Shown here one piece after another: positions 1 through 46,088 of a stretch of 46,088 nucleotides of DNA (position 1 is the stretch's first letter; each line of letters starts with the position of its first letter). Source of the DNA: Thermincola carboxydiphila (GTDB lineage: Bacteria > Bacillota > Thermincolia > Thermincolales > UBA2595). The position numbers were made by a program, and so were the translations under genes. The DNA is taken from positions 1 through 46,088 of the forward strand of contig JAENZX010000029.1 of NCBI GenBank assembly GCA_016841045.1, written 5' to 3'. The notes under the pieces are model-generated. The model saw only the letters and a list, made by a program, of their open reading frames with translations, made no database searches and was not told the origin of the DNA.

Positions 1-57
1 ATGTAACATTATATGTCTTTTGTTACTTTCCTTGCTAGACAGGCACAAATAATATAC

Positions 58-195
58 TACTTTTGGCTTTTCCCCGCTGGGAGGATAAGGCTCTGCTGAG
101 AGCAACCCGAGCGTCCGGTGGGGTTTGCCAGGTGACAGATTTTCCACCTATCACCTGGGAAAACCAAAGCGATAAACTCCGGGGCGTCAGCCCCG
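58..195. repeat. Nested inverted repeats beside an IS256 transposase gene
   Basis: This gene-free stretch can fold strongly. Positions 128-135 and 151-158 are a perfect 8-bp inverted repeat (CCAGGTGA/TCACCTGG). It is enclosed by an imperfect outer repeat at about 58-75 and 157-170 (CTTTTGGCTTTTCCC against GGGAAAACCAAAG). A separate hairpin, CGGGGC-GTCA-GCCCCG at 180-195, directly follows the transposase stop codon and could block read-through, although it lacks a T tract. Whether the larger structure belongs to the IS or to flanking DNA is not clear. Confidence 0.5.
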
Positions 196-1413
196 CTAAA
201 TGGCCAGTTCGGCGTTTAGTCTGTCGCCAAAGTGAATGGCAAACTGCGATAAACATTTTGTCCATTCTCTGACCGGCATATTCCATTTTTTTGCTGCTTC
301 TACTGTTGCCAGGTAGATTATCTTACGCAGTGCATCATCGGTGGGGTATGCCGTTTTAATTTTCGTCACCTTCCGCAACTGCCGGTGGTAACCTTCTATG
401 ATGTTAGTCGTGTATATGATGCGCCTGATTTCATAGGGATATTTGAAATAGGCCGTTAATTCGTGCCAGTTGTTCTCCCATGAACGAATAACGATAGGGT
501 GTTTTTTGCCCCACTTCTCACAGAAATCGTTGAAGGCCATTTCTGCTTCATCATAAGTCAGAGCCTGGTACACCTTCTTTAAATCAACCATCAGAATCTT
601 TTGGTCCTTGTATGATACATACTTCAAAGAATTACGAATTTGATGGATGACACATAGTTGCATTTCAGTTTGCGGGAACACTGCACTGATAGCCTCTGTG
701 AACCCGGAAAGCCCGTCCTTACAGGCAATCAGGATATCTTCCACACCACGGTTTTTCAGGTCATTGCATACTCCCAACCAGAAACTTGCGCTCTCATTCT
801 CACCAATCCAAATGCCCAGAACTTCCTTCAGGCCAGCCATATTAATGCCCATGACACTGTATGCAGCCTTATTAATGATACGGCTATCCTGGCGCACTTT
901 AAAGTGTATTGCATCAAGATAAACGATGGGATAAACCCTGTCTAGGGGCCGGGAATGCCATTCTGCCACCATTGGCAATATCTTATTGGTGATTTTACTG
1001 ACCATGGCCGGGGAGACTTCGATGCCGTAAATATCTTTCATGTGATCCTCGATATCACGGACAGTCATGCCCTTGGCGTACATTGCAATTATCTGGTCCT
1101 CAATCTGGTTTGAAGTGGTCTCATACTTCTTGATAATCTTAGGTTCAAACTCTCCGTTACGGTCTCTGGGGATATCCAGTTCTGTTTCCCCAAACTTTGT
1201 CTTAATCTTCTTTGTGCTGTAGCCGTTACGGCTGTTACCAGTGTTATTGCCTTCTACGCTGTTCCTTTCGTAGCCCAGGTGTTGTTCCATTTCGGCCTCA
1301 AAGATGCCCTGCAGAGTGTCCTTAAAAAGATTCTTGAGCATCTCATGGACATCTTCAACAGTCCGGCATTCTTTGGCTAATTCCTTGATAGTTCTGTCTT
1401 GCATGGTTTGCAT
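196..1413 (-). CDS. IS256-family (mutator-type) transposase
   Basis: This 405-residue DDE transposase has the normal length for the IS256 family and no internal damage. The N-terminal half has the family signature around residues 28-75 (LFKDTLQGIFEAEMEQHLGY, then RNGYSTKKIKTKFGE). Likely catalytic acidic residues lie in VYLDAIHFKVR, in ACKDGLSGF and in TTNIIEGYHRQLRK. The ATG at 1413 is preceded by AAAGGAGATG about ten bases upstream. It would cut and paste its own element. The copy looks recent, unlike the decayed second IS256 gene near 5.6 kb, and the two are different family members. Confidence 0.95.
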   Translation of the reverse strand: MQTMQDRTIKELAKECRTVEDVHEMLKNLFKDTLQGIFEAEMEQHLGYERNSVEGNNTGNSRNGYSTKKIKTKFGETELDIPRDRNGEFEPKIIKKYETTSNQIEDQIIAMYAKGMTVRDIEDHMKDIYGIEVSPAMVSKITNKILPMVAEWHSRPLDRVYPIVYLDAIHFKVRQDSRIINKAAYSVMGINMAGLKEVLGIWIGENESASFWLGVCNDLKNRGVEDILIACKDGLSGFTEAISAVFPQTEMQLCVIHQIRNSLKYVSYKDQKILMVDLKKVYQALTYDEAEMAFNDFCEKWGKKHPIVIRSWENNWHELTAYFKYPYEIRRIIYTTNIIEGYHRQLRKVTKIKTAYPTDDALRKIIYLATVEAAKKWNMPVREWTKCLSQFAIHFGDRLNAELAI

Positions 1414-1471
1414 AAATGGTCATCTCCTTTTATTGGATAATTTAACCATTTACACAAAACTTAAGACATCC
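196..1471 (-). mobile_element. IS256-family insertion sequence (one end visible)
   Basis: Upstream of the transposase, minus-strand bases 1471-1440 read GGATGTCTTAAGTTTTGTG and on to TAAATGG, which resembles the terminal repeat of clostridial IS256 elements (TTTACACAAAA core). I could not find a convincing matching inverted repeat in bases 1-195. The weak resemblance at 12-24 (ATATGTCTTTTGTTA) is not enough to set a boundary. The left end is therefore open and the element may extend to the window edge. Confidence 0.55.
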
Positions 1472-1509
1472 TTATAATAAAAGCTGATGATAATAAAAAA
1501 TAATCCCAG

Positions 1510-1592
1510 GGTGGAGATAAGCGGGATCGAACCGCTGACCTCTTGAACGCCATTTAAGCGCTCTCGCTAACATATGCAACTTACGCACCCTC
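1510..1592 (-). pseudogene. Degenerate tRNA-Ala (GGC-like) remnant
   Basis: On the minus strand the 3' half of a tRNA-Ala is clear: GAGGTCAGCGGTTCGATCC (T arm) followed by CGCTTATCTCCACC (acceptor strand). An anticodon stem-loop CTTAA-ATGGCGT-TCAAG with one mismatch gives anticodon GGC. The 5' half keeps GAGAGCG of the D arm but is too long and does not pair with the acceptor strand. The encoded CCA is changed to CCC. Bases 1510-1547 are identical to 5449-5486. It is not a working tRNA. Confidence 0.75.
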
Positions 1593-1644
1593 AAAAGGTC
1601 TGTTAATTGCGGCCTTAAAGTAATTGGATTGTTATTATTCATTT

Positions 1645-2206
1645 TTAAATCAAATTAGACTTTTGCAGCAGCTTCCTGACGATCACCGCAACCTCTGCCC
1701 TGGTAATGTTGTCCTTTGGAGCTATCAGATTACCGTTCCTTCCGGAAATAATTCCAGTCTGTATGCAAGCTGCAATACTGTTTCTCGCATATTCTGCCGG
1801 TTTGCCAGCGTCACCAAAACCTGCAAACAGTTTGTCCATTTCTCCATTTGCAAACTGCACCTTCAGTCCTGTGATGTTCATTGCCCTGATTGATAATTTA
1901 CGTTTCATACATAAAACCTGCCAAGCCAGCGCCACTTGTGCCGACTTGCGGCTCATCGGCGTCATAAATGATGAAAGAGAGCCCGTCCGCATAGCCATTA
2001 ATGCCAACGTTATGTATCTGAAACTGAAAGTAAGTGCTAAAACCGTCGGTAAGCCTGATTTGATTCCTCCTGCCCACCGTTCCGGCATGGCCCCCTGCGG
2101 AGGCCGGAACAATACGCATCATACCGCTTGCTACCGAAGCATCCCCCCGCTTCCACAACAGGGTGTTGTCGTTGTCACCGCCCACGATGTTATCGTTAAA
2201 ACCGTA
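1645..2206 (-). pseudogene. Decayed surface protein: L-type lectin domain plus SLH domain
   Basis: Two frames carry remnants of one secreted protein. The upstream frame (about 2206-1898) reads like a bacterial legume-lectin domain: MRIVPASAGGHAGTVGRRNQ, then FSTYFQFQIHN and ADGLSFIIYDADEP. The downstream frame (about 1900-1645) ends in an S-layer homology repeat: AEYARNSIAACIQTGIISG and ITRAEVAVIVRKLLQ. SLH repeats anchor proteins to cell-wall polymers. The lectin frame ends at a stop where the SLH frame begins, there is no signal peptide, and the middle is missing. The parent was probably a carbohydrate-binding cell-surface protein. Confidence 0.7.
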
Positions 2207-2352
2207 TTACAACAATTTAAACACAAAATATGACATCATTTTTATTATAACGACATACATCTTTACAAAATCTTTACATAGTTTTATTCCGGTAATTTAT
2301 CAATCTTTACCCTGCTTCTCTCATTAAGGCTTATCTATAAGGATTTTACGGC

Positions 2353-2390
2353 ATTAAAAAACCAGCCTCTACTGAAAGCTGGTTTTCAAA
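2353..2390 (-). terminator. Rho-independent terminator of the two-component operon
   Basis: Minus-strand stem AAAACCAGC (2386-2378) and GCTGGTTTT (2366-2358) encloses an 11-base loop and ends in a T run. It lies 30 bases past the response-regulator stop. Confidence 0.85.
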
Positions 2391-2415
2391 TTAAGAACGG
2401 AAAATTATTTTTCCG

Positions 2416-3351
2416 TTATATGGCACTGAATCTTCCTTCATAATATTTCAACTTGCCTATATCTTTATTTTGTTCGTAATATTCCATCAAGCTTTTCAAC
2501 AGCTCTGCAAATGTAATCTCGTATTGCTGCTGGAATCCCCCGGACCATGAATAATATCCGTCTTCAAGCAGGATTCCCCGGTACAGCACAGCCGCCTTTT
2601 CCATCGACGAAATTCTGTTTGGATTATTCAAATCCGAACCGGCTTCAACAAGTCTGTCGAAACTGACCAAATCGCACTCAATTTCCTCCAGCTTAATGCG
2701 CATTTTCCCGCGCTCGGATTCAATGGGAATTTCTACTCCCATTTTGTTTTCCTGCTTTTTTATGTAGTAGTACGCTAAATAAAGGTTCGATATGCCTTTT
2801 TCGCCGTCCATATCAGGCCAGAGGGCTTCTGCTATTTTCCCCTTCGAAACAAACCTGCCCTTCTCACATAAGAGATATGCAATAAGTTCTTCAGCTTTTC
2901 TGGTTCTCCAGCCGGTGTTAATCTCTTGGCCATCGGCCATAATCGAAAAATCCCGAAAGCAGTTGATCTCTATTTTCTGCTTGTTATCTCGCGCCATCTG
3001 CGGCTTGATGCGTTCAAGGGTCTTCAATAGTCTGGGGCGCGTCACCGGTTTAACAAGATAATCCACCGCATTTATTTCAAAAGCCTTTACAGCATAGTGG
3101 CTGTAGGCGGTTACAAATACAATATTCGGATTTACCCCTGCCTCCAGCAGCTTTTCCAAGAGCTCAAAACCATTCATTTTCGGCATTTCTATATCAATAA
3201 AAATAATATCTGGGTTAATTTTGCTGATTTCCTCCAGCATTTTTTGGCCATCCTCGTACATCCCGGCCACTTCTATGCCCCCGATGTCCTCCAGTTCCAT
3301 TCGCAGCCCTTCCAGCGCATAGTATTCATCATCAACTACAATAGCTTTCAT
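2416..3351 (-). CDS. Response regulator with receiver and SARP/BTAD-type output domain
   Basis: Residues 1-120 form a receiver domain: acidic pocket VVDDE near the start, phospho-acceptor Asp in IIFIDIEMP (near residue 54), conserved Thr in VFVTAYS and Lys in DYLVKPV. Residues 130-225 resemble a winged-helix domain of the OmpR/SARP type (RTRKAEELIAYLLCEKGRFV, then IAEALWPD). The rest is a helical transcriptional-activator (BTAD-like) domain. It should bind DNA after phosphorylation by the kinase encoded just upstream. The ATG at 3351 is chosen because AAGGA lies eight bases upstream. It overlaps the kinase gene by 20 bases, so the pair is translationally coupled. Target genes cannot be read from the sequence. 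Confidence 0.9.
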   Translation of the reverse strand: MKAIVVDDEYYALEGLRMELEDIGGIEVAGMYEDGQKMLEEISKINPDIIFIDIEMPKMNGFELLEKLLEAGVNPNIVFVTAYSHYAVKAFEINAVDYLVKPVTRPRLLKTLERIKPQMARDNKQKIEINCFRDFSIMADGQEINTGWRTRKAEELIAYLLCEKGRFVSKGKIAEALWPDMDGEKGISNLYLAYYYIKKQENKMGVEIPIESERGKMRIKLEEIECDLVSFDRLVEAGSDLNNPNRISSMEKAAVLYRGILLEDGYYSWSGGFQQQYEITFAELLKSLMEYYEQNKDIGKLKYYEGRFSAI

Positions 3352-5242
3352 CACTATTTTCCTTTCTCTTTGGAAAAATTACGGTTATCTTCGTTCCTTC
3401 TCCCGGCCTGCTTTCGATAGAAAGCCGGGTGCCATAAAGAGTCTGAAGCCTCCTTTGTATGTTCGCCAGTCCGACCCCGCTCCCCGCAGCCGGATTTCCA
3501 GACACGACTTTTTTTATCTGATTCTCTGTCATTCCTGCGCCATCATCTTCAACTTCTATTATAAAACAATCCGCCAGGTTCTTAACCCTTAAAGCTACCA
3601 TGCCACCGCCATCACTTTTTCGGATACCATGGCGTATGGCATTTTCAACGAGCGGCTGCAGAATAAGTGGCGGAAGTCGCAATTCCTCCGTATCATCAAG
3701 CTCATATTTTACTTCCAGCTTATCCCTGAACCGAGCTTGTTCGATTCTAACATATGCCTGAATGTATTCCAGTTCTTCATCAAAGGTTATGTATTTGGCA
3801 AGATTTTTGAAATCAAAGGTGTGCCGCAGGTAGCTGGATAAATCCAGGATAAGTTCCCTTGCCCTGCATGCATCAATTCTGCACAGGGCCACAATAATAT
3901 TCAGAGAATTATACAGGAAGTGGGGTTTAATCTGGGCCTGTAGGAATGCTGATTCGTTGGCTATGGAGACCTCTTCCGCACTTTTATAAAGCATCAGAGC
4001 ATTTTCCTTTTCATTTCTTAACACCTTTACACGATCGGCCAGGGCCGCCGAAAGAAGAACGGCTTCCAAAACTGCCGATATCATGACAATTAACAGGCTC
4101 AGGTCATTGTTCGGTACCATTCCCCATACTCTGGCTAAGAAAATCATCAAACCTAAAAGCATCGTACCCCAGCCCGCAAGGAAGTATTTAGCCTGCTTAA
4201 CGCCTCTGCCAACGGCCAACACAGTTGTATATACAATCAAAAGCCCTGCACCCGATGCCAGTACAGTGGAAAAAATACTGGTCTCATACCTTAAGCCCGA
4301 CAGCATCATGACTATCCCAATTATACAAAGTATGATAAAAGTCCTGGAATATTTGTCTTGTGTCGGAAAGCTTTCGGGTGTATCCAAAAAAGACCTGAAA
4401 AACATTAAGGCAGCTGCCACCATAAAGAGTCCAAGGGTAACAACATTGGCAATCAAAGCTTCAGCATACCCGCCCATAAAAATCCTGTATACTCCGAGCA
4501 GCGATGCCTGATAAACCAGCATGGAAAGTATATAGATTACGTAATACAGATATGCCTTGTCTTTTAAAAAAAGGAAGTTATTAAAATTATTGATACCCAT
4601 TGCCAAGAGCAGGCCGAAAAAGATTCCCAGAACAAGTATGTTCCTCAGCTTACTTATGTTAAATTCCCTATCTGTAAGTATTTTAATGTTATAGTTTTGT
4701 GTAAAAGGAGAACTTAACTGAAGATAGACATATTTTCCTTCCGCCATATTTTCAGCAAGCCTGAATACTGGATACGTTAAGCCTTCATCCTGAGTATTGC
4801 CGTGGAATCCCCAGCCCGAACGAAGGGTTCTATATTGAATTCCTGCATCGGTAATAACGGGAAGATATAAAACAGCCTTTTCAACAGTGGGATTATTTAT
4901 GACAAGATACATATGATTATCATCAATAGGTAATCTATCAAGCTTCATTCTTACCCACCAGGTTGAGCGGCTTTGTCCAATAGACAGGGTAGAACCGGTA
5001 TGCTGCAAAAAGCTTCCGGCAATTTCTTTTATCTGCACTTTATCCAGGCTCATGGTTCCAGAAGCATCTTCCAGATATTCAATTGAAGGAACTGGAATAG
5101 GCCCTTTAGGATTTTTTTCATAAGCAGGACTTGAACCAGCTATTCTAGCAATCATTACAAAAAGCAACAGGATAAAAGAAACAATCAACAACCTGTTTTT
5201 AATTATTTGAAACAAATGTAAAATACCCTTCATAATGCACAT
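3332..5242 (-). CDS. LytS-like membrane sensor histidine kinase with 7TMR-DISM sensor
   Basis: This is a kinase of about 636 residues. An N-terminal membrane segment is followed by an extracellular 7TMR-DISM-type sensory domain (about residues 50-185, probably ligand or carbohydrate binding) and about seven transmembrane helices (about 195-400). The cytoplasmic part has the His_kinase box QIKPHFLYNSLN, with the phospho-acceptor His, and an ATPase domain with N box (LVENAIRHGI), EVEDDGAGM and GVGLANIQRRL. It would phosphorylate the adjacent response regulator. Several starts are possible. The ATG at 5242 has AGGG four bases upstream, and a further in-frame ATG lies at 5233. The signal is unknown. 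A nearby lectin/SLH remnant hints at a surface or carbohydrate theme, but only weakly. Confidence 0.9.
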   Translation of the reverse strand: MCIMKGILHLFQIIKNRLLIVSFILLLFVMIARIAGSSPAYEKNPKGPIPVPSIEYLEDASGTMSLDKVQIKEIAGSFLQHTGSTLSIGQSRSTWWVRMKLDRLPIDDNHMYLVINNPTVEKAVLYLPVITDAGIQYRTLRSGWGFHGNTQDEGLTYPVFRLAENMAEGKYVYLQLSSPFTQNYNIKILTDREFNISKLRNILVLGIFFGLLLAMGINNFNNFLFLKDKAYLYYVIYILSMLVYQASLLGVYRIFMGGYAEALIANVVTLGLFMVAAALMFFRSFLDTPESFPTQDKYSRTFIILCIIGIVMMLSGLRYETSIFSTVLASGAGLLIVYTTVLAVGRGVKQAKYFLAGWGTMLLGLMIFLARVWGMVPNNDLSLLIVMISAVLEAVLLSAALADRVKVLRNEKENALMLYKSAEEVSIANESAFLQAQIKPHFLYNSLNIIVALCRIDACRARELILDLSSYLRHTFDFKNLAKYITFDEELEYIQAYVRIEQARFRDKLEVKYELDDTEELRLPPLILQPLVENAIRHGIRKSDGGGMVALRVKNLADCFIIEVEDDGAGMTENQIKKVVSGNPAAGSGVGLANIQRRLQTLYGTRLSIESRPGEGTKITVIFPKRKENSDESYCS

Positions 5243-5395
5243 TTTACCCTGTCTTTCACCTGTTGACAATCATATGCGCCAAGATTATTTCTTTAAAATA
5301 ATGCTTATTTCAACACTTTTCATAATTAATCCTTTTGTATTGTCTCACATTTGGGCTACCTTCAAGATAATTGAATGCCTTCACTATTGGCTGCC

Positions 5396-5450
5396 CCAAA
5401 TGAAAACCAGCCCTGTAATCGTGTAGATTACAGGGCTGGTTTTCATTTGG
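5396..5450 (-). terminator. Perfect 25-bp inverted repeat, terminator of the lost tRNA-Ala gene
   Basis: Bases 5396-5420 and 5426-5450 are perfectly complementary around a five-base loop (GTGTA). On the minus strand the hairpin starts at the encoded CCA of the tRNA-Ala fragment, as expected for a tRNA transcript terminator. It is unusually long and perfect and could act in both directions. Confidence 0.75.
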
Positions 5451-5486
5451 TGGAGATAAGCGGGATCGAACCGCTGACCTCTTGAA
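5448..5486 (-). pseudogene. 3' fragment of tRNA-Ala (direct repeat of 1510-1547)
   Basis: The minus strand carries the 3' end of a tRNA-Ala: part of the anticodon stem, T arm GGTTCGATCC, acceptor strand TATCTCC, discriminator A and encoded CCA. The gene is cut at 5486, inside the anticodon stem, and joins a decayed IS256 transposase gene. It shares a perfect 38-bp repeat with 1510-1547 in the same orientation. tRNA 3' ends are classic attachment sites of integrases, but no integrase gene lies between the copies. Confidence 0.75.
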
Positions 5487-5735
5487 TGCAAACTTTAGGC
5501 TCACGGGGAACGTTAATTTCTACCTCTCCAAGCTGAGTTTTTACAGTCTTTTTGCTGTACCCGTTTCTGTAATTTTTATCCTGCTCTCGCTGACATCTGC
5601 CTCCATAATTTCCTGGAGCACTGTTTAAACATGTCCTTAATAGCGTTCATAACCTCTGTAGTGCTGGTAAAATTGCTCTCTTTGATAAGCTCTCTAATAA
5701 CTTCCTTTGGAAATTGACATAAAAAATCTTCTTTC
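5487..5735 (-). pseudogene. Truncated, frameshifted IS256-family transposase (N-terminal part)
   Basis: Minus-strand translation gives FPKEVIRELIKES, then EVMNAIKDMFK. A frame change leads to TVLQEIMEADV, and a second change to NYRNGYSKKTVKTQLGE and VEINVPRE. This is the first 90 or so residues of an IS256-type transposase, with at least two frame changes, and it ends abruptly at the tRNA-Ala fragment. The sequence differs from the intact transposase at 196-1413, so it comes from another IS. Confidence 0.8.
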
Positions 5736-5823
5736 CGGTTTTTTATTCCTATCCTTACCAGTCAGGAAGACTCTTAATCTTTATTAACACAAAATTTTAC
5801 TTGCTCTCATTTCCGGTTTTCAC

Positions 5824-5882
5824 GGTGGTCAAGTGCTGTATTTTTGTTGGTCGAAAAATGATGTATTTCTATTGACCGCTAA
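5824..5882. repeat. IS21-like iterated end repeats
   Basis: Two imperfect direct repeats of 22-25 bp lie in tandem, each starting GGTC (GGTCAAGTGCTGTATTTTTG, then GGTCGAAAAATGATGTATTT), followed by GACC. Iterated terminal repeats like this are typical of IS21-family ends. No IS21 gene is next to it, so it may be a leftover end. It also marks roughly where the serine-recombinase element begins. Confidence 0.4.
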
Positions 5883-5965
5883 CACTAGTATCAAGCTATT
5901 TTCTTTCTATCAACTCAACGCACTCGATGTAGGTAGTATAGGGGGATATATCCACCAACTGAACT

Positions 5966-6118
5966 TCAAACACCTTGAACTAATTCCTCGAAAGGCAGTT
6001 CAAATTTTACGCTTATGTCAAGGGAAACTACACCCGATTTTCTTGAATGCCATTCCAAAGCACCCTCTCCCGATACGTGAAATTTACCCACTCTTAAAGA
6101 TTCTAATAGATGATTCAC
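5966..6118 (-). CDS. Possible small protein coupled to the serine recombinase
   Basis: A 50-codon GTG-initiated frame overlaps the recombinase stop codon (GTGA arrangement at 6115-6118). The product contains LLESLRVGKFHVSGEGALEW and ends in SVKFELPFEELVQGV. I do not recognise it. The overlap favours translational coupling, but the frame may instead be element-end DNA that is open by chance. No ribosome binding site is obvious. Confidence 0.3.
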   Translation of the reverse strand: MNHLLESLRVGKFHVSGEGALEWHSRKSGVVSLDISVKFELPFEELVQGV

Positions 6119-7680
6119 ATTGTAAGGTTAAACTGCTCAACATCGGCGTTAAATTCAATGGTGATATCATAATCCTTTTTAACCGATACTTTACTGATAA
6201 GGTAACTGGCTATCATTTTCTTTGCTTCAGGGCTGCTGTTATCAAACATTTCAGCCCATGAAAGAAGCGTGGAATATTTCTCTTTTGCCTCACTCTGCAG
6301 CTTTTTGCTAAAGTCAAGCTCAGTCTGCAACCTTTCTATTTCACTTTTGGCAGTTTTAACACTTTCGGTCTTTTGGGTTATCAGCTTATTTAGAAGCTCC
6401 TGTGGAAATGCACTTGTTCCACTTAAAGCTTTTACCACTTCCGCTTCCAGCGTTGCCAGTTCTTTTGAATCTTGTTCGTAAATCTTTTTTGCATGTGCCA
6501 AGCTTGCTTTGCAATCATTTAACTTGTGATTGTAATAAGTTTCAAAGATTGAGTCTTGGGGTGAATCTTTTAATTTATCGAACAGCTTATGAATAGCTTC
6601 TGTAACGATGCCATCGATGAAATGGGATGTATAGCTTGTCGGGCCATCACAATAATGTCTTTTCCGAGTCTTGTTATAACATACATAAGTGTGGCGCTTT
6701 TTACCTTTTACTGTTCCGTTAGCAATAGTTACTTTTTTGCCGGATGTCGTTGGAGTTAATCTGCCGCCACAATGTCCGCAATAAATATTTCCTGATAACA
6801 GTGATCTACCTTTCGTACACATCGGAAGCGTTCGCTCAACACCGTGTTTCTTGCTCCGCTGTGCAATAAGCTCTTGAGCACGATCAAAAGTTTCTTGATC
6901 CACAATTATTAAATGAGGAAAGACTTCCGACATAGACTCGCCACTTCGCAGGATTCCAAGGTAAGCTACATTTTTTAACATATTAAGAATTGTGGCCGGA
7001 TGCCATGAGTCTCCAGAACGGCTTTTAATACCTTGATTTGTTAAGTACATAGCAATTCGGTGCGTGCCCATACCTTCATACGCATATTTCTGAAAGATTG
7101 TACGTACAACAGAAGACTCATACTCATCCACCACAACTTCATTAACTTCATAATTTTTCTTGTTGAGACGTCCCTGTTTTTCAAGGCGGAACCCATAAGC
7201 ACAAAAGCCACCGCGGAAACGGCCTTCTTGCACAATTTGACCGAGGCGTGTTTTAGTGCGGATAGAGGTTTTTTCGCTTTCGCCCGATGCTTGCCAAAAA
7301 CGGATATAATTCATCAGCTTATCAACATGATTATCAAAGCGTTGCTGACCCTCTTGGGTGCTCCAGACCTCGATACCGTTTTTGACGAACCATTCCACAA
7401 CAAAGGGGGTTTCATCATCACGGCGGCCTAAACGGTCAAACATAAACACTAACAGGATATCGAACCGGCCTGCTAAAGCATCCTTTTTAATTTCCTGTAT
7501 GGCATCACGGTCTTTTGTTGCGACCTTAAATCCGGATATGCCTTTCTCAGAATACTCTTTTACAATCTCCCATCCTTGTGCGTTGGCAAACTCCCGGCAG
7601 GCTTGTTTCTGCATGGGAATATCGTCTTTTTCAACCTGTCCGAGAGTGGAGACTCTATATAAACAACAAACCCTTCTCAT
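6115..7680 (-). CDS. Large serine recombinase (TnpX/TndX type)
   Basis: This 521-residue site-specific recombinase is of normal length for integrases of Tn4451/Tn5397-type elements. The N-terminal resolvase domain has the nucleophile Ser in CCLYRVSTLGQ (near residue 11) and the conserved FDRLGRR motif (near residue 82). A Recombinase domain follows (about 165-290, including GTHRIAMYLTNQGI). A zinc-ribbon has CGHCGG and a later Cys pair (YVCYNKTRKRHYC). The C-terminal coiled coil spans about residues 390-470. It would excise and integrate the surrounding element through short attachment sites. The ATG at 7680 has AGAGAGGAC upstream. It lies downstream of TnpW and the sigma-like gene on the same strand. 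Confidence 0.93.
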   Translation of the reverse strand: MRRVCCLYRVSTLGQVEKDDIPMQKQACREFANAQGWEIVKEYSEKGISGFKVATKDRDAIQEIKKDALAGRFDILLVFMFDRLGRRDDETPFVVEWFVKNGIEVWSTQEGQQRFDNHVDKLMNYIRFWQASGESEKTSIRTKTRLGQIVQEGRFRGGFCAYGFRLEKQGRLNKKNYEVNEVVVDEYESSVVRTIFQKYAYEGMGTHRIAMYLTNQGIKSRSGDSWHPATILNMLKNVAYLGILRSGESMSEVFPHLIIVDQETFDRAQELIAQRSKKHGVERTLPMCTKGRSLLSGNIYCGHCGGRLTPTTSGKKVTIANGTVKGKKRHTYVCYNKTRKRHYCDGPTSYTSHFIDGIVTEAIHKLFDKLKDSPQDSIFETYYNHKLNDCKASLAHAKKIYEQDSKELATLEAEVVKALSGTSAFPQELLNKLITQKTESVKTAKSEIERLQTELDFSKKLQSEAKEKYSTLLSWAEMFDNSSPEAKKMIASYLISKVSVKKDYDITIEFNADVEQFNLTM

Positions 7681-7810
7681 GCGCGTCCTGTCCTCTCTTT
7701 GAATATTAATGAGATAACAGGCCGATACATCCGTGCGTTATTTAATTATTAAGGTGCATCGCGGATATTCCGTTGCCCCTATTATCCCATCAGATACGTT
7801 CAAATCCATA

Positions 7811-7993
7811 TCATTCGCCCTTCTCCCGGTAATTCATGAGGGTTTTGGTATATGCGTTGGCAAGAATTTCTTTCGCAATTTTAATTGCACTTTTATCTTT
7901 CTGTATGGAAAAAACCAATGTTACTGTCCGTCCCGCTATCTGCATAACTATCTTTGGGGGTTGGGGAACCGCTGATACAGTTTGTGCATTCAT
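7811..7993 (-). CDS. tnpW: Transposon-encoded protein TnpW
   Basis: This 60-residue protein resembles the TnpW proteins that precede large serine recombinase genes in clostridial transposons (IVMQIAGRTVTLVFSI and AIKIAKEILANAY). The exact function of the family is not known to me; an accessory role in transposition is usual speculation. GAGG lies about nine bases before the ATG at 7993. It ends 130 bases upstream of the recombinase start. Confidence 0.75.
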   Translation of the reverse strand: MNAQTVSAVPQPPKIVMQIAGRTVTLVFSIQKDKSAIKIAKEILANAYTKTLMNYREKGE

Positions 7994-8118
7994 ATATGGT
8001 TACCTCACCTTCAATCAATCTTGCTTACAAATGCATTTAGCTTGCAAAGTCCGAAATTATTTCATTTTAGACTATGGTTTTAACAGTTCCATTCTGCACC
8101 TCCTTGATAAATTCACGT

Positions 8119-8199
8119 TTAATACCAGAAGGATACAGCGGAGCTATTTGGCTCCGCCGCATATTTTCTAATATCAAAGCGGTTACGCTTGTTCTTCAT
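8119..8199 (-). CDS. Possible 26-residue leader-type peptide
   Basis: The short frame starts ATGAAGAACAAGCG and encodes MKNKRNRFDIRKYAAEP and so on, ending SAVSFWY. Inside it a perfect 7-bp hairpin (GCGGAGC/GCTCCGC, 8138-8157) is followed at once by AAGGAGGTGCAG and an ATG whose frame stops after six codons. A small ORF with a hairpin and then a strong ribosome binding site recalls an attenuation leader. The gene it might have controlled is not evident before TnpW. Confidence 0.35.
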   Translation of the reverse strand: MKNKRNRFDIRKYAAEPNSSAVSFWY

Positions 8200-8219
8200 T
8201 TTTCGTCTATACTATATTT

Positions 8220-8540
8220 GGATGCTACCTCCCAAGCATCCACCCAAGCAACAGCTCAAACTACCTGTGGTCAGCAGGTATCACAGGAATTTCACCTCCC
8301 CGAGAACCTCCGGGCCGCACTTTGGGACTTAACCTCAACTATGCGGGAGTATCATGATAGGCTGTTCAGGTCTTGGCAAAACAATCCACCACAGATTGTT
8401 TTATGGTCAAACATTCTCGCTCGTCACCTTCGATGCTATCGGGTTGACGGACAAAAAAGTCCGCAGGCGGTCATGGCGTGTTTACCAATGTCGCTTTCCG
8501 TTTTGGCGGCTGAACAGCTAACGTATCTGAGCTGTTGGAT
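8220..8540 (-). ncRNA. Candidate structured RNA between sigma-like gene and TnpW
   Basis: About 640 bases between the genes at 8633 and 7993 have no convincing protein gene, but they carry a dense series of short perfect or near-perfect hairpins. These are at 8513-8536 (AACAGCT/AGCTGTT), 8448-8463 (CGGAC/GTCCG), 8380-8400 (AACAATC/GATTGTT), 8299-8314 (CCCGAG/CTCCGGG, one bulge), 8264-8287 (CCTGTG/CACAGG) and 8220-8241 (GGATGC/GCATCC). Same-strand neighbours and high GC compared with the AT-rich surroundings suggest a conserved transcribed RNA. The minus strand is assumed from gene direction. I cannot assign it to a known RNA family. Confidence 0.45.
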
Positions 8541-8583
8541 ATGGACGGCTGACACCGACTTTTTTCAAAGAGCAATGAGGGAC

Positions 8584-8622
8584 AAAAAAACCCCTCACTT
8601 CTTTAAGGAAAAAGGTGAGGGG
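8584..8622 (-). terminator. Terminator after the sigma-like gene
   Basis: Minus-strand stem CCCCTCAC/GTGAGGGG (8622-8615 with 8598-8591) is followed by seven T residues. It sits ten bases past the stop of the sigma-like gene. Confidence 0.85.
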
Positions 8623-8632
8623 GTGAGCGGAT

Positions 8633-9055
8633 TTATTTGTATTTTTTCAGGAATTTTTTTAGTTTCAATAGAATTTTCCGTTTCCTATCATTAATTGTCC
8701 TTTGGGGTATTCCCGTTTCTAATGATAATTGTCGCTCACTCTTACCATTGAAAAATAGTTCATTGATAAGCATTCGCTCATTCTTATCTAGAAAATTTAG
8801 GCATTCCAGCATTTTTTCAATCATTTCCGCCTTGATGAGCTTGTCCTCTATGGATTCTTGCGAGCAGGCAATTACATATTCTACCTGAATGCCTTTTTGA
8901 ATGCAGGCTTCAAGGGATATATTTTTTGCTTTTGCCAATCCGTCAAGATATTTTTCCCGCTCTTTATGTTTGTAGTAAGCCCTATAGACTTCCTTGCTCA
9001 CGACAATTCGCTTCTTTTTAACTATCAATACGTATATGCTCTCCTGATCTTCCAT
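8633..9055 (-). CDS. Sigma-70-like transcription factor of the transposon module
   Basis: The product is about 140 residues. The C-terminal part is a sigma region 4-like helix-turn-helix (FNGKSERQLSLETGIPQRTI, then DRKRKILLKLKKF). The N-terminal part (VSKEVYRAYYKHKEREKYL) matches the small sigma-like proteins of clostridial conjugative and mobilizable elements. The ATG at 9055 is preferred because GGAGG lies nine bases before it. An upstream extension to 9121 has no ribosome binding site. It probably directs transcription within the element. A strong terminator follows. Confidence 0.8.
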   Translation of the reverse strand: MEDQESIYVLIVKKKRIVVSKEVYRAYYKHKEREKYLDGLAKAKNISLEACIQKGIQVEYVIACSQESIEDKLIKAEMIEKMLECLNFLDKNERMLINELFFNGKSERQLSLETGIPQRTINDRKRKILLKLKKFLKKYK

Positions 9056-9140
9056 AGGCTTGTCCTCCATTTCGAGATTTTTTAATCCAGAAAATGAAGA
9101 ACAAGCGGAGGGGAGCGGCACCCTGCAGAACGCCTATGTA

Positions 9141-9181
9141 AAGAAGAAAAGCCGAGTTTACTTAAGCTAGTAAACTCGGCT
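9141..9181 (-). terminator. Perfect 13-bp hairpin, probable minus-strand terminator
   Basis: AGCCGAGTTTACT (9150-9162) and AGTAAACTCGGCT (9169-9181) pair perfectly around six bases. On the minus strand a TTTTCTTCTTT tail follows. It would stop transcription arriving from 9.2-10 kb before the sigma-like gene. It may also lie near the end of the serine-recombinase element. Confidence 0.65.
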
Positions 9182-9251
9182 GATAAAAAGATGTCTTTAA
9201 GAAGTTCGATGTATGCAGGGTCGTCATCACTTTTAGGAGTATATTGGCGTT

Positions 9252-9383
9252 TTATTTTTTGATGACGTCTATTTCTTTTTGTCTTAGGTCTAATGTTGTG
9301 TATGTTGGGTCGGCACAAGAGATGATTTTTTGCTGCAGGACTGTGTATCCGCCTAGTTGGGCATATGACAAAACCCATAGCAC
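9252..9383 (-). CDS. Possible small protein or gene remnant
   Basis: A frame of 43 codons starts at GTG 9383 after GGTAGGAGTTGAT. It encodes a sequence with LWVLSYAQLGGYTVLQQK and ends LDLRQKEIDVIKK. The frame stays open upstream for about ten further codons. I do not recognise it. The composition looks like protein rather than noise, but the surroundings are decayed and it may be a fragment. Confidence 0.3.
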   Translation of the reverse strand: MLWVLSYAQLGGYTVLQQKIISCADPTYTTLDLRQKEIDVIKK

Positions 9384-9467
9384 ATCAACTCCTACCTGTA
9401 CAGCAACACACTCCTCTAGGTATTGCTATACAAAGATGCTGCCATGCCGCAATTTACACATTCCCTA

Positions 9468-10028
9468 TTAAATTGTAAGCTGCATATGTTGCACAACTAT
9501 CTCTACCTGCCCTATTTTATTGACTTGCTGCATGCTCAGCTTGTCCAAGTTATTTTTGGGTGACTTGCATGGGATCAACTTTTCATTGCCTTTCAGACTT
9601 CTGATTGTATGATGAAGACCCGTCACAAGCCAAACAACAAATCCGTACTTCTTCCTGGTCATACTTGTAAGTGCAGGTGTATGATTCCCATACTTTCACC
9701 CCCTTGTAGACAGTGAGCACTACTCAATAGAGAAAAAGAAGGTATGGAGCAAATTAGAACCCCTACCCAAAAAAATTAATAAATTTTCTTGTTTTCTTGG
9801 CATAAAGATATTGTTCAAATTTGTCTTTGCCACATGTAGTTTCCGGTTTCTACCGGTACCTGAGCTAATAATCCAGGTAATTAAATCAGAGTAAGCTTCA
9901 GGACAGCCCAGCCAGCGGCTGCACTTTTTGTTCAAAGGAATAAGGCGATTTATTAATTCCAAGGGGACTTCTTCCTGAGCATTCTGAGTTTTAATAACTA
10001 AATTCAGAAGTTTCGGCTTCCCCTGCAT
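9468..10028 (-). pseudogene. Decayed sigma-like regulator behind a c-di-GMP riboswitch
   Basis: The first part (10028-9720) contains EVPLELINRLIPLNKKCSRW and CPEAYSDLITWIISSG, a pattern seen at the N-terminus of small clostridial sigma-like (YvrI-type) proteins. It runs into stops. The same frame reopens at 9662-9468 (KKYGFVVWLVTGLHHTIRSL and so on), with a third short frame opposite a strong GGGGGTGAAAGT site at about 9700. No intact region 4 is found. The first ATG lies 80 bases downstream of a riboswitch terminator, so the intact ancestor was probably under c-di-GMP control. Confidence 0.45.
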
Positions 10029-10107
10029 AGCTCACAGTCTTCCCCCATTGACAAATCATTCTCAATACATATCTCCAGGGCAAACCGAACAAATAATCCG
10101 TGAAAGA

Positions 10108-10138
10108 CAAAAAACCTGCCCCTAAAGAAGGGCAGGTA
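10108..10138 (-). terminator. Riboswitch expression-platform terminator
   Basis: Minus-strand stem ACCTGCCC/GGGCAGGT (10137-10130 with 10121-10114) ends in TTTTTTG. It follows the c-di-GMP aptamer directly and precedes the sigma-like remnant. Confidence 0.85.
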
Positions 10139-10145
10139 AAATGCA

Positions 10146-10240
10146 GAAATCTACGCGGCGGTCAGGCTGTCAGCGATACGCACCTTAGACTCTATGGCTT
10201 TGCGTCCCAGTCTTTTGACAGGTTTGCCCTTAGCACTGAT
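10146..10240 (-). promoter_or_regulatory. Cyclic di-GMP-I riboswitch (GEMM-I)
   Basis: The minus strand reads AGGGCAAACCTGTC-AAAA-GACTGGGACGCAAAGCC, the conserved core of GEMM-I aptamers: GGCAAACC, a hairpin with an AAAA loop, then GGGACGCAAAGCC. It continues with TCTAAGG and a second helix (GGTGCGTATCGCTGACAGCC). A terminator follows within about ten bases, so ligand binding most likely switches transcription. The downstream gene (from 10028) is decayed, so this is probably an orphan. Aptamer limits are approximate. Confidence 0.85.
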
Positions 10241-10257
10241 AATTCAATTGTTATTTA

Positions 10258-10513
10258 CAGCATTGCTTCTTCATCTCATTGAATACATAGTTCACATCAG
10301 TTTCTCTCGATTTGCGACGGTTTTCCGCAGATGGATAGTTCAAAGACAGAAGCTCTTTGTCATTTAGGTTGCAGACCATGAGATATTCACATTCTGAGCC
10401 CGCTTAGGAATGTCATCAACCGTTGATTTCCCACATTTGCAAGATGCAGCGATAGCTCTAAATGACAACCCGACATCAAACTTTAACCTAAGTATTTCTC
10501 TGAATTTCGACAT
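10258..10513 (-). pseudogene. IS21-family IstA transposase N-terminal remnant
   Basis: From ATG 10513 the minus strand encodes MSKFREILRLKFDVGLSFRA, then IAASCKCGKSTVDDI, an IstA-like N-terminal helix-turn-helix. A frame change follows to LNDKELLSLNYPSAENRR and VNYVFNEMKKQC, matching the next IstA segment. The catalytic domain is gone; the c-di-GMP riboswitch begins right after the fragment ends. IS21-type end repeats lie upstream at 10589-10660, in the correct position. Confidence 0.7.
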
Positions 10514-10584
10514 GTCTAGCCTCCACATTATTGGTTCCCCTTCAAGATTGATACTTAATGGGTATCAGTTAATTAGTCAGCTCG

Positions 10585-10662
10585 ACAAGTGTCCCGGATA
10601 ATCCGAAATGCTGTCCGGATATTTCCGAAACGCTGTCTGGATGTCACCGAAATATACAAAAG
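10585..10662. repeat. IS21-type terminal tandem repeats
   Basis: Three imperfect copies of about 22 bp lie in tandem: GTCCCGGATAATCCGAAATG, GTCCGGATATTTCCGAAACG and GTCTGGATGTCACCGAAATA. Such iterated transposase-binding repeats are typical of IS21 ends, and the IstA remnant starts 75 bases inward. Confidence 0.75.
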
Positions 10663-11046
10663 ATTTTTCGTTTATCAGGCCAATAGCCTTTTCAATTGCT
10701 ATTTTAATATCTATCACCACCACAAAGAGTCGCAATTCCAATTAATTTGACAATAAATTCTGTCCACCTTGATTATATACATTTTATAACACTTTGACAT
10801 AATATTTCCAATACATATTAAAATTCCATTGGTTTAAAATTTAAAGCCGTCACCTCTGCTGGTCACGGCTTGACTCTCACTATTTAATAGTCTTAATACC
10901 TAAGTTTTTAACTTTTGCTTTATTTAGTGCTCGGCATATATCTAAAAATCAATTCCACCTTGTCCACTGTTTCACAAAGTTTTTTACTCTTCAAGATTTA
11001 AATAATTATTCACAAATGCCTTTCTTAGGAGATGGTCAGGAATAAA
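10663..11046. other. Gene-free AT-rich stretch
   Basis: I see no gene here. The only structure noted is an imperfect hairpin at 10840-10870 (AAGCCGTCACC ... GGTCACGGCTT), which on the minus strand is followed by an AT-rich tract and could be a weak terminator. Confidence 0.5.
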
Positions 11047-11204
11047 CTCATCATATTTCTCTAATTGGAGTGCCCGTTACTCCTTACCAGATTTCGATCG
11101 ATATATCTTTACCAAAATACTCATTATTTCATCGTAATGTCATTTGGTCTTTCGTTACTCAACTGGACGTCGAAAAATATGGGGAGGCCGCTGAATTAGG
11201 ATAA
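11047..11204 (+). pseudogene. Unidentified gene fragment
   Basis: An open plus-strand frame without a start encodes a protein-like C-terminus: HHISLIGVPVTPYQIS, then SLFHRNVIWSFVTQLDVEKY and GEAAELG before TAA. I cannot place it in a family. It lies between IS21-type ends and is probably the tail of a gene cut by transposition. Confidence 0.35.
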
Positions 11205-11224
11205 TAGGTAATTATTTGAATCAA

Positions 11225-11345
11225 AAATTGTCCAATCTCAAATTTGTAATAAAAAGTGCTCAAACCCAAATTGCAATAGAAGGTGTTCAAAGTTACCACT
11301 TTATGAGTATAATTCAAGATTAAGGTGGAGGTGATCCATACCGTT
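11225..11345 (+). repeat. Second IS21-like end with a dead gene start
   Basis: Imperfect direct repeats (CTCAAATTTGTAATAAAAAG and CTCAAACCCAAATTGCAATA, each continuing to GTG) are followed at 11323-11339 by GGTGGAGGTGATCC, a very long match to the anti-Shine-Dalgarno sequence. The codon there is ATA, and the frame stops three codons on. This looks like the start of an IS21-type istA gene that has been lost. Confidence 0.4.
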
Positions 11346-11385
11346 TTAAAAGCACAGTCGCTTTATGATTAAATTCTTCTAATTT

Positions 11386-12255
11386 TTATTGACCACACGT
11401 TGTTCCGGTAGCAAAGCAGCTTGCACAAAAAGAATAAGTTAATTCGACAGGCTTACCAATAACATCTGTCAACGGACCACTAAGCCTGGCCTCTGGAATG
11501 TCAACCAATATCGGACATGGATAAGCACCGCTCTTGCTAACTGCAATACCATAAGAGCACTGCACAGTATTGCTCTTTTCCGATATTTGTTCCTTTGTGA
11601 CAGCCGGTTCCATACAACCCGCAAATCTTCCTTTGGAATAAGCAGCAATGACTTTAAGACCTGCTATCTGAAGCCCGTGTTCCTCCCCCAGCCATGACCT
11701 GAAGTCGTCTTCAAGTTTTTTTGTTGCACAGCAATCAATACTTCCACCTGATTTGTTCACATAAGCAACCCACGGTCTAACCCCATAAGAGTTTAGGTAT
11801 TTGATACCTTTAACTGTTTTAGCATAACTCCCGGCACCACGAAATTCGTCATTAGTCTGTTGAGTATAACATTCCAAACTTATACGAACACTTAATCCCT
11901 GGGAGTCATATTGACTAAGGTATTTAGCCATTTCATCGTCTATGAGAGTTCCGTTGGTTAGTATGGTAAGAGGTACAATGTGATCCAAAGAGTAATACCA
12001 GTCCAAAAACTGCCGGAGCAAACCCCATAACATCGGTTCCCCTCCGGTGATATAAACGGCTTCGACACCTTCGTCCCGTGCTGTCAAAACCAAATCCATA
12101 CATTCCTCAAGGGATAATTCCCCCGGTCCCTCTTTTCCGGGTGCACACGCAAAGAGGCAATGTTTACAGCTAAGATTACATTGGTATAAAACATGAAGCC
12201 ATAATTCCTTCAATGCTTGGCAAGTGATTGTAGTCAATGCGTATGTATTAATCAT
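11386..12255 (-). CDS. Radical SAM protein with C-terminal cysteine cluster
   Basis: This 289-residue protein has the radical SAM CxxxCxxC motif at residues 26-33 (YQCNLSCKHC), which holds a [4Fe-4S] cluster that cleaves S-adenosylmethionine. The SAM-binding GGEP motif (YITGGEPM) follows. A second cysteine set near the C-terminus (CSYG, YPCP, then FCASCFATGTTC) suggests an auxiliary cluster, as in SPASM/twitch proteins. GGAGGAGC lies four bases before the ATG. It heads the minus-strand gene group up to 16359 in position, although it is its last gene. The substrate is unknown. The adjacent transferases belong to families often found with rSAM/selenodomain proteins, but this protein lacks a clear match to that subtype. 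Confidence 0.85.
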   Translation of the reverse strand: MINTYALTTITCQALKELWLHVLYQCNLSCKHCLFACAPGKEGPGELSLEECMDLVLTARDEGVEAVYITGGEPMLWGLLRQFLDWYYSLDHIVPLTILTNGTLIDDEMAKYLSQYDSQGLSVRISLECYTQQTNDEFRGAGSYAKTVKGIKYLNSYGVRPWVAYVNKSGGSIDCCATKKLEDDFRSWLGEEHGLQIAGLKVIAAYSKGRFAGCMEPAVTKEQISEKSNTVQCSYGIAVSKSGAYPCPILVDIPEARLSGPLTDVIGKPVELTYSFCASCFATGTTCGQ

Positions 12256-12269
12256 TTTAGCTCCTCCAG

Positions 12270-12704
12270 TTAGCTTAATTCTTCAGTGTTTAATGTGATA
12301 TTGTTTTCCTTATGTGGTTGTTGATAATTAAATAGCCAGATAATATTGCCTCCAATCAAAACTGATAGCAAAATAATATCAAAAGCATGAATGGTTATTT
12401 CTGGTAAAAAAATCCCTTCCCTTAGAAGTGTCGCCGGAATCACAGTCAATGCTGCCAAATCCCCTCTATATAAAACCACTAGGCATACAGCCAGAAGTAT
12501 TTCCGGTATAAACAGCCCCCATAATTTACTGCCCCGCTTAATAAAAGCACCGCATACCGCACCTGCGAGAAGTCCTGCAGGGATAATCAGGCCAACGGTA
12601 AATCTCATTTCCAGCCAAATCCATTGGCTTAAAATAAGTGATACAAAATAACCTAGCAATAAACCGGTGAAACCGTACCTGATTATTCTATTTACCCTCA
12701 CCAA
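12270..12704 (-). CDS. Small integral membrane protein of unknown function
   Basis: The 144 residues form four probable membrane helices (for example YGFTGLLLGYFVSLILSQWI, GLIIPAGLLAGAVCGAFI, and FIPEILLAVCLVVLY) with a short polar tail. I do not recognise the family. It overlaps the end of the preceding redox gene (stop 12688) by 17 bases and shares its AAGGGGGGA ribosome binding site region, so GTG 12701 and TTG 12704 are both possible starts. Close coupling to the radical SAM gene (14 bases) suggests a common process at the membrane. Confidence 0.75.
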   Translation of the reverse strand: MVRVNRIIRYGFTGLLLGYFVSLILSQWIWLEMRFTVGLIIPAGLLAGAVCGAFIKRGSKLWGLFIPEILLAVCLVVLYRGDLAALTVIPATLLREGIFLPEITIHAFDIILLSVLIGGNIIWLFNYQQPHKENNITLNTEELS

Positions 12705-13146
12705 TCTCCCCCCTTATTCCAAGCAACTCCTGAATCAAACCTGCCGATACCTTTGTTATCTTTCGGCATTCAATATTTCTGAACCTGTCTGTAATAGACT
12801 GTTTTTTGCGAATTACGCGGCAGCAGGTTGACCCAAAGTGACCGATAAATTTGCTCCTGAAATTTTTGGCAAGTTTCTCGGAGCTTTTTGTCCCGCCTGA
12901 CATGTAACCCAAAACCATTATTCCTCCCGCCAACGCTCCACAAATGCACCCCGACCCAATACCTTGCCGGAAAAATCTACCCATTAAAAATATGTCGTCC
13001 GGAAGACCCAGTTTAAAAACTTCAGAACTGGCCTTTAGTATACTTTCACAACAATTGAATCCCTGCCGGAAAAGTTCCTCGGCACGGCTGGCCAACTGTT
13101 CATCCACACTAGACTGTATGTCCTTTGACTTATCTTGTAACGACAT
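12688..13146 (-). CDS. C_GCAxxG_C_C family redox protein
   Basis: This protein of about 152 residues carries the spaced cysteine pattern of the family: FNCCESIL, then GSGCICGALAGGIMVLG (the GCxCGA core), then TCCRVI. Such proteins are thought to be redox-active or metal-binding. The role is not established. ATG 13146 is chosen over an upstream TTG because GGGAGAAAG lies at the right distance. It overlaps the flippase gene stop by 17 bases, so translation is coupled. Confidence 0.85.
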   Translation of the reverse strand: MSLQDKSKDIQSSVDEQLASRAEELFRQGFNCCESILKASSEVFKLGLPDDIFLMGRFFRQGIGSGCICGALAGGIMVLGYMSGGTKSSEKLAKNFRSKFIGHFGSTCCRVIRKKQSITDRFRNIECRKITKVSAGLIQELLGIRGEIGEGK

Positions 13147-14107
13147 AATTTTCTTTCTCCCTTTCAACTACAAACAATATTCCTCCGAACAGGCTGACAA
13201 TAGTGACAATAACAAAGAACAACAAAGAAAGGGTTACGGCCTGGATTGATGATAACCCCAATCGTCCAAATAGCAGAACATAAGCTCCCTCTCTGACTCC
13301 GAGACCGTTTATGGAAATAGGGATCATTGAAACTGCGGAAATAACTGGAACCATCAAGGTACACTGCCATAAACTGACGTGGTTGATTCCCATTGCCCTT
13401 AGCAGGCAGTAATTAATGGCTACAACCATCATTTGAAACAATACTGAATAAACTATTACCTTTAATATAGCGGCAGGCTTTGACCGGTACGATTGTATTA
13501 CCTTGTTGATTTCCCTCAACCGGATGACAATCTTCTGCCACCACTTCCCCGGGATTCTGGTCAGTGGTCTGAGGAGTGCAGGATTGGCCACAACATAAGT
13601 TAATAACAAGCAAAGAATAAAGAAATATATTATTGGATACAAAACTTTACCAATTAAAACCCGATTTGGTATCAGAGCAACTGTCGCCGGTAGAACCAGC
13701 CCTATAGTGGCCAGCACCCTCTCCACAATGACCGAGGCAGCTGCTTCATCACTGTTGCCAATTCTTTTTCCAACCTGATATATCCGCATCAGGTCGCCCC
13801 CAATACTGGAGGGGAGGAAATTATTCATGAAAAGCCCGACAAAATAGTATTTAGTAAGCACATAGATAGATACAATCCAACCCCGTGCTGTTAATAACAA
13901 CTGCCACTTATAAGCGCTTAATATTACAGCTCCTATAGTAAGCAACACGGATATTCCAAGGGAAACCCTGTGTAACCTCGCCAAAATACCAATAACTTCC
14001 GAAAAATCTGTTTTACCGGCCAGTAAGTACAGCAAAGTTACGGTTATAATCAGTTTAATGATAATTCCGTTAAATCTTTTTATTGCTGGACTGTTATCAG
14101 GAAGCAT
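13130..14107 (-). CDS. Flippase-like membrane protein (lysylphosphatidylglycerol synthase TM family)
   Basis: This is a polytopic membrane protein of about 325 residues with seven to eight helices. The family signatures are visible: NNFLPSSIGGDLMRIYQVGK near residue 95, then VIVERVLATIGLVLPA, and PISINGLGVREGAYVLLF near residue 270. Relatives (UPF0104/YbhN) move or handle lipid-linked substrates and often sit beside glycosyltransferases, as here. ATG 14107 has GAGG nine bases upstream; a GTG at 14116 is an alternative. It overlaps the TVP38-type gene by 11 bases. Confidence 0.88.
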   Translation of the reverse strand: MLPDNSPAIKRFNGIIIKLIITVTLLYLLAGKTDFSEVIGILARLHRVSLGISVLLTIGAVILSAYKWQLLLTARGWIVSIYVLTKYYFVGLFMNNFLPSSIGGDLMRIYQVGKRIGNSDEAAASVIVERVLATIGLVLPATVALIPNRVLIGKVLYPIIYFFILCLLLTYVVANPALLRPLTRIPGKWWQKIVIRLREINKVIQSYRSKPAAILKVIVYSVLFQMMVVAINYCLLRAMGINHVSLWQCTLMVPVISAVSMIPISINGLGVREGAYVLLFGRLGLSSIQAVTLSLLFFVIVTIVSLFGGILFVVEREKENYVVTR

Positions 14108-14804
14108 TCTGGTCACCCTCTTCCACCAGACGTCCCTCCAGCTTCTTTTTGATGATTAAGCTCAAAACCAGCAACGAAGCAACTCCGCAAAATACCCAGA
14201 GGCGATATTTGGCCCCACTGGTTATGTTTTCTCCGAGAATTGAGTATACAATTGTAGCAGGCAGTTGTCCTAACCCGGTTGTCCAGAAAAACTGCCACAG
14301 GCTCATATTGGTGAGACCACCTGCGTAACTTATTAGATCAAACGAAATTACCGGTATTAACCGAGCGATTAAAACGGCATATCTACCGTAACGGTTGAAA
14401 AACCTGTCCGATATTTCCAGGGCCTTTTTGCCGACCATGCGTTCAACAAGAGGACGGCCAAACCACCTAGCCAGGTAAAAACAAATAACAGCGCCAATCA
14501 TTGCCCCTGACCATGAAATCAGTGCACCCCAAGCCCATCCCCATATCCACGCATTGGCAAATGTTATAACAAATGCCGGAAGCGGAGCAGCCAACGCCTG
14601 TAGCACCATGAGTGCCATGGAGACGATTGGCCCCCAGATACCAAAACCGGCAAGATACTGTTTCATTCCCTTAATATCCGCTCTGGCAAGTATCCCGGCA
14701 GCCCTGTTCACCTGATCCTTTAGTCCCGGAACCAGGAAGTAGGCCAAAACCAAAACTGCCAAAGTACTTATTCGAAATAGCCATTTCTTTGTTGTTTGAT
14801 TCAT
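14097..14804 (-). CDS. TVP38/TMEM64 (DedA-like) membrane protein
   Basis: This 235-residue membrane protein shows the VTT/SNARE-associated domain: PAFVITFANAWIWGWAWG, then GAMIGAVICFYLARWFGR, and the motif RYAVLIARLIPVISFDLISY followed by AGLT-like AGGLTNMSLW. Members are proposed lipid scramblases or transporters. The start at 14804 is supported by GGGAGGG five bases upstream. The longer frame to 14882 has no such site. It lies between the lipoprotein and the flippase gene and is coupled to the latter. Confidence 0.9.
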   Translation of the reverse strand: MNQTTKKWLFRISTLAVLVLAYFLVPGLKDQVNRAAGILARADIKGMKQYLAGFGIWGPIVSMALMVLQALAAPLPAFVITFANAWIWGWAWGALISWSGAMIGAVICFYLARWFGRPLVERMVGKKALEISDRFFNRYGRYAVLIARLIPVISFDLISYAGGLTNMSLWQFFWTTGLGQLPATIVYSILGENITSGAKYRLWVFCGVASLLVLSLIIKKKLEGRLVEEGDQNAS

Positions 14805-14887
14805 ATAACCCTCCCAAAAACAGAAAGGCATCATTATGTAAATAATTAATGCCCTTCGTTCCAAAAAACTGTTATAATTCACATTTG

Positions 14888-15589
14888 CTATTTTTTAATT
14901 TTCAATGTTACTGCAACCAAAGTGCCATCGGCCGGTAGAACCTCTTTGTTTCCGATGAACTTAACTTCATTCCTTTTTTCAACTGCTCCATAGGTATAAT
15001 TAGCATTACTTGTAATACCTACAGGGCAACTGTCCAGGCAAATGAGGCATCCGGTCTTTTTGTCCTGAGCGTTTTTCAGGTTACCGCCAAAGCGTATATC
15101 GACAGCCTTACCGTTGCTGTCCTTGATAACTTCATCAAGTTTGTAGTCCTTATTGGCACCAGTCCATGTTACGGTGACATCTAAAGCATCACCGCCAACA
15201 TGGGTTTTTTCTTTGTTTTGAAGAGTCATATTATTTCCGGCTTTGGCCCCAATTTCCATGAGATCGTTGTAAAAATCCTCAGGTTTGGCAAAAGCTCTGA
15301 AAACCGCTTTTTCTCCGTTACTTTCATCGGCAAAAACAACTGCATGGCGGGTACCTTCAAAGAGATATTTTCCGTTAACCTGGGCTAAGAAACTAACTGT
15401 TCCTGCTTGTTTATCAACTTTTAACGGATTGGACTTGGTAAGTCCGTTCACCGTTTCTTCCTGATTAGTTGTAGATTGTGCTTGGCTTGATGACTGATCT
15501 TTTATTTCGGTCTTGGCCCCACAACCAGCGGCCAATAACAACCCTACTGCAACTACGGTCAGCATAATTAATTTCAGTACATTTTTCAC
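14888..15589 (-). CDS. YdjY-like secreted lipoprotein
   Basis: A signal peptide (KNVLKLIMLTVVAVGLLLAA) ends in lipobox LAAGC, so the protein is probably lipid-anchored outside the membrane. After a Ser/Gln-rich linker, residues 60-230 resemble the YdjY domain: NPLKVDKQAGTVSFLAQVN, then DFYNDLMEIGAKAG, and a cysteine set GCLICLDSCPVG. The cysteines suggest metal or cluster binding. GTG 15589 is chosen because AAGGGGG lies seven bases upstream. The ATG at 15616 would lie on the wrong side of this site. It starts just upstream of the TVP38-type gene on the same strand. Confidence 0.75.
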   Translation of the reverse strand: MKNVLKLIMLTVVAVGLLLAAGCGAKTEIKDQSSSQAQSTTNQEETVNGLTKSNPLKVDKQAGTVSFLAQVNGKYLFEGTRHAVVFADESNGEKAVFRAFAKPEDFYNDLMEIGAKAGNNMTLQNKEKTHVGGDALDVTVTWTGANKDYKLDEVIKDSNGKAVDIRFGGNLKNAQDKKTGCLICLDSCPVGITSNANYTYGAVEKRNEVKFIGNKEVLPADGTLVAVTLKIKK

Positions 15590-15678
15590 AAGCATCCCCC
15601 TTAGAAAAATTTTCATTTTTAATTATATTACAGGCTGCTTGTCATTACCAATCAAACTTTTTAATAATGTTTATGTAG

Positions 15679-16359
15679 TCAATAAATTTTCGTTATAATG
15701 TTCGTTCTTTCAAGATATGCTTTGGTATTAGGTGCATGAACAGGCGAGGTACTGTCCTGCAATTGTGAATGCAAATAAGCTAAATCATCAAATGTATCCA
15801 CATCCCTCAGTGTCGGAAGCCTATAACAAGATAGTCCCAAAGCCTTGATACGCTTAAGAGTGTGGGCCAGCACTTTGCCAGTACCCCAGCTAATCCCTTC
15901 AAATAAAATAGGTTGAGGTTTTTTAAAACCTATCAGGTAATAACCTCCGTCATAAGCTGGTCCAATACAAAGTTCATGGTTGTCCAGGGATTTAACCGCG
16001 TGAACAATATAATCCTCACTCAAAGCCGGAATATCTGCACCAACGAGAATGACTTTGGTTTTTCCCAAATTCGAAATATATCTGGCCGCATTTAGCATTC
16101 TTTCCCCAAGATCGTTTCCTTCCTGTGGAAAAATACTTAGCTTAGGGGGTATCAGGTCACGAATAATATTCTCCGACTCAGTTGGAGTAAATGAAACAAA
16201 AAGACTGTAGCCCGACTTTTCAATAGATGCTACAATATCAAGGAAAAAGCATTTATACAACTCGGCACACTCTTCCGGCGTTAAGAAGCTGGCAAGCCTG
16301 GTTTTAACAAGCCCGGGAATAGGAGCCTTAGCGAAAATAACTATTGCTACGTTTTTCAT
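15679..16359 (-). CDS. TIGR04282-type glycosyltransferase (DUF2064)
   Basis: This 226-residue transferase has a nucleotide-sugar-type fold: N-terminal AIVIFAKAPIPGLVKTRLA (nucleotide binding), then ILVGADIPALS with the metal-binding Asp, and IGPAYDGGYYLIG. The family is annotated as rSAM/selenodomain-associated transferase 1, or arsenosugar biosynthesis glycosyltransferase. The start at 16359 has AGGAGG at 16364-16369. The much longer open frame upstream is a shadow of the divergent gene. It faces away from its usual partner at 16412, with only 52 bases between them holding both promoters. Confidence 0.9.
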   Translation of the reverse strand: MKNVAIVIFAKAPIPGLVKTRLASFLTPEECAELYKCFFLDIVASIEKSGYSLFVSFTPTESENIIRDLIPPKLSIFPQEGNDLGERMLNAARYISNLGKTKVILVGADIPALSEDYIVHAVKSLDNHELCIGPAYDGGYYLIGFKKPQPILFEGISWGTGKVLAHTLKRIKALGLSCYRLPTLRDVDTFDDLAYLHSQLQDSTSPVHAPNTKAYLERTNIITKIY

Positions 16360-16411
16360 CTTTTCCTCCTGGAATGTTTTACACATGTAATAAAATGCGG
16401 GGGTAGTTTTC

Positions 16412-17095
16412 ATGCAATTAAAAGTCAGCGTTGTAATACCGGTGCTCAATGAATCGAGCGGGATTCTCAAAACTCTTGAGAATCTCCTTGATATAGCGGA
16501 AATTAGTGAAATAATCGTGGTTGATGGTGGCAGTACTGATGATACAGTAGAAGTTGCATCCACATACGCCAAAGTCATTTCTGCCAAAAAAGGCAGGGCC
16601 CGCCAAATGAACGAGGGTGCCCATGCGGCAACAGGCCAAGTCATTCTGTTCCTCCACGCTGATTCAATTATATCACCTGATAGCATTAAGAAAATAGGCC
16701 AAGCCATAATTCGGGAGCAGGTGGTAGGGGGATGTCTAAAACTGGTATTTGATGACAGATCCCTGATTTTCAGATTGATTGCGTTGGGTTCCAATCTACG
16801 GGCCAAATTCCTAAAAATATTCTTTGGCGATCAGGGAATTTTCGTAAAGCGGGATGTCTTTATTTCAACTGGGGGATTTCCGGAACTGCCGATTATGGAA
16901 GAATGGGAGTTCTGCCGGCTGCTTAAATCACAGGGGAAGACCCTGCAGCTTAACTGCCCAATTATTACATCCAGCCGGCGATTTCACAAACATGGTATTT
17001 GGAAAACTCTTTTTTTGATGCATAAGCTAAAATTACTGTATATCCTGGGAGTTAGCCCAAACAAACTAAAGCAAATTTACCCTGATAATAACTAA
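16412..17095 (+). CDS. TIGR04283-type family 2 glycosyltransferase
   Basis: This 227-residue GT2-fold enzyme has an N-terminal VSVVIPVLNES, nucleotide-sugar motif IIVVDGGSTDDTV, an FLHADS motif (DxD equivalent) and FGDQGIFVKRDVF. The family (rSAM/selenodomain-associated transferase 2) is nearly always paired with TIGR04282 proteins. In cyanobacteria the pair is linked to arsenosugar synthesis; no ArsM-like methyltransferase is present here, so the product may differ. It is transcribed opposite to the rest of the cluster and has a terminator overlapping its stop. Confidence 0.92.
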   Translation: MQLKVSVVIPVLNESSGILKTLENLLDIAEISEIIVVDGGSTDDTVEVASTYAKVISAKKGRARQMNEGAHAATGQVILFLHADSIISPDSIKKIGQAIIREQVVGGCLKLVFDDRSLIFRLIALGSNLRAKFLKIFFGDQGIFVKRDVFISTGGFPELPIMEEWEFCRLLKSQGKTLQLNCPIITSSRRFHKHGIWKTLFLMHKLKLLYILGVSPNKLKQIYPDNN

Positions 17096-17121
17096 GGCGG
17101 CCTGAAAGCCGCCTTAATTGT
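17093..17121 (+). terminator. Terminator overlapping the glycosyltransferase stop codon
   Basis: TAAGGCGGC (17093-17101) pairs with GCCGCCTTA (17108-17116) and ATTGTTTG follows. The stop codon itself is part of the stem. Confidence 0.85.
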
Positions 17122-17289
17122 TTGTCAAACATAAAGTTGATCATGTTCTAATGCTCCTAACTATCTCCCGCTCCCAGCGGAAGGGCTAGTGTATTAATGT
17201 TTCATCCGTTCTCTACAAAATAATTAGTCACAAGGTAAATATTATTCAATACAAATATGTAAATTTGAGCCTTTTTCAACATCCCCCCT

Positions 17290-17343
17290 TAAAAAACAAA
17301 AACCATGAAAGCTGCCCATTTCTTCAGGCAAGACCTTCATGGT
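17290..17343 (-). terminator. Probable minus-strand terminator
   Basis: ACCATGAA (17302-17309) pairs with TTCATGGT (17336-17343). An inner TGCC/GGCA pair is present, and on the minus strand TTTTTGTTTTTT follows. It could end transcripts from the gene at 17655-17921. The rest of 17122-17654 is AT-rich, and I see no supported gene in it. Confidence 0.6.
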
Positions 17344-17654
17344 CAAATCCTAATTATTAAACTGTTTTTAGTAACGGGTCACATTAAATATTACAAAGCA
17401 TCTTCTTGATACCCAATTTCTGTTCTATATTTATTCTATAAAATTCTACAAATTCCTTCTTAATTGAAAAAAATATTTTAGAATTTTCTAAAATCATATT
17501 GTTTTTCACAGTCGTCTGCCCGTAGTTATAGCTTCGATTGTAAATTACTTTAGTATAAAAATTCAACTATGTGATTTTTTATACTCTAGTACTCTCCCTG
17601 AAAGAAGGAATAGTCAGTCAAACAAACTATCATTTGCAAAACCTTTTTATATAA

Positions 17655-17921
17655 TTATTCAGCTTTTTTCAGTAAATCCAAACTATTATCAAAACCCTTT
17701 AAAACACCTGTTACTCTAACTACATCGTACTTTAAACTGTCCATTTCAGCTTTTTGAACCTCTTTGTTTTCAACAAGGGTACTAAGCCAACGGTGACTCT
17801 CCTCAATTTTAGGCTTCAGATCGTGAAGCTCTTTAACCATCGGTTTTAGTTGCTTCAATTCTTTAATATCAGTCTCCAAATTATTAAGCTTAGCAAGCAT
17901 CTCTTTTAGAATATTTTCCAA
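17655..17921 (-). CDS. Small coiled-coil protein
   Basis: The 88 residues are almost entirely heptad-like (MENILKEMLAKLNNLETDIK, KELHDLKPKIEESHRWL and so on). They contain repeated LKP motifs and a charged C-terminus, and the product is probably an elongated cytoplasmic oligomer. Similar small coiled-coil proteins are common and uncharacterised in Clostridia. The start is TTG 17921 with AAAGGATG eight bases upstream. It has no close partner gene. Confidence 0.65.
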   Translation of the reverse strand: MENILKEMLAKLNNLETDIKELKQLKPMVKELHDLKPKIEESHRWLSTLVENKEVQKAEMDSLKYDVVRVTGVLKGFDNSLDLLKKAE

Positions 17922-18001
17922 TCTAATTCATCCTTTCCTCTATTATATTAATTATATTCCAGCAACTATTATTTTACAAGTTAACCTATTGGCAGATGGA
18001 A

Positions 18002-18052
18002 CATATTGCTGCTTTTTGCCGCCATTTTCACGCATCCTATTTTCCTTCTGGC
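18002..18052 (-). pseudogene. Fragment of an ICE helix-turn-helix gene (3' end)
   Basis: About 45 bases match the 3' end of the gene at 21911-22165 with a few gaps. Both include the stretch TTGCTGCTTTT, CCATTTTCACGC and CTATTTTCCTT, encoding the conserved tail ENGGKSSNLYF of that protein. The similarity then stops. It may be a leftover from a related element. Confidence 0.5.
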
Positions 18053-18325
18053 GTGGGGTTGCAGTGGTTGTAGCCAGTCTCCGGATACTTTTACGCTGAA
18101 AATGAAATTACCGGAAACCCCTGCTTAAAAACGGTGTCTATTTAACCAAAGGAAGCTATTAGTCAACTCCTAGCCGATATCGGTTGCCTCGCAGCTGCAA
18201 AAAAATTTCCTACCTGCTAGAAATACTTCAGGGAAGGAAACTTTTTACTGGTGTTGACCTGACCAATCCGGCCGGTGCGCCCTGGTTAGCCGAACTTCAT
18301 TGATTAGTACTGTCTAAGTCAATCA
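18053..18325. other. Decayed coding debris
   Basis: Short plus-strand pieces such as LFTGVDLTNPAGAPWLAELH (18237-18300) look protein-like but are broken by stops. A related motif (DLSNLDRFAHIAA) recurs at about 19760. I cannot name the parent gene. Confidence 0.35.
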
Positions 18326-18525
18326 TCAACCTTTCGCCAGCTTGTTCAATGCCTTATCGATTGTTTGTTCCGCAGCATTTTCCTGTTGGATTATTAATCA
18401 AATATTGTCCATTTTTCATTGCGCCAGTCAATTTTATAATATCTTTCATGTCTTTGGCACCTTTATAATTACGGCATCTACTATTTGCTCTTCTGTTACC
18501 TGATTACAGTAACAAATAAACTTCA
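18326..18525 (-). pseudogene. Frameshifted BFD-like [2Fe-2S]-binding protein
   Basis: Three successive minus-strand frames rebuild a small BFD-type domain: ICYCNQVTEEQIVDAVI, then KGAKDMKDIIKLTGAMKNGQ and NNPTGKCC, then AEQTIDKALNKLAKG. The CxC and CC cluster ligands are visible, but a ligand expected after GQ appears as Tyr. At least two frame changes make it non-functional. Intact relatives bind a [2Fe-2S] cluster and serve in electron or metal transfer. Confidence 0.7.
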
Positions 18526-18571
18526 GCAGGCTCTGATTTTTCCCTGAAAAAGCAATTTCAATAAATTAAAA

Positions 18572-19033
18572 TTAGATTTTTTCATTAAAAACATTTAATA
18601 ATTTTAGAACAAAGGATATTGTCAAACCAAATAGTACAGCGCCAATAAAGAAAAATAACGCTACCGCAGGGTTATTTCTAGATAGGACAGATATTCCAAT
18701 AATTTTTGTACCAACAACTCTGACTAAAAACCATATTCCTCCAGCAAAAACAACACCTTTTAAACAAAAAAATCTACTACTAGTATTTACTATAAGAAAC
18801 GCAAAAAGAATTCCCCAAAAGCTATCAATTATAAAATGACCAATGAGACTAACAATTGTGGCCAATGTGCCTTGATAATTGCTGTTAAAAAGAACTGAAC
18901 GGGAAACATCAACATACAGTGTATCTGTTAAAGAAAAATGTTTAGCAGTGTATGCATAAACGTTTTGTACCAACGCTCCAGTTAATCCGGCAATAATACC
19001 TTTAATCATTCCGTCGTCAACCATTTTGCCCAC
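18572..19033 (-). CDS. Four-helix membrane protein, YqhR-like
   Basis: The 153-residue hydrophobic protein has an N-terminal segment GMIKGIIAGLTGALVQNVYAY that parallels the one in the protein at 20237-20803 (VVLGVVAGLAGNVIKMAIDE). It also has three further helices. Related small membrane proteins occur in spore-forming Firmicutes. The role is unknown. Start is uncertain between GTG 19033, with AAAGG nearby, and ATG 19024. Confidence 0.65.
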   Translation of the reverse strand: MGKMVDDGMIKGIIAGLTGALVQNVYAYTAKHFSLTDTLYVDVSRSVLFNSNYQGTLATIVSLIGHFIIDSFWGILFAFLIVNTSSRFFCLKGVVFAGGIWFLVRVVGTKIIGISVLSRNNPAVALFFFIGAVLFGLTISFVLKLLNVFNEKI

Positions 19034-19097
19034 ACAACCTTTCGGGATAGTGTCAAACTTTTTCTGTAAAATCCCTGAAACTTTATGGGATTTTACG

Positions 19098-19661
19098 TTA
19101 ATCGTTATATTGATTTTTTTTATTAACTGCGCTATCCTTATGAAGTCTTTTTAACAATATAGGTTTATCAGACCTAAAAATATGGTTAAGTATTTGGTTT
19201 CTTACTTGTATTTTTTGAGTAAGTTTTAAGTAACCCCAAGTAGCTAAACAGTACCATGTTATATAAATGATAAAAGGTATTATAGTCCTGCCATAATTCC
19301 ACTTAAAAACACCTAAGTTTTGCAAAACATTAGAAAAAATCACACTATAAAAAGTACCAGTAATAGGCAAAAGATACTTCCAATTTTTATTTGCAGAAAG
19401 AATATAAAAATACATAATGTAATATGCAGTCCAAGCCAGTGGAGGAAAAAAAGGAAAGCCGTGAAATCCAAAAGGTTCAAAATTTATGAACCCGCCAACA
19501 TGCAATAATACTGTAAATATAGTAATAGCTACTATATCAAAACCGGCCCCAAAAAGCATACCATAAATTACCAATTTGCGGATTTCTTTTCTTGGTACTA
19601 ACATAAACATTAGTACTACCACTATACTAGTATAAATTGCATTTATGTATGGCAAAAACAT
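19098..19661 (-). CDS. CBO0543-family membrane protein
   Basis: This 187-residue protein has about five membrane helices and is rich in aromatic residues (FEPFGFHGFPFFPPLAWTAY, and later FIIYITWYCLATWGYLKL). It matches the pattern of CBO0543-type proteins of endospore-forming Firmicutes, whose function is not known. It lies 64 bases upstream of the preceding membrane-protein gene on the same strand and may share its transcript. Confidence 0.75.
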   Translation of the reverse strand: MFLPYINAIYTSIVVVLMFMLVPRKEIRKLVIYGMLFGAGFDIVAITIFTVLLHVGGFINFEPFGFHGFPFFPPLAWTAYYIMYFYILSANKNWKYLLPITGTFYSVIFSNVLQNLGVFKWNYGRTIIPFIIYITWYCLATWGYLKLTQKIQVRNQILNHIFRSDKPILLKRLHKDSAVNKKNQYND

Positions 19662-19746
19662 CGTTTATTTAGTCCTTTCCCTTAATGTCACTATTTTTTA
19701 ATATTGTAATTATATTCTTCCTTAATTCCTAATTTTTATAGCACTA

Positions 19747-19914
19747 AATTTTTTGCTATGTTTGACCTGTCGAATCTGGACCGGTTCGCCCATATTGCGG
19801 CCCGAACTAAAGGGGTTATCACAGCTAAGCCAATCATCGGCCTGTCATTATACCGGTCCGGATTGAGTCAGGAAACCGGGGCTGTCTCCAACGGGCAAAG
19901 CCTCAGAATCTAAT
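19747..19914 (+). pseudogene. Unidentified protein fragment
   Basis: A plus-strand frame without a good start encodes FDLSNLDRFAHIAARTKG and AKPIIGLSLYRSGLSQETG, then stops. It reads like real protein, but I do not recognise it. Its opening resembles the broken piece at about 18250. The surrounding 19662-20236 has no other gene apart from a terminator. Confidence 0.35.
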
Positions 19915-19975
19915 GGATTAGCCAAGAAAACATTTAAGTACATTTGCATCTATATCGTTTACATCGTATAGAAAA

Positions 19976-20003
19976 TAAAAGAGAGCAATTTACAGCTCTC
20001 TTA
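19976..20003 (-). terminator. Minus-strand terminator
   Basis: AGAGAGC (19980-19986) pairs with GCTCTCT (19995-20001) and the minus strand continues TTTTATTTTC. It lies about 235 bases beyond the membrane-protein gene at 20237-20803 and is the likely end of its transcript. Confidence 0.75.
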
Positions 20004-20236
20004 GTAATTAAGCAGATAACCTATAAAAATTATTATCTAAACGCTTTTAAAGACCTTATATACCGGCCAACTTCATAATCAAGCTTGTATAGCAGCAAAA
20101 AGTAAATCGGCACGCCATACGACCAGTTCCGTCAAAAAATGGATGGATGCAAAAAAATAAATATTTATCATGCTTTTATGCAAAGAGACTTAATTTTTCG
20201 GGATCCATTTTTCAACCATAGGCTATGTTAAAGGGC

Positions 20237-20803
20237 CTATTTTTTTTCACTCCTGCTATGCTTGGATTTTATAGGCATTATATTGCTTTTTGTTTGTTCT
20301 GTGGTCAGTTCCGAAGGCTCAAGGTAATTGTTTTGCGGTTTGGTATCCCACAACAATGGGTGTCCTAATTTTGCGGCTACAGCAGTTGTTACAAGTCCGT
20401 ATGCAGCATGACTTACCATGTATGACAGGTTACTTGCAGCATCCTTTGGTCTAACTTGATTTTGGGGCAGAGTTCCCATAACAAAAGTAATAAACGAACC
20501 CATCGTTATTCCTGAAGTAAGGCCTTTGATTGTAATATGGTCACGCCCGGTTTTTGACAGTAAATACACCATTGAAATACCGCCCAATATACCCATTCCA
20601 AAATCAAGTAACCCCCCGAGGATTTGTCCTTTTATGTTCGTCGCTTCACTTTTTTTTGACACCCACACTCCTGCGGCAGTTTCACGAAATGAACGTTGTG
20701 ATATCTTCTTTTTGATGGAAATTTCATCAATCGCCATTTTGATGACATTTCCGGCTAAACCAGCCACAACACCTAAAACAACTCTGTCTTTGATTTTGAA
20801 CAC
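20237..20803 (-). CDS. Membrane protein of spore-forming Firmicutes, YqhR-like
   Basis: This 188-residue protein has an N-terminal helix with LGVVAGLAGNVIKMAIDE, then a polar segment SQRSFRETAAGVWVSKKSEA, and two or three more helices (GMGILGGISMVYLLSK, GLTSGITMGSFITFVMG, HAAYGLVTTAVAAKLG). A basic tail ends the protein. The pattern is seen in uncharacterised proteins of Desulfotomaculum-type bacteria. The function is unknown. It stands alone in its transcript. Confidence 0.7.
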   Translation of the reverse strand: MFKIKDRVVLGVVAGLAGNVIKMAIDEISIKKKISQRSFRETAAGVWVSKKSEATNIKGQILGGLLDFGMGILGGISMVYLLSKTGRDHITIKGLTSGITMGSFITFVMGTLPQNQVRPKDAASNLSYMVSHAAYGLVTTAVAAKLGHPLLWDTKPQNNYLEPSELTTEQTKSNIMPIKSKHSRSEKK

Positions 20804-21096
20804 TTAAACCACTCCTAGTAAATATTTTCATTGTTATTATTGCTCTAACTGGACAGTTTTAGTGCTGGAAAATTTAGTGGAATGAGTTTATGTGACAAAC
20901 ATAATTTTTTTATGATAATATCAACATGCTCCTTTAACACAGCCTTTTGAAAAATACAGCTAAAAAATCAATATCTAGTCCTTCTTTATAGCCAGCAATA
21001 CTGGAAATTATAGCAATGTTCTTGATTCTCGGCTATTGAGAGTTATATAATCCTTACTTTTTGAACTGCATAATTAAATTTGATTTTCTCAAAAAT

Positions 21097-21273
21097 TTAC
21101 TTTTGTTTTTTATGGCGTTTTGACATTTCCTTGATATAATCAACAATTAAAACATCCAGTCTTTGGCTTATTTCAATCATTTTTGTGTCTATACATTTTT
21201 TGTCAATATATCTCTGATACAATTCCTGCCTCAAAGCTTCTATTATTATAATCATTTCTCTTGCATCAGTCAT
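21097..21273 (-). CDS. Spo0E-like aspartyl-phosphate phosphatase
   Basis: A 58-residue protein starts at ATG 21273 after AAGGAG. It has the Spo0E pattern: IEALRQELYQRYIDK, then MIEISQRLDVLIVDYIKE, with the SQxLD motif at residues 36-40 that carries the catalytic acidic residue in this family. Relatives remove phosphate from Spo0A~P and delay sporulation. The helical hairpin length and motif spacing fit. A divergent regulator gene starts 110 bases away. This gene supports a spore-forming host. Confidence 0.85.
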   Translation of the reverse strand: MTDAREMIIIIEALRQELYQRYIDKKCIDTKMIEISQRLDVLIVDYIKEMSKRHKKQK

Positions 21274-21383
21274 TTTACAGCTCCTTATTTTCCAAAAATA
21301 ATGTAATACTTTAGAACAATTTTAACAAAGCCCGCAGATATAATCAACTTATAAAATGTTCTACTTTAGAAAGTGATTGAGCA

Positions 21384-21635
21384 ATGAGAATATATTGGCA
21401 CGAAGGTTCAAAAAACATAATAGGCAAACGGCTTAAAAAGGCAAGACAAAAATCAAACCCTCCGTTAACCCAACAGGATTTATCAGCCAGGCTCGGGGTT
21501 ATGGGTTTCAACCTTGACAGAGTTTCCATCTCAAAAATTGAAGCTGGTGACAGATTTGTTGCTGATTATGAGGTCGTTGCTATTGCTAAAGCACTGAACG
21601 TTTCTTTAGAGTGGCTTTTAACTGGAAACAGATAA
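21384..21635 (+). CDS. XRE-family helix-turn-helix regulator
   Basis: This 83-residue DNA-binding protein has IIGKRLKKARQKSNPPLTQQ, then LSARLGV, VSISKIEAGDRFVADYEVVA and IAKALNVSLEWLLTG. This is a complete HTH_3 domain with no effector domain. It is divergent from the Spo0E-like gene and may regulate it or itself. The ribosome binding site is weak (GAAAGTGATTG). Single-domain XRE proteins are common at the edges of mobile elements. Confidence 0.85.
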   Translation: MRIYWHEGSKNIIGKRLKKARQKSNPPLTQQDLSARLGVMGFNLDRVSISKIEAGDRFVADYEVVAIAKALNVSLEWLLTGNR

Positions 21636-21910
21636 TTTTCAATTGCCATCACCTTTCATCTTTTTTATATTCGGTCATGAAAATAATACCGTCAAACAAG
21701 GTAAGCTTTGGAATTTCAAGCTTAATGTAAATGAATATCCACACTTCATGCTATTTAGCCAATAAGCCATTTTGTTTCTTTTCTGATGTTAGTTTATTAC
21801 TTAGAGTGGGGAGTTCACTGCATAGCTCATGATGAACTATACCATAGTTCATTAAATGAACAGACTGACTCCTTGGTTTAAAAGTAGATATTTTAGAGCT
21901 TCCCCATCTC

Positions 21911-22165
21911 TTATTTCAAAAAATAAAGATTGCTGCTTTTGCCTCCATTTTCACGCCATCTATTTTCCTTGCGAAGGTATCCAGTCTTTTCAAGGTCTGC
22001 AATGGCTCTTTTTACGGTGCTTCGTGACAGCTTCAGCTCTCCTGCAATGGTACCAATCGCAGGATAACATTTGCCGTCCTTGTCGGCCCGATCCTTCAGA
22101 TACATATACACGGCCACCGCCCGGTGCGGCAGCTCCGATGCATAAAGGGATGTAAAATAGCCCAT
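21911..22165 (-). CDS. Helix-turn-helix protein of the conjugative element
   Basis: The 84 residues form one winged-helix domain of the HTH_36 type: LPHRAVAVYMYLKDRADKDG, CYPAIGTIAGELKLSRSTVK, RAIADLEKTGYLRKENRW. Similar proteins follow the VirD4 gene in many clostridial conjugative elements and probably act in replication or control. AGGAGGTGTGAC precedes the ATG. It starts 12 bases after the VirD4 stop and ends the transfer operon. A broken relative of its 3' end is found at 18002. Confidence 0.85.
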   Translation of the reverse strand: MGYFTSLYASELPHRAVAVYMYLKDRADKDGKCYPAIGTIAGELKLSRSTVKRAIADLEKTGYLRKENRWRENGGKSSNLYFLK

Positions 22166-22176
22166 GTCACACCTCC

Positions 22177-23979
22177 TTACTCCACACGAACAGGCGCTTT
22201 TGCTCTGGGTATGGCTTCGGGTTCCACTACCGGTGTATACGCCATTCCGCCTTGAGCCGGTGGCGCGGCTGTTTCCATTTCCTCATCCACTTCTACACTG
22301 GCGACATGCCGCCTGATGATTTCCCGCTCCAGCTCCCTGCGATCAGCGTAAGCAACCTTGCGGGCGGACTTTTCCTCAATTTCATAGACCTTGTCAAACC
22401 TAATGCCCCATTCGAGGAACAGTTTGAGAGTGCTGCACATGGGATTGGTTCCGGTCTTGCTGACGATAAAATTCCCTTTGGGCAAGGTTTTTAGCTCATC
22501 CGGCGTCATTAAGGGACGCTGGATCATCTGTAGGGACTGGCTCGGATCATTTTTCCCACGGGTTATGGAACCGCTCATCACGGTCTTGTTGCCGAGAGCT
22601 TTGGAGAGGATGTCCGCAGACTCCGAGTTAGGGGCGAACCCGCCGAAAACTATGTCCTGGCAGTTGTCGATGATTATGGCAGAGCCTTCCCTGCCATAAT
22701 TTTTTTCTAATTGGGCGAAGCTCTGGATAATAGCAACGATGGAAACGCGGCGGGAGCGGGAGGCAGAGAACATCATCTCGGCGGATTCGATTTTGGGGAT
22801 GGTACCAATTTCATCCAGGTACAGCATAACCCGGTTTTTGAGCTTGCCTCCTTGCTCATCGGCCACGGAAAGTATCTCCCGATAGAGCTGCTGAACAATG
22901 AGAGAGATGAGAAAATATTTGGTGTTATCCTCTTCAGGCATGACTAAAAACACGGCAGACTTGGTGTTGCAGAATTTCTCCGCGTCAATAGCGGTATCAA
23001 AACAAAGGATTTGCTCCAACTCGGAATCCAGAAACGCGTTCAATCGGGAGAGGGCCGTGGACAGAACGCTCTGCATGGCCTGCTCCGCTGTATTCAGGGC
23101 CGCTCCCGCAAACCACCGGGCTTTGTGTTCCGGCGGGAGTTTCTCAATCAATATCTGGAATTGATTTTTGCCTTTGACACCGGAAGGTGCCAGCAAATCC
23201 TGAATCAGCTTGAACACGCTGATTATGTGACGCTTGGGGGGAGGGCAGTATTCCGCTATGAGCAGGATCACAGAGGTCAGGAGGCCCTCAGCGGCGTCAT
23301 AGAAAAAGGCGTTTTGACCGTAATTGCCCGCATCCAAACCGCCCGAATTCACAATTGTCTTGGCGGTGATCTTGGCGTACTTTTCCGCTCTGGCCTTAAA
23401 GGACAGGTTGTCCGGATCGTCAAGGTAGGCGTCCATGTATTTGTTTACCAGATGGAGCATGTTGTTGCCATCGCTCCTTGTCGGATTGCGCAGATCAATG
23501 ACCGACACATTATAGCCATAGTAATCTTTGGCGATGCTGCCGTAATTGCGATACAGGTCGCCCTTTGTATCTGTTGTCATGAATGACATGCCGGAGGCGC
23601 AGGCATATTCCAGATTAGGGTATAAAAAATTGGCCGTCTTGCCGACTCCGGCTGCACCTATCATAAGGCAGTGGATGTCGCCGGTATCCACCAGGGCGGT
23701 GACGGAGCCGCGGGATATTTTGCAGCCGACGACCAGTCCCTGGGCGGCTGGCAGGTTCTTTTTCCGCCGCCACAGTTCAGGCTCATAGGGCACATGGACA
23801 TAGGTTTTTTGAATTTCATGTTTGGTCGCAAACCTTGCGGTGCCATGCTGACCGTCCCCGACTGTCCGTGACTTGATGCCGTTTAAGGTATAGTAATGGG
23901 CCAGCAGGGACAGGAACCCAATGACGCCAAACATAGTCAGAGCCGCAGCAATTAAAGTAATTACTTGGGATGATTGCAT
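22177..23979 (-). CDS. VirD4/TraG-type coupling protein
   Basis: This 600-residue ATPase links the relaxosome to the mating channel. An N-terminal membrane helix is followed by a Walker A motif IGAAGVGKTANFLYP (near residue 110), a Walker B motif VMLYLDEIGTIP (near 390) and the conserved SRSRRVSIVAIIQSFAQLEK segment with its sensor Gln. GGAGGCGGG precedes the ATG. It lies directly downstream of the primase-like gene (13 bases). Only one predicted membrane helix is visible, as in Gram-positive elements. The length is normal. Confidence 0.93.
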   Translation of the reverse strand: MQSSQVITLIAAALTMFGVIGFLSLLAHYYTLNGIKSRTVGDGQHGTARFATKHEIQKTYVHVPYEPELWRRKKNLPAAQGLVVGCKISRGSVTALVDTGDIHCLMIGAAGVGKTANFLYPNLEYACASGMSFMTTDTKGDLYRNYGSIAKDYYGYNVSVIDLRNPTRSDGNNMLHLVNKYMDAYLDDPDNLSFKARAEKYAKITAKTIVNSGGLDAGNYGQNAFFYDAAEGLLTSVILLIAEYCPPPKRHIISVFKLIQDLLAPSGVKGKNQFQILIEKLPPEHKARWFAGAALNTAEQAMQSVLSTALSRLNAFLDSELEQILCFDTAIDAEKFCNTKSAVFLVMPEEDNTKYFLISLIVQQLYREILSVADEQGGKLKNRVMLYLDEIGTIPKIESAEMMFSASRSRRVSIVAIIQSFAQLEKNYGREGSAIIIDNCQDIVFGGFAPNSESADILSKALGNKTVMSGSITRGKNDPSQSLQMIQRPLMTPDELKTLPKGNFIVSKTGTNPMCSTLKLFLEWGIRFDKVYEIEEKSARKVAYADRRELEREIIRRHVASVEVDEEMETAAPPAQGGMAYTPVVEPEAIPRAKAPVRVE

Positions 23980-23992
23980 TAACCCGCCTCCT

Positions 23993-25456
23993 TTATATGG
24001 TCATATTCAATTTTTCTGTGGGGTTTATTTGAACCTCGGATTGTTTTTGCCGTTCGAGGGTCAAATAAATCCGCGTTCTGACACAGTCCAGTGCCAGGCG
24101 CAGATAAGATGCAATGTGATTTTGCTTGTCTTCCGGGCCGCGAATACCGGGTGTGTGGTATTGCTTGTTCAGGCAGGAGATGTCCTGCCGCAGAGCATCC
24201 GCTTTCGAGCGCAGCCTGCCCCGGTCCTGATGGGGAAGGAAACCGGCTTGAAGCTCTTCGATGAGCCGCTCAATAGTCACCGGCTGTTCCATCTGCCGGT
24301 ATTGCCTATGCACGGCAAGCAGGGCGCTGGCCGCCATGCTTTGCAAATGCTCCATCACGGCGGACTCCTTCCCCTGTACCAATTTCCCATTTGAAATCAG
24401 GGGTTGGAGCTTCTCGTAATGTTCCAGCAACATGTCATGATGATTGTGGATGGACTTCAGATATTCACAGACTTCTCGAAGCTCTCCGCAGACTATCGGT
24501 AGGACTTCCAGCTTGGGATGTTCTTGGGCCGGAATGGGTGTAATGCCGTTTCTTGCTTTCAGGCATTCGTTCCAATCCTTATATTTAGGTTGCAGGACGG
24601 ACACCAGCGGATAACCATACTCACAGAGGATTTCCGTCAGCCGCCCTGTGGCTTCGATGCCCGCCTCGTCGTGATCCAGACACAGTACCACCTTTTGTAG
24701 GTGCGGGTTGAATGCAAGCTGGCAGAGCATGGCGTGTTCGGCCACACCGTCTAAGGCTACATAGCTGTTTTGCTTCCAATCTTTCGGGTAAAGGGTGATG
24801 AAGGACAGCATGTCAATCGGAGCTTCGAACACATACAGCGTATCGCCGTCGCCAATATAATGAAAACTGTATTTAGGATCACTGCCTTCCACATTGCCCC
24901 GATAACTGACGCCCACGGTATAGACTCCTCGTTTGTGGGCGTGCTTCGGAACACCGTTTTCATCATGCCCGACAAAAACAGCATTGTGGTATTCTTTGGT
25001 CTTGTCTTTGGATAGCTCGCGGCTTTCATAAAGTATTTTCTCCTTCGCAAAATGGGTGATGACATCCCGGTCTATGAACCGCTGCTTAAGCAGGTACGCA
25101 TAAACGCGGCGCATGTCGCTGTTCATTTCCGGCAACGCAAAAGGCTTGCGGGGAGGAGGGGCGCTTTTATGGTTTTGATTCCATTCCACGCCTGCTTCAC
25201 CGCCGAGGAGCAGAAGCACAGCTTCCGGAAAAGACAGGCCAAAGAATTCCTGCACAAAGTCGATGGCAAGGCCGCCTTCCTTCCGGCTGTGCCTGAACCA
25301 TTGATTGCCTCGGAGGGTTACACTGTCGTGACGCATCCAGCGCCAGTCCCTGCCGGAACGAGTGAGCTGTTCTCCCTGCCGCCGCAGGAAGTCTACCAAA
25401 TCTACCGAGTTTGCCCGGCGTTTTTGTTCATCGGTAAAGTAGATGTATTCCGCCAT
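23993..25456 (-). CDS. DUF3991/TOPRIM primase-like protein
   Basis: The 487-residue protein starts with a DNA-primase-like N-terminal domain (VDLVDFLRRQGEQLTRSGRD, then FVQEFFGLSFPEAVLLLLGG). A TOPRIM domain carries VVLCLDHDEAGIEATGRLTE with the metal-binding acidic residues (near residue 260). Such proteins probably help prime or process the transferred strand. The C-terminal third is helical and element-specific. GGAGGG precedes ATG 25456. The gene is in line between relaxase and VirD4 genes, the usual order in this element family. Confidence 0.88.
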   Translation of the reverse strand: MAEYIYFTDEQKRRANSVDLVDFLRRQGEQLTRSGRDWRWMRHDSVTLRGNQWFRHSRKEGGLAIDFVQEFFGLSFPEAVLLLLGGEAGVEWNQNHKSAPPPRKPFALPEMNSDMRRVYAYLLKQRFIDRDVITHFAKEKILYESRELSKDKTKEYHNAVFVGHDENGVPKHAHKRGVYTVGVSYRGNVEGSDPKYSFHYIGDGDTLYVFEAPIDMLSFITLYPKDWKQNSYVALDGVAEHAMLCQLAFNPHLQKVVLCLDHDEAGIEATGRLTEILCEYGYPLVSVLQPKYKDWNECLKARNGITPIPAQEHPKLEVLPIVCGELREVCEYLKSIHNHHDMLLEHYEKLQPLISNGKLVQGKESAVMEHLQSMAASALLAVHRQYRQMEQPVTIERLIEELQAGFLPHQDRGRLRSKADALRQDISCLNKQYHTPGIRGPEDKQNHIASYLRLALDCVRTRIYLTLERQKQSEVQINPTEKLNMTI

Positions 25457-25590
25457 GATATCCCTCCCTGGTCAGCGTTTCCGTTTGCCGCACCGACGAA
25501 AAAAGCCACCCTTTGCACAGGCGGCTTCCACGCTGGCCGTGGATGCGGGACAGGCGTTTTTTCTTTTTTCCGTAGGTTGTGTTTTATCAT
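25402..25590 (-). CDS. Possible small protein between relaxase and primase genes
   Basis: A 62-codon frame starts at ATG 25590 with a very strong site, AGGAGG seven bases upstream, 14 bases past the relaxase stop. The product is basic and proline-rich (KHNLRKKEKTPVPHPRPAWK) and overlaps the primase-like gene by 55 bases in another frame. I do not recognise it. The ribosome binding site argues for translation. The out-of-frame overlap could also mean a frameshift in a once longer gene. Confidence 0.45.
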   Translation of the reverse strand: MIKHNLRKKEKTPVPHPRPAWKPPVQRVAFFVGAANGNADQGGISWRNTSTLPMNKNAGQTR

Positions 25591-25604
25591 CAGAATTCCT
25601 CCTG

Positions 25605-27248
25605 TTAATTGCTTTGCTGTGGCGCGTAATCGTCATAGGCATGACCCTGGGCCGATTTTTTCCGCGCCAGTTTTCTGCGCAGCTTGCGGTCAACCTGCGT
25701 GCCGCTGCCGCCGCCAACTCTTTTATGCTCGTCGCGGAAGATATTGCCCAGGTGGTGCATGAGCCGCGTGGCCGTCAACAACACAGACGGATCGCGGAAG
25801 GAGTCCATGCGGTCGAGGATAAACTGCGCGTAGATATTGCCCTGGGCCGCCGACGCGGTTAGCCATTTCAGCGCGGCCTCCCGGTCTCGGGGAATGTCGT
25901 ACCCCATGAGGTAGAGCTTGCCGAGAGCGTATTGCGCATATTGATTGCCCTGTTCGCCGGAAGCGGTTAGCCAATAAATTGCTTTCTCCACATTCTTAGG
26001 TACATCTTCCCCCGACATATAGAGCCTGCCCAGCATGTATTGGGCATGAACATTGCCCAGCTTGGCAGCCTTTACAAAATATTCAATGGCTGTGGTAACA
26101 TCTTCCACTGCTTCATCCGGCTCAAAGGTGAAATGACCACCGCCGATATGGAGCGCCTCGGCAATCACCATGTTTTTGATGCTCTTGAATTCCTTTTGCC
26201 TGGACAAGGGAAGGTGTGGCGGCAACCTGTCAGCATAGGTGCGAAGCACTTCGTTGCGTAATTCATACCACTGCTTATAGTATTCGGCCACCCGCTCATC
26301 CTTAGCCAGTTCATCCACGATCTGATCAATCACCGCCTTGAGTGGCGCTTTCAGATAACCGTATTGTTTTTTGCCGGACGTATGCTTAAGCCGCTCCGCT
26401 AATTGAGAAATCAATTCCTCGATGGTTTTGTTTTCGCAGACTCCGGAACTGATCTGATTGATGATTTCTTTCATAGCTTCCCGGCTTTGTTTGATAAGAA
26501 TGTCACGGCGTTCCGTCTGTTCTGAATAGATTTGCAGCAAGTCATGTTTAAAGATTTCCCTAGCGAGACCGCTGCGCATATTTTTAATGGCTTCTTTCGT
26601 GACATAGGCTTCTTTGGGATCAGAAGAATAAACGATCAGATGAATGTGCGGGTGATGTCCCTCGTCATGATACGCGGCATACCACCGAAGATTCTCCGGG
26701 GTGATCTTCATCTGTTCGGCGATAATATTACGCTGTCCCCGAATCAAGTCCCGCCACGCTTTGGCACTGTCGTAACCAAGCCGCGCGGCATCCTCCCGGC
26801 GCAGGGAAACCACATTGATCCACACATTGCCTTTGTGGCTGCCGACTTCCTCCGCCACCCGTGACAGCACCACAGGAACACCGGCATCAGTGAACAAACC
26901 ATGGGTGCCGAGAGTTTCCACCCTTGGACGGCTGGCAATGTATCCGACATAGTTTTTACGTTTGCCAAGGAGGTCGAAATTTTGCTCCACCGCCATGGAA
27001 ATAAATTCCGAAGCTTTTTCTCTTGTCTGCTCTTTCAGATAGTCCTCGTACTCGAAGAGGTCAGCGGTATCGGGAAACTTGTTCAATATTTCCGCGATTA
27101 GCTGCCGTTGTTTTTTTGTTGCGGGAAGCAGTCCTGTGCTGTCCGGCGTTTTCTCCACGCCCTCGCGGGTAGCCACATACTCAACCATGTTTGAAAGATG
27201 TACTGATGCGTTTTTCAGGTAGCGGCATTTAAATATGATCCTCGGCAT
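25605..27248 (-). CDS. MobP-type relaxase fused to Sel1-like repeats
   Basis: This 547-residue relaxase nicks the element at oriT. The N-terminal half has ASVHLSNMVEYVATREGVEK (with the candidate nucleophile Tyr) and the metal-binding histidine motif AYHDEGHHPHIHLIVYS (near residue 195), matching the MobP3 group. Residues 395-500 contain three Sel1-like repeats (AAKLGNVHAQYMLGRLYMSG, NQYAQYALGKLYLMGYDIP, and one more), a protein-interaction solenoid. The basic C-terminus contains RKLRRKLARKK. The start at 27248 follows the accessory gene by 12 bases. Confidence 0.9.
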   Translation of the reverse strand: MPRIIFKCRYLKNASVHLSNMVEYVATREGVEKTPDSTGLLPATKKQRQLIAEILNKFPDTADLFEYEDYLKEQTREKASEFISMAVEQNFDLLGKRKNYVGYIASRPRVETLGTHGLFTDAGVPVVLSRVAEEVGSHKGNVWINVVSLRREDAARLGYDSAKAWRDLIRGQRNIIAEQMKITPENLRWYAAYHDEGHHPHIHLIVYSSDPKEAYVTKEAIKNMRSGLAREIFKHDLLQIYSEQTERRDILIKQSREAMKEIINQISSGVCENKTIEELISQLAERLKHTSGKKQYGYLKAPLKAVIDQIVDELAKDERVAEYYKQWYELRNEVLRTYADRLPPHLPLSRQKEFKSIKNMVIAEALHIGGGHFTFEPDEAVEDVTTAIEYFVKAAKLGNVHAQYMLGRLYMSGEDVPKNVEKAIYWLTASGEQGNQYAQYALGKLYLMGYDIPRDREAALKWLTASAAQGNIYAQFILDRMDSFRDPSVLLTATRLMHHLGNIFRDEHKRVGGGSGTQVDRKLRRKLARKKSAQGHAYDDYAPQQSN

Positions 27249-27260
27249 TCGCCACTCACC

Positions 27261-27668
27261 CTAATCGCTCTTCTGGAATCTCACCACGTCCTCAAAGGTG
27301 ACGGAACCGATGGATTTCTTTACGTCATTCACACACTTGCCCCGCAATCTTTGCAGCAGAGCTTCATCAACTTCCGCATTGGATGCGATGATATTCATCA
27401 TCATGGACATCTCCACCGCCAGCTTGAAAAGCAGCCGGGCGATTCTGTTCTCCGAGTTTTCCACCACACCGGCCACGGCGGAGGTAATGGCGGTGGGCAG
27501 AAACTTCATGCTGTTCTCTGCGGAAATATAGCTGCAGTAAAAAAGAATGGCCTTTTCGATAAACTCGCTCTGGCTGCCGCAATTGTCTTTTTTGTACCAT
27601 TCCTTGACTTGCCGCTGGGTTTCCGGATACATCCACAAAGGGAATTTCTTCTTGTTTTCTTCTGCCAT
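27261..27668 (-). CDS. Relaxosome accessory protein (MobC-like)
   Basis: This 135-residue protein starts ATGGCAGAAGAAAAC at 27668 after GGAGGT. The N-terminal part FPLWMYPETQRQVKEWYKK and CGSQSEFIEKAILFYCSYI resembles a ribbon-helix-helix DNA-binding domain. A helical C-terminus follows. Genes of this kind directly precede MobP-type relaxases and bind oriT. The longer open frame up to 27899 runs through the oriT region and lacks a ribosome binding site, so it is not used as the start. Confidence 0.8.
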   Translation of the reverse strand: MAEENKKKFPLWMYPETQRQVKEWYKKDNCGSQSEFIEKAILFYCSYISAENSMKFLPTAITSAVAGVVENSENRIARLLFKLAVEMSMMMNIIASNAEVDEALLQRLRGKCVNDVKKSIGSVTFEDVVRFQKSD

Positions 27669-28085
27669 TGTTTTAGACCTCCAATCCGGCGAATTTGTGG
27701 CCGCAACACCGGTTGCAACCCCTGCATAAATCCTGTATTTTTGTTCTTTGCGGCGGTCTGCGGCTCCTAACCCGGCTCCAACGGGCAAAAACCGACTCCT
27801 GCGGGAAATATTCTTCAGCCCGCGTTGCGGGCTGATGTGAACCGAGGCGGGATCGCTCTGCGACCCCGCCTCTTTAACCTGCAAGGTTTTCGACCCCATG
27901 GTTCACCCCCTGCAAAGGATAGTAGAAACCATACCTGCCGCTGTCTTGTTTATGCTCTCAACAAGCCCCCAAAAAAGAGCGGGAAACTGCTTACAGGTAT
28001 ATGGTGCCCCCCTCCCCCTAAGAAAGCCACACAGGGGCAAACAGCCGCTAATTGCGTCCTCAAATACGCGCCTTTTTGTATGTAT
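27669..28085. other. Candidate oriT region
   Basis: 417 bases without a supported gene lie directly upstream of the relaxosome genes. They hold strong inverted repeats: CAGCCCGC/GCGGGCTG at 27816-27834 (three-base loop) and GAGGCGGG/CCCGCCTC at 27844-27872 with inner TCG/CGA. On the minus strand a TATCCTTTGC motif lies near 27920, recalling nick sites of MOB-P relaxases (YATCCTGY), but the match is imperfect. Position and structure make this the best oriT candidate. Confidence 0.6.
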
Positions 28086-28325
28086 TTACGCCATAATGTT
28101 CCCGCTGTTGTTGGTGGGAGCCGAAGAAGAAGGCCGGGCCGGTTTTTTCGGCTTTTCCTGCGCCTCGGAATCCCGGCTTTCTATGTACTCACGAACGGGT
28201 GCGGAGACATGCTTTTCGTAGAGTTTCTGCACCACATCGTCCAATTCTGTTTCATGTGACGCATCCTTTTTAGCCATGTATTGCTTCAAGGCCCCGAGTT
28301 TCTCCGCATCAAAACTGATTTGCAT
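28086..28325 (-). CDS. DUF6103-like accessory protein (start disturbed)
   Basis: The product resembles the N-terminal half of the protein at 29057-29482: QISFDAEKLGALKQYMAKKD and LDDVVQKLYEKHVSAPVREY versus QVSFDADKLNALQFYMTKKE and LDKLYEKTVPVQVREY. The role is unknown; such proteins are common in clostridial conjugative elements. The best ribosome binding site (GGAGGAATCACT) serves an ATG at about 28340 that is out of frame by one base, so a single-base indel may have damaged the start. The in-frame ATG 28325 has no site of its own. Confidence 0.7.
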   Translation of the reverse strand: MQISFDAEKLGALKQYMAKKDASHETELDDVVQKLYEKHVSAPVREYIESRDSEAQEKPKKPARPSSSAPTNNSGNIMA

Positions 28326-28439
28326 GGTTGCTTTTTCATAGTGATTCCTCCAATCTGTAAATTCATTTGATTAGCCAGTTGCTCCAAGGGAGCGTTTCTA
28401 TAATGGTATAGAATACTTGGCTTCCCATGTAGCCTTCTT

Positions 28440-29048
28440 TTACATTCCAAGGCTAATGCCTTGGGATTGGTCCTCGCATTCATCAGGTTCCTCCCCCAAC
28501 TCGCCGGAGAACATATCCAAAAGTGATAGCTGCTCATTATAAATTGGTTTTAGCAATTTGACTTTTTCTACACATTCGTGGAAAGCTTCAATGTATCTGT
28601 TCGGATTTTCATGCCGCCGCATAGATATTAAATCATCTGAAGCGATTGCCTGCTCCAAATCCTTCACATAATTGATCACATTTTGTATGCAAGTTTCTTT
28701 GACGTCCTTTGGATGAAGCCGGTCAATCCGTGATAATAGAAAGCGATAGTTTGGATCGGCTTTATAAAGTTCAACAGATCTTTTGGCATTGACTCGTATT
28801 TCCTCACTTCTTGCCATGTAGTCCTGCGGGACTTCCTGCGGCGTTTCTCTGTAATATATGGGCGGATAGTTTTGGGGTTCATAGGTTTGTTCTATCTCTT
28901 TCTTATAGTAGAGGATGTGATTTCGGACAAGGTTTAAATTGACTCCGTCCGGCCAGAAGGGATCATTTCCGCCCGATGAATATAGCTCATCCCATCGGTC
29001 GAAGGCTTTCTGCAGTTCTACTTCATGGCAATTCTTTTCCTTTTTCAT
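28440..29048 (-). CDS. Conserved-element hypothetical protein
   Basis: This is a 202-residue soluble, acidic, mostly helical protein (VELQKAFDRWDELYSSGG, PNYRFLLSRIDRLHPKDVKE, YVKDLEQAIASDDLISMRRH). I see no known domain. It starts eight bases after the stop of the upstream DUF6103-like gene and probably depends on translational coupling, since no clear ribosome binding site is seen. Both proteins end in similar tails (QSQGISLGM and QTQGMSMSM), a small oddity that may reflect shared ancestry of the 3' ends. Confidence 0.6.
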   Translation of the reverse strand: MKKEKNCHEVELQKAFDRWDELYSSGGNDPFWPDGVNLNLVRNHILYYKKEIEQTYEPQNYPPIYYRETPQEVPQDYMARSEEIRVNAKRSVELYKADPNYRFLLSRIDRLHPKDVKETCIQNVINYVKDLEQAIASDDLISMRRHENPNRYIEAFHECVEKVKLLKPIYNEQLSLLDMFSGELGEEPDECEDQSQGISLGM

Positions 29049-29056
29049 TTGCTTGC

Positions 29057-29482
29057 TTACATACTCATGCTCATGCCCTGAGTTTGTTCCTCGACTTCTT
29101 CCGTTTCGGCGTTCTGTTCCGGCTGTGGTTCGGACTGTCCGGCAGCAGCCAGTTCCTTTTCACGCTGACGCTTGCTTTGCCTCGGTTGTCTTTCTGGGGG
29201 TTTTCCATCGTCACTTTTAACGTTTTGCTTGAGATCATTGTCATCCTTTTTCAGTTCCTGTATTGCGGCACTGTCCTCTGATTTGATCTCCTGTTTGGTA
29301 GTCTCGCTCTCAGACTGGCTTTCTACATATTCTCTTACCTGTACGGGAACCGTCTTTTCATAAAGCTTGTCGAGGTGAGCCTGTAGCTCATCCTCCACAT
29401 TCGCTTCTTTTTTTGTCATATAAAACTGCAGTGCATTAAGCTTGTCGGCATCAAAGGATACCTGCAAATTTGTTTTTTTCAT
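29057..29482 (-). CDS. DUF6103-like accessory protein
   Basis: The 141-residue protein has an N-terminal domain (LQVSFDADKLNALQFYMTKK, then LQAHLDKLYEKTVPVQVREY) followed by a long, charged, Glu/Gln-rich tail. It is a paralogue of the shorter protein at 28086-28325. The start ATG 29482 is set by GAGGAGG nine bases upstream; the frame upstream begins with a TTG that is part of this site. The function is unknown, but the family is restricted to conjugative elements. Confidence 0.75.
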   Translation of the reverse strand: MKKTNLQVSFDADKLNALQFYMTKKEANVEDELQAHLDKLYEKTVPVQVREYVESQSESETTKQEIKSEDSAAIQELKKDDNDLKQNVKSDDGKPPERQPRQSKRQREKELAAAGQSEPQPEQNAETEEVEEQTQGMSMSM

Positions 29483-29496
29483 AGGTTCATTCCTCC

Positions 29497-30546
29497 TCAA
29501 GATGGTATAAAAGTAAATCCAGCAGCTTCATCGATTTGCTCTTTGGTAAAGCTCTCAGGTGTAAGAAATTTTTGCATATATTTTTCAATCTGTTCCTCAG
29601 TTAACGAGATAAACTCCCCTTCATCGTCATAGCCCACAATAAAAAAAATGCCGACGATAATGTCATTACCAAGGGAACGGTTGCCTTCCAGTCCAAGCAG
29701 TTTTCCTTCCTCATTGCAGACCAGAGAGACATAAGGAGCCAGATTTACCGGCTGAATGTATCCTCCAACCGCTTTCTTCATGGAATCAAGATCATTGCCG
29801 AGCTCCGCAACATAAGGCGGCTTGTTCGGCTCAACCATCACCACCCTTATCTTTTGATGATCCGGCTGAAACACTTCATTCTGGTTGTCTATCGCTTCTT
29901 CACCCCCTTGTGTTACCCACTTTTCATAGTCCTGCTCGGAACAGTGTCCGGCAAGCATAAATGAAAAATCAGAAAGTCTTTGGGGCTTTACACCGCTGAC
30001 TTCAATTTGTAATCCACATATGCCATTAAAGATCCGGTGTATTTTGGCATTTAGAACGTCAGCCCATTCCTCTTTCCCGGCATTAGTTAGGGTATCGCTG
30101 TTAAGCTTACAAATGGTTGCAGGGTCTATTTCCTCGTCACTATGGATCAGGTGGATGTCCTCCAGGGATACTGTCAATAAGTCTTTCAGCTTAAGACCGG
30201 CAGCCACTGTTTTGTTCTCCGCTGATTGTTCCTGTTCCATAGCTGCCGCTAAAAATGCGGAGGCATTTGGCAAAAATGCGGCGTATCTAGCATAGCCAGC
30301 ACCCTCACTTTCCACAAGGATGCCATCGTTTCCATCCTCCCCGACCACTAAAATACAGTGGTACGTGCCTTCCGCATCACAATATTGAAGGTCTTTGTTA
30401 TCTTTTATAAAGTCATAGTCAGCCAGCATATTATGGGAAAACTTATTGTATTCAGGGGATGTAAGCGTAACAACTTTTTCAATAACGCAGTTCTTAGGCT
30501 CAAAGTCATCCACTTTTCTTTCAAAGATTGCTTTGGTTGTTAACAT
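29497..30546 (-). CDS. DUF6329/DUF3846-type element protein
   Basis: This 349-residue acidic protein seems to join two parts. Residues 1-230 resemble DUF6329 (YHCILVVGEDGNDGILVESE, then YARYAAFLPNA). Residues 230-349 resemble DUF3846 (IRVVMVEPNKPPYVAELGND, then MKKAVGGYIQPV). Neither part has an established function. AAGGAAAGGGTG precedes ATG 30546, and an IS3 element now sits 70 bases upstream, between it and the Fic gene, so its promoter may have been moved or replaced. Confidence 0.7.
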   Translation of the reverse strand: MLTTKAIFERKVDDFEPKNCVIEKVVTLTSPEYNKFSHNMLADYDFIKDNKDLQYCDAEGTYHCILVVGEDGNDGILVESEGAGYARYAAFLPNASAFLAAAMEQEQSAENKTVAAGLKLKDLLTVSLEDIHLIHSDEEIDPATICKLNSDTLTNAGKEEWADVLNAKIHRIFNGICGLQIEVSGVKPQRLSDFSFMLAGHCSEQDYEKWVTQGGEEAIDNQNEVFQPDHQKIRVVMVEPNKPPYVAELGNDLDSMKKAVGGYIQPVNLAPYVSLVCNEEGKLLGLEGNRSLGNDIIVGIFFIVGYDDEGEFISLTEEQIEKYMQKFLTPESFTKEQIDEAAGFTFIPS

Positions 30547-30682
30547 AGTTTCACCCTTTCCTTACGGCATTTTGTGAATTATAGGTATCGGCAAACAAAA
30601 AAAGCCACCTCTTTTGTGATATGCTCCCTTTATAGTAGACAGTTGAAATAATAAAACTGTTTCTATAAAGGGGGCATATTTT

Positions 30683-31396
30683 TTGGGGCGAACATCAAAA
30701 TTTCCTGCGGAGATAAAAGTAAGAGCAGTTGAAGATTATTTGAGTGGTACTGCATGTTTAACGCAGCTTCTTTATCAATTGCAGATTGACAAGCATTCTT
30801 TTTATGAATGGGTACGTAAATATAACCTACACGGTAGAGAAGGTTTGACAACCACTCATAACAATAAACTTTACCCAGAATCCTTAAAATTACAGGCAGT
30901 TGAAGATTACCTTAGTGGGGGAGGTTCACAGAGTCAGATTTGTAGTAAATATAAAATATCCCGGCCTAGTCTGCTCCAAAAATGGATAAAGAAGTATAAT
31001 AGTCATGAATCCTTCAAATCTCACAATGCGCAGGGAGAGAGAGCCATGACTAAGGGAAGAAAAACAACGTACGAGGAAAGAGTTGAAATAGTCGCATTTT
31101 GTATTACCAACAACAACAATTACCAGAAAGCTGCTGAGGAATTTCAGGTTTCTTATCAACAGGTCTATACCTGGGTAAGAAAATATAAGGAACTTGGCCC
31201 TGATGCACTGGTTGACAGCCGTGGTAAGCGCAAAAAACCAGAAGAAATGAATGAGTCAGAAAAACTAGCTGCACAGCTAAAACTTCTGGAAGCAGAAAAT
31301 AAACGGTTAAAAATGGAGAACGCCTTCCTAAAAAAATTGGACGAAATCGAAAGGAGGCGGTCAAAGGCCGATTACGCCAGGAAGGCAGATATATAG
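30683..31396 (+). CDS. IS3-family transposase OrfA with three helix-turn-helix units
   Basis: The 237-residue OrfA has helix-turn-helix units at about residues 8-45, 63-100 and 125-165 (for example KVRAVEDYLSGTACLTQLLY, LQAVEDYLSGGGSQSQICSK, AAEEFQVSYQQVYTWVRKY), then a leucine-zipper-like coiled coil (LEAENKRLKMENAFLKKLDE). Relatives usually have fewer units, so the N-terminus looks extended by duplication. The start is TTG 30683 with AAAGGGGG upstream. OrfA binds the ends and, through frameshifting, is joined to OrfB. Confidence 0.85.
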   Translation: MGRTSKFPAEIKVRAVEDYLSGTACLTQLLYQLQIDKHSFYEWVRKYNLHGREGLTTTHNNKLYPESLKLQAVEDYLSGGGSQSQICSKYKISRPSLLQKWIKKYNSHESFKSHNAQGERAMTKGRKTTYEERVEIVAFCITNNNNYQKAAEEFQVSYQQVYTWVRKYKELGPDALVDSRGKRKKPEEMNESEKLAAQLKLLEAENKRLKMENAFLKKLDEIERRRSKADYARKADI

Positions 31397-32250
31397 CAAT
31401 AAAGAGTCTTCATGAACGAGAAGGATTTTCTGTCTCGGATCTGTGTAACCTTGCCGGAATAGCACGTTCCGCCTACTATAAATGGATTAACCGGGCAGAA
31501 ACTAACCTGGATAGGGAAAATGCAGTAATTCTTGCTGAAATGGTTGAGTTATATAATGAGGTTCATGGTATCTATGGATATAGACGGATGACAATAAACG
31601 TCAACAGGAAACTTAAGAAGCGGTATAATCATAAACGCATCTACCGGTTGATGAGGTCTATCAACATGAAGTCTGTCATCCGAAAGAAAAGAAAGAATTA
31701 CATACCTAGCACTCCGGAGATTACTGCTGAAAATATATTGAATAGGGAATTCCATGCGGACAAGCCAAATCAGAAATGGCTGACAGATGTCACTGAATTC
31801 AAACTGACAAACGGGCAGAAGGCCTACCTGAGTGCAATATTGGATCTTGGCGATAAAAGCATTGTTTCCTATGTGCTGGGGCGTTTCAACAACAACCAGC
31901 TTGTCTTTGATACCTTTGACCTAGCGGTGGCCGCCAATCCTGATGCACACCCACTTTTCCATAGCGATAGAGGCTTTCAGTATACCAATAGATTATTCAA
32001 AAACAAGCTTGAAACCATTGGTGCCACCCAAAGTATGTCCCGTGTCAGCAGATGCATAGATAACGGCCCAATGGAAGGCTTTTGGGGAATTATCAAATCT
32101 GAGATGTATTATTTGCATACGTTCCATACCTTCGAGGAATTGAAACAGGCAATAGATGAATACATGGATTTCTATAACATGAGACGATTACAGAAAAAAC
32201 TAAAAGGCCTGACTCCGATAGAATATCGAAATCAGGCCTTAGTAGCATAA
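31330..32250 (+). CDS. IS3-family transposase OrfB (made by -1 frameshifting)
   Basis: OrfB carries the DDE integrase domain: WLTDVTEF, FHSDRGFQYTN and GPMEGFWGIIKSEMYY hold the three acidic residues. The -1 frame is open back through AVKGRLRQEGRYIAIKSLHE to an A AAA AAA slippery heptamer at 31330-31336, in register with OrfA codons. An AAAGGAGG stretch downstream could act as stimulator. The active OrfAB enzyme would be about 520 residues. An ATG at 31540 exists, but starting there would omit the N-terminal part of OrfB. Confidence 0.88.
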   Translation, partial: KKIGRNRKEAVKGRLRQEGRYIAIKSLHEREGFSVSDLCNLAGIARSAYYKWINRAETNLDRENAVILAEMVELYNEVHGIYGYRRMTINVNRKLKKRYNHKRIYRLMRSINMKSVIRKKRKNYIPSTPEITAENILNREFHADKPNQKWLTDVTEFKLTNGQKAYLSAILDLGDKSIVSYVLGRFNNNQLVFDTFDLAVAANPDAHPLFHSDRGFQYTNRLFKNKLETIGATQSMSRVSRCIDNGPMEGFWGIIKSEMYYLHTFHTFEELKQAIDEYMDFYNMRRLQKKLKGLTPIEYRNQALVA

Positions 32251-32329
32251 ACTTTTCAATTTTTTATCTGTCTACTTGACAGGGGGCAGTTCATTGAGAT
32301 GACTTTTGGTTTCCATATTATTCAGTTGG

Positions 32330-33127
32330 CTACATGCTCTGGTTAAAATCTGACAACCCTTTGCGTTCCAGCTTCATGCCATCGGCAAGCGCCAGCGCCT
32401 TTCCCCATGTTTTTTCCGTTTCATACTTGAGAAACTCGTACAGGGAATTTAATTCCTCGGCCTCGTCATACTTTTGCAGGCACTCGTAATACATCCGCTT
32501 ATCCTCGTCATAGACGATGAGGGGCGGGTGATTATGAGTCATGAGATAATAGTTCATGAGCGTCCTGCCGACACGTCCGTTGCCGTCTGCGAAAGGATGG
32601 ATAAACTCAAACCTGGCGTGAAGGTAGGCGGCGGCTTTTAAAACATCCTTGCCCTCATACGCATTTACTTCGGCAATCAGTTCCGTCAGGTCGTTTTCCA
32701 CATCTTCCGCGGCGGAGCCGACCTCGTGGACGCCGGTTACGTAATCGTGCTTTTTAAACTCGCCCGGTCGTTCCTGGTTTGCAATATACCTGCGCTCATC
32801 GTATGTCCCGCCGGTGAGAACCCTGTGAATTTCCTTAATCAATTCTATGCTGAGAGGCTCCTTTTTCACGATTTTTTCTTTCAAAACCTCATAGCACAGC
32901 TTTTGATTTTGCTGTTCAAACAAGGCGCGGGGACTTCCGGTATACTCCACAACCCTGCCGTTTTCAAAGATTTCCCTTGTATCGTGATAGGTAATTTCCT
33001 CATTCTCTATCTTCCCGGAATGGAACGCAAACAGGATGCGGAAGCTGTCAAGATATTTATCAAGGTCGGCGGTGGACGCGATTTTGTACGACTGCCACAG
33101 CGCGACAGCCCGGCTATATTGCTCCAT
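32330..33127 (-). CDS. Fic-domain AMP-transferase with built-in inhibitory helix
   Basis: This 265-residue Fic protein has the full catalytic loop HPFADGNGRVGR (near residue 175), which transfers AMP or another nucleotide to hydroxyl groups of target proteins. Near the N-terminus SGKIEN (residues 37-42) fits the inhibitory motif [S/T]xxxE[G/N], typical of class II Fic proteins that control themselves. AGGAGAAATTCGC precedes ATG 33127. It sits after the M23 hydrolase gene, with an IS3 element downstream. A VbhA-like antitoxin gene lies 3.3 kb upstream in the element. The target is unknown. Confidence 0.92.
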   Translation of the reverse strand: MEQYSRAVALWQSYKIASTADLDKYLDSFRILFAFHSGKIENEEITYHDTREIFENGRVVEYTGSPRALFEQQNQKLCYEVLKEKIVKKEPLSIELIKEIHRVLTGGTYDERRYIANQERPGEFKKHDYVTGVHEVGSAAEDVENDLTELIAEVNAYEGKDVLKAAAYLHARFEFIHPFADGNGRVGRTLMNYYLMTHNHPPLIVYDEDKRMYYECLQKYDEAEELNSLYEFLKYETEKTWGKALALADGMKLERKGLSDFNQSM

Positions 33128-33281
33128 GCGAATTTCTCCTCTTTTTCGAATTACTGGTTTAATTATACCACAGTTTCAGGAAGCTTAAGCAGAATTTCAA
33201 GGGCAGGTTCATTTTCTAATAAGACGTCGCTATCAGAGACCACCCATTTTTTCTAATTCGAGGCATCATTTTTCATTAAGC

Positions 33282-34355
33282 TTATGGCAGACAGCCTCTT
33301 GGGTTTTGTTTTTTGCCGTTTACTATAAATTCAAGATGAAGGTGAGGTCCTGTGCTTTTTCCCGTGGAACCTACTTGTGCGATCACCTCCCCCTTGCTTA
33401 CGGTCTGTCCCTCGGTTACAAGGATTTTTGAGCAGTGAGCATAGAGGGTGACCATGCCGCCTCCGTGGTCAATCGCCAGGTGATATCCATAACCTGTGGC
33501 TTTATAACGGACGAACAGAACCGTGCCGCCGTTGGCAGCGTGGATATTGGTGCCTTTGGGCGCGCCTAGGTCGATTCCGGAGTGCCCTTTTGTAACTGTA
33601 GGATCAATAGGATCACGCCGGTATCCGAATTCGGAGGTCACCATGCCGCGCCAGTTGCTTCCCAAGGGACTGATAAACCCGCCGCCGATAAAGGGAACAT
33701 CGGTGGAGCCTGCGGTGATAGTGTTAATCCAATTCTGAAGACCATCACCCTCTGTGGGAATGTCGCCATAAAGAATGCGATTGTAAATCTCTGAGGCGTT
33801 AGCCCTGTTCTCATTGGTGATTGTCCTACCGAGTGTGTTTTCGAGCTTTGCATAAATCTCCGGCAGGGAGGTTAGCGGGACGGCCACTGTCGAACTTATA
33901 CCCTTTTCTTTATCGTATCGGGTTTCATACCGCACAAAGCAGTCTGCAAAGGTGCGGTAGAAACTGCTGTCCTTATGCAGGCTTTCCGCGCCGAAAAATA
34001 GAGCATAAAAAATCGCCTTGACTCTTGTATTGTCAAGGCTTCCGCCTTTAAGCTCCTTGTTTATATCCGCTATGGCAGTGTCAAGTTTTGAAAAACTGTC
34101 CCGCATATCCCTAATGCGATTGGCATAGTCCGCTGGCACATGTGAAGAGATGGCTCCCCCGTGAAAGGCCAGGTCAATGGCAGAATTGTTATGATTTGCC
34201 GTGGCGGAGAGCAGGCTCAAAATCACAACCACGATTAGAATAACGGGAGTCAGTAGAGCGGCGATAATAACACCGAAGACCTTCCATGTCCGTTTGTCGG
34301 TGGCCGCAGCGAAGGCAGCCCTGGTAATAAGGGTAAGGGTTGCGGGATCAGCCAA
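33282..34355 (-). CDS. Membrane-anchored M23 peptidoglycan hydrolase of the transfer apparatus
   Basis: The 357-residue protein has one N-terminal membrane helix (VFGVIIAALLTPVILIVVVI), then a lysozyme-like helical segment (about 65-200). The C-terminal M23 endopeptidase domain has the zinc ligands in KGHSGIDLG and HLHLEF and a YAHCSK loop. It opens the cell wall for the mating channel, as CHAP or M23 proteins do beside VirB4 in Gram-positive elements. The start is TTG 34355 with GGAGGG seven bases upstream. The ATG inside this site leads to a stop after four codons. Confidence 0.9.
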   Translation of the reverse strand: MADPATLTLITRAAFAAATDKRTWKVFGVIIAALLTPVILIVVVILSLLSATANHNNSAIDLAFHGGAISSHVPADYANRIRDMRDSFSKLDTAIADINKELKGGSLDNTRVKAIFYALFFGAESLHKDSSFYRTFADCFVRYETRYDKEKGISSTVAVPLTSLPEIYAKLENTLGRTITNENRANASEIYNRILYGDIPTEGDGLQNWINTITAGSTDVPFIGGGFISPLGSNWRGMVTSEFGYRRDPIDPTVTKGHSGIDLGAPKGTNIHAANGGTVLFVRYKATGYGYHLAIDHGGGMVTLYAHCSKILVTEGQTVSKGEVIAQVGSTGKSTGPHLHLEFIVNGKKQNPRGCLP

Positions 34356-34413
34356 GTTTCATCCCTCCTAACACATTAGTCGCCTCCCTTCCGATAACTT
34401 CAAGCTATGGCGG

Positions 34414-36246
34414 TTACCGTCCGCCAGCCGCGCCGAACAGTTTTTCCTTATGTTCCGGCGCTGTCACCATAAGGTTGTACCTCTCGTTGCCGCATTTGTA
34501 GAGACAGACACCTCGCTGCGGATAGCGGATAAGGTTGTATTCACTCTGTTCAAGCTGCAGGCTGTCAATATAAAACTTGGCATCGATATTTCCGGCGTTG
34601 AACAGAAACGCGTGGGTTGGAATAGAAAACAGAGGCTTTGTGTATTCCCTGATCCCATCAATGTTAAAGTCCTCCAGGTTCTGGGAGGCAAGGATGACGG
34701 CGCTGTCTTTCTTCCTTACCCGCTTCATAAAGTTGCGGATGTACTCAATAGCTGTAAGGTTGGAGAGGAAGAGATACAGCTCATCAATGCTGGCTGCCGT
34801 GCTGCCCGCGGTGAGCAATTGGTTTGACATGAAGGAGAGCGCATTGAAAAGCAGTGCGTTTTTGATATTCCTGCTGGCCTGCAGCAATCCTTTCACGCCA
34901 AAGGTAATAAAGTGGCTGTCGGTGATGTTGGTATGTCCATCAAAGAATTTGCTTTCCGCACCCTTGCATAGGGAGTGGAGTCCAAGACAGATTTCCCGCA
35001 GGGTTTCCGCCGTATAGAGCTGCCTGCGGCCGCTGTCGTAGTTTTGATACTCCTCTTCTATCAGGTTATATAAGTCGGATAATATAGGATAATCCGCGGG
35101 CTTCAGTACGTCCAAGCTGGTATGGTCGGTGATGTTCCATTTTTCATAAAGCTTGGTCAGCATGATTTCGATGGTGTCAATCTGCCGGTCATCAAAGTCC
35201 TTGTAGCTGCGGAAGAAATCCTTCAGGAAGGAGATGTGCTGCGAAAGCTTGGAGGTGCAGCGGAAGGCTTGAGGCGCATCCTTGTCCTCCGGCGATCCGT
35301 TTTCATCCCATGTCTTTGGCTCCAGTACATTGATGATATAATCACCGGACATCAAATCAATAAAGCAGCCGCCGAGGTTGATGGTTAATTCCTCATATTC
35401 ATGCTCTGGATCAAGGACGATGACCTTCATACCGCTTTGCCTCATATTGCAAAGAATAAGCTTCATCAGGTAGCTTTTTCCCTGACCGGAGTTGCCGAGG
35501 ATGAGAATGTTGGCGTTGGTTTTATCATCAGTTCTCTTGTTGAAATCTACAATGATATTGCTTCCAAATTTATCCCGTCCGAGGTAGAAACCATTGGCAT
35601 CGGTTTTTCCGGAGTAATTGAAGGGATAGAGGTTTGCCACACTAGAGGCCGGAAGTACTCTTTCGAACTGGTCGCCGAATATGTTGTAACCGCTTGGCAT
35701 CACCGCGATAAAGCCCTGCTGCTGGCGAAGCATCAGTCTGTCTACATTGAGTTTGGAGCGAATCAGCTCGGTCAACACTTCGGTTTGAAGCTCCTTGAGC
35801 CTGTCCAAGTCGTGGGCTGTCAGCTCAATATGTACGGCCGCGTGAAGCAGCGGCTCCCTGTTTCTATGCATGGCGGCAACAATGGAGACCACGTCCTGCA
35901 GGTTGCTTTCGGCGGTGACGGTCTGCTGCAGGTCATTGGTGTTGCTGCGTTTAAACCTGTTCTTGTTGGCAGCGTTGCTGATGATTTTCTTTTCCTCTAC
36001 CGGAGTGACATGACGGGTATATATCTTTAAGGTGATGCCGTCCTTTTCTCCGAGATGACGCAGGATGGCCTGCTCATCAGTAGCGGTAGGGTACTCTCGG
36101 AGTGCCCAAACACACCGGTATGTGTTCCCGCAAATAAAATAGTCCGTGAAAAACTTGACCACGGACGGGGAAATCATATCAAGGAATTCCTGTATGCGAG
36201 CATCATCCTGCACAAACTCTGGCGTACCAAGTTTTCTTTTTGCCAT
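34414..36246 (-). CDS. VirB4-type conjugation ATPase
   Basis: This 610-residue ATPase of the type IV secretion channel has Walker A ILGNSGQGKSYLMKLILCN (near residue 252), Walker B SIDELYLFLSN (near 495) and the later motif AVILASQNLEDFN. The N-terminal part (YFICGNTYRCVWALREYP) is typical of VirB4/TraE proteins of clostridial elements. It powers assembly of the channel. Its start follows a terminator belonging to the toxin-antitoxin insert, so it may need its own promoter in 36247-36280. Confidence 0.93.
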   Translation of the reverse strand: MAKRKLGTPEFVQDDARIQEFLDMISPSVVKFFTDYFICGNTYRCVWALREYPTATDEQAILRHLGEKDGITLKIYTRHVTPVEEKKIISNAANKNRFKRSNTNDLQQTVTAESNLQDVVSIVAAMHRNREPLLHAAVHIELTAHDLDRLKELQTEVLTELIRSKLNVDRLMLRQQQGFIAVMPSGYNIFGDQFERVLPASSVANLYPFNYSGKTDANGFYLGRDKFGSNIIVDFNKRTDDKTNANILILGNSGQGKSYLMKLILCNMRQSGMKVIVLDPEHEYEELTINLGGCFIDLMSGDYIINVLEPKTWDENGSPEDKDAPQAFRCTSKLSQHISFLKDFFRSYKDFDDRQIDTIEIMLTKLYEKWNITDHTSLDVLKPADYPILSDLYNLIEEEYQNYDSGRRQLYTAETLREICLGLHSLCKGAESKFFDGHTNITDSHFITFGVKGLLQASRNIKNALLFNALSFMSNQLLTAGSTAASIDELYLFLSNLTAIEYIRNFMKRVRKKDSAVILASQNLEDFNIDGIREYTKPLFSIPTHAFLFNAGNIDAKFYIDSLQLEQSEYNLIRYPQRGVCLYKCGNERYNLMVTAPEHKEKLFGAAGGR

Positions 36247-36278
36247 AGAATTTCACTTCTTTCTGTTTGAATTTGGAT

Positions 36279-36324
36279 ACAAAAAAAACCGCTTGCTCTA
36301 TTGATACAATAAAGCAAACGGCTT
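36279..36324 (-). terminator. Terminator after the VbhA-like gene
   Basis: Minus-strand stem AAGCCGTTTGCTTTATTG with CAATAGAGCAAGCGGTT (long, two mismatches, three-base loop) ends in eight T residues. It separates the antitoxin island from VirB4. Confidence 0.85.
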
Positions 36325-36422
36325 CTTTTATCGGGTGATATATAAAAGAGAGTATTAGCCTAAACTGATACTCCCTTGCCTCTTTATGGCGGTCATTCTT
36401 ATTCTAAGTATTGCTGTAATCT

Positions 36423-36611
36423 TTATTGTTGTTCATGGCTATCGGCTCTGACAGCTTTGTGCTTTCTTATGAGTACAGCTATCGTTTCTTCAACCAGTTT
36501 ATCATTACCTGCGCAACGCCTTATTCTATCTTTATCGGCCTGCGTAAGCGGCATGCCTTCCATTGCCATTGAGCCGTTAACCTCATTAATTAGTTTTTCT
36601 AAATTTCTCAT
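36423..36611 (-). CDS. VbhA-like antitoxin
   Basis: This 62-residue helical protein fits the VbhA family of Fic-inhibiting antitoxins: INEVNGSMAMEGMPLTQADK contains SMAMEG (residues 14-19), the [S/T]xxxE[G/N] motif whose Glu blocks ATP binding in Fic active sites. DKLVEETIAVLIRKHKA forms the rest of the helical bundle. AAGGTGATG precedes the ATG. It lies next to a HEPN gene rather than a Fic gene, and the only Fic gene in view carries its own inhibitory motif. It may act on that Fic, on one elsewhere, or be an orphan. Confidence 0.78.
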   Translation of the reverse strand: MRNLEKLINEVNGSMAMEGMPLTQADKDRIRRCAGNDKLVEETIAVLIRKHKAVRADSHEQQ

Positions 36612-36640
36612 ATGAACATCACCTTACGCTCATATCCTTA

Positions 36641-37132
36641 CTAGGTTAGCTGCTGGCCCTGGATGTTTTCTTCCTGATCTTCTTGGTTTTTCTGCTGTTC
36701 CTGCAGTTGTCCCCGTCCTTCAATATCCGGTGCGATGTTCTCAATATGTTCAAGCTTTTGATATATATATTCCAATACCCGGTCGGCATTAAGGATAGCT
36801 TTTTTCATATCGTTCTCTGTGATATGAATCTCATGTGGATATCTAGCCTGCACAGCATATGGCGTAAGATTACCGCATTGCTCACTTATTTCTTCGAAGG
36901 TCTCATCAATATCTGCGCACATTTTACATAATAATTTTAATATGTGCGTCCGGGGAGGCTCCACATTCTGATATATAAGATAGCCTTTTAATGCTTTTTC
37001 TGCTGCCTGCTCGCAATGATAGCAGACTATTTCAATGGGAACCGGATGCATGCTGAGTAAATGCTTTGCGCAGTTAATATCATCCGATGCGAATCTAAGC
37101 CAATCTTTGACCAATGTGATTTTATCATCCAT
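36641..37132 (-). CDS. HEPN-domain toxin (HepT-like)
   Basis: This 163-residue HEPN protein has the hallmark CYHCEQAAEKALKGYLIYQN and RTHIL segments and ends its domain with ARYPHEIHI, where R97 and H103 could form the RX4-6H ribonuclease motif. HEPN proteins paired with small MNT nucleotidyltransferases form type VII toxin-antitoxin systems, in which MNT adds AMP to and silences HEPN. The MNT partner gene overlaps it by eight bases upstream. The tail is Gln/Glu-rich (QEQQKNQEDQEENIQGQQ). Confidence 0.87.
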   Translation of the reverse strand: MDDKITLVKDWLRFASDDINCAKHLLSMHPVPIEIVCYHCEQAAEKALKGYLIYQNVEPPRTHILKLLCKMCADIDETFEEISEQCGNLTPYAVQARYPHEIHITENDMKKAILNADRVLEYIYQKLEHIENIAPDIEGRGQLQEQQKNQEDQEENIQGQQLT

Positions 37133-37445
37133 ACAGCATCACTCCATCTCTCGCTATTGTCCTTTCGATGGTGGGCAGCTGAGAACGCCTGCGAAAATCA
37201 CTGGCCCTGCCTACAAGGATATCCACGGGCTTCCTTTGGTTCTCATATATAGCATTGTTGATGATCTGTGCCGCTTCGAGAGGCCGGATGCTGTCATCAG
37301 GGATCACAATATAAAGGTCAAAATCGCTATCTTCCCCAGGGGTCCCGTATGCATAGGAGCCAAAGAGGTATATGGCTTCAGTCTCAACTGTATTTAAAAT
37401 TGTTTGCTTTATTTTTTCCAGTTGACTACTGGTTTGTATATCCAT
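37125..37445 (-). CDS. Minimal nucleotidyltransferase antitoxin (MntA-like)
   Basis: This 106-residue protein has the complete MNT motif LFGSYAYGTPGEDSDFDLYI (Gly-Ser helix and Asp-x-Asp metal ligands). A C-terminal part ends with RTIARDGVMLYG. It should transfer AMP to the HEPN toxin encoded directly downstream with an eight-base overlap. AAGGTGATG precedes ATG 37445. A second, dead MNT gene of the same family lies just upstream. Confidence 0.88.
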   Translation of the reverse strand: MDIQTSSQLEKIKQTILNTVETEAIYLFGSYAYGTPGEDSDFDLYIVIPDDSIRPLEAAQIINNAIYENQRKPVDILVGRASDFRRRSQLPTIERTIARDGVMLYG

Positions 37446-37490
37446 ATCATCACCTTCGTTATATGATTAATAATTCTTATTGGTATTCTG

Positions 37491-37814
37491 CTATCCATAT
37501 AGCACCATCCCCTCCTGTGCTATATGTCGCTCAATGCTAGGGGTGGATTTGCGCCGGTTAAACTTATGTTTTTTACTGACAATCACATCCACAGGCATTG
37601 TTTTTTTATTTCAAATTGCTTTATGAATAAGTAACATAGCATCAATTTCTCTAATATTCGCATTCTCCGGCATCACCACATAAATGTCCAAATCCGAATC
37701 AGTATGCGGCGTACCGCCCGCATAGGAGCCGAACAAGAATATCTGTTCTACAGGAATGGTGTTCAATATGATGTCTGTAAGAATATTCAACTCATCTTGT
37801 ATTCATTTTTCCAT
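37491..37814 (-). pseudogene. Second MNT nucleotidyltransferase gene with two in-frame TGA codons
   Basis: From ATG 37814 (GGAGGTG upstream) the frame runs to TAG 37491 without a frameshift. It encodes a close relative of the intact MNT: LFGSYAGGTPHTDSDLDIYV, then MPVDVIVSKKHKFNRRKS and ERHIAQEGMVLYG. Two TGA codons interrupt it, at codon 4 and at about codon 71 (KAI-stop-NKK). Both positions could have been Trp (TGG). The active-site motif is intact, so the damage is recent. It is most simply a pseudogene. Confidence 0.8.
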
Positions 37815-37991
37815 ATCAAACACCTCCATCTATTTTCAGTATAGCCCAATAACTTAAGCATTACCACTTAATTTTAGATAGTTACTGTATCATAATTTTA
37901 AGGAAGGGGCGCAGATTTTATTATATGTTCTTCTGTTTCACCCCGGTTCTGTTGATTGATTATATCACAATACCAATGTTTGCAGGGCAGT

Positions 37992-38582
37992 TTAGTCCCC
38001 TAAAATTACCCACCTTTCACCGTCAAAGTCCTCAAACCTTTCGGTTGTCACGTTCTGCTCGAAGTACACCGCCAGGATTCGTTTGATGTCCTCTCTTCCT
38101 GCTCGCTTAACTCCAAAGCCCTGCTCCCGCAAAGTCTTTTCAATGCGGTTCAAATACGGGAATATTTCTTTTTGCTTCTCATCCTTTAGCCGTATGATGA
38201 TGAGGAACTCACGGGCGGTTGCCATCTGCACCTGTATCCTGTCAAGAAAGTTTAGATCCGCTTCAAGCAGCCTGCAGATTGTCGGACTGTTCTCCTGTTC
38301 GATGCGCGCCCGGAGGAACCTTTTGTTATCCTCAAAGTTTTCACGGGAATTCAGGCAGCAAATTTCTATCTCCGCCATTCCTTTCAATACAGTCATAAGA
38401 GCATAGATTCTTGCGGAGACGCTGGCTTCCGACAACACCGAGATATTGCTCGGCTTGATGATAAAATACACAAGCTCTCCATGACCATAGGTCTGCAGAC
38501 TGTAATCGGTGATGTCTTTCGTACCGATGAGCTGCCTTGTGGAGAGCTTTTGCCTGGCTATCCTTTTCTCTTTTCTGTTCAT
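37992..38582 (-). CDS. Conserved transfer-region protein between PrgI and VirB4
   Basis: This 196-residue soluble protein starts NRKEKRIARQKLSTRQLIG and continues LVYFIIKPSNISVLSEASVS, then IEICCLNSRENFEDNKRFLR. It resembles in part the N-terminal regions of VirB4-type ATPases, but no ATPase motifs are present. I have no firm family. ATG 38582 overlaps the PrgI stop (ATGA), so the two are coupled. The normal successor, VirB4, has been separated from it by the toxin-antitoxin island. Confidence 0.7.
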   Translation of the reverse strand: MNRKEKRIARQKLSTRQLIGTKDITDYSLQTYGHGELVYFIIKPSNISVLSEASVSARIYALMTVLKGMAEIEICCLNSRENFEDNKRFLRARIEQENSPTICRLLEADLNFLDRIQVQMATAREFLIIIRLKDEKQKEIFPYLNRIEKTLREQGFGVKRAGREDIKRILAVYFEQNVTTERFEDFDGERWVILGD

Positions 38583-38845
38583 TTTTCCGTATACCTCCAT
38601 TCATACATCTGCTGCTTGGTGATGAAAAACCCGCAGGCATACCTGATAAAATCAAGGATACTTGTATCCTCAAACCGTATCGTCAAAAAGGCATAGAGGG
38701 CGGTTGCCACGATGGGAATAAGGATGCCGAGCTGCGCCAGCGCAAAAACAGAGATAAGACAGCCAATGCCAATGATGCCGATGTCCCGTAGCTGCCATAG
38801 CCAGAGCACCGCCTTTGATTTTAAATTATCTGGGTAGATATACAC
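38579..38845 (-). CDS. PrgI-family membrane protein
   Basis: This 88-residue protein has two membrane helices (DIGIIGIGCLISVFALAQLG and LIPIVATALYAFLTIRF), YIYPDNL at the start and a short tail ending YEWRYTEK. It matches PrgI/VirB3-like components that precede VirB4 in Gram-positive conjugation systems. The start is GTG 38845, overlapping the upstream gene by 25 bases, with the downstream gene overlapping by four. Confidence 0.85.
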   Translation of the reverse strand: MYIYPDNLKSKAVLWLWQLRDIGIIGIGCLISVFALAQLGILIPIVATALYAFLTIRFEDTSILDFIRYACGFFITKQQMYEWRYTEK

Positions 38846-39165
38846 ATTTCTTCACTCCAATCCTGATATATGATGGGGATGCCCAGCCTCTCGGCCTCAG
38901 CAATCTCACGGCTCATGCCCTCAGATACCCGGCTGCCGAATACCCACAGCTCGGAACATAAGCTAAGAAGCTTAAGCCCCATTTTGATCCCCTGCTCTCG
39001 TTCTGCCGGGTTTGATTCACAGAGAAATCTCGGCAGAAGCAAATGGGGAGCCAGGGGAATTACGCCGCAACACGCGGCAAAGCGGCAGTATTGTATGGCC
39101 ATCCTAGTGTTGTGTTCGATGTCTCCGGCATAGGGTGAGGCGATATAGACCAGCTTCATATCCAT
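38821..39165 (-). CDS. DUF4406-like (nucleoside 2-deoxyribosyltransferase fold) protein
   Basis: The 114 residues contain LVYIASPYAGDIEHNTRMAI at the N-terminus and ELWVFGSRVSEGMSREIAEA, then IPIIYQ. These are the signatures of small Rossmann-like proteins related to nucleoside 2-deoxyribosyltransferases. A nucleotide-binding role is likely; the substrate is unknown. The ATG overlaps the TrbL-like gene stop (TAATG), and the 3' end overlaps PrgI. Proteins of this type recur in clostridial conjugative elements. Confidence 0.8.
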   Translation of the reverse strand: MDMKLVYIASPYAGDIEHNTRMAIQYCRFAACCGVIPLAPHLLLPRFLCESNPAEREQGIKMGLKLLSLCSELWVFGSRVSEGMSREIAEAERLGIPIIYQDWSEEMCISTQII

Positions 39166-40025
39166 TATCTTGCCACCGCCTGTACCACTGTTCTTGTCAT
39201 GTTCATCGCGGTCTGCGCCGCATACATGGTACTCATGAGGTTGGCTTTCGTGCTGGTGTCAAGCCCGAACTGCCCGGCGATTCTTGGTATCTCTGAGGCT
39301 GCGAGCATAAGGCCAAGGCCTAAAAGCATCTTGCTGTTAAAGACCATCAGACCGGCGATAAGGATGGTCGCCTGTAAAAACGCGGTGAGACATAAACCCA
39401 CCACCTGTTTGCTCCATGAGACAAATCCATCTATATATCCTCTTGGGACACTGAACATATACAGGCTACCCACGGCAATCTGGATGAGCAGAATGCCCCC
39501 TCTCTTGAGGTTGGCAAAGAACACTTTGATCACCGCATAGCCCATGAGAATCACACAGAATATCCCCATTATAGGACTGACGAAGACATCGCCTATACTG
39601 GCAAGAGCAGCGTTAGCCATGGTGCCGATGCCGCTGTCTGCCGCTGTAACTCCTGTGATGCCGGATGTGAATGTGCCCTGCAGAGTGATCGCCAGCTTAT
39701 ATAGTTCCACCGGCACAGTGGTAAACAGACTGACAGCCATAAAGCCCTTGATGGCGTTGAGCGCAGTGTCTTTGATGCTGCCCCGGCCGCTTTGATACTC
39801 GATTCCGCATTCAAAGGCGGATACCACAAGCCCTGTCACATAAAGCGCCCACGCAAGATAGGAGAAAAATAGTACGATGGCCCGCACCCAGCTCATCTCG
39901 AACAGCTCTGCTCCCATGTTGCCCATCATAGCGAAAAATTCACCGAGGAAGCTGATTATCTGAGCATAGATCCAGTCCATAATCTGTCCGAGTACGGTGT
40001 CAGCGGCAAAATCCCATATAAACAT
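39165..40025 (-). CDS. TrbL/VirB6-like conjugation membrane protein
   Basis: This 286-residue protein has six or seven membrane helices (for example AIVLFFSYLAWALYVTGLVV, IMGIFCVILMGYAVIKVFF, ATILIAGLMVFNSKMLLGLG). A Gln/Thr-rich end contains YAAQTAMNMTRTVV. It fits the TrbL/VirB6 proteins that form the inner-membrane channel core. GGAGGTGACC precedes the ATG. It lies upstream of PrgI and VirB4, as expected. Confidence 0.85.
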   Translation of the reverse strand: MFIWDFAADTVLGQIMDWIYAQIISFLGEFFAMMGNMGAELFEMSWVRAIVLFFSYLAWALYVTGLVVSAFECGIEYQSGRGSIKDTALNAIKGFMAVSLFTTVPVELYKLAITLQGTFTSGITGVTAADSGIGTMANAALASIGDVFVSPIMGIFCVILMGYAVIKVFFANLKRGGILLIQIAVGSLYMFSVPRGYIDGFVSWSKQVVGLCLTAFLQATILIAGLMVFNSKMLLGLGLMLAASEIPRIAGQFGLDTSTKANLMSTMYAAQTAMNMTRTVVQAVAR

Positions 40026-40098
40026 GGGTGGTCACCTCCTTTCCGGATAAAAAATTAGGGAGCCTGTAATCCCACAGACTCCCGGAAAATTGCCTTAT

Positions 40099-40551
40099 TT
40101 ACATACCTTGCATTGTCATTCCCTTTTGGTTATGGCCGGACTGCTCCATATACAGCGTTGGTTCTCGGAATACGTCTAAGTAATCATTAAGAGCCCCGGA
40201 GATCTGATCGTAATCCGTTTTTGTCGGCTTGTAGGCATACCATTCAATTTTGTCCCCATACTTCCATATATACGGGGTGATTCCATCCCTGAAGTTTTGG
40301 TTGCTGACCATTTTCTTGCCGAGCAGGTCGGAGAATCGCAGCGTGAGGGCATCCACCGGGCCATCGTTACGGTTTATTACGGTCGCTTTGATTGCCTCGT
40401 AATGGTCAGCCATGCCTAGTGTAACGAATTCAATCCTGACACGGAGATTGTTGGTGAGCTTGCCGAAGAAAGCCCTTCCGACAAATCTTTTATCAGTGAT
40501 ATTCGCGTCATTTCCGAAGAGCATGCGCAGCTCCTGTTCAAAGTAATTCAT
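40099..40551 (-). CDS. Element-associated protein of unknown function
   Basis: This is a 150-residue soluble protein (MNYFEQELRMLFGNDANITD, RVRIEFVTLGMADHYEAIKA, TLRFSDLLGKKMVSNQNF, YDQISGALNDYLDVFRE). I see no known motif. It has a strong ribosome binding site (AGGAGGTGAAGCT) and lies in the transfer operon between pilin and TrbL-like genes. It also ends in a GMTMQGM tail similar in style to those at 28440 and 29057. Confidence 0.6.
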   Translation of the reverse strand: MNYFEQELRMLFGNDANITDKRFVGRAFFGKLTNNLRVRIEFVTLGMADHYEAIKATVINRNDGPVDALTLRFSDLLGKKMVSNQNFRDGITPYIWKYGDKIEWYAYKPTKTDYDQISGALNDYLDVFREPTLYMEQSGHNQKGMTMQGM

Positions 40552-40719
40552 AGCTTCACCTCCTACATACCAAGGTTTTTTCCAGTCAATACTTGCACAA
40601 TGGCAATCAGCTTAACTGGTAATAATATACAACTTTTAAAAATTGAGTTGCATTTCATTTTAAAGCATTGTACTGTGAAAAAAGACCGGTCACAATATAA
40701 CGAAAGAGAGGAAAATGCA

Positions 40720-41186
40720 ATGATTATAAACGTAGAGAACATATCGCCCAGCCGTATAGCTTACATTCGGCAAACTGGCCCATATGGTTTGCAAAACATC
40801 CAGGCTATGGAACATTTGAAACACTGGGCGAAAGCCAATGATCTGATAAACAATAATACGGTGATTTGGGCATTGCCCACGACGACCCACAGCTCACGCC
40901 TCCCGAAAACTGTCGATATGATGTTTGCATAATCCTGCCTGAAGGGTACCTTATAGCAAACGCTGACGTGCAGCAAGGTGATTTTGCCGGAGGGAAATAT
41001 GCGGTTTGTACTGTTATTAAGCATACAACCGAGGCTATAAAACAGGCTTGGGCAAAACTTTTCCAAAAGCTTTCTGCAGACAACTATCTTTCTGATCCTA
41101 CACGGCCGATTTTGGAACGCTATTCAGCTTCACTGATAGAACAGCACCTTTGCGAAATCTGCGTTCCAATCAAACTTCCACAATAA
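40720..41186 (+). pseudogene. GyrI-like effector-binding protein with one frameshift
   Basis: From ATG 40720 (AGAGG nine bases upstream) the plus strand encodes IINVENISPSRIAYIRQTGP and HLKHWAKANDLINNNTVI. The reading then continues in another frame as GIAHDDPQLTPPENCRYDVC, GGKYAVCTVIKHTTEAIKQA and ERYSASLIEQHLCEICVPIK. Together they make a complete GyrI-like small-molecule-binding domain. One T appears lost in GTGATTTGGGCA (about 40870). It is inserted against the direction of the transfer operon. It could be a true pseudogene or a sequencing error in a short T run. Confidence 0.8.
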
Positions 41187-41205
41187 TAACTTTCGTCTTT
41201 TATAT

Positions 41206-41241
41206 AAAAGCAGGACAAGACATCATTCTTGTTCTGCTTTT
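41206..41241. terminator. Bidirectional terminator between GyrI-like and pilin genes
   Basis: AAAAGCAGGACAAGA (41206-41220) pairs with TCTTGTTCTGCTTTT (41227-41241) with one G-T pair and a six-base loop. It ends the plus-strand GyrI-like gene and the minus-strand pilin gene. Confidence 0.8.
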
Positions 41242-41247
41242 ACATTC

Positions 41248-41589
41248 TTACATACCGAGTATCTGCCAAATATAAATCGGCGCTGTGAGCGTGAATACCA
41301 AACAAGCGAAGAGAATTGCGGGAGCCGCCCACTCAAACTGCCCATGTTTGCGATAGTCAAAATAAGCCGTCCCCAATTTCGCAAAGAAAAACACGGCGAG
41401 AATCAGGTCAATTGCAGGGAAAACAACCTTGTTGACCACGGTTTTAATCTGTACGGACGCGTCCTGCCACGTTTTTTCTATAGCTCCCGCCACATCGCCG
41501 GTGGGAGCGGCATAGGCGGCCACGCAGAACATGCTGACAAGGACAAGGGTGGCGCAGAAAACATACAAGAGCTTTTTCCTTTTTTTCAT
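41248..41589 (-). CDS. VirB2-like pilin (DUF3852)
   Basis: This 113-residue protein has a basic N-terminus, signal-like helix LLYVFCATLVLVSMFCVAAYAA with a cleavage site after AYA, and two membrane helices (VVFPAIDLILAVFFFAKLG and APAILFACLVFTLTAPIYI). The layout fits small pilins of type IV secretion and the DUF3852 family of clostridial elements. ATG 41589 is favoured because AAAGG lies about ten bases upstream. A GTG at 41601 overlaps this site. Confidence 0.8.
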   Translation of the reverse strand: MKKRKKLLYVFCATLVLVSMFCVAAYAAPTGDVAGAIEKTWQDASVQIKTVVNKVVFPAIDLILAVFFFAKLGTAYFDYRKHGQFEWAAPAILFACLVFTLTAPIYIWQILGM

Positions 41590-41682
41590 CAATTGTTCCA
41601 CCTTTCATGCTTTATTGCTGAAAAAGAAAAGACCCGCAGGGCTTTAAACACCTTGCGATTCTGTTCTTTTTCTGATGATATT

Positions 41683-41702
41683 TTAAGGTTTTACAGGCGC
41701 GA
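41683..41702 (-). CDS. 3' exon of the intron-split surface protein gene
   Basis: After removal of the group II intron, the last codons of the gene at 44466-46062 are restored. The exon end ...TGGGATGACTGGCACA joins TCGCGCCTGTAAAACCTTAA to give WDDWH-IAPVKP-stop. The inference depends on the intron ends described for 41703-44465. Confidence 0.7.
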
Positions 41703-44465
41703 ATAGCGATAGGTAATCCTTTGATGTCATCGCCGGATTTTCCCCCGCTTCACACCGTGCATGAGAGTTTCCCCTCACACGGCGTTCCATCGGGAATTTC
41801 TTCTGGTATGATAAAGCAGTTATCAACGATTGCAAGCTTCCGAAGCTGATTGAGCTTTTTAATTTGCGGTTTTGTTAAGCTGAAATGCGAGAATAATTCA
41901 AATACCGTTGTAGGATTGTTTGCATGAATAAGCTGGTGCATCCGTTCAGAAACAATGATTAAGTTCGCATATTCATCTGTACCGCCACAGTGTTTTGGTG
42001 CTATATGATGACAGTGAACCTCATCTCTGTCCAGAATCTGTTTGCTGACCGCACACTTTCCATGCTGTGCACAGTACAGGGAAAGGCGATTATCATTGAA
42101 CTCCACCGTTTTATGACGGACAGGGTTTCTCATCAGGTAGTGCAGGATGTTTTTATCTATCCGCTCCAGCCCTTTATGAATGGCAGCCCTGCCTTTCGGA
42201 GTGTATTTATTGACGATTCTCGCTTTCATACGGGGATATTTATGCGACACATAACCGATTGGCACCAGCACTTTTGTATCATTTGTGCCGATAAACCGGA
42301 GTTGTGCACTTTTTCCGTATGCTTCCTGTATGTGCTTTGGTATGGTATATTGAATTTTCCTGCTATCCAGCCATGTCTTTGTTTTCAGCCGTTCACGGAG
42401 TCTTGCTTTCAGGCTCTTGTAGATGGGAAAGGCAATTTCCCTAAAATCCTTCTGAACATGGGTAGCCATGTTGTAGTAGTTATGCACTCCGATAACAAAT
42501 GAGTTATACATGGATACGGCGGTATATTGACCGTCTTTTCCGTCTGTGTGGAACTCAATATCATGTATGAGTGCGCGCGCTTTTTGGACAATCTTTTTCT
42601 TTGATTTGTCAGTGATGTGGCTTTTGACAATGTATTTTGGCTCTCCGCTTGCTTTTGCGCCTCTGCGAATCAGCTTCATCTTAAAGCCCAAGAATTCGGA
42701 ATATCCCTTTTTCAGATTAACGATTTGCGATTTATCCCGATTGATTTCAAGCCCCAGACGGTGCTTGAGCCAATCCTGAACAGCATGGAACACCTTTTCC
42801 GCGTCGCCACGCTTTCTGCAAAATATGCGAAAATCATCGGCATAACGCACAATGTAGCATTCCTTCAGGTTGGTCAGATTTCTAAGCGAGCCATATCGAC
42901 TGCTGTGAATCGGAGCACCGTTCGCACTAATTCCGGTGGAATATTGCCGTTTTGTAGGCATGTTTTCCCATTGGCTTGCTATCCACCAATCCAGTTCATT
43001 CAGCACGATATTTGAAAGAAGCGGGGAAATGACGCCGCCTTGAGGTGTTCCTTTTTCTGGAAATCCTATTCCGGCTACTTCTGCTTTCAGCATTGCGGAT
43101 ATGATTGAGAGCAGGGTTTTATCCCGTATTCCCATTGTCCACATTTGCTTGAGCAGTTTCCCATGACTGACGTTTTCAAAAAATCCTTTGATGTCTATGT
43201 CAACCACAAAAGAAAGTCCGCTTAACTGCATCATTTTAACCGCCTGTGCTATGGCGTGTTCGGTGCTTCGGTTTGGGCGAAAGCCGTGACTGTTATCATG
43301 AAATTTGGCTTCGCATATTGGTTCCAGCACCTGCAACACGCATTGCTGTATCAGCCTGTCCATGATGGTTGGTATACCGAGCGGGCGCATTTTTGTCGGG
43401 TCATTTGGTTTCGGTATTTCTACCCTGCGCACCGGCTGGGGTTCGTACCAACTCAATTTTCGCTGGACAAGGTAAACCAGCCGTTCATCACTTAACTTGG
43501 ATAGATTTTCGATTGTCCGGTTGTCTGTGCCTGCTGTCCTACTTCCTTTGTTTTTCCTGATATTGCGGTATGCCAGCTTGATATTTTCCTCCGCTGTTAT
43601 CAGCGGCATAAGGTCTTTGAAAATGCGACCGTTTTTGCTGTCGGCATACAGCTTATCAAAGATTTCCTGAAGGCCGTAGTATTCAGCATGGCGTAATTTT
43701 GCCTTTTTCCTTTGCTTGCCTGTCGCTGTCATAGTCGGCTCACCTCGCTTTTAATGGCGGGTCTGCCTTTCTTAGTCTTACTCGAACCTATGATATTGTC
43801 TGCTTTTACCTTACTGTTTTTCAGAATCATTCTCGACTTGTGGCTATCCCTCCGCCGTGTTTCCACGGTTTCATAGGTACTATGCCACTGCTCTCAGCCA
43901 GATTAAATCAGGTTATACGGTGACCGCTTTCCCTGATACCGCTTCCTTACGCTGCAATGCGCTCCACGTCCTGACCTTTCTACGTTCCGATATTCCTATC
44001 CAATTTCCAATACCCTTAGGTTTTCCTTTGAGCCTGTACGCTGGACGGCACCTGTAATGCCGTAAGGACTTTCATGGGCACTATTTTACTTATCCTCACG
44101 CACACCGCATGACACGGTTACAACCTTTCGATTGTATCGATTTTTAGACCCTTTCATTCGGAAATTCGTCAGCGGGCTAACTACCCGCATTCTCACCATA
44201 GGTATTGATAGACCTCCGGCATATAGACCGCACCATGTACCTCTACACAGCTTTCCACAGCTTGACCTGTTTGGGCGGTTCTCTGCCGACTTCAACGGGC
44301 TTTACACATCAAATCTATTGCACGACTGATGCATACCGTAGTATCAAGGGGGCGTTTCAGGGCGTTACCCCATCATTCCACCCATCGGAATATCAGTTCT
44401 ACAAGAACTGTGTTTATTAAAACACGACCTTGCGCCTAACCTTTTCAGTTAGAAACGTATCGCAC
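41703..44465 (-). mobile_element. Group II intron (2.76 kb) near the 3' end of a transfer gene
   Basis: The 5' end is GTGCGATACG at 44465, matching the GUGYG consensus. The 3' end is CTAT at 41703, after a domain VI-like stem (ACCTATCGCTAT). Domain V is visible at 41754-41783 (GCCGTGTGAGGGGAAACTCT and CATGCACGGT) and overlaps the last codons of the maturase. About 730 bases upstream of the maturase hold domains I to III. Excision restores a sensible C-terminus in the host gene. The class is not determined. The last exon bases GGCAC can pair with GTGCC at about 44050, a possible EBS1. Confidence 0.85.
41750..43732 (-). CDS. ltrA: Group II intron reverse transcriptase/maturase with HNH endonuclease
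   Basis: This 660-residue multifunctional protein helps the intron splice and move. The reverse-transcriptase domain (about residues 60-350) has RPLGIPTIMDRLIQQCVLQV, GFRPNRSTEHAI, FVVDIDIKGFFENVSHG, GTPQGGVISPLLSNIVLNEL and catalytic VRYADDFRIFC. A maturase (X) domain follows (about 380-470). The C-terminal HNH nuclease is complete (CAQHGKCAVSKQILDRDEVH, then CHHIAPKHCGGTDEYANL and ERMHQLIHA). No motif is missing. Its last codons lie within intron domain V. Confidence 0.95.
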   Translation of the reverse strand: MTATGKQRKKAKLRHAEYYGLQEIFDKLYADSKNGRIFKDLMPLITAEENIKLAYRNIRKNKGSRTAGTDNRTIENLSKLSDERLVYLVQRKLSWYEPQPVRRVEIPKPNDPTKMRPLGIPTIMDRLIQQCVLQVLEPICEAKFHDNSHGFRPNRSTEHAIAQAVKMMQLSGLSFVVDIDIKGFFENVSHGKLLKQMWTMGIRDKTLLSIISAMLKAEVAGIGFPEKGTPQGGVISPLLSNIVLNELDWWIASQWENMPTKRQYSTGISANGAPIHSSRYGSLRNLTNLKECYIVRYADDFRIFCRKRGDAEKVFHAVQDWLKHRLGLEINRDKSQIVNLKKGYSEFLGFKMKLIRRGAKASGEPKYIVKSHITDKSKKKIVQKARALIHDIEFHTDGKDGQYTAVSMYNSFVIGVHNYYNMATHVQKDFREIAFPIYKSLKARLRERLKTKTWLDSRKIQYTIPKHIQEAYGKSAQLRFIGTNDTKVLVPIGYVSHKYPRMKARIVNKYTPKGRAAIHKGLERIDKNILHYLMRNPVRHKTVEFNDNRLSLYCAQHGKCAVSKQILDRDEVHCHHIAPKHCGGTDEYANLIIVSERMHQLIHANNPTTVFELFSHFSLTKPQIKKLNQLRKLAIVDNCFIIPEEIPDGTPCEGKLSCTV

Positions 44466-46062
44466 TGTGCCAGTCATCCCATAAGCTTCCGCTAATGTTT
44501 ACCGAGTCTGTGAGATTCATAGACAGCATCCCCCGCGGTGTCCAACAGTCCATCAGATACGTGTACGGAGTATAGCTTCCGTCAGGAATCCAGATGGGAG
44601 TGAAATGGGTGCGCCGGTTGTAGGTCGAATATCTGTTCCTAGCAAACTCAAATTTGGCGCTGTAACCGCTACTGGTTCTTTCCAGCAACCGCCAGTAGTT
44701 CTGGTACTGGAATTCAGGGAAATAGGTCACAGCGGTCTGCGCGCCGGTCACCGCCCAGGACTGATTGGTGCTGACGTTGGCTGTCACGGTTTGGTTGACT
44801 CCATATCCGCTTTTCATAGTTTTCCCCGACGCGGTCGGTACTTTAGCATCGGGAATAATAGTCATGGAAGCCGAGAGGCTTGCCATGTAGGAATCATAAG
44901 CAAACTCCCACCAGCCGTGATCGCACCAATAGCCTGAATCCTCTCCGGTGGAATGCCAGACCCAATACTCCTGCCACCAAGGCCGCCACACGCCCCATGA
45001 GGCGGAGGTTGCCTGCGGCTTGCTCGGAACGCCCGGTTTAGAGTAGGAGTCATTGCGGTCATCCGCAACAGGGTTTGGCGGATCATTGCCTGACAGATCC
45101 ACAATATTGGCGGTGATTGTATCTTGGCTTGCCCCGCCTCCGCCGGACACCGACACAGCTATCGTCATGGTCTGTGGTGTGGATGGTGTCGTCCAGCGCA
45201 CCCATACAAGCTGGCTGTCGCCATCAGGATAATATATATTGTTCACCGTGTAGGTTTTGCCGCCGATGGTAAAGCGTACCGACACAGGATTATCGGGATC
45301 GGCCTGGCCTCCGCTGACCGTGACCGAGGTGATGACCTCGGTATTGACACGGTAAGTGTAATCATAGCTGCTCACTTGGGGAGTCTCCGCCTCGCTGAAC
45401 CGCACAATGCCAAGGCCAAGGGATGAGATGATATTTGCATTGGAGGCGGCGGTTGTCGTGGAGCCAGACCATGCGGGATAGCCTAGATCGGCTGTTTCCA
45501 AAAACATGGCCAGCGGCAGATTCTTATGACTGAGAGAGGCCATCTTCCTGCGCAAGCCCCCGCCCAGCTGCTGGTCGTACAAGGCCGCCTCAGTGGCGGT
45601 CATCGCCATCTTTATGCCGCTAAAGGTCATGTAGGCGATGGGTTCCAACAGGATTTTATAATCCCCATTGATGAGGGTGTCGTAATTGAAGCCGGTAAGT
45701 TCGGCAATGTATCTGATAACCAGTTCGTCAGTAAAATAGCTTTTTATAGCTTCAATGTTTGCATTGCCACTTCCAGAGCTAATAATTCTCGGAATCGCTT
45801 TTGCAGGATTGACATAAGTATATGTTTGTGCATTAGGTTTCAGAGAAAAACCTTTTGTATATGATATTTTGCTGACCTTTCCAAAGTGTGCCTGGATGTT
45901 ATCGGGACTTTTGTTGGTAAAATCGATAGGCGTGGTGAGCACCGCATGATCACTGGTCCTTACAACCGTAACCCGCACACCCTCGTCGCCAGAGTTCCAA
46001 TAGTCTTCGCTGGTACCGTTGCCCATCCCGCCGCGCAGGGTAAGCACCCGACGCCTTACCAC
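44449..46062 (-). CDS. Large cell-surface protein of the conjugative element (5' exon, partial)
   Basis: The 537-residue frame is rich in Trp, Tyr and Ser/Thr and looks extracellular. It has LTLRGGMGNGTSEDYWNSGD early, Ig-like stretches (SVTVSGGQADPDNPVSVRFT), a Trp-rich block (WGVWRPWWQEYWVWHSTGED) and MLSMNLTDSVNISGSLWDDW at the end. Similar large proteins follow the pilin module in clostridial elements and may take part in mating contact. I see no catalytic motif. Bases 44449-44465 are intron sequence, so SAIRF would be replaced after splicing. The true start is uncertain: the GTG at 46062 lacks a signal peptide and has an in-frame stop two codons upstream, so the 5' end is probably frameshifted or lies beyond the window. 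Confidence 0.7.
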   Translation of the reverse strand: MVRRRVLTLRGGMGNGTSEDYWNSGDEGVRVTVVRTSDHAVLTTPIDFTNKSPDNIQAHFGKVSKISYTKGFSLKPNAQTYTYVNPAKAIPRIISSGSGNANIEAIKSYFTDELVIRYIAELTGFNYDTLINGDYKILLEPIAYMTFSGIKMAMTATEAALYDQQLGGGLRRKMASLSHKNLPLAMFLETADLGYPAWSGSTTTAASNANIISSLGLGIVRFSEAETPQVSSYDYTYRVNTEVITSVTVSGGQADPDNPVSVRFTIGGKTYTVNNIYYPDGDSQLVWVRWTTPSTPQTMTIAVSVSGGGGASQDTITANIVDLSGNDPPNPVADDRNDSYSKPGVPSKPQATSASWGVWRPWWQEYWVWHSTGEDSGYWCDHGWWEFAYDSYMASLSASMTIIPDAKVPTASGKTMKSGYGVNQTVTANVSTNQSWAVTGAQTAVTYFPEFQYQNYWRLLERTSSGYSAKFEFARNRYSTYNRRTHFTPIWIPDGSYTPYTYLMDCWTPRGMLSMNLTDSVNISGSLWDDWHSAIRF

Positions 46063-46088
46063 ATTTTACGGTGGCAGGTTTTCAAGTG

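Follow-up and report, generated by a model that had tools for sequence, protein, structure and literature searches.

A boxA-bearing structured RNA upstream of a large serine recombinase gene of Thermincola carboxydiphila, a probable processive antiterminator of the canT type

What occupies the stretch between a sigma-like regulator gene and a large serine recombinase gene of Thermincola carboxydiphila (contig JAENZX010000029.1), where hairpins are dense and a long gene is missing? The window, i.e., the whole stretch of DNA analyzed here, comprises 46,088 nucleotides. A sequence-only reading of it had proposed a conserved but unknown minus-strand RNA with a role in transposition or its control. 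The gap described in that reading was confirmed: 640 bases devoid of minus-strand genes lie between the sigma-like gene, which stops at 8633, and a 60-aa ORF (7993). The name TnpW, given to the latter, would point to a Tn4451-like element; it was not upheld by any Pfam or NCBIfam match (a TnpW model may be missing from these libraries). The gene preceding the gap (c1; 8633–9121, minus strand) encodes a sigma-70 region-4-like regulator (Sigma70_r4, E 8e-4; sigma70-ECF TIGR02937, E 3e-8), with a likely ATG start at ~9055 that gives a protein of 140 aa. The presumed gene downstream of the RNA encodes a large serine recombinase of 521 aa (6115–7680, minus strand; Resolvase, E 6e-23; Recombinase, E 1e-17; zinc ribbon, E 2e-10).

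A genuine structured RNA is encoded in the hairpin-rich region, on the minus strand. The predicted folding energy of minus-strand region 8180–8630 is -148.7 kcal/mol, compared with -127.0 (sd 6.2) for dinucleotide shuffles (z -3.5; 0 of 100 shuffles). An alignment of 20 serine-type homologues (A1), spanning the DNA from upstream of a boxA motif to beyond the last hairpin, yielded a consensus of 80 base pairs, half of which (40) show double-sided changes. The consensus is paired in 97.9% of the alignment cells, versus 90.3% in shuffles and 38–46% in slid controls, and the covariation score reaches 0.351 versus 0.198 ± 0.008 (0 of 500 shuffles). Both G-U pairs and double-sided changes are present in the A1 helices. 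In three further groups of loci, each folded separately, a boxA is likewise followed by an enclosing fold, with 82–96% of cells paired versus 35–45% after sliding; the T155 group is the weakest of these, and many double changes also appear in its slid controls. The conserved RNA, with its strong covariation, and the minus strand, the latter only assumed by the sequence-only reading, are both borne out.

The RNA occupies positions 8249–8574, or extends to 8596 if the 5' hairpin P1 is included, and so runs beyond the limits first drawn for it. It forms a compact fold of ~325 nt, composed of (i) a closing helix, P2, whose 5' strand (8525–8537) pairs with 8249–8261 (13 pairs, 6 with double-sided changes); (ii) a 5' domain, P3–P7 (8362–8517); (iii) a core corresponding to the Rfam family pemK RNA, P8–P10 (8346–8285); and (iv) hairpin P11 (8263–8279; 5 pairs, 4 with double-sided changes). 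Within the 5' domain of alignment A1, P3 joins 8517–8511 with 8368–8362, P4 to P6 lie inside 8494–8376, and hairpin P7 (8381–8399) carries a conserved GG loop. Four of the six hairpins originally pointed out coincide with consensus helices (8264–8287 with P11, 8299–8314 with P9, 8380–8400 with P7 and 8448–8463 with the tip of P6), and 8220–8241 falls just outside the closing helix. The remaining one (8513–8536), paired in 88% of cells, competes for strands that also form the longer-range helices P2 and P3; using strand 8537–8525, it is a possible co-transcriptional alternative to P2.

Two further signals were distinguished on the 5' side of the fold. An intrinsic-terminator-like hairpin (CCCCTCAC..GTGAGGGG followed by T7; 8584–8624, minus strand), read from the sequence, abuts boxA; terminators just before boxA were found 49 times in 80 nonredundant loci, versus 2–7 in shuffles. 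The G arm of this terminator can pair alternatively with CCCTC located just 5' of boxA, which gives hairpin P1 (GAGGG/CCCTC; 8578–8596, minus strand), the first helix of A1, with 95.9% of cells paired by GC, GU and AU types. A transcript starting within the terminator would therefore have no terminator. A -10-like sequence, TTAAAGAA, overlaps the terminator hairpin, and the promoter position of the window RNA is a putative one.

The second signal, boxA itself (TGCTCTTTGAAAA; 8562–8574, minus strand), directly precedes closing helix P2 and matches the rRNA boxA consensus at 13 of 13 positions. The same motif occurs in rRNA operons of related genomes, ~101 nt before the 16S gene or within the 16S-23S spacer (related genomes were used for this comparison; the window's own assembly holds no 16S gene). 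The sequence TTGNTCTTTGAAAA has only two occurrences in the window's genome. A boxA with at least 11 of 13 matches was present within 300 bases 5' of the pemK core in 39 of 51 nonredundant loci, mostly at a distance of 160–257 nt, where shuffles expect 1.1; the opposite strand of the same loci gave none, and the downstream side two. In a second set, comprising 82 loci without deduplication, the contrast was weaker than in the first, with 44 sense versus 10 antisense motifs at the threshold of at least 11 of 13, and 24 versus 0 at that of at least 12 of 13. An excess of sense-strand terminators downstream of the RNA was dropped as evidence of antitermination, the counts (18 sense versus 23 antisense) showing no strand bias.

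The RNA is not without a name. In an Rfam scan, a single family exceeded its threshold in this region, namely pemK RNA (RF02913; 8281–8358, minus strand), matched over its full length (positions 1–61 of 61) with 58.4 bits at a gathering score of 34.8. The matched core, the 3' third of the RNA, contains the AUNAUGAUAC element together with P8, P9 and P10. The Rfam model represents only 61 positions of a 3' part and includes neither the boxA nor the 5' domain, P11 or closing helix of the window RNA. The family name presumably comes from a PemK toxin gene, which is present in some loci only. DNA similarity searches with the window region against plasmids and phages gave no match. The pemK RNA was detected in 25 of 398 Bacillota genomes and in none of 14 control genomes; in the class to which one of the positive Bacillota genomes belongs, 20 of 83 genomes contained it.

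Around these loci, a homologue of c1 usually lies upstream. On the downstream side, the same strand carries a gene for a large serine recombinase (c0) or for a tyrosine integrase (c2), and in some loci a gene for a PemK toxin (c6) or for a Tn916-type excisionase (c12, PF09035) intervenes. The second set of loci was obtained by searching 84,980 species genomes with the 18-base pattern. Among 68 of its loci, the nearest downstream gene with 150 aa or more coded for a serine recombinase (16 loci), a tyrosine integrase (15) or ParA (15), the others being PemK and singletons with one ParB among them (some families in this set were assigned by reading the sequences). In four loci (L141, L144, L171 and L223), parA or parB follows the RNA at a distance of 140–340 nt; there the RNA stands at the apparent start of a long element operon, and hence is not bound to recombinase genes. 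In genomes other than that of the window, the RNA thus stands first in operons of integrative elements that are of the serine-recombinase, xis-int or parA-parB type, and such varied downstream genes argue for a regulator of whole operons and against one dedicated to a particular gene.

The link to a described function came from Tn916. The integrase encoded at one pemK locus (L053) and the integrase of the Tn916-type element of plasmid pCF10 are 100% identical. In the latter element (L229), the pemK RNA (3538–3638) lies between orf8 (stop at 3255) and xis, and a boxA matching 13 of 13 positions is found at +120 to +132 after orf8. This is the location of canT, for which a cis-acting, orientation-specific, processive antiterminator RNA has been shown experimentally (Wirachman and Grossman, 2024; PMC11658703). 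A covariance model of P7 to P11 (R1), trained only on 19 relatives of the window RNA, all of the serine type and none of them Tn916, matched canT at L229 3494–3670 with 58.1 bits (E 9e-14). It also matched parAB-type loci (E 6e-9 or better), and gave no match to conAn2 of pLS20 or to rRNA loci. The suggestion that the RNA was an unknown one does not hold, therefore, as its core belongs to pemK RNA and it is homologous to canT of Tn916.

The published mutants can be placed on this structure. The active canT fragment comprises 452 bp, from +126 to +577 after orf8, and promotes readthrough of Tn916, gatB, rrnB and lambda terminators (PMC11658703). In mutants S3 (ATA to TGC at +283) and D162 (a 162-bp deletion, +229 to +390), readthrough falls below 5% and conjugation decreases ~100-fold (PMC11658703). 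The Tn916 sequence reads ATA at +283, as S3 requires, and by coordinates S3 swaps the first three bases (AUA) of the pemK motif, while D162 (L229 3484–3645) removes the whole motif, which gives an account of the inactivity of both mutants at the level of single bases. The window RNA has AUC rather than AUA at these three positions. A 400-bp canT fragment has been reported to be insensitive to S3 (PMC11658703). The active 452-bp fragment begins inside boxA and lacks its 5' half, so an intact boxA was not needed in that reporter; boxA may thus be dispensable for short-range antitermination, or may serve processivity only. The authors of the canT study found the structure uninterpretable by single-sequence folding and made no mention of boxA or pemK (PMC11658703). 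In the later literature that we searched, no paper connected canT with either, and neither the canT study nor Rfam seems to link canT with pemK.

On this evidence, we assign the window region with high confidence to the cis-acting processive antiterminator RNAs of the canT type, as a new member of that kind. The fold, the canT homology, the boxA and the gene order were computed here for the window copy itself, while antitermination, cis action, orientation dependence and processivity come solely from the Tn916 literature; by analogy, the window copy very probably acts as canT does. In the mechanism we propose, the nascent minus-strand RNA, with its boxA and fold, would stay on the elongating RNA polymerase, which would then ignore intrinsic terminators. 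The polymerase modified in this way would transcribe the recombinase gene and the DNA beyond it, or, in related loci, the xis-int or parA-parB start of a conjugation operon. The presence of boxA suggests recruitment of NusB/S10. The terminator abutting boxA would block unmodified transcripts arriving from the sigma-like gene or the host. In Tn916, expression of the transfer genes is coupled to excision because the circular form is transcribed across its junction (PMC11658703), and by the same logic transcription of the window element might be carried through the recombinase gene and over the joined ends.

The proposed role in transposition or its control can now be divided. For the RNA, which sits in a recombinase-bearing element, a tie to the control of that element is plausible; a direct part in the recombination step itself finds no backing, as excision of the Tn916 canT mutants is normal and not reduced (PMC11658703).

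Three other explanations were weighed against an antiterminator of the canT type. A conventional cis-regulatory leader (a riboswitch or an attenuator) would act on translation or on termination immediately 5' of the recombinase gene, and on nothing further. Its position in a 5' leader, the Rfam label 'Cis-reg', the SD-like GGAGGUG within hairpin P10 and the terminator-like hairpin found 3' of the RNA in some loci would all suit such a leader. We nevertheless consider it improbable: the downstream gene varies between serine recombinase, tyrosine integrase, parA and PemK toxin, which makes a gene-specific ligand unlikely, and the homologue canT is processive and reads through distant and foreign terminators (PMC11658703). 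Even less probable is an element acting as DNA, such as an oriT, a single-strand origin or a recombinase binding region, with hairpins formed in single-stranded DNA. The mobile-element setting and the strong hairpins would be expected of it, but G-U pairs and double-sided changes fit RNA, boxA is a motif that acts in RNA, and the corresponding Tn916 region is unneeded for excision, functions in one orientation only and is separate from oriT, which is located elsewhere (PMC11658703). A protein-coding gene, either the 206-aa plus-strand ORF antisense to the RNA (8074–8694), which has similar ORFs in eight loci (cluster c4), or a mini-ORF 3' of the RNA, is the least probable explanation of all, since the conservation is accounted for by covariation of the helices, the mini-ORF is disrupted in relatives and the equivalent antisense orf5 of Tn916 has been shown to be irrelevant as a protein. 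The mini-ORF (8119–8199; MKNKRNRF...) and the AAGGAGG site do exist, as the sequence-only reading had stated, and its peptide was rejected as a conserved small protein because the frame is interrupted in several relatives.

The surroundings of the antiterminator candidate contain further regulatory sequences. A perfect 17-nt inverted repeat (AAAATGAAGAACAAGCG / CGCTTGTTCTTCATTTT; 8186–8202, minus strand, and 9091–9107, the latter arm before c1) flanks c1 and the RNA. Both arms are conserved in ~20 serine-type loci, ~740 nt upstream and 75–110 nt downstream of the pemK core, and a regulator site and a long-range RNA pairing are candidate readings of them. A c-di-GMP-I riboswitch (10154–10238, minus strand; 47.7 bits) was identified 1.1 kb upstream of c1. 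The same aptamer precedes c1 in 10 of 20 related loci (L007, L016, L027, L073, L078, L079, L080, L084, L086 and L087), followed by a terminator where this was read. It probably provides upstream control of the regulator of the element, and c-di-GMP probably controls such elements. A chain leading from c-di-GMP through the sigma-like regulator and the antiterminator RNA to the recombinase is therefore likely in some of them.

Several other observations concern the window at large. After the riboswitch lies a 102-aa ORF (9720–10028, minus strand), which by eye is like the small sigma/HTH ORFs of conjugative elements and is possibly decayed. Two identical 38-nt sequences (5446–5483 and 1510–1547, both minus strand), the first ~630 nt beyond the recombinase gene, were read as a tRNA 3' end (TTCAAGAGGTCAGCGGTTCGATCCCGCTTATCTCCACCA) and are probable attachment-site remnants; no whole tRNA was detected in the window. 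Group II intron matches (RF00029 and RF02004) are located at 41703–41787 and 44205–44401 (minus strand).

Comparison with known systems places the window RNA closest to canT of Tn916. The two share the pemK core, the AUGAUAC element, a boxA directly upstream, P7 and the closing helix. They also share their location after a sigma-like gene (c1 is equivalent in position to orf7) and before recombination genes on the same strand, as well as a spurious antisense ORF overlapping the RNA. They differ in that the window RNA precedes a large serine recombinase gene, whereas canT precedes xis-int, and in the distance from boxA to the pemK core (216 nt in the window, with its larger 5' domain, versus 163 nt in canT); the terminator hairpin abutting boxA belongs to the window copy. 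No conjugation genes were identified near the window copy. The covariation model provides canT with a structure in which a closing helix is combined with a pemK core and with an alternative hairpin on the 5' side.

Among other antitermination systems, the EAR antiterminator RNA had no Rfam match in the window, either at the gathering threshold or at E-values up to 1. The conAn system of pLS20 (ConAn1 and conAn2 RNA), which acts by processive antitermination (PMC8955417), is alike in that its conjugation operon begins with a small gene followed by an RNA, whose predicted fold is closed by a long helix. It was rejected as a member of the same family, as it has no boxA and no Rfam or R1 match, and its protein ConAn1 is unrelated to c1 (c1 profile versus ConAn1, E 0.15). 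With boxA antitermination of rRNA operons and lambda (NusB/S10), the window shares the boxA motif of the rRNA operons of related genomes; in the window, this motif is followed by a large conserved fold, and a mobile element may recruit the ribosomal antitermination machinery to turn on its own operons.

The Rfam family dinG RNA (RF03082) is the last relative to be considered. Its model matches the window weakly at the same place (21.2 bits, below the gathering score of 46.9), and three of the four dinG RNA loci found are matched by R1 (E ~1e-6), relatedness being visible only when whole loci are compared. These loci have in common with the window a boxA 167–200 nt upstream, AAUGAUACUU and c1-like similarity upstream, and differ in the last hairpin. 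We see about an even chance that pemK RNA, dinG RNA and Tn916 canT form one widespread class of boxA-bearing processive antiterminators, borrowing the host rRNA factors NusB/S10 through boxA, with a large fold replacing the missing phage-type protein, and used alike by serine-recombinase, tyrosine-integrase and parAB/conjugation operons, some under a c-di-GMP riboswitch. This unification, based on boxA and a covariation-supported fold, is the main point of interest: two orphan Rfam families would gain a function, and canT would be extended from a single experimental case to a class spread across many mobile elements of Bacillota, including Tn916-type carriers of tetracycline resistance.

Follow-up and report, generated by a model that had tools for sequence, protein, structure and literature searches.

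The window, a stretch of 46,088 nucleotides from Thermincola carboxydiphila, carries a cassette of eight genes (Table 1). All eight open reading frames were confirmed in place and are intact. Seven of them lie on the minus strand and either overlap or are separated by less than 100 bp. The TIGR04283 gene is on the plus strand, 52 bp from the divergent TIGR04282 gene, and the layout is therefore seven same-strand genes and one divergent gene. The families of seven genes had been named correctly, while the eighth, which encodes a membrane protein of 144 amino acids, had been left unnamed. Judged from the sequence, an internal ATG at position 14804 is a likelier start of the VTT gene than the listed one. 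The GC content of the window shifts at about 22 kb, and the idea that the cassette is cargo of the neighbouring conjugative element was not adopted.

Table 1. Genes of the cassette, with positions in the window, strand and basis of assignment.
Gene product	Position	Strand	Basis or remark
Radical SAM enzyme, apparent divergent ArsS sister	11386..12255	-	PF04055, ArsS profile match, tree
Small membrane protein without family	12270..12704	-	144 aa; recurs in related clusters
C_GCAxxG_C_C family putative redox protein	12688..13167	-	PF09719, TIGR01909
Flippase-like membrane protein (LPG_synthase_TM)	13130..14116	-	PF03706, TIGR00374
VTT/TVP38 (DedA superfamily) membrane protein	14097..14804	-	PF09335; listed ORF start 14882
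YdjY-domain lipoprotein with CLICLDSC cysteines	14888..15616	-	NF040466; lipobox read from sequence
TIGR04282, CofC/MobA-like nucleotidyl/glycosyltransferase	15679..16359	-	202.2 bits vs cut-off 134
TIGR04283, GT2 glycosyltransferase	16412..17095	+	251.6 bits vs cut-off 182

Curated cut-offs are passed by the TIGR04282, TIGR04283, YdjY and C_GCAxxG_C_C members. The C_GCAxxG_C_C protein scores 73.9 bits with PF09719 and 66.0 bits with TIGR01909 (cut-off 47.4), and the YdjY lipoprotein scores 155.5 bits with NF040466 (cut-off 50). In two relatives the slot of the YdjY lipoprotein is occupied by a tandem rhodanese lipoprotein. The flippase-like protein matches PF03706 with 140.9 bits and TIGR00374 with 67.1 bits (cut-off 43.2), and the VTT protein matches PF09335 with 105.3 bits. 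Assignment of the VTT protein to the undecaprenyl phosphate transporter UptA was rejected at 55.2 bits against a cut-off of 250. The small membrane protein has no match in a Pfam search, and homologues of it are present in three other such clusters (L153, L157 and L165).

The radical SAM enzyme matches PF04055 with 71.1 bits (cut-off 29.5) and has a CX3CX2C motif (C26/C30/C33) as well as five cysteines in its C-terminal part (C233, C247, C277, C280 and C287). No NCBIfam family is assigned to it at the NCBIfam cut-offs, and the match to a known unrelated family that would have spoken against the original prediction was not found. The enzyme is not ArsS as defined by TIGR04167, with which it scores 77.7 bits against a cut-off of 300 over residues 11-217 only, and the C-terminal DUF3641 (PF12345) is absent from its Pfam listing at an E value of 1. 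Its relation to ArsS is seen in profile comparisons. When eight proteins of the window type were aligned by hhalign with 12 ArsS proteins, the match was full-length, with a probability of 99.7 over 272 columns and 26% identity. For the C-terminal comparison the radical SAM core was removed before the profile search; a profile of the C-termini of four Bacillota window-type proteins then found 23 of 24 ArsS C-termini at E values of 0.0091 or below, interspersed with just two of the 91 C-termini from other radical SAM proteins. In the reverse direction, the top non-ArsS matches of the ArsS C-terminal profile were the same four Bacillota proteins, at E values of 8e-7 to 7e-5. Window-type enzymes and ArsS have in common the C-terminal cysteine pattern C-x13/14-C ... 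C-x2-C-x6/7-C-G. By its sequence, then, the enzyme is homologous to ArsS along its whole length, though divergent, and had not been recognised as such before.

Window-type enzymes form a separate, well supported clade with a deep split from ArsS. A careful tree places the Bacillota members as sister to ArsS with moderate support (90/64), and in a larger, quick tree the same grouping is weak (support 41). In the careful tree, proteobacterial proteins with the motif ELWLH/CxxCFxxGxxC stand apart from those of Bacillota, and against ArsS their C-termini reach an hhalign probability of only 4.6, so the proteins with this motif possibly do not make up one subfamily, and a single subfamily defined by the motif alone is not proposed.

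It is very improbable that the enzyme is a SPASM-type peptide or cofactor maturase which lies by chance beside a glycan operon. Its predicted structure resembles SkfB, BlsE, SuiB and anSME, but the mean pLDDT is only 57, with residues 204-289 below 50, and the fold matches are therefore generic to radical SAM proteins. Rv1681-like, mycofactocin and sactipeptide maturases are among the top NCBIfam scores, but these are core-only matches far under the cut-offs (94.4 against 380, 83.2 against 265 and 77.8 against 625), and the neighbourhood is conserved with genes of the arsenosugar type. Another alternative is adenosylation of a carbon substrate such as an isoprenoid, in which case a membrane glycolipid free of metalloid would be assembled by the flippase and the transferases. 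Hopanoid synthesis, in which adenosylation by HpnH is followed by a nucleosidase and a glycosyltransferase, offers a parallel. The flippase-like protein does score 53.3 bits with HpnL but the cut-off is 195.65, so that it was rejected as HpnL; HpnH is outside the best 25 of 82 families listed for the radical SAM enzyme in the NCBIfam search. This alternative is considered unlikely, as the comparison of C-terminal halves puts the enzyme closer to ArsS than to the set of 91 other radical SAM proteins.

The set of genes recurs in three other genomes (G002, G087 and G152) with the order reshuffled. Genes for VTT, flippase, C_GCAxxG and TIGR04283 proteins lie beside the window-type radical SAM gene in all four complete neighbourhoods, which come from three families, and TIGR04282 is present in three of the four. 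The controls were 64 loci, 0.97 Mb in all, that have a radical SAM gene without TIGR04282 or TIGR04283. There the C_GCAxxG, YdjY and rhodanese models had no match, the VTT model had one and the flippase model two, one of the latter loci being itself a window-type copy. The genes thus occur together beyond chance, as the original prediction supposed, and the cassette is a conserved functional unit. That it is a decayed or accidental neighbourhood beside mobile DNA is largely refuted: a relaxase, a coupling protein and a recombinase are indeed encoded on the contig, but the reading frames are intact, the set is found again elsewhere in shuffled order and the partners are rare or absent in the control loci. 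Among 398 genomes in phylum samples, TIGR04283 occurs in 27, ArsS in 11 and the window-type enzyme in five, four of which have TIGR04283; ArsS and the window-type enzyme are never found in the same genome. Four of the 27 genomes with TIGR04283 have the ArsS sister and another four have a BioB-like enzyme. A class-level survey around G152, which covered four genomes only, added nothing new, and a Marinobacter plasmid carries a frame-broken copy of the enzyme gene without TIGR04283.

The radical SAM enzyme is of a different type in several related cassettes. In one genome (G114), ArsS, TIGR04169, a small membrane protein, YdjY, VTT, TIGR04282, TIGR04283, C_GCAxxG and flippase genes form a cluster that equals the set of the window with the radical SAM gene exchanged for ArsS and TIGR04169. 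Four cassettes with a BioB-like radical SAM protein (G118, G137, G139 and G342) resemble the window in having VTT, flippase, TIGR04282 and TIGR04283 in every case, the flippase of G137 being a fragment, and C_GCAxxG in three; they differ in the type of radical SAM protein. The two BioB-like proteins tested score 26 to 52 bits with the BioB model against a cut-off of 225. A further genome (G284) encodes an ArsM-radical SAM fusion next to VTT, flippase and TIGR04283 genes; the fusion was rejected as a window-type protein on account of the ordinary SPASM domain (PF13186) in its radical SAM part and of its other place in the tree. Nitrosomonas mobilis has, in a row, TIGR04283, ArsM, a more distant relative of the enzyme in ArsS's place beside ArsM, and a TVP38/FAD oxidoreductase. 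This row matches an Acinetobacter plasmid cluster with ArsS, the ArsM proteins being 61% and the TVP38/oxidoreductases 57% identical.

Arsenosugar biosynthesis clusters comprise ArsM, ArsS, TIGR04282 and TIGR04283, often with TIGR04169 and TVP38, and TIGR04282 and TIGR04283 are already called arsenosugar genes in NCBI annotation. The cassette is like these clusters in its TIGR04282 and TIGR04283 proteins, both over cut-off, and like the ArsS cluster of G114 in its VTT, YdjY, C_GCAxxG, flippase and small membrane proteins. The enzyme is like ArsS in its CX3CX2C core, its full-length profile match and its C-terminal cysteine spacing, and unlike ArsS in its TIGR04167 score, the lack of a Pfam-detected DUF3641 and its separate clade. 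Unlike the known clusters, the cassette has no TIGR04169, ArsS is replaced by the divergent relative and the genome has no ArsM. The link to arsenosugars made in the original prediction is stronger than could be seen then, given that the radical SAM enzyme is an ArsS relative and that true ArsS accompanies the same module elsewhere. The radical SAM enzyme ArsL of arsinothricin synthesis, whose gene adjoins arsM, also forms a C-As bond; as described in PMC8552651, it has 428 amino acids and only three conserved cysteines and transfers an aminocarboxypropyl group. The window enzyme, with five further conserved C-terminal cysteines, is set apart from ArsL by that description only. The E. coli ydjXYZ-ynjABCDE stretch brings together two DedA-family (VTT) proteins, YdjY, an AhpD-like protein and the sulfurtransferase YnjE, and no radical SAM, TIGR04282, TIGR04283, flippase or C_GCAxxG gene is annotated in it. 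No description of such a cassette was found in the literature searched, whose coverage excluded most subscription journals.

There is no arsenic gene within the cassette itself, and the absence of an ArsM-like gene noted in the original prediction extends to the whole 4.16-Mb genome (no match; rated 100% complete), which has acr3 on another contig. ArsM likewise has no match in G114 despite its bona fide ArsS cassette. The G002 cassette has arsM together with ArsA- and ArsD-like reading frames within a few kb, and acr3 about 10 kb off. The lack of ArsM would suit a cassette that handles selenium, tellurium or antimony, in which the ArsS-like enzyme would join a deoxyadenosyl group to selenium or tellurium and the rhodanese, YdjY and DedA proteins would serve selenite or tellurite handling. 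With ExtH of a selenite/tellurite reduction operon, the G002 rhodanese lipoprotein reaches 57.4 bits, and a DedA protein is linked to selenite resistance in the title of a reference cited in PMC10127716; DedA and rhodanese partners are elsewhere connected with selenite and UndP flipping. The ExtH match is under its cut-off of 200, however, and ArsM adjoins related cassettes in Nitrosomonas and G002 and, in G284, forms one protein with a radical SAM domain beside the partners; this explanation is improbable.

The best explanation, with a probability of about one half, is that the cassette encodes a variant arsenosugar/arsenolipid pathway, with the divergent sister enzyme taking the place of ArsS. 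The missing ArsM, the low TIGR04167 score, the deep split from ArsS and the moderate support for the sister grouping speak against it. In oxo-arsenosugar synthesis, arsenic is adenosylated by a radical SAM enzyme (PMC12159101). From the gene content we infer the reactions, substrates and products, chemistry included, as follows. The radical SAM enzyme would cleave SAM and attach its 5'-deoxyadenosyl moiety to a trivalent arsenic compound to give an arseno-nucleoside, which would lose adenine and then be activated. The nucleotidyltransferase-like TIGR04282 protein and the GT2 protein TIGR04283 would place the arseno-ribose onto a lipid or glycerol carrier, and the flippase-like and VTT proteins would move the product or carrier across the membrane. 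Redox or thiol steps may be carried out by the C_GCAxxG protein inside and by the YdjY or rhodanese lipoprotein outside. With no ArsM in the genome, the arsenical used would be inorganic arsenite or a methylarsenical taken up from outside; perhaps the ArsS sister acts on imported methylarsenicals or on another metalloid. A bolder and rather doubtful proposal is that one export and glycosylation module works with interchangeable radical SAM enzymes (ArsS, its sister, the BioB-like type and the ArsM-fused SPASM type), each of which would form a different carbon-metalloid bond, to make organo-metalloid glycolipids. The version in the window would then be methylation-free and adenosylate inorganic arsenite or another metalloid directly.

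The enzyme looks like an unnamed relative of the pathway's key radical enzyme in a conserved gene set of an anaerobic bacterium. Genomes without ArsS leave TIGR04282 and TIGR04283 orphaned, and in some of these genomes the ArsS sister could be the radical SAM enzyme that is missing. DedA, flippase, C_GCAxxG and YdjY/rhodanese proteins of unassigned role would be tied to one pathway, and the cassette gives the E. coli ydjXYZ-ynjABCDE operon a possible setting. The arrival of arsenosugars in membrane lipids becomes testable in an anaerobe and, if the variant pathway is real, organic arsenic compounds may come from more microbes, and by more routes, than are now annotated.

The cassette lies on contig C33 (46,088 bases), one of the 75 contigs of a 4.16-Mb draft genome, and its five genes from VTT/TVP38 (DedA superfamily) to the radical SAM gene overlap or have 14 bp between them. 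Curated cut-offs are passed by TIGR04282 (CofC/MobA-like transferase), TIGR04283 (GT2 glycosyltransferase), TIGR01909, TIGR00374 and the YdjY domain. The conjugative-element genes nearby encode a T4SS coupling protein, a MobL relaxase, a TraG/VirB4-like ATPase and an M23 peptidase, and GC content goes from about 0.35 to 0.52 around 22 kb of the window.

Features of the cassette and its flanks; minus-strand genes are listed in their order
Feature	Position (nt)	Strand	Remark
Cassette	11386-17095		eight ORFs
TIGR04282		minus
YdjY lipoprotein		minus
VTT/TVP38		minus
Flippase-like		minus
C_GCAxxG_C_C		minus
Small membrane protein		minus
Radical SAM		minus
TIGR04283		plus	start 52 bp from minus-strand run
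ORFs of 153, 187 and 188 aa	18572-20803		membrane-like; no Pfam match
Conjugative-element genes	22177-46062
Serine recombinase	6115-7680
Mutator-type transposase	196-1413

The window-type enzyme (the cassette's radical SAM protein and its close relatives) occurs in five of 398 genomes of the phylum, from three families and including the window's own (E 1e-35 or better); in a search of 61 genomes, two of the same family encode proteins 61-64% identical. Complete neighbourhoods were compared for the window, G002 (L006), G152 (L097) and G087 (L098), and in all four the radical SAM, VTT, flippase, C_GCAxxG and TIGR04283 genes occur together. TIGR04282 is present in three and absent from the 19 kb looked at in L098, and the lipoprotein slot is taken by YdjY in two of the neighbourhoods and by a tandem rhodanese lipoprotein in the other two. 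Gene order and strands vary among the four, and therefore the gene set, not its arrangement, is what is kept. The radical SAM gene of G087 is split over two frames, and the fifth copy (G005) is on a 3.6-kb contig with an adjoining flippase gene. Control loci, 64 radical SAM loci lacking TIGR04282 and TIGR04283, gave no matches to C_GCAxxG, YdjY or rhodanese, one to VTT and two to flippase, one of which was the G005 copy again in a different record.

No named NCBIfam family fits the radical SAM enzyme, whose top scores cover the core only and fall well under cut-off: 94.4 for the Rv1681 model (cut-off 380), 83.2 for mycofactocin (265) and 77.7 for ArsS (300), the arsenic-adenosylating enzyme of arsenosugar synthesis. 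Judged by sequence, the enzyme is a divergent relative of ArsS. Profile-profile alignment of eight window-type proteins (four from Bacillota, four proteobacterial) with twelve ArsS proteins extends over 272 columns (probability 99.7, identity 26%) and takes in the C-terminal cysteines, which are spaced C-x13-C then C-x2-C-x6-C-G in the window type and C-x14-C then C-x2-C-x7-C-G in most ArsS. Because the radical SAM core is common to any two such proteins, the comparison was rerun on C-terminal halves alone (24 ArsS, 91 other and eight window-type). With the Bacillota window-type profile, 23 of the 24 ArsS scored at or below E 0.0091 and two of the 91 others were interspersed; in the reverse direction, the four Bacillota window-type proteins headed the non-ArsS matches of the ArsS profile. 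In a careful tree built from 50 proteins, the Bacillota window-type enzymes come out as sister of ArsS (support 90/64), a grouping that is weak in a quick tree of 123 proteins (support 41). Evidence against comes from the proteobacterial proteins, which stood apart from the Bacillota ones in the careful tree and whose C-termini matched the ArsS profile poorly. Both interspersed C-termini are from Gastranaerophilales (L009, L022), and at L022 none of the cassette genes was recognised near the radical SAM gene. Marinobacter adhaerens plasmid pHP-187 (L214) carries a lone, unannotated relative of the window enzyme, split over two frames, with TIGR04283 absent nearby.

The same module accompanies other radical SAM enzymes. 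TIGR04283 was found in 27 of the 398 genomes (25 above the curated cut-off), ten of which have ArsS (nine inside the fetched stretch, one on a separate contig), four the window-type enzyme, four a BioB-like enzyme in the cassette (G118, G137, G139, G342) and one (G284) an ArsM-radical SAM/SPASM fusion 3 kb away; eight lack all of these enzymes nearby by the models used. ArsS is present in 11 of the 398 genomes, never together with the window-type enzyme. The clearest comparison is G114, which combines ArsS, TIGR04169, a small membrane protein, YdjY, VTT, TIGR04282, TIGR04283, C_GCAxxG and flippase. VTT (6/9), C_GCAxxG (4/9) and flippase (2/9) are not universal partners of ArsS in the nine ArsS-bearing loci fetched. 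BioB-like enzymes, found in 18 of 398 genomes at E 1e-50, have no fixed tie to TIGR04283, and in G345 one such gene adjoins an ArsS gene.

Related arrangements were seen at several loci. About 25 kb of G345 (L196, L197) contains, besides several BioB-like genes, a 679-aa ArsM-ArsS fusion and another ArsS with TIGR04169. A weakly TIGR04282-like gene (59-72 bits) lies within a few kb of non-cassette BioB-like genes in six of nine such genomes fetched (L198, L200, L201, L204, L205, L206). The G284 fusion is a single 790-aa frame (L157, 11795-14164). Its neighbours are VTT, flippase and an open frame that encodes both a small membrane protein and an Fe-S/CCG-type protein. At L018, L034, L045 and similar Thermodesulfobacteriota/Myxococcota loci, proteins of about 1,040-1,070 aa join radical SAM, ArsM-like and DUF5714 parts, and L034 has TIGR04282 and TIGR04283 side by side.

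Arsenic genes accompany some of these cassettes. In G002, an ArsM (arsenite methyltransferase) gene above cut-off, a putative ArsD and two putative ArsA ORFs (by reading) lie a few kb upstream, with acr3 farther out. In Nitrosomonas mobilis the genes run TIGR04283, ArsM, radical SAM, TVP38/FAD oxidoreductase, which parallels a cluster on an Acinetobacter plasmid whose annotation reads arsS, TVP38/FAD oxidoreductase, DUF547, TIGR04283, TIGR04282 and methyltransferase (ArsM 61%, TVP38/oxidoreductase 57% identical). The window's genome has the arsenite exporter gene acr3; speaking against an arsenic link, two genome searches found no ArsM there. ArsM was likewise not found by search in G114, which has a true ArsS cassette, and matches occurred in 12 of 14 genomes searched (nine above cut-off); ArsM is thus not strictly coupled even to ArsS.

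In oxo-arsenosugar synthesis, arsenic is adenosylated by a radical SAM enzyme, as stated in a passage of PMC12159101 citing the ArsS study. By homology, the window enzyme would do likewise, and later steps might lead from nucleoside through free sugar, sugar phosphate and nucleotide sugar to glycoside. Six cassettes without radical SAM (L149, L150, L154, L156, L160, L161) have an APH-like kinase adjoining TIGR04282/TIGR04283, and L154 has a nucleoside hydrolase, which an ORF in L150 resembles; Pfam tests covered the kinase and hydrolase of L154 alone. Such neighbours would fit the nucleoside-to-glycoside sequence. Five of the six also have a YnjBCD-like (by reading) ABC transporter. The flippase-like and VTT proteins suggest that the product or its carrier is lipid-bound; a passage of PMC10127716 describes DedA superfamily proteins as flippases of UndP or, putatively, of phospholipids.

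The arsenosugar link suspected in the original prediction is strengthened, the radical SAM enzyme being an ArsS relative and the same module occurring with true ArsS. An exported lipid-linked glycan, also proposed there, is a possible product. That the cassette acts on arsenic can be given even odds. A probability of about 0.85 goes to the narrower statement that the genes make up one functional cassette whose radical SAM enzyme is related to ArsS. The cluster itself is a real, conserved and as yet unannotated variant of a known cluster type.
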